Source: Bacteroidaceae bacterium
GTDB lineage: Bacteria > Bacteroidota > Bacteroidia > Bacteroidales > Bacteroidaceae
Reading direction: 5' to 3'
Length of the DNA: 37,560 nucleotides
NCBI GenBank assembly: GCA_024398515.1
Contig: JAKSIZ010000022.1
Coordinates: 1 to 37,560, forward strand
Of this stretch, positions 1-37,560 are shown in pieces. The notes under the pieces were generated by a model. It had not been told where the DNA came from. It was given only the letters and a program-made list of their open reading frames with translations, and did not search any database. Position 1 is the first letter of the stretch. Every line of letters starts with the position of its first letter. The position numbers were made by a program, and so were the translations under genes.

Positions 1-72
1 CTGAAGAACAAAATCCTCCAGGCCGAGTATTACCTGAAAAGGAGAAACGAAAACAGGGAAAAAGAAAAATGA
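1..72 (+). CDS. C-terminal end of an unidentified protein (partial)
   Basis: An open frame enters from the left edge and ends at TGA 70-72, giving about 23 residues that finish in a Lys/Arg/Glu-rich tail (KRRNENREKEK). Nothing in this fragment identifies a family; the highly charged helical tail is all that can be seen. It lies upstream of the triple-palindrome element at 115-175. Confidence 0.5.
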   Translation: MKNKILQAEYYLKRRNENREKEK

Positions 73-114
73 AGCGATTTGTCTGATTAGCAGTTGTTTG
101 CAAAAGGGCAAAAA

Positions 115-194
115 ACATTCTTAGAATGTTCGGCGGAACATTCTAAGAATGTACACGTGAACATTCTAAGAATGTGCAAACGACTATAACGTTC
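115..194. repeat. Triple-palindrome element 1 (arms ACATTCT)
   Basis: Three 15-bp palindromes start at 115, 138 and 161, an exact 23-bp period with 8-bp spacers. Arms are ACATTCT/AGAATGT around a single T, A and A. The motif CGACTATAACGTTC (181-194) follows; it is the reverse complement of the motif found to the left of elements 3 to 5, so this copy appears inverted. It sits between the end of the partial gene and the promoter of the WalJ-like gene. No counterpart of the AAGCGTTC end is seen on the other side. Function unknown. Confidence 0.85.
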
Positions 195-244
195 GACTAT
201 AAAAAAAATAATTATATTTTATGCAGAATTACGCAAAGTTTTAT

Positions 245-252
245 TAACTTTG
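245..252 (+). promoter_or_regulatory. Probable Bacteroidota -7 box for the WalJ-like gene
   Basis: TAACTTTG matches the TAnnTTTG -7 consensus of Bacteroidota and lies about 33 bp before the chosen ATG at 285. The -33 element is poor (TTATG around 219). Because the box lies inside the longer reading frame from 174, it supports the start at 285. Confidence 0.45.
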
Positions 253-284
253 CACCGATAAAAAACAGAGCTCAAAGTAAAGTT

Positions 285-1088
285 ATGCTAAAATTCATGT
301 GTTTTGGCAGTGGGAGCAGTGGAAACTGCTACTTGTTGTTGTCGGAAACGTCGGGACTGCTTATTGATGCCGGCATAGGAATACGTGCCTTGAAGAAGCA
401 CTTCAAGGACCGTGGTATTCCGCTTAATCGCATTAAAAACATCCTCATCACTCACGACCATGCAGACCATATAAAGAGTGTTGGGTACCTAAGTTCCGAA
501 TTGGAAATAAACGTATATGCAACGGAAAAGGTGCATCTTGGCATCGCCCAAAACTTTGTTGTGCGTGCAAAGGTGCCAGCGACACACAAGCGTTGCATCG
601 AGAAGAACCAGGAGTTCATGCTCGACGACTTCAAGGTGATGCCGTTTACTGTGCCGCACGACAGTCAGGATAATGTCGGTTACAGAATAGAATGCGAAGG
701 CGTGGTGTTCTGTCTAATGACAGATGCCGGATGTGTTACCGACGAAATGAAGAAATACATATCCGATTCCAACTATCTGATAATCGAATCGAACCACGAC
801 AAAGAGATGCTTGCCAACGGTCCATACCCAGATTATCTAAAGAAAAGAATAGCAAGTCAGCTCGGACATCTGAGTAATACGGACTGCGCAAATGCTGTTG
901 CCGAGAATGCAACGCCTAAGCTGAAGCATTTGTGGCTGTGCCATCTGAGCGAGGAGAACAATCATCCGGAACTTGCACGAAAGACAATGGAGAGCGTTCT
1001 TGCAAGCTATGGCATAGTTGCAGACAAGGATTTTCGCGTAGAAATACTCAAGCGCAAGACACCAAGTCAAATGTATAATTTAAGATAA
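285..1088 (+). CDS. WalJ/YycJ-type MBL-fold metallo-hydrolase
   Basis: A 267-residue metallo-beta-lactamase-fold protein. The N-terminus MLKFMCFGSGSSGNCYL is typical of the YycJ/WalJ family, and the metal-binding motif THDHADH is at residues 56-62. More family signals follow: an Asp in LMTDAG and a late CHLSEENN. Family members are cytoplasmic hydrolases, thought to be nucleases, linked to cell-wall and DNA-repair processes. The open frame extends back to 174, but those codons run through the palindromic repeats and the promoter box, so ATG 285 is preferred; it also gives the usual family length. The TPR gene follows after 5 bp and is probably co-transcribed. The family call is strong; the cellular role here is inferred. 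Confidence 0.9.
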   Translation: MLKFMCFGSGSSGNCYLLLSETSGLLIDAGIGIRALKKHFKDRGIPLNRIKNILITHDHADHIKSVGYLSSELEINVYATEKVHLGIAQNFVVRAKVPATHKRCIEKNQEFMLDDFKVMPFTVPHDSQDNVGYRIECEGVVFCLMTDAGCVTDEMKKYISDSNYLIIESNHDKEMLANGPYPDYLKKRIASQLGHLSNTDCANAVAENATPKLKHLWLCHLSEENNHPELARKTMESVLASYGIVADKDFRVEILKRKTPSQMYNLR

Positions 1089-1093
1089 AAGGC

Positions 1094-1729
1094 ATGATAC
1101 GGAATAAAATTATTGCTTTTCTTACATGTTTCATGTCGTGTTTTGCCCTGTTTGCACAAAGCACCGACGAGATGCTGAAGGCTGGCGGAGCACAGTTGGA
1201 GAAAGGAAACTGGCAAGATGCACTCGATACTTACACGAAAGTGTTGCAGAAGGACAAGGCAAATCCCGCTGCATATTACTTCCGAGCATACGCAAACGAG
1301 AAGCTTAACAGGTATAACTTTGCCCGTGCCGACTATGAACATTTCCTGAAAATAGCGCCGTTCAACTATGAAGGACTGCTCGGATTGGCACTGCTTAACC
1401 AAAAGGACATGCACTATACAGAGGCATACGACCAGATAAACAACCTCGTCGAGATGTTCCCTGACAGTGTATCGGCTTACATAGCACGTGCAGGAATAGA
1501 GAAGGAAAGGAACATGATGGAACCTTGTATCTATGACTGGGGTGAGGTAATAAGGCTCGAACCGGCGAATGCAGACAACTATATTACGCGAGCAGAACTG
1601 TTGATACGCGTAGGCAGAACGGAAGAAGCACGCCGCGATCTCGATAAAGCCGTGGAACTTGGTGTTAGTGCCACGTCGCTGAAATACCTCTATAAAAAGA
1701 CAAAAAAGAGTAAAAAGTCGAAGAACTAA
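1094..1729 (+). CDS. Exported tetratricopeptide-repeat protein
   Basis: A 211-residue protein with an N-terminal signal peptide (hydrophobic stretch IIAFLTCFMSCFALFAQ). About four TPR units follow, with repeated patterns such as GNWQDALDTYTKVLQ and GRTEEARRDLDKAVELG. The C-terminus is very basic (KKTKKSKKSKN). TPR proteins of this size act as protein-interaction scaffolds in the periplasm; no enzymatic motif is visible. It starts 5 bp after the WalJ-like gene, so the two likely form an operon. The partner and specific role cannot be told from the sequence. Confidence 0.85.
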   Translation: MIRNKIIAFLTCFMSCFALFAQSTDEMLKAGGAQLEKGNWQDALDTYTKVLQKDKANPAAYYFRAYANEKLNRYNFARADYEHFLKIAPFNYEGLLGLALLNQKDMHYTEAYDQINNLVEMFPDSVSAYIARAGIEKERNMMEPCIYDWGEVIRLEPANADNYITRAELLIRVGRTEEARRDLDKAVELGVSATSLKYLYKKTKKSKKSKN

Positions 1730-1776
1730 AAGAAAAAACAGTTGACTATAAACGTCGAACAATAAAACAAAAAGGC

Positions 1777-3756
1777 ATGAAGAAATTATTTATATTACTG
1801 ATTATGGCACTACAAGTGGTAGATATTGAAGCAGACAACTTTGAATACAACAACGAAAGATTTGCCGATATTCAAATGTTGCGTTATAAACTTAATGGTT
1901 TTGAAAACCTGACTCCTAATCAAAAAGCGTTGATCTACTATCTCTCGGAAGCATCGCTTTGGGGCAGAGACATCACAACCGATCAACAAGGAAAGTACAA
2001 TCTCCGCATTCGTAAGATGCTTGAAGGCGTTTACACACACTTCAATGGCGACAAGAATACGGCAGATTGGAAGGCGTTTTCAACTTATATCAAGCAAGTT
2101 TGGTTTGGAAGTGGCATCTATCATCACTATTCCAAGGATAAGTTTAAACCAGGATTTTCAGAATCTTGGTTGAGGAAACAGGTGAAGGAATGCAAAATAA
2201 AAGTGAAAGGACTTGATGAACTTTGCAAGGTTATATTTGATCCAACGCTGTTGGCAAAGGGTGTAAACCTCGCAGCAGATGCCGATGTTGTGTTGACTTC
2301 AGCACATAATTTCTATGGCGAAGGCGTTACTCAGCAGGAAGCAGAAGACTTCTACGCAAAGATGAAAGAAGGCAAAGGCAGCGATTTGCCAATGTTTGGA
2401 CTTAACTCTACACTGATAAAAAAGAAGGGGAAACTTGTTGAGGATGTTTGGAAAGTCGGTGGAAAATACGGAAAAACAATAAGCAAAATCGTAGAAAATC
2501 TGAAGAAAGCATTGGATTATGCCGAAAATGCCAAGCAGAAAGATGTGATAGAAAAATTGATTACATACTTCGAAACGGGTAATCTTGAAGACTTTGACAA
2601 GTATTCAATTGCATGGGTTGGTTCGCTTGAAGGCATGGTTGACTTCATTTGCGGCTTTATAGAGACTTACGGAGACCCATTAAGTATGAAGGGAACATAC
2701 GAGGGAATAGTTCAGTATAAGGACCTCGAAGCAACAAAACGTACAAGAACCATCAGCGACAATGCGCAGTGGTTTGAAGACCGTTCGCCTGTTGACCCAC
2801 GTTTCCGCAAGCCACAAGTGAAAGGCATTACGGCAAATGTTATCAATACGGCAATGCTTGCCGGAGATTCATACCCATCAACTCCTATAGGTATAAACCT
2901 TCCAAACTCTGATTGGATTAGAGCAAAGCATGGCAGCAAGAGCGTTACAATCAGCAATATCACCGATGCTTACAACAAAGCAGCACGTGGAAATGGATTC
3001 AGTGAAGAGTTTGTAATCGACCAGGCTACACGCCAACTCATAGAAAATTATGGCGATGCTTGTGACGATCTTCATACCGACCTTCATGAATGTCTTGGTC
3101 ATGCCAGTGGACAGTTGATGCCAGGTACTGACCCAGATGCGCTGAAAAACTATAGCAGTACGAATGAAGAAACACGTGCCGACTTGTTTGCACTCTATTA
3201 TCTTGCCGACCCAAAACTTGTTGAACTCGGTCTTTTGCCTAACGAAGAAGCATACAAGGCAAGTTATTATACCCAGATGAACAATGGTTTGATGACGCAA
3301 CTTGTTCGCATCAAACCTGGTGATAACATTGAAGAAGCACACATGCGCAACCGTGCTTTGATTGCAAATTGGTGTTTTGAAAAGGGAAAGAAGGACAATG
3401 TAATGGAGCTTGTAAAGAAAGAAGGCAAGACTTTCCTCAAGATAAACGACTATAAAGCATTGCGCGGACTGTTTGCTGAATTGCTTGCAGAGATACAACG
3501 CGTAAAGAGCGAAGGCGACTTTGAGGCTTGCAAAAACCTTGTCGAGACATACGGAGTGAAGGTTAATCCTGAAATACATAAGGAAATACTTGACCGTTAT
3601 CAGAAGTTGAATATCGCTCCATATAAGGGTTTTATCAATCCTATAATGACTCCGGTATTTTCTTCAAACGGCGAGATTATCGACGTGAAGCTTGACTATA
3701 CTGAGACATACGATAATCAAATGCTTCGCTATTCGTCACAGTATGGAGTTGAATGA
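1777..3756 (+). CDS. Dipeptidyl peptidase III (M49 family metallopeptidase)
   Basis: A 659-residue zinc exopeptidase of family M49. The signature HECLGH is at residues 437-442 (two His ligands and catalytic Glu), and the second zinc-ligand motif EETRAD is at 464-469. Length fits bacterial DPP III, and HECLGH is the Bacteroidota form of the motif. DPP III removes dipeptides from the N-terminus of short peptides. The N-terminus (MKKLFILLIMALQVV) looks like a signal peptide, so a periplasmic place is likely, although it has no clear lipobox. Its last 14 bases overlap the AlkD-like gene, suggesting translational coupling. A 47-bp gap separates it from the TPR gene. Confidence 0.95.
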   Translation: MKKLFILLIMALQVVDIEADNFEYNNERFADIQMLRYKLNGFENLTPNQKALIYYLSEASLWGRDITTDQQGKYNLRIRKMLEGVYTHFNGDKNTADWKAFSTYIKQVWFGSGIYHHYSKDKFKPGFSESWLRKQVKECKIKVKGLDELCKVIFDPTLLAKGVNLAADADVVLTSAHNFYGEGVTQQEAEDFYAKMKEGKGSDLPMFGLNSTLIKKKGKLVEDVWKVGGKYGKTISKIVENLKKALDYAENAKQKDVIEKLITYFETGNLEDFDKYSIAWVGSLEGMVDFICGFIETYGDPLSMKGTYEGIVQYKDLEATKRTRTISDNAQWFEDRSPVDPRFRKPQVKGITANVINTAMLAGDSYPSTPIGINLPNSDWIRAKHGSKSVTISNITDAYNKAARGNGFSEEFVIDQATRQLIENYGDACDDLHTDLHECLGHASGQLMPGTDPDALKNYSSTNEETRADLFALYYLADPKLVELGLLPNEEAYKASYYTQMNNGLMTQLVRIKPGDNIEEAHMRNRALIANWCFEKGKKDNVMELVKKEGKTFLKINDYKALRGLFAELLAEIQRVKSEGDFEACKNLVETYGVKVNPEIHKEILDRYQKLNIAPYKGFINPIMTPVFSSNGEIIDVKLDYTETYDNQMLRYSSQYGVE

Positions 3757-4177
3757 GATAAAGCAAGTGTTTCGTCTCTACATGAATGGCATCGTAGCCA
3801 CTTCAATGAGAGAGAAAGGACTGAATTATCGTGTAATCTGGGGCGTTTCAATTCAGCATCTACACGAAATAGCCGATGAAGTAAAGGCAAAAACTCCTGA
3901 CACGGAAAAGCAGAAAATGCTTGCTCTGCAACTTTGGGATGAGGATATTCGAGAATGCAAAATCCTCGCGACACTGCTTATGCCAAAGGAATTGATGGAC
4001 AAAGCCACGGCAGAAAAGTGGGTGAGTTCACTTACTACGCAGGAAATGGCAGAATGGTTATCGTTTAATCTTCTGCGACATCTACCGTTTGCTATCGAAA
4101 TAGCAAATGAGGCAATTAAAAGTAATAACCGACTGCAAATGATTTGTGGTCAAAATATATTAAAGAGAATTGGATAA
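3743..4177 (+). CDS. Short AlkD-like DNA alkylation repair protein
   Basis: A 144-residue helical protein. The segment LWDEDIRECKILATLLMP followed by AEKWVSSL resembles the HEAT-like repeat core of AlkD-family DNA glycosylases, where 'W..dirE.r.la' is conserved. It is clearly shorter than the roughly 220-240 residues of AlkD, so it may hold only part of the repeat solenoid. The start chosen is ATG 3743 (MELNEIKQVF), which overlaps the end of DPP III; the frame also opens earlier at 3692 but those codons lie wholly inside DPP III. The Fur-like gene begins within its last codons. The family call is moderate and catalytic ability is uncertain. Confidence 0.65.
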   Translation: MELNEIKQVFRLYMNGIVATSMREKGLNYRVIWGVSIQHLHEIADEVKAKTPDTEKQKMLALQLWDEDIRECKILATLLMPKELMDKATAEKWVSSLTTQEMAEWLSFNLLRHLPFAIEIANEAIKSNNRLQMICGQNILKRIG

Positions 4178-4682
4178 GGCGGCACTCAGAACAGCAAGGC
4201 AAATACTCGACAAGTATCTTGAGACGGGAAACCATCGCAAGACGGCTGAACGTTACTATTTGCTCGAACTCATTTATTCCTTTAAGGATTTGTGCTCTAT
4301 ATTCGATATTCAGCAGGCACTTGAACAAGAGCGTTTCATTGTTAGTCGTGCTACTCTTTATAATACCTTGCGTTTGTTTATAGACTTACATCTCATTGTC
4401 CGTCATCAGATGGAAGGTGTGGCGAAGTATGAACCAGCAATAGGACGAAAGAATCATTGCTGCCAGATATGCACGACTTGCGGTAAGGTAACAGATCTAA
4501 AGGTTAGAAGTCTGCCTGCGTTACTAAACAATATCCCGACCAAGAGACTTCGCAGCGAGAGTTTTTCAATCACAGTCTATGGTACTTGCAGTTCCTGTCT
4601 GGCAAAAACTACTCGTCAAAGAAAGGAAGAAGCAAAGAAAAAACTCTCACCATCTACATCCCGTAGAGGTGGAGAGAAGTAA
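4170..4682 (+). CDS. Fur-family metal-dependent transcriptional regulator
   Basis: A 170-residue protein with a winged-helix half (RKTAERYYLLELIYS and SRATLYNTLRLFIDLHLI) and a C-terminal metal-binding half. Cys pairs are at C98/C101/C104 and C140/C143, the structural zinc site of Fur/PerR/Zur proteins. His and Cys at 96-98 (HCC) are further candidate ligands. The likely start is a TTG at 4170 that overlaps the upstream stop; no ATG fits the conserved N-terminus. A lysine/serine-rich tail (about residues 150-170) is extra. Members repress metal-uptake or peroxide genes; which metal it senses, and its targets, are not shown here. Confidence 0.88.
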   Translation: MDKAALRTARQILDKYLETGNHRKTAERYYLLELIYSFKDLCSIFDIQQALEQERFIVSRATLYNTLRLFIDLHLIVRHQMEGVAKYEPAIGRKNHCCQICTTCGKVTDLKVRSLPALLNNIPTKRLRSESFSITVYGTCSSCLAKTTRQRKEEAKKKLSPSTSRRGGEK

Positions 4683-4726
4683 ATTCTGTTGTATATTAAT
4701 AGTAAATTGTAAATATTATATTAAAT

Positions 4727-6016
4727 ATGGTAAGCATTCCAAAAGGCACACGCGATTTCTCGTCTATCGAGATGGCAAAGCGTAATTATATTTTCGATAC
4801 AATTAAGTCAGTATATCAGCTCTATGGCTATCAGCAGATAGAGACTCCAGCAATGGAGCAACTTTCAACGTTGATGGGAAAATACGGAGAAGAAGGCGAC
4901 AAGTTGTTGTTCCGCATTCAGAACTCAGGCGAAAAGGCTTCTCTTGCACCTGAAAAGGGTTTGAGGTATGACCTTACAGTTCCTTTTGCCCGTTTCGTTG
5001 TGATGCATCGCAACGACTTGCAATTCCCATTCAAGCGTTATCAGATACAACCAGTGTGGCGTGCTGACCGTCCTCAGAAGGGACGTTATCGTGAGTTCTA
5101 TCAATGTGATGCCGACGTGGTTGGTTCTGATTCTTTGCTCAACGAGGTCGAACTGATGCAGATTGTCGATACAGTTTTTACTAAGTTTGGTGTGCGTGTA
5201 GAGATAAAGATAAACAATCGCAAGATTCTCACTGGCATTGCTGAGATGATAGGTGAAGCCGACAAAATTGTTGATATAACAGTTGCAATCGACAAACTCG
5301 ACAAGATTGGTCTCGACAATGTTAAGTCAGAACTTATGGAACGTGGACTTAACGCCGAGCAAATCTCGAAGATTGAACCAATACTTACCCTTTCAGGTTC
5401 AAACGAAGAGAAACTTGCCACGATGCGCGAGTTGCTTAAGGATAGCGAAACTGGTCAGAAAGGACTTGATGAGGTTGACTTTATATTATCAAAACTGAAT
5501 ACTCTAAATTCCAAACTTAACCTTGATCTCAGTCTTGCTCGTGGCTTGAACTATTATACAGGAGCAATCTTCGAGGTGAAGGCTCTTGATGTGGAAATCG
5601 GCAGTATTACTGGTGGCGGACGCTATGACAACCTTACTGGTATCTTCGGACTTCCTGGTGTGAGTGGTGTAGGTATCTCTTTTGGTGCTGACCGCATCTT
5701 TGATGTGCTCAACCAACTCGACTTATATCCAAAGGAAACGACAACAGGTACTCAGGTGCTCTTTATCAATTTCGGAGAAAAGGAAACCGACTATTGTCTG
5801 CCGATAATATCAAAGCTTCGTGCAAAGGGCATACGTTGTGAGATGTATCCTGATGCTGTGAAGATGAAAAAGCAAATGACATACGCCAACGCAAAGAATG
5901 TTCCTTACGTTGTTCTTGCCGGTGACAATGAAATTGCAGAGAATAAGGTGATGCTCAAGAATATGGAGCAAGGCACTCAGGAACTTGTTACGATAGAAAA
6001 ATTACTTGAACTATGA
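4727..6016 (+). CDS. hisS: Histidyl-tRNA synthetase
   Basis: A 429-residue class II aminoacyl-tRNA synthetase that charges tRNA-His in the cytoplasm. Visible marks are the N-terminal IPKGTRDF, motif 2 with [19 protein letters not shown], the HisRS-specific [14 protein letters not shown], and motif 3 [16 protein letters not shown]. The C-terminal anticodon-binding domain contains [10 protein letters not shown] and a final [11 protein letters not shown] segment. The ATG at 4727 is 44 bp after the Fur-like gene. Its last codon overlaps the start of the CE12-like esterase by 4 bp (ATGA), so an essential translation gene is coupled to a secreted esterase. Confidence 0.97.
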
Positions 6017-6888
6017 AATGTAAACGCAACATAATATTCGCTACACTTCTCGTTTTGGTGCTGGCTTTCGTATCGAGTGCATTCCGCAATAAGCCTATTA
6101 CCATATTTATGATAGGCGACAGCACGATGGCAAACAAGCCAACAACTGGCGACAAAGCCGACAATCAAGAGCGAGGGTGGGGGCAAATGCTTCAGCAATA
6201 CTTCGACTCTACGAAGATTGTCATTGACAATCATGCCGTCAATGGTCGCTCTTCAAAGAGTTTTATCGACGAAGGTCGTTGGCAAGCCGTACTGCAAAAG
6301 ATACGCCCAGGCGACTATGTAATCATTCAGTTTGGGCATAATGATGAGAAGCCAAAAGCCGACAGACATACTGACCCAGGCACAACTTTCGATGCAAATC
6401 TCAAGAAGTTTATCAGTGAAACGCGCGAAAAAGGCGGCACTCCGATACTTATGAACAGCATTGTCCGCCGTAAGTTCTATGTCGATCCAAATGCTGTTGC
6501 TGCCGATGATGCCCTGCTGAAAGCAGATGGTTCTGAGATAAAATCGAACAAAACCATTGCATCTGACACTCTCGTTGATACTCATGGAGCATACGTTGTG
6601 GCACCTCGCAATGTTGCAAAAGAAACTGGATGTATGTTCGTTGATGCAACAGTCATCACTCACGACTACATACAACCTATGGGACCAGAGGAGTCAAAGA
6701 AACTTTTTTGTTGGTTGCCAGTAGGAAAATACAAGACTGCACCCAACGGACGACAGGATGATACACACCTTAATATATATGGTGGTTCGGTCATTGCCGG
6801 CTTGTTGATAAAGGAAACCGTGAAGCAGGACAAGAACCTGAAACGTTATTTCAACAAGAAAGTGTTGAAACAGTATGGCTTGAAATAG
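6013..6888 (+). CDS. Rhamnogalacturonan acetylesterase-like SGNH hydrolase (CE12 type)
   Basis: A 291-residue secreted hydrolase. A signal peptide covers roughly residues 1-24. The SGNH blocks are visible: GDSTM at 35-39 (Ser37 nucleophile), VNGRSS near 76-81, FGHND at 107-111 and DDTHLN near the C-terminus (catalytic Asp and His). This arrangement is typical of CE12 esterases that remove acetyl groups from pectin rhamnogalacturonan or xylan; the substrate here is inferred. ATG overlaps the hisS stop (ATGA). The very strong terminator at 6911-6963 ends the transcript. Confidence 0.9.
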
Positions 6889-6910
6889 AATTTGAATTGC
6901 TTTGCGAAAC

Positions 6911-6963
6911 TTCGAGATTTCGAGAACCCGATAATTCAGTTCTCGAAATCTCGAATTTTTTTT
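6911..6963 (+). terminator. Strong intrinsic terminator
   Basis: A perfect 17-bp inverted repeat (TTCGAGATTTCGAGAAC at 6911-6927 and its complement at 6939-6955) with an 11-nt loop is followed by eight T. It lies between the convergent CE12 and GH31 genes and ends the plus-strand transcript. Confidence 0.92.
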
Positions 6964-6965
6964 GA

Positions 6966-9380
6966 TTAAATTTTAACTGCTTTGCCGTTATAGTTTATTG
7001 TTTTCGTCTTTCCACCAATGATTGAAACCTTAAACTGACGCTCTTTCATCATGCCATCAAACTCGCCTGAACGCTTGCCAATAGTTAGTGACTGCGACTT
7101 TTCGTCCCATTTCATCGGTATCGTTGAATACTTTCCCTTCTCGCAATTATAGTTGTCGCCCTCGTCTTCGTAGAGTGTAAACTCTGCATCTGCGCCTGGA
7201 TATACGCGTATTTCAAGCGTTTTCCAGTCGGCAACATCAGCTTTTTTTACATCAGACGTACACATTGGAACGATACTTCCTGCACGAACATACAGCGGAG
7301 CATGGCTTATCGGTGCTGCAGCCTTTATGTTCTGACCACCGGCAAGTCGCTCTTCAGTCCAATAGTCGTACCATTCCGTACCCTTTGGCAAATAGACATT
7401 GTATGTCTTCACAGCCGACCAATCTGCCTTGAATCCATCTTGATAAAGCGATTTTCTTGTCTTGTCCCAGCCTGAAATCTCGTTTGTTGCGTTTGCAGTC
7501 TCTGGTGTGTATAGCGCATTTAGTACCGGTGCAACGAGGAAAGCGTGCCCAAACATATACTCACGACTGTTGTTCCACGTGTTCTTATCGTCCTTGAAGT
7601 CCATCATCAGTGCACGCATGAACGAGTCATCATTCTTGCTGACCTGCCAACTTTGACTATATATATAAGGAAGGAGCGAGTATCTGAGTTTGATTGCCGA
7701 CAGCAAAGCATCATATACAGGTTCGCCTGGATTGCCGTAATGGTATATTTCGCGGAACACTTCTGTGCCGTGACTGCGCATCATAGGACAGAATGCACCG
7801 AACTGCATCCAGCGTACATACAGTTCCTGATACAATGGATTTCGCGTCGCACTATTGTCTATGTAGTGTTTGTTGTACGCATTTGCAAAGAAACCTCCTA
7901 TGTCAGTATTCACGTTTGGATTGGCTGTGAGCGTATGATTGAGGCACAAAGGCACCTGTTTTCTGAAGCTGTCCCACGAAGAACCTACGTCGCCACTCCA
8001 CGACATTGCCCCTGTACGTTGCTGACCTGCGAAGTAACTGCGGGTGAGTATAAAAACTCTTCTGCTCTCATCCGTTGCTCTTTGATTCTCATACACGCCT
8101 TGAACTGATGCGTAAGGGAAGATATTCCTGACGCTTTTCCACGATGCCATGATGTCTTTTCCCGTCTTTGGGTCGGTAATAGGGCGCATTTGGTCGAGGT
8201 CGCTCTCCTTATATGAATGGTGATCTGGGTCGGTTGAATCCATCCACCAAGCGTCAATACCCGTGTCCTTCAACTTTGAAAGATGCTTCCAATATATATT
8301 GCGTGCCTCCAAACTATACGGATCATAGCAACGAACGCCACTCGGATAGTCCATCTTTGGCGGCCATGCTGGCAGTCCACTTTGCGGCCAAGTCTCGAAA
8401 TCGTACAGCAAACCCTTTGGCTGCAACTCGCGGAATGCCTTTGTATGAGGACCGAAACTTGCCCAAATGCTTATTGTAATGTGCTTGCCCAACTGATGAA
8501 CATGGTCAATCATACCCTTATAGTCAGCGAAATCGTCGTTAAGAAACTCCATCGCATTCCACAAATAATTGTTGCCCCAGTACTGCCAATCTTGTATGAT
8601 TCCGTCAAATGGTACGCCTTTTTCATTGTATGTATCCACCACTTCGAGTAATTCCTTCGACGTTTTATAGCGTTCACGGCTCTGGTGGAAGCCGTAAGTC
8701 CACAGTGCCTGCATAGGTACTTTGCCCGTCAGATGACGCATTGCTGCAATGACTCCATCTGCATTTCCGCCGTACATGAAGTAATAATCCACCTTACATC
8801 CCACTTCGCTTTCGAGCATAAGTTCCTTGTCGTCGTTGAGAAGGGTAGGTGAGTAGTTATCCCAATACACTCCATATCCCTTTATGCTTTGGAAGAAATG
8901 AGCAAAATCCTCAAGGTTTGACTGCATCATACGGCGATGTTCTCCGCGAAGATTCATCTTTCCGTTCTGAATCATGCCCACTCCGTATATCGGTTCTTCG
9001 GCATCAAGTGCAAAGCCTTGGCTCACTTTATACCGTCCAGCGTCTGGTCCAGTGGTGATTGGCGTGAACTTCGACGAGCCTTCTTCAAGCAAAATGTTGC
9101 CCTTCTTGTCGGCAAACGTCACGCGATGCGACGCATTGTCAACCCTCACACTGAGCATTGACGATGTGTAAGTCGTCGTGTTGCCGTCGGTCTTCTTTGT
9201 CACTTTCACCACTTCCGGCTTTGCTGTCACTACGAGCGAAAGCCCCATCTCCTTGCTCATGTCGGGTGCATTCTTAACCACTCTCACCGTCGAAGGTGTG
9301 AAAAACGTAATCTCCTGTGCGTTCATCTTGCCCATTGCCACAAGCGCAATGACTGCAATGATAAGTCTGATTGTCTTCAT
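6966..9380 (-). CDS. GH31 family alpha-glycosidase (alpha-xylosidase/alpha-glucosidase)
   Basis: An 804-residue secreted enzyme with a signal peptide (MKTIRLIIAVIALVAMG...NAQ). The N-terminal beta-sandwich is followed by the GH31 barrel. WWMDSTDPDHH carries the likely nucleophile Asp381, and WSGDVGSSW carries the likely acid/base Asp464. Other barrel landmarks are GFHQSRERY and IIQDWQYWG. Overall the motifs resemble alpha-xylosidases and alpha-glucosidases; which bond it cuts is not certain. The frame extends upstream to 9485, but those codons run through tRNA-Cys, so ATG 9380 with its signal peptide is chosen. It is transcribed alone, downstream of the tRNA terminator. Confidence 0.93.
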   Translation of the reverse strand: MKTIRLIIAVIALVAMGKMNAQEITFFTPSTVRVVKNAPDMSKEMGLSLVVTAKPEVVKVTKKTDGNTTTYTSSMLSVRVDNASHRVTFADKKGNILLEEGSSKFTPITTGPDAGRYKVSQGFALDAEEPIYGVGMIQNGKMNLRGEHRRMMQSNLEDFAHFFQSIKGYGVYWDNYSPTLLNDDKELMLESEVGCKVDYYFMYGGNADGVIAAMRHLTGKVPMQALWTYGFHQSRERYKTSKELLEVVDTYNEKGVPFDGIIQDWQYWGNNYLWNAMEFLNDDFADYKGMIDHVHQLGKHITISIWASFGPHTKAFRELQPKGLLYDFETWPQSGLPAWPPKMDYPSGVRCYDPYSLEARNIYWKHLSKLKDTGIDAWWMDSTDPDHHSYKESDLDQMRPITDPKTGKDIMASWKSVRNIFPYASVQGVYENQRATDESRRVFILTRSYFAGQQRTGAMSWSGDVGSSWDSFRKQVPLCLNHTLTANPNVNTDIGGFFANAYNKHYIDNSATRNPLYQELYVRWMQFGAFCPMMRSHGTEVFREIYHYGNPGEPVYDALLSAIKLRYSLLPYIYSQSWQVSKNDDSFMRALMMDFKDDKNTWNNSREYMFGHAFLVAPVLNALYTPETANATNEISGWDKTRKSLYQDGFKADWSAVKTYNVYLPKGTEWYDYWTEERLAGGQNIKAAAPISHAPLYVRAGSIVPMCTSDVKKADVADWKTLEIRVYPGADAEFTLYEDEGDNYNCEKGKYSTIPMKWDEKSQSLTIGKRSGEFDGMMKERQFKVSIIGGKTKTINYNGKAVKI

Positions 9381-9414
9381 TGTTATTATAGTTTTAATCG
9401 TTTCGCATATATCG

Positions 9415-9448
9415 AAAAAAGACCTCAACTTACGTTGTTGAAGTCTTT
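9415..9448 (-). terminator. Intrinsic terminator after tRNA-Cys
   Basis: On the minus strand AAGACTTCAAC pairs with GTTGAGGTCTT (one G-U), closing a short loop, and six T follow. It lies just downstream of tRNA-Cys and upstream of the GH31 start, so it separates the two transcripts. Confidence 0.75.
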
Positions 9449-9454
9449 TCCGAG

Positions 9455-9526
9455 AGGTACCTGGCGGAGTCGAACCGCCCTTCACGGTTTTGCAGACCGG
9501 TAACTAAGCCGCTCATTCAAGGTACC
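9455..9526 (-). tRNA. tRNA-Cys (anticodon GCA)
   Basis: A 72-nt cloverleaf on the minus strand. The acceptor GGTACCT pairs fully with AGGTACC, with discriminator T. The anticodon loop is CTGCAAA, giving anticodon GCA, and the T arm contains GGTTCGACTCC. CCA is not encoded. A consensus promoter precedes it and a terminator follows. Confidence 0.95.
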
Positions 9527-9545
9527 GTTCTTTAGTTTGCGACTG

Positions 9546-9577
9546 CAAAGGTAATACATTATTTTGTAATACACAAA
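9546..9577 (-). promoter_or_regulatory. Promoter of tRNA-Cys
   Basis: On the minus strand TTTG (9577-9574) is followed after 20 nt by TACCTTTG (9553-9546), a full match to the Bacteroidota -33/-7 pattern. It lies about 20 bp before the tRNA 5' end. Confidence 0.75.
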
Positions 9578-9658
9578 CATCTTTCGCATTTTTTTTCGTT
9601 TTTTTTTCTCACTCGACGCTAATCAAATCTCAACTCGTGCGAAATGCTTTCCCAGATT

Positions 9659-9757
9659 GAACGCTTAGGTCGGAAAAACATTGCAGCAATGTTAGTCCCA
9701 ACATTGCTGCAATGTTGACTCGAACATTGGAGCAATGTTTGAGCGAGTCAAGCGTTC
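9659..9757. repeat. Triple-palindrome element 2 (arms ACATTGC)
   Basis: Palindromes of 15 bp start at 9678, 9701 and 9724, an exact 23-bp period. Their centres are A, T, and a variant GGAGC with one mismatch. The element is bounded by inverted ends GAACGCTTA (9659-9667) and AAGCGTTC (9750-9757), total 99 bp. It lies between tRNA-Cys and the end of the PD40 lipoprotein gene. It has the same length and unit sequence as element 3, more than 13 kb away. Confidence 0.88.
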
Positions 9758-9789
9758 ATCCTCCACAACGCAAACGCTTCACTGAACCG

Positions 9790-11268
9790 TTAATGAAGCA
9801 CGGTGAGGTTAATACGTTCGTTTGAGTTAATGCCATCAGCAAACTGTCGGTAGTCAACATCGACTTTCGACTTTGTGAAATCGGGAACGTTATAGCTGTG
9901 AAGCAAGCGGTCGTAGTATCGCAGTGGATTCTTCTGTGGCAGGAGGAATGGCTTTGTGGCACTGCCATTCTTATCGATTGACGAGAGATAAAGGCATGTG
10001 TATAGACCTCCGCCGTCGCGTCGTGATGAGAATACAAACCATTGTGAGTTCTGACTCCAGTTGTGATAACTCTCGGTATCAGGACTGTTAGCTTCGATGA
10101 GTGGATGCGCCTGATTGGTCGTTAAGTCGAGCAACCAGAGGTCGGCTTCCTTGTGCCAGATAGGGAATGTGCCGTAGTCGGCAAGTGTGTACATGAGCCA
10201 TCTGCCGTCGTAGGAAGGCTTAGGAATAGAGATGCTCATGCTGTCGCGTGATGCGATGACGAGTGTATCGACCTTGTTACCACAGCGACCTGTCGCGGCA
10301 TCAAAGCCGATTGAGCAAAGGTCATAGCGAATATCGCATGTCTCATTAATGTTGTCGGGCTTCGTTGCAGTACAGAAATAGATGGTCTTTCCATCAGGCG
10401 AGAATGCTGGGAAACTCTCGTTACTGCCTTTTTGCATGGTGAGAGGGGAGAGGATGAGTTGATGTTGTTCCACGTCATATACCTGCAGGTCGCTTGCTTC
10501 ATCGAACACCTCAATGCGTTTTTCCCCTGCCACATGGAACGATTGGCGCGTGGTGTTGGTGGAGAATACAATGTATTTCCCATCCGGATGCCAATAAGGA
10601 TAGACGCAAGCACCGAGTGTTTCGTCGGTCTTAGTGTTGAGATTATCAATTTTTTCATGATTGCGAACAACTGTTGCACCATTATTTCCACGCACATGGA
10701 ACAGGATTTGATCAGGCTCTGTGCGGTTGCTGGTGTGACAGTTGACGCAGTTGCCAGGCACTCTTGTGTTTGAGATGATCTCGTATTCCTCGAAAGAAGA
10801 GATGTCACGCTGGTAGAGTCCCATCTGACTATATACCTCATAGCCTGGTGCAATGCGCCGATATGTGAGTCCCCATTCCTCAAGCGGATGCTGACTTACA
10901 TACATATCGAAGTCCTTGTATTGCAGCCATTGGCCATTTATCTTGGCACAAACGGTAAACGACAGTGTGCCGCCTTTGTTCTGACAGGCAAGTTCATGCC
11001 ATTCATCAATGTCGAACTCTGCCCATTCACCATTCGAATGTATCTCGCCACAACGGCTGCCTTTGACTGTAACATCGACACAATCTACGTCGTCATCGGA
11101 TAGGAGATTGAAGTTCATCGGTGCTATCTCAACTGGGATAGTCACTCCAATGTAATCAGGAAAGATGGATGGAAGGCTATCTACTTGCCTTACATTCTCA
11201 GGTTTGCTATTGCAAGCAGATAATAGGAGAGAAAGGATAATTAAAAAGAATGTTATTTTTGATTTCAT
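9790..11268 (-). CDS. PD40/TolB-like lipoprotein with a c-type haem motif
   Basis: A 492-residue lipoprotein: the lipobox LLSAC puts the lipidated Cys at residue 19. A single CVNCH motif (174-178) is a c-type haem-binding site. The C-terminal half has several PD40/TolB-like blades, for instance YPYWHPDGKYIVFST, FPAFSPDGKTIYF, KPSYDGRWLMYT and SQNSQWFVFSSRRDGG, consistent with a beta-propeller. It probably sits on the periplasmic or outer face of a membrane. It lies 93 bp downstream of the DUF6057-like gene and is probably co-transcribed with it. A redox or sensing role is inference; no enzyme family is clear. Confidence 0.82.
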   Translation of the reverse strand: MKSKITFFLIILSLLLSACNSKPENVRQVDSLPSIFPDYIGVTIPVEIAPMNFNLLSDDDVDCVDVTVKGSRCGEIHSNGEWAEFDIDEWHELACQNKGGTLSFTVCAKINGQWLQYKDFDMYVSQHPLEEWGLTYRRIAPGYEVYSQMGLYQRDISSFEEYEIISNTRVPGNCVNCHTSNRTEPDQILFHVRGNNGATVVRNHEKIDNLNTKTDETLGACVYPYWHPDGKYIVFSTNTTRQSFHVAGEKRIEVFDEASDLQVYDVEQHQLILSPLTMQKGSNESFPAFSPDGKTIYFCTATKPDNINETCDIRYDLCSIGFDAATGRCGNKVDTLVIASRDSMSISIPKPSYDGRWLMYTLADYGTFPIWHKEADLWLLDLTTNQAHPLIEANSPDTESYHNWSQNSQWFVFSSRRDGGGLYTCLYLSSIDKNGSATKPFLLPQKNPLRYYDRLLHSYNVPDFTKSKVDVDYRQFADGINSNERINLTVLH

Positions 11269-11361
11269 ATTGATTTTGTTTAGTGGGGATTCGGGTATTC
11301 GAGTTCTCGATATTGGGTTCTCGTGGATTCGAGATTTCGAGGATTTCTATTCGTTAGGAAG

Positions 11362-12666
11362 CTATTTCCGCCTTAAGTATCTTGTGAATGAGGCGAGTTC
11401 TTGACTGTTTGGCACTTCCTCTTTGAGAAGATACATGTACTGTGCAAACTTGTTGTAATTATTTTCAAGCAATGGGAACATCAGCATATATTGCATTGCA
11501 AGGACATTATCGTGGTTGTGCATAAGTAGCCAACCACAAATTTTGTCAATCTCAGCCTCGCTGAAAAAGAAATCCTTGTCGAGCATCATCTTGCGTGTAC
11601 GGCCGTAAAGCGGATGATTGTTAATAGCATCTTCGCCTTTGTCAATCATGTCCAAGGTGCGTTGCGCCCATTTCTTGTAGAAGAAAGTCTTTTTGAGCAG
11701 GTTCAGATATTTGCGAGCCACTACGTATTGACCGTTAATAAGGTTGGTTTCAGCCAGACGTCGGATGCAACGGCAACTCTTGGCATAGTTCGGAGCAGCC
11801 TCCATTGCTTCGAAATAAAAACGTTGGGCAGTATTCACCAAGCCTAATTGGAAATAGACCTCGGCAGTAGTCAGGGAAATGAATGGCTCCTTGACGAAAG
11901 GAGGTATAAGTCCTTCCGTGCCATTCTGGAAGAAGTTGCCGGCACGATCGCCCAGTTGGTTTGTCATGCCAAGAGCCAAATTCGTGGCACATACGCTCAT
12001 AGGGAGGTCTGGTTGTTGACGTTCTGCCTTTTGTATAATCTTGTCCCAGCGGTTTGCCCTTACCATCATGTCATAGTCGAGCAGTTCGTAAGTCTTTGCG
12101 TTGTAGATGTTAGGCAAAGTCAGAATGATATTTGGAATGCGGTAATGACTGGTGCCTGCCAAACCGATATATAGAATTGTCGCAACTATGATTCCGATAA
12201 TTCTGTATATCCTTCTTCTTACTGTTCGCAGAAGAACATAAATCAACGACAAGGCAATGATGACAGCAACAATCAGAGAATGCATTACGTTGATATCGCC
12301 TAACACAATCCATAGAAGTGCCAATGGGATAAGTGATAGGGCAGAAAGCAAGTAGTAGTGCTTCTCTTTCCAAGTAGCATTGATGTTTTGTAAAATTAAT
12401 AGGGATAATTTTTGGATTAGAACGAATTCGATTGCAATAATAAGCGCGCCAATCCAATAGTTGTTGTAGAACTGTACAAGGAATTCTGAAATATAAACGG
12501 CAATACCTCCTCTTTGATATAAGTGGGTGAGGAAATACTCCGAGTCAGTCAGGAAAAGCTGAAACTCTTCATGATAATTGAGAGCACTTCGGAAAGGAAA
12601 TGCCCAAAAAAAATATGCAATAATACCTATAATAAAAGAAATGCTATATTCAAAAATCCTTTTCAT
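11362..12666 (-). CDS. Polytopic membrane protein with TPR-like C-terminus (DUF6057-like)
   Basis: A 434-residue protein with about five to six membrane segments in its first 175 residues (SIIGIIAYFFWAFPF, IGALIIAIEFVLI, LSALSLIPLALLWIVL, LIVAVIIALSLIYVLL, IIGIIVATILYIGLAG). A soluble alpha-helical region with TPR-like repeats follows. It resembles the Bacteroidales family I know as DUF6057, whose function is unknown; I give that name with moderate confidence. It lies 104 bp downstream of the SusCD-lipoprotein operon, past a hairpin, and upstream of the haem lipoprotein, with which it probably works. Confidence 0.72.
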   Translation of the reverse strand: MKRIFEYSISFIIGIIAYFFWAFPFRSALNYHEEFQLFLTDSEYFLTHLYQRGGIAVYISEFLVQFYNNYWIGALIIAIEFVLIQKLSLLILQNINATWKEKHYYLLSALSLIPLALLWIVLGDINVMHSLIVAVIIALSLIYVLLRTVRRRIYRIIGIIVATILYIGLAGTSHYRIPNIILTLPNIYNAKTYELLDYDMMVRANRWDKIIQKAERQQPDLPMSVCATNLALGMTNQLGDRAGNFFQNGTEGLIPPFVKEPFISLTTAEVYFQLGLVNTAQRFYFEAMEAAPNYAKSCRCIRRLAETNLINGQYVVARKYLNLLKKTFFYKKWAQRTLDMIDKGEDAINNHPLYGRTRKMMLDKDFFFSEAEIDKICGWLLMHNHDNVLAMQYMLMFPLLENNYNKFAQYMYLLKEEVPNSQELASFTRYLRRK

Positions 12667-12718
12667 TGTTGTTTTTTTTTATAGATATCGACCTTAGTCG
12701 CTTGCCAAAGCAAGAAAT

Positions 12719-12752
12719 AATGGGCTGATTCAAACAAATGAGTCAGCCCATT
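12719..12752 (-). terminator. Hairpin terminating the SusCD operon
   Basis: A perfect 10-bp stem (AATGGGCTGA at 12719-12728 and TCAGCCCATT at 12743-12752) with a 14-nt loop lies right after the small lipoprotein gene. The minus-strand tail is only loosely U-rich (ATTATTTCTT), so read-through into the DUF6057-like gene is possible. A small second hairpin (CTTGC-CAAA-GCAAG) follows at 12701-12714. Confidence 0.6.
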
Positions 12753-12770
12753 AATTAAGAGATTAGAGTA

Positions 12771-13481
12771 TTAGAGTTCGTAGTAGAACTTAGTGATAGT
12801 AAGACCTTTGTTACTTACGAACAAGAGGTCCTTACCTAAACCGCCCTTCTTACATTCATCTGCCATTTCCTTAGTGAACTCGAATACGAATTTGTCACCA
12901 GCGTGAACTTCTGTATCAGATACGTACTCTGTTGACCACCAACCGTTGGTTACGCGGATTGTTGTGCCTTCACCATTAACTGCTGAAATGTCAACACACA
13001 TTTTCTTTCCAACCATCCAGTCGTATGTATCATCACTTAGAGTAGGGAGTTTGCCTTCAGTATCGCTGAAACGAAGACTTGCACCATCCCAGTCACCACA
13101 AGACTGTTCACCTTGCCAAACAATTGTCTCAAGAACTGGAAGAGGGTGATTCATCTTAGTTACAGTAATAGGGTACTGCTTTTCAACGATACGTCCGTCA
13201 GCACAAAGAACCTTGATGTAAACTGTATTCTCGCCCATTTCGCGCATAATCAAATCAGCATAGTTTGCTTTGATTGTCTGCTTGCCATTAGAGATTTGAG
13301 CTGTTCCCTTTGTGTGAACAGTTACCTTTACGAGGTTGTCGCCGTCTTCTTGAACAAGAGTTGCGTCAATCTGTTCTCCTTCGATATTTACTGCATTCTG
13401 CTCAGTATAATCCTCAACAGGATTACAAGCTGTGAGTGCGAAAGCGAATAATATCGCTATAGAATAAATTACTTTTTTCAT
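12771..13481 (-). CDS. PUL surface lipoprotein, probable glycan-binding protein
   Basis: A 236-residue lipoprotein with lipobox ALTAC (Cys19). Predicted beta-rich content includes an Ig-like N-terminal region ending near PITVTKMNHP. A C-terminal carbohydrate-binding-like domain is rich in aromatic residues (QGEQSCGDWDGASLRF, GWWSTEYV, ITKFYYEL). Its place directly after SusD (20 bp) is where surface glycan-binding proteins (SusE/F-like) are found. No catalytic motif is seen. Exposed Trp residues fit glycan binding, but which glycan is unknown. Confidence 0.75.
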   Translation of the reverse strand: MKKVIYSIAILFAFALTACNPVEDYTEQNAVNIEGEQIDATLVQEDGDNLVKVTVHTKGTAQISNGKQTIKANYADLIMREMGENTVYIKVLCADGRIVEKQYPITVTKMNHPLPVLETIVWQGEQSCGDWDGASLRFSDTEGKLPTLSDDTYDWMVGKKMCVDISAVNGEGTTIRVTNGWWSTEYVSDTEVHAGDKFVFEFTKEMADECKKGGLGKDLLFVSNKGLTITKFYYEL

Positions 13482-13501
13482 AACTTTTTTCCTATTAAGA
13501 A

Positions 13502-15232
13502 TTAATAACCTGCAAACTGAGTCTCTGCATCACTTTCCCAACCTGCGTTCTGCTTATACATGCCACCAGAAAGGTCAATCTGTGACTTAGGAATACGATA
13601 GAAACCGTTTGTTTCATTGTAGCGTTTAGCATAGTCGAAGTTCATCATGGCATCGTTACCCTTGTTGAACATCTTCTGACCATTCTGCTTTGCAAGAGCT
13701 TCTGGAGCAATGTGCCAACGACGAAGGTCGTCCCAACGGCTTCCTTCAAATGCCAACTCCCAACGACGTTCGTTGCGGAGAGCCTCTTCTGAATAATCAA
13801 CTGCTGGCAAACCAACACGTGCACGAACGCGGTTGAGTGTAGCTGCATCCTTCTGAAGTTCAGAGTACATCAAGAGAACATCTGCAAAGCGATAGATAGT
13901 AAGTGGAGTACAGTTAGAAGCCTGATAGTTACCTGCTTCCTTTGAACCCATTGCTTCAATTGACCAAGAATAGTTGGTACCGCCAGCTGAACGTACAGAA
14001 GTAATCTTCTTCTGGTGATACATAGTCAACTCAACACCATCAGAGAATGTTTTTGGGTCAAGATGGTTCATATCAAGGATTGAAGCTTCGCGACGTGGGT
14101 CGTTTGGCTCAATTGCCTTCCAATCGTTTACAAGGTTAGTTGCTACAGCACCGCAACCCCAACCTGTACTGAATGGATAAACTGAAGTAGGAGTACCTAC
14201 ATGGTAACGATCATCGTCCATGTTGTTGCCATCGCAACGGATACCGAAGAACAGACCATACTGGTTTGTCAGGTGAAGGTTAGTTGTCCAACCTGCCTGA
14301 TACTGGAAGTTGATAGCAAGGAGAACTTCCTTGTTGCCTTCCTGATAGTACGTTGCATCAGTCATGTCATTTACATAATCATAATCCTTTGCGGTATATT
14401 TGTTAGAGTAAGCCCACAGTGAACGATAGTCAGGAAGCAGGTCATGATTTGAATTCTTGATACAATCGTCAAGACAACTTACAACATAAGCCTTGTCAAT
14501 AGCGCCTTCTGTCTTAGGCATGCTTGATTCGCCATAGAAGCCTGTGTAGAACAAGAAAGCACGTCCGAGGAATGCTTCAGCAGCCCAGCGGCTAACCTTA
14601 CCGAATTGGAGCTTCTGCCAGCCGTCATATTTGTATGCAGGCATGATAGATGTAGCTTCATAAAGGTCGTCTGCAATAAGCTTGAAGATTTCCTTACCAT
14701 CGCGCTGTTCAGGAGCTGTCTGAGCTTCTTGCACAGTTTCAGGAGCTTTTTCGATAACAGGAACGTTATTGAAAGTAAGTACGAGATTATAGTAATTGTA
14801 TGCACGCATGAAGAGCAACTCACCCTTTGTCTGGTTACGAGTTACTGAATCAGGAATGTTGTTAATTACTGCCAAAGCAGCATTTGCACGTGCAATTGCT
14901 TCGTATGAAGCTTTCCAAAGATCCTGCATCTGGTTTGTCTGAGCAAACATGATCTTGTCAATTGCCTGCCACCAAGGGTCACCTACACCAGCACTACCAA
15001 ACATATCATCAGACATGATGTTTGCTATTGAGAAATACTGCTCAAGGGTATTGCCCTGGAATGGGCCATAGAAGGTTGACTTGTAAACGGCAGCTACCAT
15101 TTTATCAACGTCTTCTGTTGTTGAAGGGAAGTTTGTGCTGTTCTTTCCTGTGTAGTCCTGTGAATCAAGGAAATCCTCACAAGATGTAAAGGCAAGAACT
15201 GCCATAACCATCATTAAAATTATTTTCTTCAT
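13502..15232 (-). CDS. SusD-like nutrient-binding lipoprotein
   Basis: A 576-residue SusD/RagB-family lipoprotein with lipobox AFTSC (Cys18) followed by EDFLDS, the usual start of mature SusD proteins. TPR-like helices carry typical patterns such as ARANAALAVINNIP, GELLFMRAYNYYNLV and the late LNRVRARVGLPAV plus ALRNERRWELAFEGSRWDDLRRW. SusD caps the SusC channel and captures oligosaccharides at the cell surface. It lies 37 bp downstream of susC and 20 bp upstream of the small lipoprotein, so all three are one operon. Confidence 0.97.
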   Translation of the reverse strand: MKKIILMMVMAVLAFTSCEDFLDSQDYTGKNSTNFPSTTEDVDKMVAAVYKSTFYGPFQGNTLEQYFSIANIMSDDMFGSAGVGDPWWQAIDKIMFAQTNQMQDLWKASYEAIARANAALAVINNIPDSVTRNQTKGELLFMRAYNYYNLVLTFNNVPVIEKAPETVQEAQTAPEQRDGKEIFKLIADDLYEATSIMPAYKYDGWQKLQFGKVSRWAAEAFLGRAFLFYTGFYGESSMPKTEGAIDKAYVVSCLDDCIKNSNHDLLPDYRSLWAYSNKYTAKDYDYVNDMTDATYYQEGNKEVLLAINFQYQAGWTTNLHLTNQYGLFFGIRCDGNNMDDDRYHVGTPTSVYPFSTGWGCGAVATNLVNDWKAIEPNDPRREASILDMNHLDPKTFSDGVELTMYHQKKITSVRSAGGTNYSWSIEAMGSKEAGNYQASNCTPLTIYRFADVLLMYSELQKDAATLNRVRARVGLPAVDYSEEALRNERRWELAFEGSRWDDLRRWHIAPEALAKQNGQKMFNKGNDAMMNFDYAKRYNETNGFYRIPKSQIDLSGGMYKQNAGWESDAETQFAGY

Positions 15233-15269
15233 AATATATGCTATTTTAATTGGAATGTAATAACAATTT

Positions 15270-18200
15270 TTAGAACTTAATATTTACACCAATCAAATAT
15301 GTTCTTGGAGAAGGGTAAATACCTGTATCGATGCCGGCAGCCCAAGTATCAGCTGTACCACCATTCATACCAACTTCTGGATCCATACCTGAATAATTAG
15401 TAAATGTATAAAGGTTGTTAACCGCAACATAGAGACGAAGCTGGCTGAGTGGGCAAGACTTCCAAATGTTCTTGAAATCGTAACCGAGAGTTACGTTCTG
15501 AATCTTGAAGTAGTTACCACTTTCAAGCATAGCCTGTGACATATACTTCCAGTTTACAGCGTCGAAGCTATCAAAGATAGGGAGTTTGTTGCTTGTGCCT
15601 TCACCCTTCCATGAACCATAGACAATCTTCTTGTTGAGGTTTTCCTGGAGGAAATCCTGATTAGCCCATGTGCGGAGAATCTGCTGACCGAATGCACCAT
15701 TACCTGTAATAGAGAAGTCGAATCCCTTATATGCGAGATTGATGTTTGCACCCATTGTTACATCTGGATGAGGGTCACCGATGTTTGTACGGTCATTGTC
15801 GTCGATAAAGCCATCACCATTAGTATCTACATAAATCAAGTCACCAGGACGGAGCTTATCATTGCCACCGTGCAGCTTGTCTTGATACTTCTCAGAGAAT
15901 TCTGCAATCTGCTCACCATTCTGGAATACACCGTTAGTTGCGAAGCCATAGAAGAAACCGATAGGTTCACCAACCTGTGCACGATAGATTTCACCTTCGA
16001 GCTGATGCCATACAGCACCTGGACCATGGATGATACCTTCACCGTTAGCAATTTTTGTGACCTCATTCTTATTATATGCCATGTTGAAAGATGCACCGTA
16101 ACGGAGACCGTTTTCAAGCTGATCATTCCAATTGATTGCGATTTCAACACCCTTGTTCTCAACGTCACCACCATTTACGTATGGAGCGCCGATACCATAA
16201 ACGCCAAGGATAGGAGCGCGAACGAGCCAGTCCTTAGTTGTCTTCTTGTACCAGTCGAATGCCAAACCGAGGCGGCTGTTGAAGAAGCGTGCGTCGAAAC
16301 CGATGTTCAGCTGTTCTGAAGTTTCCCAAGTAAGATCTGGGTTACCAAGTACGCTGAACGAACCACCTGTTGTAGCTGTCTCATGGTTGCCTACACCAAA
16401 GTAGTATGCTTCAGAACCATTGAAACTAACCTGAGTAAGGTAGTTGAAGTTATCGATGTTACAGTTACCGTTCTGACCCCAAGATGCACGGAGCTTGAAG
16501 AAGTCCATAACATTTGTTACAGGTTCCATGAATTTTTCATTTGTCAGAACCCAACCAACAGATGCAGAAGGGAAATAACCCCAACGATGACCTCTTGCGA
16601 AGTTTGAAGAACCATCAGCACGGAGAGTTGCCTGAACCATGTACTTCTCGTCGAAGTTGTAGCTTACACGACCGAAGAATGATGCAAGTGAGCTGTCCTT
16701 TGCAGGTGCACCACTTACTGTAACGTCAGCAAGCTTCTGAATCTGAGCATTTGTTACGTATGCGTGATTCCAGCTGTCGCCGAAGAGGAGGTTTGAACCT
16801 GTTACTGAAAGGTTCTCTCCATAACCATTCTGTTCGATTGACTGACCAATGACAGCATTGAAGTGATGAACCTTATTGAGGTCAAATGAATAAGTCAAAG
16901 TGTTTTCCCAAGAGATGTGTGACCACTGGTTCATCTGCTGACCTGCGTTGTCCTGAGTTGCAACATTAGTACCTGAAGCATGAACTCTTGTCATTGTGTG
17001 ATAAGAACTATTGCCGAAACGATAACCAAACTGTGACTTGAAGATCAAGTTCTTGATTGGCTGAATCTCGAGGAATGCGCTTGTGTTTACATTCCAGTAG
17101 TTGCTCTCGTTCAAGCCCTGGCTTGTTGTAGCAGCCAATGCCAATGGGTTAACACCTGAACCAAGTGTCCAACCATCTGCTGCCATCTCGGCATTTGTAT
17201 AGTAGTTGCCATCAGCATCGCGTGCAGGAAGCAATGGGTTTGCATTGTAAAGGTCGTGAACGTTGTTCCAGTACATGTTTGACTGAGAGATACCACGACG
17301 ACTACCACGGTTGATGTTTACGTTTTCACCGATCTTGATTACGTCATACTTGTTATCCTTTGAACGAAGGAGTGAGTGTGTTGAGTTGAGGCGTACATTG
17401 TAACGCTCGAACTGTGACTGGTTCTCACCACCGAGAATACCGTCCTGGTCAACATAAGCGAAACCGAATGAGAACTTAGAAAGTTCGTTACCACCTGTGA
17501 GGTTGATAGCGTGGTTCTGAGTTACAGCACCCTTGTGATATGATTCGTCAATCCAATCTGTTCCGCTCCATCCATTAGGACGTACATTTCCGTTTTCGTC
17601 AAAGAGCTGTCCGTAAATACCTGCAGGAAGCTTTGACTGCCAGTCAGGCACATCAGCACCACCGTTGAATGCACGGAGCTGACGGCTGTAGATGTATTCC
17701 TGAGCGTTGAGAGCATCTGGTGACTTGTACAGATACTGCTTTCCTACGTAACCATCGTAAGATATCTGCAACTTGCCAGCATTTCCCTGCTTTGTTGTAA
17801 TGAGGATTACACCGTTTGCAGCACGTGCACCATAGATAGCTGCTGAAGCTGCATCCTTCAGTACGTCGATTGACTCGATGTCTGATGGGTTTAGGTTGTT
17901 AAGGTCGCCACCGGCAACACCGTCAATAACATACAATGGGTCTGAGTTACCCGTTGTACCGATACCACGAATGTTAACCTTGAAGCTTTCACCTGCCTGA
18001 CCACTTGACTGCATGATCATTACACCAGGAGTCTGGCTCTGCAATGCAGTGAAAGCAGATGTCGTTGAGAGCTTTGTAAGCTCATCACCCTTGACCTGAA
18101 CAGTTGCACCTGTTACAAGTTTCTTTTTCTGAACACCATAGCCGACAACTACTAACTCGTCGAGGTTCTTGCTGTCTTCTTTCAGTGTTACTTGGATTGA

Positions 18201-18515
18201 TGACTGGTTACCAACTTTTACTTCCTGTGTTACGTAGCCAATGTAGCTTATTACAAGCGTTGCACCTGGCTTTACGTTCAGAGAGAAGTTACCATTAAAG
18301 TCGGTAACGGTTCCGTTACTCGTACCTTTTTCCATGACAGTTGCGCCAATAACTTCGCCCTGTGCATCAAAAACGGTACCTGAAACTTTCTTTGCCTGCT
18401 GTTCTGGCTGTGCAGTAGCAGCAGACTCTGCAGCAAATGTCTTAGGTGCGCCACACAGCCCTAATGCTGCACAGAGTCCGATGACAAATGCTGTCTTTCT
18501 GAAGTTGTTACTCAT
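15270..18515 (-). CDS. SusC-like TonB-dependent outer-membrane transporter
   Basis: A 1081-residue SusC/RagA-family transporter. A signal peptide is followed by a carboxypeptidase-regulatory-like domain (about 43-110, with VSGTVFDAQGEVIGATV and ISYIGYVTQEVKV). The motif LDELVVVGYGVQKKK comes next, then a plug domain (PGVMIMQSSGQAGES, VIDGVAGGDLNNLNP, AAIYGARAANGVILITTK) and a C-terminal beta-barrel ending in aromatic GVNIKF. It imports oligosaccharides using TonB energy, together with the SusD partner. No N-terminal anti-sigma-interacting STN domain is seen, so control by an ECF/anti-sigma pair is not suggested by this protein. Confidence 0.97.
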   Translation of the reverse strand: MSNNFRKTAFVIGLCAALGLCGAPKTFAAESAATAQPEQQAKKVSGTVFDAQGEVIGATVMEKGTSNGTVTDFNGNFSLNVKPGATLVISYIGYVTQEVKVGNQSSIQVTLKEDSKNLDELVVVGYGVQKKKLVTGATVQVKGDELTKLSTTSAFTALQSQTPGVMIMQSSGQAGESFKVNIRGIGTTGNSDPLYVIDGVAGGDLNNLNPSDIESIDVLKDAASAAIYGARAANGVILITTKQGNAGKLQISYDGYVGKQYLYKSPDALNAQEYIYSRQLRAFNGGADVPDWQSKLPAGIYGQLFDENGNVRPNGWSGTDWIDESYHKGAVTQNHAINLTGGNELSKFSFGFAYVDQDGILGGENQSQFERYNVRLNSTHSLLRSKDNKYDVIKIGENVNINRGSRRGISQSNMYWNNVHDLYNANPLLPARDADGNYYTNAEMAADGWTLGSGVNPLALAATTSQGLNESNYWNVNTSAFLEIQPIKNLIFKSQFGYRFGNSSYHTMTRVHASGTNVATQDNAGQQMNQWSHISWENTLTYSFDLNKVHHFNAVIGQSIEQNGYGENLSVTGSNLLFGDSWNHAYVTNAQIQKLADVTVSGAPAKDSSLASFFGRVSYNFDEKYMVQATLRADGSSNFARGHRWGYFPSASVGWVLTNEKFMEPVTNVMDFFKLRASWGQNGNCNIDNFNYLTQVSFNGSEAYYFGVGNHETATTGGSFSVLGNPDLTWETSEQLNIGFDARFFNSRLGLAFDWYKKTTKDWLVRAPILGVYGIGAPYVNGGDVENKGVEIAINWNDQLENGLRYGASFNMAYNKNEVTKIANGEGIIHGPGAVWHQLEGEIYRAQVGEPIGFFYGFATNGVFQNGEQIAEFSEKYQDKLHGGNDKLRPGDLIYVDTNGDGFIDDNDRTNIGDPHPDVTMGANINLAYKGFDFSITGNGAFGQQILRTWANQDFLQENLNKKIVYGSWKGEGTSNKLPIFDSFDAVNWKYMSQAMLESGNYFKIQNVTLGYDFKNIWKSCPLSQLRLYVAVNNLYTFTNYSGMDPEVGMNGGTADTWAAGIDTGIYPSPRTYLIGVNIKF

Positions 18516-18568
18516 ACGTTAATAAATCAGTTAATAATTAAATAAAATTAAAATTTAAAAAATTTACG

Positions 18569-18576
18569 CAAAATTA
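18569..18576 (-). promoter_or_regulatory. Possible -7 box for the SusC operon
   Basis: TAATTTTG on the minus strand matches TAnnTTTG and lies 54 bp before the SusC start. No well-spaced TTTG -33 partner is present, and a second TAATTTTG occurs at 18618-18611, so the true promoter is unresolved. Confidence 0.35.
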
Positions 18577-18653
18577 CATCTTATACTTCTCAAATCATAG
18601 GAAGAAGTGACAAAATTAATATAAATTAACACATAGGTACACCTTATTAATAT

Positions 18654-18681
18654 TGTGCGCGCGCACACGCGCGCGCATACA
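18654..18681. other. 28-nt perfect alternating purine-pyrimidine tract
   Basis: Twenty-eight consecutive bases alternate pyrimidine and purine without a break, made mostly of GC/CG steps with two CA steps. It includes the self-complementary GTGCGCGCGCAC (18655-18666). It lies in an AT-rich divergent intergenic region between susC and the heparinase-like gene. Such tracts can adopt Z-DNA under negative supercoiling. Confidence 0.8.
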
Positions 18682-18731
18682 AATTATCAGTCTTTTTGTA
18701 TGGAAAAATCTCAAATTTGGAAAAGTTTTTT

Positions 18732-18739
18732 TATCTTTG
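18732..18739 (+). promoter_or_regulatory. -7 box for the heparinase-like gene
   Basis: TATCTTTG matches TAnnTTTG and lies 39 bp before ATG 18779. No TTTG at 19-21 bp upstream is seen, so the -33 part is weak. Confidence 0.5.
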
Positions 18740-18778
18740 CACTCGGTTATTGATTTAGAACAATTGAATACATGTTTT

Positions 18779-20539
18779 ATGTTTAGAAAAATCGTACTTT
18801 TGGTTTTACTCATTGCCGCTATAGATGTTGTGGCGTTTGGTTCTGAACTGGTGTTACCTGACAGTATCGCCGAAGGATATGTGCGGCTTGGTGAACGGCA
18901 TCTACACCGTGCATGGGCGGAATTGCCTGATTCGGTGTTTGCCCAGTTCAAGAAGAATGGCAATAGGGTGAACTATGAAGGATTGTGTTTCGACCGTCGC
19001 AGACAACTATCCGAACTTGTTATGGCTGAGGTTGTAGAGGACAAAGGCCGTTTTATGGGCGATATCCTCGATGGCATCAGGGTTCATATTGCCGAACCTT
19101 GGTGGGGTATTCCTGCTCATTACTCCAAAGCAAAACCTGACCACAACGTGCAGACGGTGGATTTATTCAATGCTGAAACGGCCAGTCTGATAGCATGGAC
19201 ACGTCATTTGCTTGCATCAAAACTTGAAAACCTTGCCCCAGGACTCTGCGACACGATAGACAGCGAGATTGAACATCGCATTCTGATACCTGCTGCACGT
19301 GACAAATACTGGTGGAAAGGTGCGGGTATGAACTGGAATCCCTGGATATGCAGCAACTGGTTAGCATGTATTTCTTTTTGCGAAAAGAACGAAAGTCGCC
19401 GTGCGGATGCGCTTTCACAAATAGAAAATTCACTGCAACGCTTCATCGACGCATACCCTGACGACGGCGGATGCGACGAAGGTCCTGGCTATTGGGATCG
19501 TGCTGCGGCATCGCTTTTCGAGTGTATGCAATGGCACGACTTCAAGAATATCGACCGCCAGAAGCTGCAACGTATGGGTGCATATATATATAAGGTGTAT
19601 ATAGGCAACGATTATTGCGTGGATTTTGCCGACTCTCACACAAACCGTTCGGTGCAACAACTCAACATCCTCTACCCATTTGCTCTGTATGTGAACGACA
19701 TTACGATGCGCCAGTTCGCTGCCCACATGTTCTGCCGCGACCTTTCTGCCTACTACGGGAAAAGCGGAAACTTCCCGACATTGGGGCGTGAGGTGATGTT
19801 TCTTCGCCATCTTAACGAGTTGATGGCAGAGCAACCGCACGAGCCTTTGTTGGAAGAAGTGTGGCTCCCTGACCTGCAAATCATGACGGCACGTGAGCAT
19901 GAGGGTATCGTCAAGGGGCTTTACGTGGCTATGAAGGGTGGACATAACGACGAGAGTCACAACCACAACGACGTAGGTTCGTTCATAGTCTATGCCGACG
20001 GTGAGCCTCTGATTATTGATGCAGGTGTGGGTGAATACACTTCAAAGACGTTCTCGGGCGGAAGATACGACATCTGGACCATGCAATCCTTATACCATAA
20101 CCTGCCGCGTATCAATGGAGTAGGGCAGAAGGATGGCAAACAATATCGTGCGACAGAGGTGTCACACACACCGAAATTGCTGTCTATGGACATTGCAAAT
20201 GCCTATCCAGCGGAGGCAAAAGTAGGCAAATGGTTGCGCACGGTGATGCTCAGCAACAAGGGAAAGGTCTGCGTGACCGAGGATTATGTGCTTAAAGAAT
20301 ACCTCTCGCCGTCGCAAATCATCTTCATAACTCCCGTTAAGCCTCAGCTGAAACGTGGCAAGGTAGTGCTCGGCAAACATGCAATAACCTTCGACCGCAA
20401 GGCTCTTGTTGCCGATGTAGAGGACATCTCCAACCTTGAGGACAGCATAATCAGTGGCATGTGGGGCACATTGTATCGCATCACGTTAACGCTAAACTCG
20501 AACACCACAACAGGAAAAATCAGATATATAATTGATTAA
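18779..20539 (+). CDS. Secreted heparinase II/III-like protein (putative polysaccharide lyase)
   Basis: A 586-residue protein starting at MFRKIVLLVLLIAAIDVVAFG, a clear signal peptide; the frame extends back to 18653 but those codons lie upstream of the promoter box. The N-terminal part is an alpha-toroid with WWKGAGMNWNPWICSNWL and CDEGPGYWDRAAASLFECM. The C-terminal part is the heparinase II/III beta-sandwich, with GGHNDESHNHNDVGSFIVYA and IDAGVGEYT. Related proteins are lyases acting on uronic-acid polysaccharides (PL12/15/17/21 types); the subfamily and substrate cannot be assigned. It diverges from susC, so it probably serves the same locus. Confidence 0.87.
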   Translation: MFRKIVLLVLLIAAIDVVAFGSELVLPDSIAEGYVRLGERHLHRAWAELPDSVFAQFKKNGNRVNYEGLCFDRRRQLSELVMAEVVEDKGRFMGDILDGIRVHIAEPWWGIPAHYSKAKPDHNVQTVDLFNAETASLIAWTRHLLASKLENLAPGLCDTIDSEIEHRILIPAARDKYWWKGAGMNWNPWICSNWLACISFCEKNESRRADALSQIENSLQRFIDAYPDDGGCDEGPGYWDRAAASLFECMQWHDFKNIDRQKLQRMGAYIYKVYIGNDYCVDFADSHTNRSVQQLNILYPFALYVNDITMRQFAAHMFCRDLSAYYGKSGNFPTLGREVMFLRHLNELMAEQPHEPLLEEVWLPDLQIMTAREHEGIVKGLYVAMKGGHNDESHNHNDVGSFIVYADGEPLIIDAGVGEYTSKTFSGGRYDIWTMQSLYHNLPRINGVGQKDGKQYRATEVSHTPKLLSMDIANAYPAEAKVGKWLRTVMLSNKGKVCVTEDYVLKEYLSPSQIIFITPVKPQLKRGKVVLGKHAITFDRKALVADVEDISNLEDSIISGMWGTLYRITLTLNSNTTTGKIRYIID

Positions 20540-20564
20540 GCGTTACAAGTTTGTGACACAAAAG

Positions 20565-21470
20565 TTACTTCCATAATGGTTCCATCTCCCAACCTTTTGG
20601 GAAACCCATCGAAGCGAGGTCAATCTCTGGAAAATCCACAAAAAGCCAACGAAGTTTTGCAAGCATATCATTGTTAGGATTTACGACATTCAAAAGATAC
20701 TTGATTATACAAATGTCATGATATACCCTAAGAGGGTCTGTAGGCAGAGTTATCCATGGATGAGCCAAGCGATTTGGTATGGTTGGATTCATCGTATTTC
20801 GCTTATTCCAGACACGTGCATGATGAGCACAATCATTACGAGTGAGATATAATTTTGTCATCCAACTCTCAAATGGTGGTACTTGCAAACCAAACTGCTG
20901 TGAAACTTTCTTTTTGATTTTCTTATCCTTAAGATTGCTAAAAATATTTGTAATATATCCGAAAGGCAAAATCTCGGCAAGCATCCATACTGGTGGATAT
21001 GGATTGGCGTGGCTTATCCTATACTCTGTTATGAAATCCTCATGAGATCTACTTACTTCTTTGTTTATCAGGGATAGGGTGTTGGCAAATTTGTTCGCAT
21101 CAGCAAAATGAATAGGATTGGTCATCCAAAATTTATCTTCTGTCATTTCGCAGATTGTGCTGACAATGGTAGCACGTATTGCAACTTCTACTTTCTCTAT
21201 TTCGTTGAAGATGAGCATTCTTAACTTTTTATCAAAGCGATACAACATCATAACCTGATGAAAAGATGCATCTCGTTTGAAGCGTTTTGCTGACTTAGGC
21301 ATTGTCAATAAAGGTATCATGTAAGCCGATAACCTATAATAGCCAATAGTTGAAAGGTAACGTTCTGCCTTTTTCCGGTTTGTAATGTTAAGACCTCTTG
21401 TAATCAAGAACTGTATCAAATCACTTATATTCTGATAAGGCTCTGCGAAAGGAGTGGGTGTTATTGCCAT
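20565..21470 (-). CDS. Abi_2-family (AbiD/AbiF-type) HEPN abortive-infection protein
   Basis: A 301-residue protein of the Abi_2 family. The N-terminal IGYYRLSAYMIPL and MLYRFDKKLRMLIFNEIEKVEVAIR are hallmark segments. RNDCAHHARVWN at 211-222 contains the HEPN RNase signature R-X4-H (Arg211, His216). Such proteins cause growth arrest or abortive infection, probably by RNA cleavage, and some are paired with an RNA antitoxin. It stands alone between carbohydrate genes, convergent with the heparinase-like gene (25-bp gap), which fits a laterally acquired defence gene. A consensus promoter and a leader with a hairpin plus oligo-U precede it. Confidence 0.9.
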   Translation of the reverse strand: MAITPTPFAEPYQNISDLIQFLITRGLNITNRKKAERYLSTIGYYRLSAYMIPLLTMPKSAKRFKRDASFHQVMMLYRFDKKLRMLIFNEIEKVEVAIRATIVSTICEMTEDKFWMTNPIHFADANKFANTLSLINKEVSRSHEDFITEYRISHANPYPPVWMLAEILPFGYITNIFSNLKDKKIKKKVSQQFGLQVPPFESWMTKLYLTRNDCAHHARVWNKRNTMNPTIPNRLAHPWITLPTDPLRVYHDICIIKYLLNVVNPNNDMLAKLRWLFVDFPEIDLASMGFPKGWEMEPLWK

Positions 21471-21483
21471 GAGTTATTTGTGT

Positions 21484-21516
21484 AAAAAAAAACGACCCAC
21501 ACATTTGAGCATCGTT
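21484..21516 (-). promoter_or_regulatory. Leader hairpin with nine-T run before the Abi gene
   Basis: On the minus strand AACGA (21516-21512) pairs with TCGTT (21495-21491) around a 16-nt loop, running directly into a nine-T tract (21492-21484). An alternative ACCC/GGGT pairing is also possible. It sits 14 bp before the Abi start and about 20 nt after the expected transcription start, so it may act as an attenuator or end a short leader RNA of about 50 nt. The stem is weak. Confidence 0.4.
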
Positions 21517-21542
21517 GAGAGGCTTGGCGGGTTCTGGTGGTG

Positions 21543-21574
21543 CAAAGGTAGATATTTTATTTTAATCCAACAAA
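21543..21574 (-). promoter_or_regulatory. Promoter of the Abi gene
   Basis: TTTG (21574-21571) and TACCTTTG (21550-21543) on the minus strand are spaced by 20 nt, a full Bacteroidota promoter match. Predicted transcription start is near 21536, leaving a leader of about 66 nt. Confidence 0.78.
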
Positions 21575-21696
21575 GAAAATGCGAGAAAAATGCTCTCTTG
21601 AGGGTGTTTTTTGCTTTTTTTAATCAAAAATGGTTGTTTCTGGATGATTTTATGCATGATTTTACGGCAATGTTTAGCAGAAAGTGGTATAAACTA

Positions 21697-21727
21697 TTGC
21701 ACAATTCAACTAATAGAATTAACTTTG
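21697..21727 (+). promoter_or_regulatory. Promoter of the secreted esterase gene
   Basis: TTG (21697-21699) is followed after 20 nt by TAACTTTG (21720-21727), matching the -33/-7 pattern. The predicted leader is about 100 nt long, with no riboswitch recognised. The rest of the 364-bp gap between the Abi and esterase genes (21471-21834) is AT-rich and holds only the two divergent promoters and the Abi leader. Confidence 0.72.
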
Positions 21728-21834
21728 CAAAGCCATGATAGAATAGCAACGGAATGAAAACATACGCTTTTCTATGGTGCTTTCTGAACATGTAAAATGT
21801 AAAAGTTTATATATATTACTTATTCAAAGAACGT

Positions 21835-22701
21835 ATGAAAAAGATTAGTTTGATGATTTTGGTGCTGGCACTTGGGGTGTCTGGCGCCGTTGCCCAACCA
21901 CAATGGGGAAGGGGAGTGAAGAAGATTATGCTCTGGCCTGACGGATTTCCAGAGAAGGAGTATGTGGCTAAACCAAGTGAATTCCAGAAAAGAATGCTGC
22001 CGAAGGACTACATGGAACCGAAGTTGGAAGTGTATAAGGCAAGCAAACCTAACGGACTTTGCATCCTCGAATGCCCTGGTGGCGGCTATACTATGCTGTC
22101 CGACACGCACGAAGGACGCCAAATGGCTGACTGGTTCAACTCGCTTGGCATCACATATTGCGTCTTAGAGTATCGTATGCCATTCGGTTTTTCGCAGGTG
22201 CCACTGCATGATGCGGAGCGTGCAATGCAGTTGATACGCGAGAATGCCGACGAATGGGGAGTGAAGAAAATTGGTGTCATGGGCTGTTCGGCTGGTGGAC
22301 ACTTGGCTTCGACGCTTGCAACTCATTACTCGTCAGAGGCTACTCGTCCAGACTTTCAGATACTGATGTACCCCGTGATAACTATGGAAAAGGACTTCAC
22401 CCACATGGGTTCTCGCGAGAACCTTTTGGGCAGCAACCCTTCGCAGGCACTTGTTGACGAGTATTGCAACGATAAACACGTCAACGCTTCAACGCCTCCG
22501 GCACTGATGATACTCTCTGCCGACGACAATGTCGTTGACCCGAAGAACAGCATAGAATACTATTACGCATTGCGCAAGGCTGGTGTGAGTGCATCGATTC
22601 ATATCTATCCTGTAGGCGGACATGGCTATGGTATCATCGACAGTTTCCTCTACAAGCGTGAATGGACTGCAGTAGTAGAGAAGTGGCTGAGGCAACTCTA
22701 A
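21835..22701 (+). CDS. Secreted alpha/beta-hydrolase esterase (acetylxylan-esterase-like)
   Basis: A 288-residue enzyme with a signal peptide ending near AVAQ. The oxyanion motif ECPGGGY is at 79-85, the nucleophile elbow GCSAGGH at 150-156 (Ser152), an Asp in SADDNVVD (229-236) and His263 in GGHGYG. This layout is that of BD-FAE-like/acetyl esterases often seen in xylan or pectin loci of Bacteroidota. It probably removes acetyl groups from plant oligosaccharides in the periplasm; the substrate is inferred. It is monocistronic: its own promoter precedes it and a strong terminator follows. Confidence 0.88.
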   Translation: MKKISLMILVLALGVSGAVAQPQWGRGVKKIMLWPDGFPEKEYVAKPSEFQKRMLPKDYMEPKLEVYKASKPNGLCILECPGGGYTMLSDTHEGRQMADWFNSLGITYCVLEYRMPFGFSQVPLHDAERAMQLIRENADEWGVKKIGVMGCSAGGHLASTLATHYSSEATRPDFQILMYPVITMEKDFTHMGSRENLLGSNPSQALVDEYCNDKHVNASTPPALMILSADDNVVDPKNSIEYYYALRKAGVSASIHIYPVGGHGYGIIDSFLYKREWTAVVEKWLRQL

Positions 22702-22733
22702 GCGACAGACGACACACATGTTTTGCAGAATTG

Positions 22734-22770
22734 AAGCATAGCGTTTCATTGATTGAACGCTATGCTTTTT
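22734..22770 (+). terminator. Strong intrinsic terminator after the esterase
   Basis: A perfect 12-bp stem (AAGCATAGCGTT at 22734-22745 and AACGCTATGCTT at 22756-22767) with a 10-nt loop is followed by T residues. It begins 33 bp after the esterase stop. Confidence 0.9.
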
Positions 22771-22776
22771 CAAGTT

Positions 22777-22875
22777 GAGCGTTATAGTCGAAAAAACATT
22801 GCTGCAATGTTGGTCCGAACATTGGAGCAATGTTGGAGTCAACATTGCAGCAATGTTTGACGTAGTTAAGCGTTC
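22777..22875. repeat. Triple-palindrome element 3 (arms ACATTGC)
   Basis: Palindromes of 15 bp start at 22796, 22819 and 22842 (period 23). The left motif GAGCGTTATAGTCG is at 22777-22790 and the right end AAGCGTTC at 22868-22875; total 99 bp, the same as element 2. The unit order differs from element 2: here the variant GGAGC unit is in the middle. It lies between the esterase terminator and the ECF sigma gene. Confidence 0.88.
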
Positions 22876-22976
22876 GACTTGAGTAATGATAAATGAGAAG
22901 TTGATAATTTTTTACGTTGAAAGTGTAGTTTTTTTGTTGATGATTGCGTCAAATGGTTGTAACGAATAACAAAAAG

Positions 22977-23453
22977 ATGGAAGAGAAAGAAAAAGACTTT
23001 ACCCAATTGGTCAGGGAACACAAGAGCACCATCTACACCGTATGCTACATGTTCTCGAAGGATGAAGACGAGGTCAACGACTTGTTCCAGGAGTCGCTCA
23101 TCCGACTGTGGAAGGGGTTTGACAAGTTTCGCGGCGAATGCAGCGTTAACACATGGGTGTATCGTGTGAGCCTCAACACGTGCATCTCGATGGAGAGAAA
23201 GAAGAAAAAATCGAACAAGCAAGTGAGGCTTGACATGAACATCAACCTCTTTGAAGACGACGACAAGGACACGCGGCAGATACGACAACTCTACGACCGC
23301 ATACATTGTCTGGGGCCAATTGACAGAGCAATCGTACTGATGTGGTTAGACAACATGAGCTACGACGAGATTGCAGCCATCATCGGTATCACGGTGAGCA
23401 ATGTCTCTGCCAAACTTCATAGAATAAAACTGAAGCTGATGAGCATGAAATAA
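22977..23453 (+). CDS. ECF-type RNA polymerase sigma factor
   Basis: A 158-residue sigma-70 family factor. Region 2 is visible as DLFQESLIRLWKGFDKFRG and TWVYRVSLNTCISMERKKK. Region 4 is visible as LMWLDNMSYDEIAAIIGITVS and NVSAKLHRIKLKL, the helix-turn-helix that reads the -35 element. The start at ATG 22977 (MEEKEKDF) is chosen; ATG 22953 in the same frame is an alternative. It is followed 97 bp later by a membrane protein with a coiled coil, a layout seen for sigma/partner pairs in Bacteroidales. Regulated genes are not shown here. Confidence 0.93.
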   Translation: MEEKEKDFTQLVREHKSTIYTVCYMFSKDEDEVNDLFQESLIRLWKGFDKFRGECSVNTWVYRVSLNTCISMERKKKKSNKQVRLDMNINLFEDDDKDTRQIRQLYDRIHCLGPIDRAIVLMWLDNMSYDEIAAIIGITVSNVSAKLHRIKLKLMSMK

Positions 23454-23550
23454 GGCTTCGAGGTCGAAGTGCCAACAAGGTTTTTAGGTTGCAACGTAAT
23501 AATAAAAAGAAATCAATTATCAATTTTCAACTATCAATTCAATCAACGAT

Positions 23551-24123
23551 ATGGATATAAATATTGAATTAGAAGAGATGAGGCAGCAAGTCTCTTTGCT
23601 CAAAGAGAAACTCGACAGGCAGGAACTGGTCAACGACAAGATGCTGCGCAAGACGATGAAAACAAAGATTTCGTCGCTCAAGATGCAACAATACACGGAA
23701 TATTTCTCGACATTGTTTGTAATTACAATAGGTTCAGTCATATTCAAAGCGATGGGATGTTCATGGTCATTCGTTATAGGAACGATACTTTATATGTCGG
23801 TTTGCGCCGTGGCAACGTTCATAATGCACAGGAATCTCAATCGTGACGACACTGCAAACGGCGACTTGCTGACTGTAGCAAAGCATGCAAAGAAACTTAA
23901 AAAGGATTACCACGACTGGTTTTACTTCGCAATTCCGTCGATTATACTGTGGCTCGCATGGTTTGGTTACGAACAATACCAGATATACAACGACATGAAA
24001 ATGGCGTTAGGAGTCTTCATCGGAGCATTAATAGGCGGAGCAATTGGCGGCACGATAGGGTTGCTGATGCATAGAAAAGCCAAGAATACACTCAACGATA
24101 TAATAGAACAGATAGAGGAATAA
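23551..24123 (+). CDS. Membrane protein with coiled coil, probable partner of the ECF sigma factor
   Basis: A 190-residue protein. Residues 5-45 form a predicted coiled coil (LEEMRQQVSLLKEKLDRQE). Four membrane segments follow: near 54-70, 76-92, 122-140 and a glycine-rich one near 153-172 (VFIGALIGGAIGGTIG). The N-terminal cytoplasmic coil could bind the sigma factor encoded just upstream, as anti-sigma proteins do, but it lacks a recognisable FecR or zinc anti-sigma domain. A bidirectional terminator follows directly. The role is inferred from position. Confidence 0.7.
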   Translation: MDINIELEEMRQQVSLLKEKLDRQELVNDKMLRKTMKTKISSLKMQQYTEYFSTLFVITIGSVIFKAMGCSWSFVIGTILYMSVCAVATFIMHRNLNRDDTANGDLLTVAKHAKKLKKDYHDWFYFAIPSIILWLAWFGYEQYQIYNDMKMALGVFIGALIGGAIGGTIGLLMHRKAKNTLNDIIEQIEE

Positions 24124-24130
24124 AGTAAAA

Positions 24131-24160
24131 ACGGATGCTCAATTAAGCATCCGTCTTTTT
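24131..24160. terminator. Bidirectional terminator between convergent genes
   Basis: A perfect 9-bp stem ACGGATGCT/AGCATCCGT with a 6-nt loop. On the plus strand C and TTTTT follow; on the minus strand TTTT follows. The stop codon of the minus-strand transglycosylase-like gene lies in the loop. Confidence 0.85.
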
Positions 24161-24574
24161 GTAGTATTTCATGACTTTGTTGAAATAACGCTGCGTGGCT
24201 TTTACCGAAAAACGCGGTCCTCCGTTCCATGACCTGATAGCAAAACTAATGTCATTGCTCGGATTGTGCCTTGATTGGAATAGAACAAACATCTCTTTTG
24301 ACTTATCAATACTAAACCTATCCTTCAAGGTGTACCGCTTGCTGCTTCCACGCTTCTTGAGAATCCGATTGCACTCCTCAACTAAACCTGGAGTGATTTG
24401 CAAAGCACCAACTGATCTCCCGCTAACTGCATTAGGATTTCCATTACTTTCTACTTTAATCAGTGCTGCCATCAATGGTTCCCAATCAAAACCGTTGTTG
24501 TCTGTTTCGTTGTCAGCAATGCACCAAGCACTAAATGACAAGTATAGCAGACATGCTAAAATTACTTTTTTCAT
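24143..24574 (-). CDS. Lytic-transglycosylase-like exported protein
   Basis: A 143-residue protein with a signal peptide (MKKVILACLLYLSFSAWCIA). A small lysozyme-fold SLT-like domain follows. KVESNGNPNAVS (40-51) supplies the likely catalytic Glu42, and GALQITPG (56-63) is the family's conserved follow-on motif. It ends with a SWNGG motif (usually seen as YNAG or WNGG). Such enzymes cut the glycan strand of peptidoglycan. ATG 24574 is chosen over an upstream ATG at 24601 because it opens the signal peptide. It has its own promoter and is short, so it may be specialised rather than a main autolysin. Confidence 0.82.
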   Translation of the reverse strand: MKKVILACLLYLSFSAWCIADNETDNNGFDWEPLMAALIKVESNGNPNAVSGRSVGALQITPGLVEECNRILKKRGSSKRYTLKDRFSIDKSKEMFVLFQSRHNPSNDISFAIRSWNGGPRFSVKATQRYFNKVMKYYKKTDA

Positions 24575-24620
24575 AAATACTTTTTTGCTAAAGATCCTCA
24601 CGATCTTTCGATTTCGAGTG

Positions 24621-24652
24621 CAAAGTTAAGCAAAATAATTGAAACTACAAAA
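24621..24652 (-). promoter_or_regulatory. Promoter of the transglycosylase-like gene
   Basis: TTTTG (24652-24648) and TAACTTTG (24628-24621) on the minus strand are separated by 19 nt, matching the consensus. Confidence 0.65.
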
Positions 24653-24676
24653 TCACAGTATGTTATGCTCATTGTG

Positions 24677-24719
24677 GTTAAAGTATTACTTTAACAGTGT
24701 AAGGACCGAAAGTCTTTAC
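24677..24719. repeat. Two adjacent small inverted repeats
   Basis: GTTAAAGT-ATT-ACTTTAAC (24677-24695) is a perfect 8-bp stem. GTAAGGAC-CGAAA-GTCTTTAC (24699-24719) is a second stem with one G-U pair. They lie after the end of ygiQ (minus strand) and before the transglycosylase promoter. There is no T-run, so classical termination is not supported. Confidence 0.5.
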
Positions 24720-24756
24720 TCTCAGAAAAAGGCAGTATAGCACTTAAATCGTTAGT

Positions 24757-26463
24757 TTATTGCTTTTTATACCAGAAGAAGTATTGGCGTTGTGCAAGTT
24801 TCTCTTTAGGCGAACGGGCACTGAAAACGGGGCGAAGTGTGTAAGGGTCAAGGCCTGTGTACCACATCTCTGTTGATATGGTCATTGGCGTTGGCGTAAA
24901 GTCTTGCACTTGCTCAAGGCGGAAGTTGAGATGCTTGGTGATATTGGCAAGGTCTTTCATGTCGCGTTCCGTACAACCAGGGTGACTGCTTATGAAGTAA
25001 GGAATGAGCTGTTGAGGCAATCCTGCATGTCGGCAGATGTCGTCGAACCACTGGTTAAACTCGCGGAAAAGGTCGAAAGATGGCTTGCGCATCAATCGAA
25101 GTACGGCATCCGACGTGTGTTCCGGTGCAACCTTAAGTCTTCCGCTTACATGCTTTTCGATTAGTTCACGTGCATATTTTCGCCCATATTCCTTGTCGGC
25201 AAGTACCAGGTCGTAACGCACACCGCTTCCTACAAAGCACTTTTTAACCTTTGGGTTGGCATCGACGGCACGATAAAGTTCAATCAATTTGCGGTGGGAA
25301 ACGTCGAGGTTCTTGCATATTGACGGGTGTGCACACGATGGTCGGCGGCACTTTACACAGAGAGACTTGTCCTTTCCACCCATGCCATACATGTTTGCAG
25401 ATGGTCCTCCAAGGTCGGAAATGTAGCCTTTATAGTCGGGCATCTGAGTTATTTTCTCCACTTCGCGCAGTATGCTTTCCTTACTTCTATTGGCAACAAA
25501 CTTGCCCTGATGAGCCGAAATGGTGCAGAAAGCGCAACCTCCGAAACAACCTCTGTGCATGGTTATGGAGTGACGAATCATCTCGTATGCCGGTATTCGC
25601 TTATCCTTGTACTTAGGATGAGGTAGTCGGGTGAAAGGTAAATCGTATATCCTGTCGAGTTCTTCCGTGGTCATCATAGGCAGAGGAGGTTCGACCACGA
25701 CATATCCTTTGCCCTCAACTTGCTGTATCAGGCGACTTGCATGGACCATGTTGCTCTGTTCTTCGATGATGCGAATGTTCTCGGCTTGCTTTCTTTTGTC
25801 CTTCAGACATTCGTTATGGCTCCAAAGTGTGATGGCTCCATCGGTTATTTTTGAGTCTATCTTGTCACAAAGTCGAACAGTTTGAAGTGGGGCAGGGGAG
25901 AGTTGACGTGCCACCTCGACTATCGCTTTCTCACCCATACCATATATAATAAGGTCGGCACCAGAGTCAACAAGTATCGACGGACGGAGTTTTTCCTGCC
26001 AATAATCATAGTGAGTAAGTCGTCGCATCGATGCTTCAATGCCCCCAAGAACAACGGGAATATCAGGAAATAATTCCTTTAATATATGAGTATAGACAAT
26101 CGTAGGGTACTCTGGACGCTTGTCGTGCGCTCCGTTTGGAGAATAAGCATCCTCACTTCTGAGTCTTCTGTTGGCTGTATATTTGTTTACCATCGAGTCC
26201 ATACAACCAGGACAAACGCCAAAGAACAAACGTGGACGCCCCAGTTTCTTGAAGTCACGATAATCTCCATGCCAATCTGGCTGTGGAACAATGGCAACTC
26301 TATAGCCCTCCGCTTCAAGCACACGTCCTATAACTGCTGCGCCAAACGAAGGATGATCGACGTAAGCATCGGCTGAAAACAGTATTATGTCGAGTTCGTC
26401 CCAACCGCGAAGATCACATTCTTTCTTGGTTGTAGGTAACCAAAGGCGTAGGTCAGTTGTCAT
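24757..26463 (-). CDS. ygiQ: YgiQ-family radical SAM protein
   Basis: A 568-residue protein of the YgiQ/UPF0313 radical SAM family. The cluster motif CX3CX2C is at C306, C310 and C313 (RGCFGGCAFC), binding the [4Fe-4S] that cleaves S-adenosylmethionine. An N-terminal B12-binding-like domain includes FFGVCPGC and VVLGGIEASMRRLTHYD. The C-terminal half has FVGSGVRYDL and VAPEHTSDAVLRLM. The reaction of the family is not established. Its start overlaps the stop of the upstream amidase gene by 4 bp on the same strand, so both are translated together. Confidence 0.93.
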   Translation of the reverse strand: MTTDLRLWLPTTKKECDLRGWDELDIILFSADAYVDHPSFGAAVIGRVLEAEGYRVAIVPQPDWHGDYRDFKKLGRPRLFFGVCPGCMDSMVNKYTANRRLRSEDAYSPNGAHDKRPEYPTIVYTHILKELFPDIPVVLGGIEASMRRLTHYDYWQEKLRPSILVDSGADLIIYGMGEKAIVEVARQLSPAPLQTVRLCDKIDSKITDGAITLWSHNECLKDKRKQAENIRIIEEQSNMVHASRLIQQVEGKGYVVVEPPLPMMTTEELDRIYDLPFTRLPHPKYKDKRIPAYEMIRHSITMHRGCFGGCAFCTISAHQGKFVANRSKESILREVEKITQMPDYKGYISDLGGPSANMYGMGGKDKSLCVKCRRPSCAHPSICKNLDVSHRKLIELYRAVDANPKVKKCFVGSGVRYDLVLADKEYGRKYARELIEKHVSGRLKVAPEHTSDAVLRLMRKPSFDLFREFNQWFDDICRHAGLPQQLIPYFISSHPGCTERDMKDLANITKHLNFRLEQVQDFTPTPMTISTEMWYTGLDPYTLRPVFSARSPKEKLAQRQYFFWYKKQ

Positions 26464-29093
26464 TTTATAAGGAAATCAAGTATGCCTTGCATCAGTGAAA
26501 CCCTGATGTTTGGATTGGTAATACATTCAAACGGGAACGACATTGTGATGCATCTGTAGTCGTTACCCTTGTATGCCACACATGCAGAAGTTGAGTCATT
26601 GTCGTATTTTATTGCCGAAAATGACGGTTCTATCGGTGCAATGCAGTCGGTTGATGTCGCAGCATAATGATTTTCATTCAGCGAATTGTAGATGTTGAAC
26701 TGCACATTCATACCACTTAACAAGCCGTTTGTTTCGCATGTTGCCCTTCCTGCGTAGTTCAGTTTCAGTACATTTGCAAGGAAAGTTGAATCAGAAACGC
26801 TCCTCATATCGCTTGCCACGTAGCTTCCACTAACCATAAGCGAACCGCCAACACTGGTATAAGCACGCAAAGCCTGTTGCAATTTTGGCGAGAAAGTCTT
26901 GTACTTCACAAGTGAATGACCGTCGTCTTTCTCGTTTCCAAGTATAAGGTCAATGACTTCAAACTTGCCAAGGTCCATTAAGTTATCCTCCAATGCGTCG
27001 GACGAAGCACTGCAAACCGTGGCTTTCTTGCATCGGGTTATGGCATTTGTATGTGTGGAGATATAGTCAAACTCGTTACCAGCGAGGAATTTTCCAATAA
27101 GATTGCTTGCACTGTAACCGAGACCAGATGAAGATTCTGAACCCATATTCAGCTTATCGAACGACAATTGCCTGCCGCACCATCCAGGGTTAATGCCCTC
27201 CCAAACGCCTGGATCTTCGTTGATATTAAAGCCTTGTGAGGTTTCGTCGTCTATCTGTGCTGGCGCTGAAAGCCTATGGAAGCCATTTACGACCAAGACT
27301 TTTTTCTTGTTTTGCGGGTAATAATAAGCAGAGATTGTCTCTGAAGGGAAACTCTTTCCACCATCGTTTACAGCTACAACCTTGAAATCATACTGAATGT
27401 TTGGCTTCAAACTTATGTAGAACGACTTTGATTTCACGTATTGTCCATTGTCCCATCCGCGATTTCCTTCCTTAATATATAATATGTAACCATCGGCATC
27501 GGCACTCTTTTCGAGTTCGTCCTTGCGTTCTTCCCATTCAAGTTCTGCGTTACCTTTCTTGTCAATATCCACTCTAAAGTGTGTCGGTGCAAGCGGAGCA
27601 ACGATGTATTTCTCATTGTGCTTGCCTGTGACGAAGCGAAGAATAGTCTTATATATTGCGCGAGCAAGGGTGAATTTGAAGTTTGGATCGTGTGCCATCT
27701 TCATGTCAGGAAAGTTCTGATGCGACAATGTTTCTATGATTGCGCATGGTACTTCGGGTACTCTCGACTCGGAATAATTCTTGTCCCTGATGCTTCGTGT
27801 AGCCCAAATTCCGTACTTTGCAGTAATGTCACGATTGACATTCTCAAGCAAACTCTGTGCAAATTCGTATCCCATCGAGCGTGAAAGTCCGCTGCTATAA
27901 AGCAAATTGCCCTCCTTTGTCGTGGTACAAATGCCGAGAGTTCCGTATATGTCAGTGCCATTCTGATGGTATCCGGCATCGCTATGCACGGCAAGCGACA
28001 GTTCAATAGGCACATTTACCCCCTTCACAGTAGGCATATAAACCGAACCACCGGCAAGATAATTCGTCATCAGCGACCGTGCGTTAATGTCGTCGCCATA
28101 GTCATCGTTACCGTTTTTGCTGCTATAGACATCGTAATCCATGCCTGACCACTGGGCAAAATACCTTGCCCCTTCAAGGCTACGAGGCATTCCACTCGTC
28201 GAACCTCCACGCGATATATTGCCCATACCACCGCCAAAACGTACTGCATCGGTGGTAATATAGCCTTTATCCTTGCAGTAATTAGTAAGGACAACACAGT
28301 TCTGCTCATCGCATCCTTCATCAAAGTCGAATGTTCCTAAATATACCCAAGTGCCACCACCCATCTGTTGGTTGACGATGAAATCGGTCCTAACACCTTG
28401 GTGATACACGCTATATTGCGCACGGTCAACACTTCCATCAACCGTCTGGTAACTTACATATACCGCATACTTCCCTCGTTCTGGTATCAGAGGAATGTAT
28501 GAAGCAGTCGAAACCTTCTTCTTTGAAGTTGTACTAATCTTTCTTGCAGTGCCAGAACGGAACGGATTTTCCTTGTCGTAATAGTTTCCCGCGTGAAAAG
28601 CAAAGCCACAAGTATCAGCCATCTGCCATTTTTCTCCACTCGATGTTTCTATATAATGCGCCACATTGTCCTGTATGGGTTGGTCATTATCGACTATAAC
28701 TTCATTCTTCTGCCAGTCTCTTTCGCGTGGAGTGAACACTATTGCGCCGGCATTCTCCAGCATAGGAATAAGATAAGGAACGACAAAAGTTTGGGTAAAC
28801 AGGTCTTCCCGCGTCAGGAATAGCGATGGTCGTTGCCATTGCCATTTGCTCTTGTTCTTGTCATAATACATTCCGTGAGACGCCCACAACGACAAATGAT
28901 GCCCTTGCAATCCGTGTTCTATGTCGAAAGGTTCCGATATGTTTTGTGTCCAAGGCTGCCCTTCGTAACGTATTTTGCCCCAGTCATCGGCAAAACATAA
29001 GGTTGCGAAGAATGTAAGCAAAGCCATGATAACAATCACCCCTCCTTGAGAGGGGCATAGGGAGGTCTTAAAACCGTATAACCTCATAACCAT
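26460..29093 (-). CDS. Large N-acetylmuramoyl-L-alanine-amidase-like / FnIII exported protein
   Basis: An 877-residue protein. After a signal segment (IVIMALLTFFATLCFA) comes a split Amidase_3-like region, with IELSLAVHSDAGY holding a metal-ligand His and VPCAIIETLSHQNFPDM near 440. Inserted between its halves is a golvesin/xanthan-lyase-type beta domain (YAVYVSYQTVDGSVDRAQYSV). A fibronectin type III domain follows (PTHFRVDIDKKGNAELEW...). The last third is uncharacterised. Such proteins are often called xanthan lyases, but the motifs point to peptidoglycan amidase. The first 22 codons overlap a hairpin repeat, so ATG 29027 is an alternative start. It follows a small gene by 13 bp and overlaps ygiQ. 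Confidence 0.82.
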   Translation of the reverse strand: MVMRLYGFKTSLCPSQGGVIVIMALLTFFATLCFADDWGKIRYEGQPWTQNISEPFDIEHGLQGHHLSLWASHGMYYDKNKSKWQWQRPSLFLTREDLFTQTFVVPYLIPMLENAGAIVFTPRERDWQKNEVIVDNDQPIQDNVAHYIETSSGEKWQMADTCGFAFHAGNYYDKENPFRSGTARKISTTSKKKVSTASYIPLIPERGKYAVYVSYQTVDGSVDRAQYSVYHQGVRTDFIVNQQMGGGTWVYLGTFDFDEGCDEQNCVVLTNYCKDKGYITTDAVRFGGGMGNISRGGSTSGMPRSLEGARYFAQWSGMDYDVYSSKNGNDDYGDDINARSLMTNYLAGGSVYMPTVKGVNVPIELSLAVHSDAGYHQNGTDIYGTLGICTTTKEGNLLYSSGLSRSMGYEFAQSLLENVNRDITAKYGIWATRSIRDKNYSESRVPEVPCAIIETLSHQNFPDMKMAHDPNFKFTLARAIYKTILRFVTGKHNEKYIVAPLAPTHFRVDIDKKGNAELEWEERKDELEKSADADGYILYIKEGNRGWDNGQYVKSKSFYISLKPNIQYDFKVVAVNDGGKSFPSETISAYYYPQNKKKVLVVNGFHRLSAPAQIDDETSQGFNINEDPGVWEGINPGWCGRQLSFDKLNMGSESSSGLGYSASNLIGKFLAGNEFDYISTHTNAITRCKKATVCSASSDALEDNLMDLGKFEVIDLILGNEKDDGHSLVKYKTFSPKLQQALRAYTSVGGSLMVSGSYVASDMRSVSDSTFLANVLKLNYAGRATCETNGLLSGMNVQFNIYNSLNENHYAATSTDCIAPIEPSFSAIKYDNDSTSACVAYKGNDYRCITMSFPFECITNPNIRVSLMQGILDFLIK
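29037..29067. repeat. GC-rich palindromic repeat with stem CCCCTC/GAGGGG
   Basis: A 6-bp stem with 5-nt loop (CCCCTCCTTGAGAGGGG, 29039-29055) followed by GCATAGGGAGGTC, flanked by AT-rich sequence. It resembles the GC-rich intergenic repeats seen in many Bacteroidota genomes. Here it overlaps the possible 5' end of the amidase reading frame. Confidence 0.5.
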
Positions 29094-29106
29094 AAAACCG
29101 TAAAAA

Positions 29107-29379
29107 TCAGTTCAAGTTATAAATCTGGTCAAGCGTCTCTTCAACCTGACTGTTGAATGCCACGATTAGATTGTCGAAGTATTCCTTGGCGGTTTTTCCT
29201 GGTTCGAGATGCGAAACACGGTCGATACTGTTTCTTCTCAAATTGACAATAGACGTCAATAGTGCTTCAACATCTTTCTCGTCAGGTTTGCTACTATACA
29301 ATGACACTGCTACACACTCACTGAAAAGTTGACTGGTTGCGTAGTTGATTAGCTTCTTCAAGTTCCTTCTGTTAGCCAT
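29107..29379 (-). CDS. Small conserved-looking hypothetical protein
   Basis: A 90-residue, mostly helical, soluble protein with a basic N-terminus (MANRRNLKKLINYATSQLF) and no signal peptide, membrane segment or known motif. It is 13 bp upstream of the amidase gene, in the same direction, and has a candidate -7 box (TACATTTG, 29405-29398). I do not recognise a named family. It is likely the first gene of a small-protein/amidase/ygiQ operon. Confidence 0.75.
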   Translation of the reverse strand: MANRRNLKKLINYATSQLFSECVAVSLYSSKPDEKDVEALLTSIVNLRRNSIDRVSHLEPGKTAKEYFDNLIVAFNSQVEETLDQIYNLN

Positions 29380-29397
29380 AGTCGTATAATTTTTCTA

Positions 29398-29405
29398 CAA
29401 ATGTA
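29398..29405 (-). promoter_or_regulatory. -7 box for the small-protein/amidase/ygiQ operon
   Basis: TACATTTG on the minus strand, 18 bp before the start of the small gene, matches TAnnTTTG. No clear -33 partner is present. Confidence 0.45.
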
Positions 29406-29570
29406 TAAAAAAAATTGCCATTGGGAATATCTACGCTTATTTTTTAGTTTTTTTTAAGAAAGATGTACTCATTTGCGACGTATTGCGGCTTATTCATATT
29501 ATTTCGCTTTGATATTTGCGCCGACTGGCAATTAGTTCATTCCAATGTGAACGCAAGGCTTTTTTGGATT

Positions 29571-29691
29571 GAACGTAATAGTCGGGAAAAAACTGTAGCA
29601 GTTTTCGATCGGAAACTGTAGCAGTTTTGACTTGAAAACTGTAGCAGTTTTCTGCGAAGTATTAAGGACATTCTCGTAAAGTTAAGCGTTC
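29571..29691. repeat. Triple-palindrome element 4 (unit AAACTGTAGCAGTTT)
   Basis: Three identical 15-bp units start at 29590, 29613 and 29636 (period 23). Arms pair with one G-U wobble in RNA of this strand. GAACGTAATAGTCG is at 29571-29584 and AAGCGTTC at 29684-29691. It lies in the 415-bp divergent gap 29380-29794, which otherwise holds only the two promoters and AT-rich sequence. Confidence 0.88.
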
Positions 29692-29760
29692 ATATAATAA
29701 ACGAAATATAAAGAATATTAATTTTACACCCATTTATTTCTTATTTTCTAATATTTTGTA

Positions 29761-29768
29761 TAACTTTG
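29761..29768 (+). promoter_or_regulatory. -7 box for the TPR gene
   Basis: TAACTTTG matches TAnnTTTG and lies 26 bp before ATG 29795. No clear TTTG -33 is present at 19-21 bp upstream. Confidence 0.55.
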
Positions 29769-29794
29769 CAAAACAAAATACATAGCATTGAAGT

Positions 29795-31012
29795 ATGCGT
29801 GTGAAAAAGTTTTCAAATAAGCCGATAGAGTGGGGGAGTTGTAACTCATCCTTCATGAATTATGTGCGTCGGTCAAAAGAGTATAATGTTAGGGCATGGC
29901 ATACGGTCGCTGTTGCCCTGATGGTCATTTTGTCGTCAATGCTTGGAACTATGCCTGCCGATGCAAAGAAGAAGGTAACAAGCAAAAGCGACTCACTGCA
30001 GCTGAAGATTGATTCGATACAAAATGTGTTCCTGAGCCAAAAGTTGAACTACGACAAGGAAAACGAAAAGGCATACTTAAAGCAAAGATACGACACAGCA
30101 AAGTTGTTTAACCTTACTCGTCAGATGTTTGCCACCCTTGGACAACTTGATTCACTTGACGTGGCGAAGAACAAGAAACCAAAGTACCGCAAGAAGAACA
30201 GCGAAATGCTCGACGGCTATAGGCGAAACCTCTACAACGGCGGAAACTATTTCTTGCGTAAGGGCAACAACAAAGAAGCATTTTGTTTTTATGACGATTA
30301 TATTGAGTGTGCAAAGAAACCAATGTTTGAGTCGTACAACTATAACGAAACAGATTCATTGATGCCTCAATTGGCATTCTGGGCATTGGTTGCCGCAGGT
30401 TTGCAGAATAATCATCATGGAGTGTTGAAACATTCTGACTTGGCGTACAAGTGGGTAAGGCAGGACCAAGTGTTGCAAATGCAAGCGAATGCTTATATGT
30501 CGCTTGATTCTATTCCGCAATATGCGCAGACCTTGAGAAAGGGTTTCGACTATTGCCCGAGCTACACATATTTCTTCAATGGACTTGTACAGCACTATTT
30601 GGATAGAGAAGAACTTGATTCTGCACTGATGTTGTGTAATGAGGCACTAAGTCGTGATGTCGCGTCTGACAAGAATTTAAAGAAACATTTCAGTTATTCA
30701 AAGTCGGGTATTCTCTTAAAACAGCAGAAATGGGACGAGTGTATTACCGTCAGCGAGGAAATAATTGTATTAGATAGTGCTTTTTCAATGCCTTATTATA
30801 ACATTGGATTGTGCTATTTCAGCAAGGCAGAACCGCTTTCCCGACAGGAGAAGAAGGAAAAACGTTCGTTACTTAACCTGTCGCGTAAGTATTTAGAAAT
30901 ATACCGCGACATGGAACCAAAGGAAAAGAAACGGTGGGCACCACTATTATATAAGGTGTATTTTGACCTTAATCTTGGCAAACATTTCAGGGAAATGGAG
31001 TCTAATTTATAA
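29795..31012 (+). CDS. Membrane-anchored or exported TPR protein
   Basis: A 405-residue protein. A hydrophobic segment near 36-52 (TVAVALMVILSSMLG) after a basic stretch could be a late signal peptide or anchor, ending near MPADAKKK. The rest is alpha-helical with TPR-like repeats (LNYDKENEKAYLKQRYDTAK, GNNKEAFCFYDDYIE, LDSALMLCNEALSR, PYYNIGLCYFSKAEP). ATG 29795 suits the promoter box; ATG 29855 is an alternative that gives a more normal signal peptide. It is 52 bp before the zinc-ribbon gene. No enzymatic motif is seen. Confidence 0.8.
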   Translation: MRVKKFSNKPIEWGSCNSSFMNYVRRSKEYNVRAWHTVAVALMVILSSMLGTMPADAKKKVTSKSDSLQLKIDSIQNVFLSQKLNYDKENEKAYLKQRYDTAKLFNLTRQMFATLGQLDSLDVAKNKKPKYRKKNSEMLDGYRRNLYNGGNYFLRKGNNKEAFCFYDDYIECAKKPMFESYNYNETDSLMPQLAFWALVAAGLQNNHHGVLKHSDLAYKWVRQDQVLQMQANAYMSLDSIPQYAQTLRKGFDYCPSYTYFFNGLVQHYLDREELDSALMLCNEALSRDVASDKNLKKHFSYSKSGILLKQQKWDECITVSEEIIVLDSAFSMPYYNIGLCYFSKAEPLSRQEKKEKRSLLNLSRKYLEIYRDMEPKEKKRWAPLLYKVYFDLNLGKHFREMESNL

Positions 31013-31064
31013 TGTTCCCCCGTTATTTTAAGTCTGAATAAAAATAAATAAAAGAAAGATAATT

Positions 31065-31691
31065 ATGGTTATCAATTGTCCGGAATGTGGAGGAAAAGTT
31101 AGTGATAAGGCGAGCAAATGTCCGCACTGTGGAGTAAGAATAAGGAAACGCAGTTACGCATGGCTGATATATCTGTCGGTTATTGCTGTTGTCATAGGCA
31201 TTGCATGTGGCTATTTCTATTTCCAGGAACAAAAGAAAAACATGGGACAACATAAGTTCGAGATGGTAATGCAAAGCAATAACATCGACGAGATGCAAGA
31301 ATTCCTCGACCTGAACCCAAACACACCAGAAAGTCAACGAAAGGCATTGGAGAAGAAGATAGCACAGTTGAGCATTGTTGCAAACGATTGGAACGATGCT
31401 GTTGAGCGTGGTTCTCGAAGTGCACTTGTAACTTTTGTACACAAATATCCAAACGATGTCCATGCTCATGAGGCAAAGGTTATGATTGATTCGCTTGATT
31501 GGATCACTGCAAAACGTCAGGATACAGAGGAAAGTTATACGACTTACATGGAGCATCATTCGAACGGAAACTACTACTATGATGCACACAACGCATTACG
31601 CCGTCTAAGAGATGAACGTGAGGAGGCAGAACGCAGAATGCAAGCCATGTCTGATACTATTGATGCCTATTTTGAAAATGAAGAATACTAA
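31065..31691 (+). CDS. Zinc-ribbon membrane protein
   Basis: A 208-residue protein. The first 23 residues carry a zinc ribbon with two CPxCG-type knuckles (CPECG and CPHCG). A membrane helix follows at about 32-52 (WLIYLSVIAVVIGIACGYFYF), then a helical extracytoplasmic domain. That domain has repeats resembling half-TPR units (EMQEFLDLNP, ALVTFVHKYPND) and ends in a charged region. It overlaps the clostripain gene by 14 bp, so the two are probably coupled. Related proteins are often annotated only as zinc-ribbon domain proteins; no specific function is known to me. Confidence 0.78.
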   Translation: MVINCPECGGKVSDKASKCPHCGVRIRKRSYAWLIYLSVIAVVIGIACGYFYFQEQKKNMGQHKFEMVMQSNNIDEMQEFLDLNPNTPESQRKALEKKIAQLSIVANDWNDAVERGSRSALVTFVHKYPNDVHAHEAKVMIDSLDWITAKRQDTEESYTTYMEHHSNGNYYYDAHNALRRLRDEREEAERRMQAMSDTIDAYFENEEY

Positions 31692-32913
31692 AAGATGTTT
31701 TTGGGGCGGTGCATGGGTTTGTATGCTTTGCATCGCAATGGCAATGTTTACGTCAAGTTGCAGCCATTCGGATGAAGAACCAACTATTGCACACCGAACA
31801 GTGTGTGCTTACATGATATCGGAAAGCTTGGACGAACCTATTCTCAATAATGTTAGAATGATGAAATCTGGTTCGGTCGGTATTTCTGACAACGACAATC
31901 TCATTGTATATTTGGATAGACCAAACTTGAAATCAATGCTCTTGCGCATATCAAACGGTGCAATTGATACATTAATGACCTATAAAACAAACAATATCAG
32001 CGTTGATCCATCGGTGGTTAGGGATGCAATTGCATGGAGTTTCGAGCATTATCCAGCAGAAAGTTATGGTGTGATATTCGCTTCGCATGGCAGCGGATGG
32101 CTTGTTAGAGGCGATACAGTTGCTGTTGCAAAGACGCCAAAATCATCGTACGGATACGATAAGGGAGGAATGTCGATAAATATTCCTTCTCTCAAAATGG
32201 CGTTGTCTGGTTTGCCGAAATTGGATTTTATCCTTTGGGATTGCTGTAATATGCAGTGCATTGAGGTGGCATACGAACTGAGGAATACCACGGATTGCTT
32301 AATGGGTTCGCCTTCAGAAATACCATCTGCAGGTGGTCCGTATAACAAACTTGTGCCTGCAATGTTTTCACATGCAGCAAATTATCGTGAGACGACACTG
32401 AAGGAATACTGGAATTACTATGCACGCGAAAGGGGAGACTCATTGCCGTTGTCGCTCATTTACACAAAAGATTTGGAACAGTTTGCCAATGTTACTCACC
32501 AGAAACTGCAGATGTTCATGCCACAGAATCCATTAAGAATCGATTTGTCGAACCTTATATTTTATTTGCGCGATACAAAAAGAAATAACGATAGGGTTAT
32601 GTTCGACATGAATAATTTCATGCTTGTGCACTTGGCAAAAGGTGATGTGACCAATGCTGACTATATAGATTGGAAAAGGAGTCTCGACAATGTTGTGACC
32701 TTGAAGTATAGATGTACGAGATGGAAAACCAATACCATGCGACAAAATGACTTCATGTCATTCTACAAATACTTATCCAACGATGACCATTATAGCGGAA
32801 TATCAATGTATGTTCCGTCGTCGGACTATATTGCAAGTCATTGGAATTATAATTATGACCTGCATTCTACGGAGTGGTATTATGCCGTCAATTGGGGAGA
32901 CTTTGGTTGGTAA
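31678..32913 (+). CDS. Clostripain-family (C11) cysteine peptidase lipoprotein
   Basis: A 411-residue protein starting at ATG 31678 (MKNTKRCFWGG), which overlaps the previous stop; the earlier start at 31612 lies inside the zinc-ribbon gene. The lipobox FTSSC gives lipidated Cys28. The C11 catalytic pair is visible: His137 in FASHGSGW and Cys190 in ILWDCCNM. GGMSINIPSLKMALSG lies between them, a typical C11 spacing. These peptidases cut after Arg or Lys; specificity here is not proven. A short terminator follows. Confidence 0.9.
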   Translation: MKNTKRCFWGGAWVCMLCIAMAMFTSSCSHSDEEPTIAHRTVCAYMISESLDEPILNNVRMMKSGSVGISDNDNLIVYLDRPNLKSMLLRISNGAIDTLMTYKTNNISVDPSVVRDAIAWSFEHYPAESYGVIFASHGSGWLVRGDTVAVAKTPKSSYGYDKGGMSINIPSLKMALSGLPKLDFILWDCCNMQCIEVAYELRNTTDCLMGSPSEIPSAGGPYNKLVPAMFSHAANYRETTLKEYWNYYARERGDSLPLSLIYTKDLEQFANVTHQKLQMFMPQNPLRIDLSNLIFYLRDTKRNNDRVMFDMNNFMLVHLAKGDVTNADYIDWKRSLDNVVTLKYRCTRWKTNTMRQNDFMSFYKYLSNDDHYSGISMYVPSSDYIASHWNYNYDLHSTEWYYAVNWGDFGW

Positions 32914-32925
32914 TACAAATAGAGT

Positions 32926-32945
32926 AGGGGAGTTCTTCCCTTTTT
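32926..32945 (+). terminator. Short hairpin terminator after the C11 peptidase
   Basis: AGGGGA (32926-32931) pairs with TTCCCT (32936-32941) with one G-U, loop GTTC, and a T5 tract follows. The stem is short, so termination may be partial. Confidence 0.5.
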
Positions 32946-32960
32946 AAGATAAATAGAAGT

Positions 32961-34106
32961 ATGAATTATCGGTGCCTTGGTAAAACTGGATTAAAAGTTA
33001 GCGAGATTGGATTTGGTGGTGAATGGCTTGAGAGACACACTACTGAGGAATGTTCGGAACTTATCTCTATGGCGCAAGCCGCAGGGATTAACATACTTGA
33101 CTGCTGGATGGCATCGCCGACAGTTCGGAGCAATATCGGCGTAGGCATAAAAGGCAATAGAAGTCATTGGATAATTCAAGGTCATATTGGCAGCACATGG
33201 CAAAATGGACAATATGAACGAAGTCGTGATGTAGAAAGATGTAAGGTCGCATTCAATGATTTGTTAGAACGTCTGGGCACTGATTACATTGATCTCGGAA
33301 TGATTCACTATATTGATGAACAAAAGGAATGGGATAAAGTTCTCGATAGTGAATATCTTAAGTATGTTTACCGACTTAAGGATGAAGGCGTTATAAAGCA
33401 TATCGGAATGAGTACCCACAATCCAAAGATTGCTCATCAGGCTGTTGAGAGTGGTATTGTTGAAATGATTTTGTTCTCAATAAATCCAGCTTTCGACATG
33501 CTTCCGCCTTGTGAAAGTATTGATGACATTTTCAATGAAGAGTATAAAGACGAAAACCTTAACGGCATAAATATTGAAAGGAGTAATCTGTATAAACTTT
33601 GCGAAAAGGAAAATGTTGGCATCACTGTGATGAAAGGTTTTGCCGGAGGACGACTTTTCGACTCGCAGCAATCACCGTTTGGTGTAGCTCTGACGCCTGT
33701 TCAGTGTTTGCATTATGCTTTGACTCGTCCGGCGGTTGCAAGTGTTATGGTTGGATATGATTCTCCTAAGCACATAGTTGATGCCTTGGCATACGAAACA
33801 GCAAATGCTGATGAAAAGGATTATGCCAGTGTTTTGGCGAATGCTCCAAAACATTCCTATAAAGGACAATGTACTTATTGCGGTCATTGTGCACCGTGTC
33901 CACAGCACATCGACATTGCTATGGTCAACAAACTTTATGACCTTGCAACGATGCAACCCACAATTCCCGAAAGTCTTTTAAACCATTACAAGAATCTTTC
34001 GCATCATGCTGACGAATGCCTGAATTGTCACGCGTGTGAATCACGTTGCCCATTTGGCGTGAACATTTCTGCAAGAATGAACGCAATCGCCAAGTTGTTC
34101 GTATAA
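32961..34106 (+). CDS. Aldo/keto reductase with C-terminal [4Fe-4S] ferredoxin domain
   Basis: A 381-residue protein: an AKR TIM barrel (1-290) plus a ferredoxin-like C-terminus. Two cluster motifs are seen: C304, C307, C310, C313 (CTYCGHCAPCP) and C353, C356, C359, C363 (CLNCHACESRCP). Of the AKR catalytic tetrad, Asp47 and a His in LGMIHYID are present, but the Tyr position (D+5) is Ser52 and the usual TK is QGH. It may therefore work differently from classical AKRs, using its iron-sulfur clusters. Family members are oxidoreductases of unknown substrate. It is alone, 47 bp after the C11 gene. Confidence 0.88.
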   Translation: MNYRCLGKTGLKVSEIGFGGEWLERHTTEECSELISMAQAAGINILDCWMASPTVRSNIGVGIKGNRSHWIIQGHIGSTWQNGQYERSRDVERCKVAFNDLLERLGTDYIDLGMIHYIDEQKEWDKVLDSEYLKYVYRLKDEGVIKHIGMSTHNPKIAHQAVESGIVEMILFSINPAFDMLPPCESIDDIFNEEYKDENLNGINIERSNLYKLCEKENVGITVMKGFAGGRLFDSQQSPFGVALTPVQCLHYALTRPAVASVMVGYDSPKHIVDALAYETANADEKDYASVLANAPKHSYKGQCTYCGHCAPCPQHIDIAMVNKLYDLATMQPTIPESLLNHYKNLSHHADECLNCHACESRCPFGVNISARMNAIAKLFV

Positions 34107-34154
34107 TAATATAATCTGCAAGAATGAACAAATTTCAAAGATGGTCGTATAATA
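34069..34154. repeat. Imperfect tandem repeat of the AKR gene 3' end
   Basis: CTGCAAGAATGAAC and CGTATAATA at the end of the AKR gene (34069-34108) recur, in the same order, just after its stop (34116-34154), offset by 47 bp. The second copy is diverged in between and would not encode the same C-terminus. It looks like an old partial duplication. Confidence 0.7.
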
Positions 34155-34313
34155 GTTTATTACCACGTGCTAAATATATAGTGCAAACATATAATAGAAG
34201 GTGTAAAAACATGATTTACCATAATGGGCATTGTAATATAAAATAGTATATATAATTATGATAAATCACATTTAAGAAATTCACCTTAACGTTCGACTTT
34301 GTTCACCTTAAAG

Positions 34314-36713
34314 TTATTCTACGTTTAGGATTAATGTCGAAGGCTTTAGTTTATTATCTTTTGATTTAACTGTAACCTTGATTTTCCCATTAGCATTTTC
34401 GTTGCTTCTAACAACAAGAACAAGTTTTCCATTAAAGAGTTTCATTGTCGGTTTGCTGAATGCTTCAGTTGAAGTTGCATCACCGTTGCATACACATTGG
34501 AATTTTCCTGCGCCCGAAACTTCAAAGCTCAACTGGTCGTCAGCATTTGCGCAAAGCGTTCCGTCTTTGTCCACGACTTCAACCTCAATGAATGCCAAGT
34601 CATCGCCGTCGGATTTCAATGTAGTTTTGTCAGTCTTTAACACTATCTTTTTCTCCTTTCCTGCAGTCTTGACAACCTTTTCCCCACGTTTAATGCCTTG
34701 GTTATCATACACAACAACTTTGATTTGTCCTGGCTTATATATTACATCGTTCCAACGCAATCTGTATCGATTGTATTTATCATAATCGGTAGATTTAGTA
34801 ATTTTGCCTTGGGATACGCCATTTACAAATAATTCTGCTGTTGGAAAGTTCGTGTAGCAATACACTGGGGTTACCTGGTTTATCCTATCATTGCCAAACG
34901 ACCAATGCGGAAGTAGATGGATTGTCTCCGAATCATTGTTCCAATGGCTTCTATAGAGGAAATACCTATCTTTCGGCAAACCTGCCAAATCGCATATTCC
35001 AAAGTAACTGCTTCTTGATGGCCAGAAGTCATCGTATGGCGTTGGTTCGCCCAAATAGTCGAAACCGGTCCACACAAATTCGCCTATCACCCAGTCATTA
35101 TCGTCCTGCCAATACCAATCATCGTCAGGCAGATTGCTCCAACTGCAACACTCCATATCATAACTTGAACATTGCAAATCGCTGTATTGCTTGTTCTTGT
35201 ATTGCTCAACAGGGAACTTATACACTCCCCTACTACTTATTGTCGATGCCGTTTCACTACCGAGCAGAAAACCTTGTGGCATAAGTCTATGCGCTTCCTC
35301 ATACTTTGGTAAGCGATAGTTATACCCAGGAATATCCAGGACAGCAGCAAAACCAGACTTGATTGCAGCGGTGGATCGATCCATGCCTGACGTTACCATT
35401 CTTGAAGGATCAAGCTTGTGGCATAGGTCCTGAAGTCTTTTTGCTATCACAGCACCATCACGCCCTCCTTGTTCCGGTATTTCGTTTCCGATGCTCCACA
35501 TGATGTTCGAGGCGTGATTACGATGATTTAACACGAGGTTCTCAATGTCGCGGTCAGCCCATTCATCAAAGAAAAGAGCATAGCCATTCTTGCATTTTGG
35601 ATATTTCCACATATCAAAACTCTCAGCCATCACCATCATCCCAAGCGAATCATATACCTCCATCTGCATTGTCGAAGGCATGTTGTGAGCAGTTCGAATG
35701 GCATCGCACCCCATATCTTTCAGTATTTTCACTTGTCTTATCAGTGCTGCCTTGTTGACAGCAGCACCCAATGGTCCAAGATCATGGTGCATACACACGC
35801 CTTTTATCTTCCTTGTAATGCCATTGAGTTGGAATCCATGCTCCTTTGTGACGCTTATTGTCCTTATACCTATCTTCATAGTTTCGGCATCGAGCACGTT
35901 CTTGTTTGCATCAATGGCACTTGTTTCGAGCGTATATAAATAAGGTGTTTCCGGTGACCACAGTCTTGGAGTGGGCACTGTGAGCAGTCCTTCTACCCTA
36001 CCCTTTTCGTCAGGCGTAAGTATTTTGCTTGATACAATTTGCCCAACAGCATCTCTTATTACCGCGCTAACTCCATCAGCCTTTCCTTCGATTTGCGTTT
36101 CATAATGCAACACAGCATCGTTTGTTTTCAGTTCTTTTGTATAGGCAAACGTCGCCCACGTCTTTATGGCCACATCATTCATACGGCAAATAACCTTCAC
36201 AGGACGATAAATTCCCGCACCTGGATACCAACGTGAACTCTCAGGACGATTATTACACTTAACAAGCACACCGTTTTCGCCCTTATGAATGAATTGGGTA
36301 ATGTCGAACTTGAAGGCATTGTAGCCGTTCTTCCATTCCCCTACCCTCTTTTCGTTGATGAATACCTCTGGCTCACTCATCACGCCATCAAACACAATCT
36401 CTACGCTCTTGCATCCATCCGGAACTGTAAAAGTCGTTTTATACTCGCCTTTGCCTATCCAAGGTAGAGAACCAGTTCTGCCGGTCTTTTCTGTAGCGAT
36501 GCGTTCGCCATTCTGTTCGATTGCCACTACTTGTTTGTCTATATCCTTGTCGAAATCGCAAGAAATAGCCCAGTCGTGAGGCACAACCACTCTCTCCCAC
36601 CCTTCACCAGGATGATGAAAATCCCAATTTCTCAAATAGAAACTCTTTCTGTCTGCAGCCGATACCGTGCACACACAGCACAGCACCATAATTATATATA
36701 ATCTTGTTTTCAT
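34314..36713 (-). CDS. GH2 family beta-galactosidase-like enzyme
   Basis: A 799-residue secreted enzyme with a signal peptide (MKTRLYIIMVLCCVCTVSAA). The jelly-roll sugar-binding domain begins with FYLRNWDFHHPGEGWERV and has the usual VPHDWAI. The barrel has RTAHNMPS, the acid/base Glu411 in SIGNEIPEQ, the probable nucleophile Glu487 in LLGSETAST, and GEFVWTGFDYLGEP. C-terminal Ig-like domains follow. Sequence features fit beta-galactosidase, though beta-glucuronidase or other GH2 activities cannot be ruled out. It is alone and convergent with the AKR gene, with about 200 bp of AT-rich sequence between. Confidence 0.93.
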   Translation of the reverse strand: MKTRLYIIMVLCCVCTVSAADRKSFYLRNWDFHHPGEGWERVVVPHDWAISCDFDKDIDKQVVAIEQNGERIATEKTGRTGSLPWIGKGEYKTTFTVPDGCKSVEIVFDGVMSEPEVFINEKRVGEWKNGYNAFKFDITQFIHKGENGVLVKCNNRPESSRWYPGAGIYRPVKVICRMNDVAIKTWATFAYTKELKTNDAVLHYETQIEGKADGVSAVIRDAVGQIVSSKILTPDEKGRVEGLLTVPTPRLWSPETPYLYTLETSAIDANKNVLDAETMKIGIRTISVTKEHGFQLNGITRKIKGVCMHHDLGPLGAAVNKAALIRQVKILKDMGCDAIRTAHNMPSTMQMEVYDSLGMMVMAESFDMWKYPKCKNGYALFFDEWADRDIENLVLNHRNHASNIMWSIGNEIPEQGGRDGAVIAKRLQDLCHKLDPSRMVTSGMDRSTAAIKSGFAAVLDIPGYNYRLPKYEEAHRLMPQGFLLGSETASTISSRGVYKFPVEQYKNKQYSDLQCSSYDMECCSWSNLPDDDWYWQDDNDWVIGEFVWTGFDYLGEPTPYDDFWPSRSSYFGICDLAGLPKDRYFLYRSHWNNDSETIHLLPHWSFGNDRINQVTPVYCYTNFPTAELFVNGVSQGKITKSTDYDKYNRYRLRWNDVIYKPGQIKVVVYDNQGIKRGEKVVKTAGKEKKIVLKTDKTTLKSDGDDLAFIEVEVVDKDGTLCANADDQLSFEVSGAGKFQCVCNGDATSTEAFSKPTMKLFNGKLVLVVRSNENANGKIKVTVKSKDNKLKPSTLILNVE

Positions 36714-36829
36714 GCTGCAAATATACTATTTATTTTTCAAAATCGCAATATATTCATCATATTGTGTTAAAAAAAATAAAAAAAAAGAACAAATCATCCA
36801 ATATCAATGGTCAATTGTCAATAATTTTA

Positions 36830-36837
36830 TACCTTTG
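36830..36837 (+). promoter_or_regulatory. -7 box for tRNA-Lys
   Basis: TACCTTTG matches TAnnTTTG and is 21 bp before the tRNA 5' end. The -33 element is weak. The 145-bp gap before it (36714-36858) also carries a TCAATGGTCAATTGTCAATAATT-like low-complexity stretch. Confidence 0.6.
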
Positions 36838-36858
36838 CACCCGCATTTGAAAAACGAT

Positions 36859-36931
36859 GCACCCTTAGCTCAGTTGGTAGAGCACCTGACTCTTAATCAG
36901 GGTGTCCAGGGTTCGAACCCCTGAGGGTGTA
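36859..36931 (+). tRNA. tRNA-Lys (anticodon CTT)
   Basis: A 73-nt cloverleaf. The acceptor GCACCCT pairs with AGGGTGT (one G-U) plus discriminator A. The anticodon stem CCTGA/TCAGG surrounds loop CTCTTAA, giving anticodon CTT for lysine AAG codons. The T arm is CAGGGTTCGAACCCCTG. CCA is not encoded. Confidence 0.95.
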
Positions 36932-36943
36932 CAAACGCACTGA

Positions 36944-36977
36944 AATTCCTCAACTTCCAAGTTGGGGAATTTTTTTA
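36944..36977 (+). terminator. Intrinsic terminator after tRNA-Lys
   Basis: AATTCCTCAACTT and AAGTTGGGGAATT form a stem (one T-G) with a very small loop, followed by T7. Confidence 0.85.
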
Positions 36978-37085
36978 TTGCAGAAATACTCCGTAAAAAC
37001 AAACATTTCTGCATCTGAAATCATGAACTGTTGACCTTCTTGCGTTCTTGCTTTGGCATGTGACGAAGTCGATGACTCAAGACGT

Positions 37086-37204
37086 ACGTTATAGCCGAAT
37101 TAAAACTGCTACAGTTTTCATATCAAAACTGCTACAGTTTTCGATCCGAAACTGCTACAGTTTTTTTTCAACTATAAGGCACGTTTCTATACATCCTTAC
37201 GTTC
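37086..37204. repeat. Triple-palindrome element 5 (unit AAACTGCTACAGTTT)
   Basis: Three identical 15-bp units start at 37103, 37126 and 37149 (period 23). The unit is the exact reverse complement of that in element 4. ACGTTATAGCCG lies on the left (37086-37097); CAACTATAAGGCACGT on the right begins at 37169, with ACGTTC further out at 37199-37204. It follows tRNA-Lys and its terminator. The 629-bp region 36932-37560 has no supported gene. Confidence 0.85.
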
Positions 37205-37337
37205 AACTGCTTTTACTATATGGATTATCTTTTGATTTTTAGTTAGATTTTGAGCGCAGCGACCAGAATAAAGCCTTTTCGTGTGCAGTCATATAGAGAA
37301 AAATACTATTGGTTATTATTGGTGTCCTTTAGATTAT

Positions 37338-37425
37338 AGCCTGAAAGGCTTACACCAATCAGCCCAGGGCATAGCGAAGCGGCACCCTGGGTATATCGAC
37401 GCAACATACCACGCTCTGAAAGAGC
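37338..37425. repeat. REP-like repeat with three hairpins
   Basis: AGCCT-GAA-AGGCT (37338-37350), CCCAGGG...CCCTGGG (37363-37391, 15-nt loop) and GCTCT-GAA-AGAGC (37413-37425) are three short stems in a row. The wording (CTGAAAGGC, AGCCCAGGGC...CCCTGGG) resembles GC-rich repeats common between Bacteroidota genes. No transposase is in the window. Confidence 0.5.
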
Positions 37426-37560
37426 AAAAGCTTTTAGTACGCCCATAAAACCCTGTGTAATCTATAAGAAAAAAAATACATTTCATTATGTGTGGTCTGC
37501 CTTTGGGCAGCCTTGATGTGGTGGTTGTGTCTGTGCTTATATGAACAAGTTCATAACGCC
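37426..37560. other. AT-rich non-coding end of window
   Basis: No convincing reading frame is seen. A small hairpin, CTGCC-TTTG-GGCAG (37497-37510), is the only structure noticed. Confidence 0.4.

Follow-up and report, generated by a model that had tools for sequence, protein, structure and literature searches.

Evenly spaced triple-palindrome elements in a Bacteroidaceae genome as possible operators for dimeric DNA-binding proteins

Five elements in the window and their anatomy

The window, meaning the whole 37,560-nucleotide stretch of DNA analyzed here, is contig C15 of the Bacteroidaceae genome G000, an assembly of 2.65 Mb in 90 contigs that is 87.8% complete. It carries five elements that share a single layout: a conserved flank of 14 bp, a further 5 bp, and a core of three 15-bp palindromes (P) and two spacers in the order P-alpha-P-beta-P (Table 1). 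All five align ungapped across 81 bases. An earlier sequence-only reading had placed five elements here, each with three palindromes repeating every 23 bp, and this description holds for the entire set, the period being exactly 23 bp in each. Its division of the palindrome into 7-bp arms around one central base needs amending, as the constant unit of period-23 elements has 6-bp arms around three central bases; the seventh arm pair is Watson-Crick in many units and is missing in 65 of 66 AAACTG units, which have CTA or TAG at the centre. An abiF RNA (53.9 bits to Rfam RF03085) also lies in the window, next to an ORF of 301 aa, and together they are perhaps an abortive-infection locus.

Table 1. 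Coordinates of the elements and of the abiF locus in the window
Feature	Position	Strand	Details
E1 core, class C (ACATTC)	115..175	-	palindromes 115-129, 138-152, 161-175
E1 inner flank	176..194	-	181-194 is exact GAACGTTATAGTCG on the minus strand
E2 left inner flank	9659..9677	+	GAACGCTTAGGTCG + 5
E2 core, class A (ACATTG)	9678..9738	+	palindromes 9678-9692, 9701-9715, 9724-9738
E2 right flank	9750..9757	+	AAGCGTTC
301-aa ORF	20565..21470		beside abiF RNA
abiF RNA	21495..21531	-	Rfam match
E3 left inner flank	22777..22795	+	GAGCGTTATAGTCG + 5
E3 core, class A	22796..22856	+	palindromes 22796-22810, 22819-22833, 22842-22856; spacers TGGTCCGA, TGGAGTCA
E3 right flank	22868..22875	+	AAGCGTTC
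E4 left inner flank	29571..29589	+	GAACGTAATAGTCG + 5
E4 core, class B (AAACTG)	29590..29650	+	centre TAG in all three palindromes
E4 right flank, shifted outward	29684..29691	+	AAGCGTTC
E5 left inner flank	37084..37102	+	GTACGTTATAGCCG + 5
E5 core, class B	37103..37163	+	centre CTA in all three palindromes

Conserved flanks on two sides of the core, GAACGTTATAGTCG and AAGCGTTC, had been described as separate features. Both are present, but they are the two sides of one module (GTTGAACGCTTAACTCG) that is inverted around the core. The second had been said to lie usually opposite the first; AAGCGTTC adjoins three of the five window elements, and an additional module of the CTGTTGGGGGTG type exists, accounting for 16 of 143 flanks. 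The remaining 127, when pooled, yield a GTTGAACGCTTAACTCG-type consensus, and the two modules are combined in differing ways among elements. Conservation outward from the core fades over ~85 bp, with traces of more 22-23-bp units. Searched by itself in the window with up to 3 mismatches, the flank motif shows only a modest excess, 7 matches against 2.6 expected (2 of 100 shuffles are as high); with 1 mismatch in the whole genome it gives 8, against 1 for a reversed control. The idea that the two flanks of one element form a closing stem was dropped, as flank complementarity gave no sign of it in any class. Over the 20 bases beside the core, the likeness of left and right flanks after reverse complementation is 0.558 in class A and 0.428 in class D, compared with 0.649 and 0.604 for random within-class pairs; classes B and C do not differ from random, and farther out no class differs.

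Copies across the genome

A scan for triple palindromes that assumes no letters was applied to 818 kb, comprising the window and stretches of seven other large contigs, or ~31% of G000. It returned 64 elements at period 23 and nine at period 22 with a 4-base centre, 73 in all, and no group comparable to these at other periods. The preference for period 23 is sharp. Across 435 kb (the window and stretches of C34, C12 and C1), a strict scan with 3-base loops found 36 matches at this period and none at periods 16-22 and 24-39, while a looser one added two evident chance matches (C12:107860 and C15:24656); one shuffled copy, scanned as a control for triple palindromes, gave one match. In the window itself, perfect triple palindromes occur at period 23 only, among periods 15-59 and loops of 0-5 bases. 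Overall, the palindromes are 15-16 bp long and come three to an element at the fixed 23-bp (or 22-bp) period.

A nucleotide profile run over the same 818 kb recovered all 73 elements and added just two damaged copies, for a total of 75, so intact copies prevail and no tail of relics is seen. Scaling this number to the genome gives an extrapolated ~240 elements. A model built on the five window elements alone finds at least 150 matches in G000, corresponding to at least 111 distinct loci on at least 50 contigs. The claim that the five belong to a family, which would have failed had the genome held no further copies, is thus well founded. Four of the 73 fall in ORFs of at least 100 aa, and these ORFs (112-140 aa) may be spurious. 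Contigs often end at elements: in G000, an element lies no more than 500 bp from 5 of the 12 ends seen; in the sister species G202, 67 ends are readable, of which 6 fall within or next to such cores and six more within CACACC arrays, a figure that is no measure of density as 8 of the 39 contigs were chosen for having elements. The repeats therefore probably break assembly.

Four sequence classes with near-invariant arms

The elements of the 818-kb sample fall into four classes by their arm letters: class A (ACATTG) with 31 elements, class B (AAACTG) with 22 including variants, class C (ACATTC) with 11, and class D (AAAGTTGTACAACTTT), which comprises the nine period-22 elements and lies entirely outside the window. 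The spacers had been described as not conserved, which does not hold within classes. Each uses a small set in both orientations (TCGAGTCA/TGACTCGA, TCGGACCA/TGGTCCGA, TCGATCGA, TCAAGTCA, TCACGTGA), and the palindrome centres likewise occur in both. In classes B, C and D the commonest alpha spacer is itself palindromic over its 8 bp (TCGATCGA, TCACGTGA and TCGCGCGA), and in class A it is nearly so. The sequence TGTTCACGTGAACA, which we take to be two bases short of the parS consensus, spans the alpha spacer of class C cores, including E1, and has eight copies in the 818 kb; a parS-like 16-mer does not occur there. At C34:114180 in G000, direct repeats of TTCGGTTGTTTG stand at 23-bp spacing.

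Between loci of one class, identity is 98.5-100% in the arms, 54-84% in the spacers and 0.48-0.67 in the first 20 bp of flank, declining to 0.27-0.32, near chance, at 61-90 bp (72 of 73 elements, omitting one class B element at the edge of a stretch). Every one of the 186 class A half-sites reads AACATTG, and the next base outward is variable. Even the closest pair of elements is just 59.5% identical over 200 flank bases aligned ungapped. The lack of recent copies and the near-perfect arms of old ones suggest that selection maintains the arms at nearly every locus.

Classes differ in all three palindromes together, and pairing is kept. Across 294 cells, 97.6% are paired (80.1% in shuffles) and both sides change in 12 of 21 pairs; these values come from 14 hand-picked elements of four arm types in two genomes, whose rows are not independent events. 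The covariation reported by the sequence-only reading is thus real between classes, whereas the few arm changes within a class are one-sided.

Even spacing along the chromosome

The elements occur about once per 10,000 bases and are nearly always intergenic. In the 818 kb, the 75 elements define 67 intervals, the shortest of 4706 bp. The longest, 48.8 kb in C56, contains a prophage-like stretch (~7-48 kb) that is free of elements and encodes an integrase, a PhageMin_Tail protein, a DnaG-type primase and a Clp protease; 10 of its 37 listed ORFs were searched, of which five have no family and one (PglZ/response regulator) is not phage-like. Leaving this interval aside, the mean of the other 66 is 10.2 kb with a coefficient of variation (CV) of 0.367, and 65 of them measure between 4.7 and 18 kb. 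The one exception, of 28 kb in C12, is free of elements though intergenic gaps are present. The minimum holds across classes, as 18 same-class intervals are no shorter than 5800 bp and 47 different-class intervals no shorter than 4706 bp. On contigs beyond the sample, 23 intervals among the matches listed have a minimum of 5078 bp, gaps there being upper bounds.

Chance does not readily produce this pattern. Under an exponential model, 24 intervals should be shorter than 4.7 kb, and none is observed. When the 73 elements (65 intervals) were placed at random on 135 intergenic gaps at least 200 bp long, the minimum never exceeded 1170 bp in 5000 draws, and every draw had at least eight intervals below 4706 bp. 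Random placement under hard exclusion reached a CV of 0.367 or less in 0.2% of draws (P about 0.002) and is less even than observed, and insertion with soft immunity gave mean CVs of 0.46-0.79 (0.457 at best), all of these being simple models. Gene context plays no visible part: the flanking genes of the 73 elements are oriented ++ in 20 cases, -- in 18, -+ in 15, +- in 11 and otherwise in 9, resembling the background (51, 56, 43 and 28). An idea of gene-strand polarity was dropped for lack of any orientation bias.

Relatives and the sister species

The system seems narrowly distributed. One model (R1) matched none of 19 relatives and, among 200 genus genomes, G202 only besides G000; a second (R2), run on 398 genus genomes, picked up G000, G202 and, in G118, a single array of different appearance. 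Such scans score the best 10-23 candidates per genome and can miss systems with other letters, because the models lean on the arm letters of G000. The G118 array (C5:33187-33281) was rejected as a member, consisting of about five AAAGTG/CACTTT hairpins at 21-22 bp without flanks of the G000 type. Congeners were picked via a protein search over 60 genus genomes. Scanned without regard to arm letters, 757 kb from 28 congeners yielded three triple palindromes with other letters, all at period 22: isolated intergenic arrays in G003 (L201:6604 and 10078) and G040 (L195:6923) with palindromes TCACCATGGTGA, AAAGGGT-like and GAGTTAACTC. Extending the scan by 60 kb in G003 and 20 kb in G040 brought no more, and 10 shuffles of these added stretches gave none. 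Isolated triple palindromes thus occur in congeners, and the dense array is seen in G000 only and perhaps G202. Exact 20-mers of classes A and B had no match in genome and viral contig collections, which possibly lack the nearest records.

G202 is 71-79% identical to G000 in long aligned stretches of nucleotide sequence. Its elements have the same architecture and similar flanks, the arms being AAGTTG where the period is 23 and AAGTTTTGCAAAACTT where it is 22. It also has palindrome arrays of a CACACCTNAGGTGTG-like type at 23-24 bp (C1:834, C207:20113 and the ends of C50, C180, C150, C350, C207 and C260), which are a further repeat family with other flanks; the CACACC arrays were left out of the membership count since their flanks looked different by eye.

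Positions are mostly turned over between the two species, as judged by orthologues of neighbouring genes. In 322 kb of G202, eight sites with such an orthologue lack the element, including two where the contig ends after just 300-410 bases (one of them with a CACACC array at the contig edge) and one resting on a 191-aa partial match. One site is shared: E2, of class A, faces a G202 contig start that bears a different core, AAGTTTTGCAAAACTT. One more, C1:102574, is ambiguous, with another gene in between. This count leaves out ~60-aa matches at C1:54402, C12:80990 and the right side of C23:21789, as well as C34:57775, where the contig runs on for only 68 bases. When 47 genes neighbouring G202 elements were searched the other way, against the 818 kb, six matched, one over just 45 aa; the outcome was one shared site, two near misses and two sites without an element, the shared site and one near miss being loci of the forward comparison. 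Nucleotide alignment alone placed no G000 element with both flanks in one of the G202 contigs compared. Four of the element-free sites were inspected for target duplication, and their intergenic sequence is too diverged to place the ends. Unrelated sequence in orthologous gaps, which the sequence-only reading had held to count against a family, is indeed what most testable G202 sites contain, and it reflects turnover of positions, not absence of the family.

Comparison with known systems

The element belongs to the broad kind of dispersed intergenic palindromic repeats. Among these, REP, BIME and REPIN sequences are short intergenic palindromic repeats present in hundreds of copies and associated with RAYT transposases. 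The likeness lies in size, location and copy number; the differences are three homogeneous units at a fixed period, four core classes and even spacing, as well as the conservation of arms alone in place of whole-unit identity among copies. MITEs have sharp terminal inverted repeats, in contrast to the smooth decay over ~85 bp and the flanks without special complementarity found here. MatP/matS, Noc and SlmA use palindromic dimer sites scattered over the chromosome, and conserved palindromes at many loci are common to both; those are single-site motifs of one specificity, as opposed to triple sites of several classes at even spacing. The ends of Mu and Tn7 carry arrays of ~22-bp sites and confer target immunity. 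Site arrays, inverted halves and mutual exclusion are alike, whereas the present elements have no sharp ends and no recent copies.

The BrickBuilt MITE of Porphyromonas gingivalis has a 23-nt repeat unit, is intergenic and species-restricted, and consists of repeats without spacers between a leader and a tail with small inverted-repeat ends, in 19 forms in ATCC 33277 (PMC4596501). Unit length, intergenic location and restricted range are common to both, and the elements of G000 differ in their palindromes with 8-bp spacers, lack of sharp terminal repeats and extrapolated copy number. At gathering score, no Rfam family matches any of the five window elements. PMC8040213 lists candidate palindromic RNAs from microbiomes, and a search of the open-licence literature that leaned partly on Prevotella and Bacteroidetes found no description of such repeats. 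The spacing rule and the class system lie outside all the families compared.

Proposed triple operators and their alternatives

Of the three options offered by the sequence-only reading, sites for dimeric proteins fit best, given near-invariant dimer half-sites at a fixed helical spacing. Each palindrome would be the operator of a dimeric DNA-binding protein and each element a triple operator seating three dimers ~2.1-2.2 helical turns apart. At least four specificities, corresponding to classes A to D, would operate in G000 and others in G202, presumably through paralogous proteins. We infer a role at chromosome scale because the even ~10 kb spacing is common to four specificities: the sites may act as boundaries of chromosome domains or of supercoiling, with selection keeping them neither too close nor too far apart. 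We give triple operators for dimeric proteins of several specificities, spaced by selection and perhaps bounding chromosome domains, a probability of roughly 45%. According to a review, topological domains in E. coli and Salmonella are of the order of 10 kb and may be defined by LacI or GalR loops (PMC10642903). Some observations sit uneasily with the operator reading. Among 398 genus genomes the models see the system in G000 and G202 only, a surprising range for a basic chromosome function; most positions are not shared with G202; and the 28-kb C12 interval has no element. When ORFs of 90-500 aa from the 818 kb were clustered by paralogy, no DNA-binding-like family of four emerged; just two clusters had at least three members, one with six proteins and one with three.

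A rather unlikely competitor is a MITE-like non-autonomous mobile element, moved by a transposase acting in trans and spaced by target immunity. It would account for a dispersed, mostly intergenic, high-copy and lineage-restricted repeat that occupies other positions in G202 and combines two flank modules variously. It is at odds with the absence of sharp ends, with arms that stay invariant while flanks drift, with the lack of recent pairs, and with a spacing more even than simple immunity models produce. Nor was an intact RAYT (Y1) transposase found in the 88% complete genome, where a search for the Y1 family gave a single weak match that scores 28.4 bits, covers profile positions 4-71 of 121 and has one internal stop. 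Recent action of the repeat-copying mechanism that the sequence-only reading had entertained finds no support in the flanks either. A mobile origin followed by selection is nevertheless compatible with triple operators, and perhaps likely, because the array is lineage-restricted. Large regulons of several ordinary transcription regulators with triple operators would share the dimer-site geometry and the mostly intergenic location, and the isolated other-lettered triple palindromes of G003 and G040 suit them; we consider them improbable, as they do not predict an even 10-kb spacing common to four specificities, and the gene contexts of elements resemble the background.

Two further readings carry still less weight. 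A genome-wide mark of self, read by a defence, uptake or DNA-repair system, would explain the even coverage of the chromosome, the gap at the prophage-like interval and the different motif of the sister species; it calls for a maximum spacing, whereas a strong minimum is seen, and we regard it as very improbable. RNA hairpins serving as terminators, small RNAs or processing sites, the remaining option of the sequence-only reading, seem equally hard to credit, or slightly more so. Each element does offer three perfect stems whose pairs covary between classes. Isolated hairpins are weak, however (-1.2 to -3.4 kcal/mol in five of six typed units and -6.6 in one), and the flanks of an element are no more complementary to each other than to those of other elements, which disfavours both RNA and cruciforms. 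There is no gene-strand bias, only a tRNA and abiF match Rfam in the window, and even spacing is left unexplained.

Taken further, triple operators could amount to a chromosome-wide boundary code. Selection would have set ~240 of them, of at least four specificities, at 10-kb steps, each would be recognized by a separate member of one fast-evolving family of architectural proteins, and sister species would have exchanged their letters in concert. In this full form the proposal is doubtful. To our knowledge, bacterial topological domains of ~10 kb are not tied to boundaries that are fixed and defined by sequence. A genome whose near-invariant sites are evenly spaced at this scale would make domain boundaries directly testable. 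That core letters change in the three units simultaneously, and also from one sister species to the other, poses a problem of concerted evolution between DNA sites and their readers.
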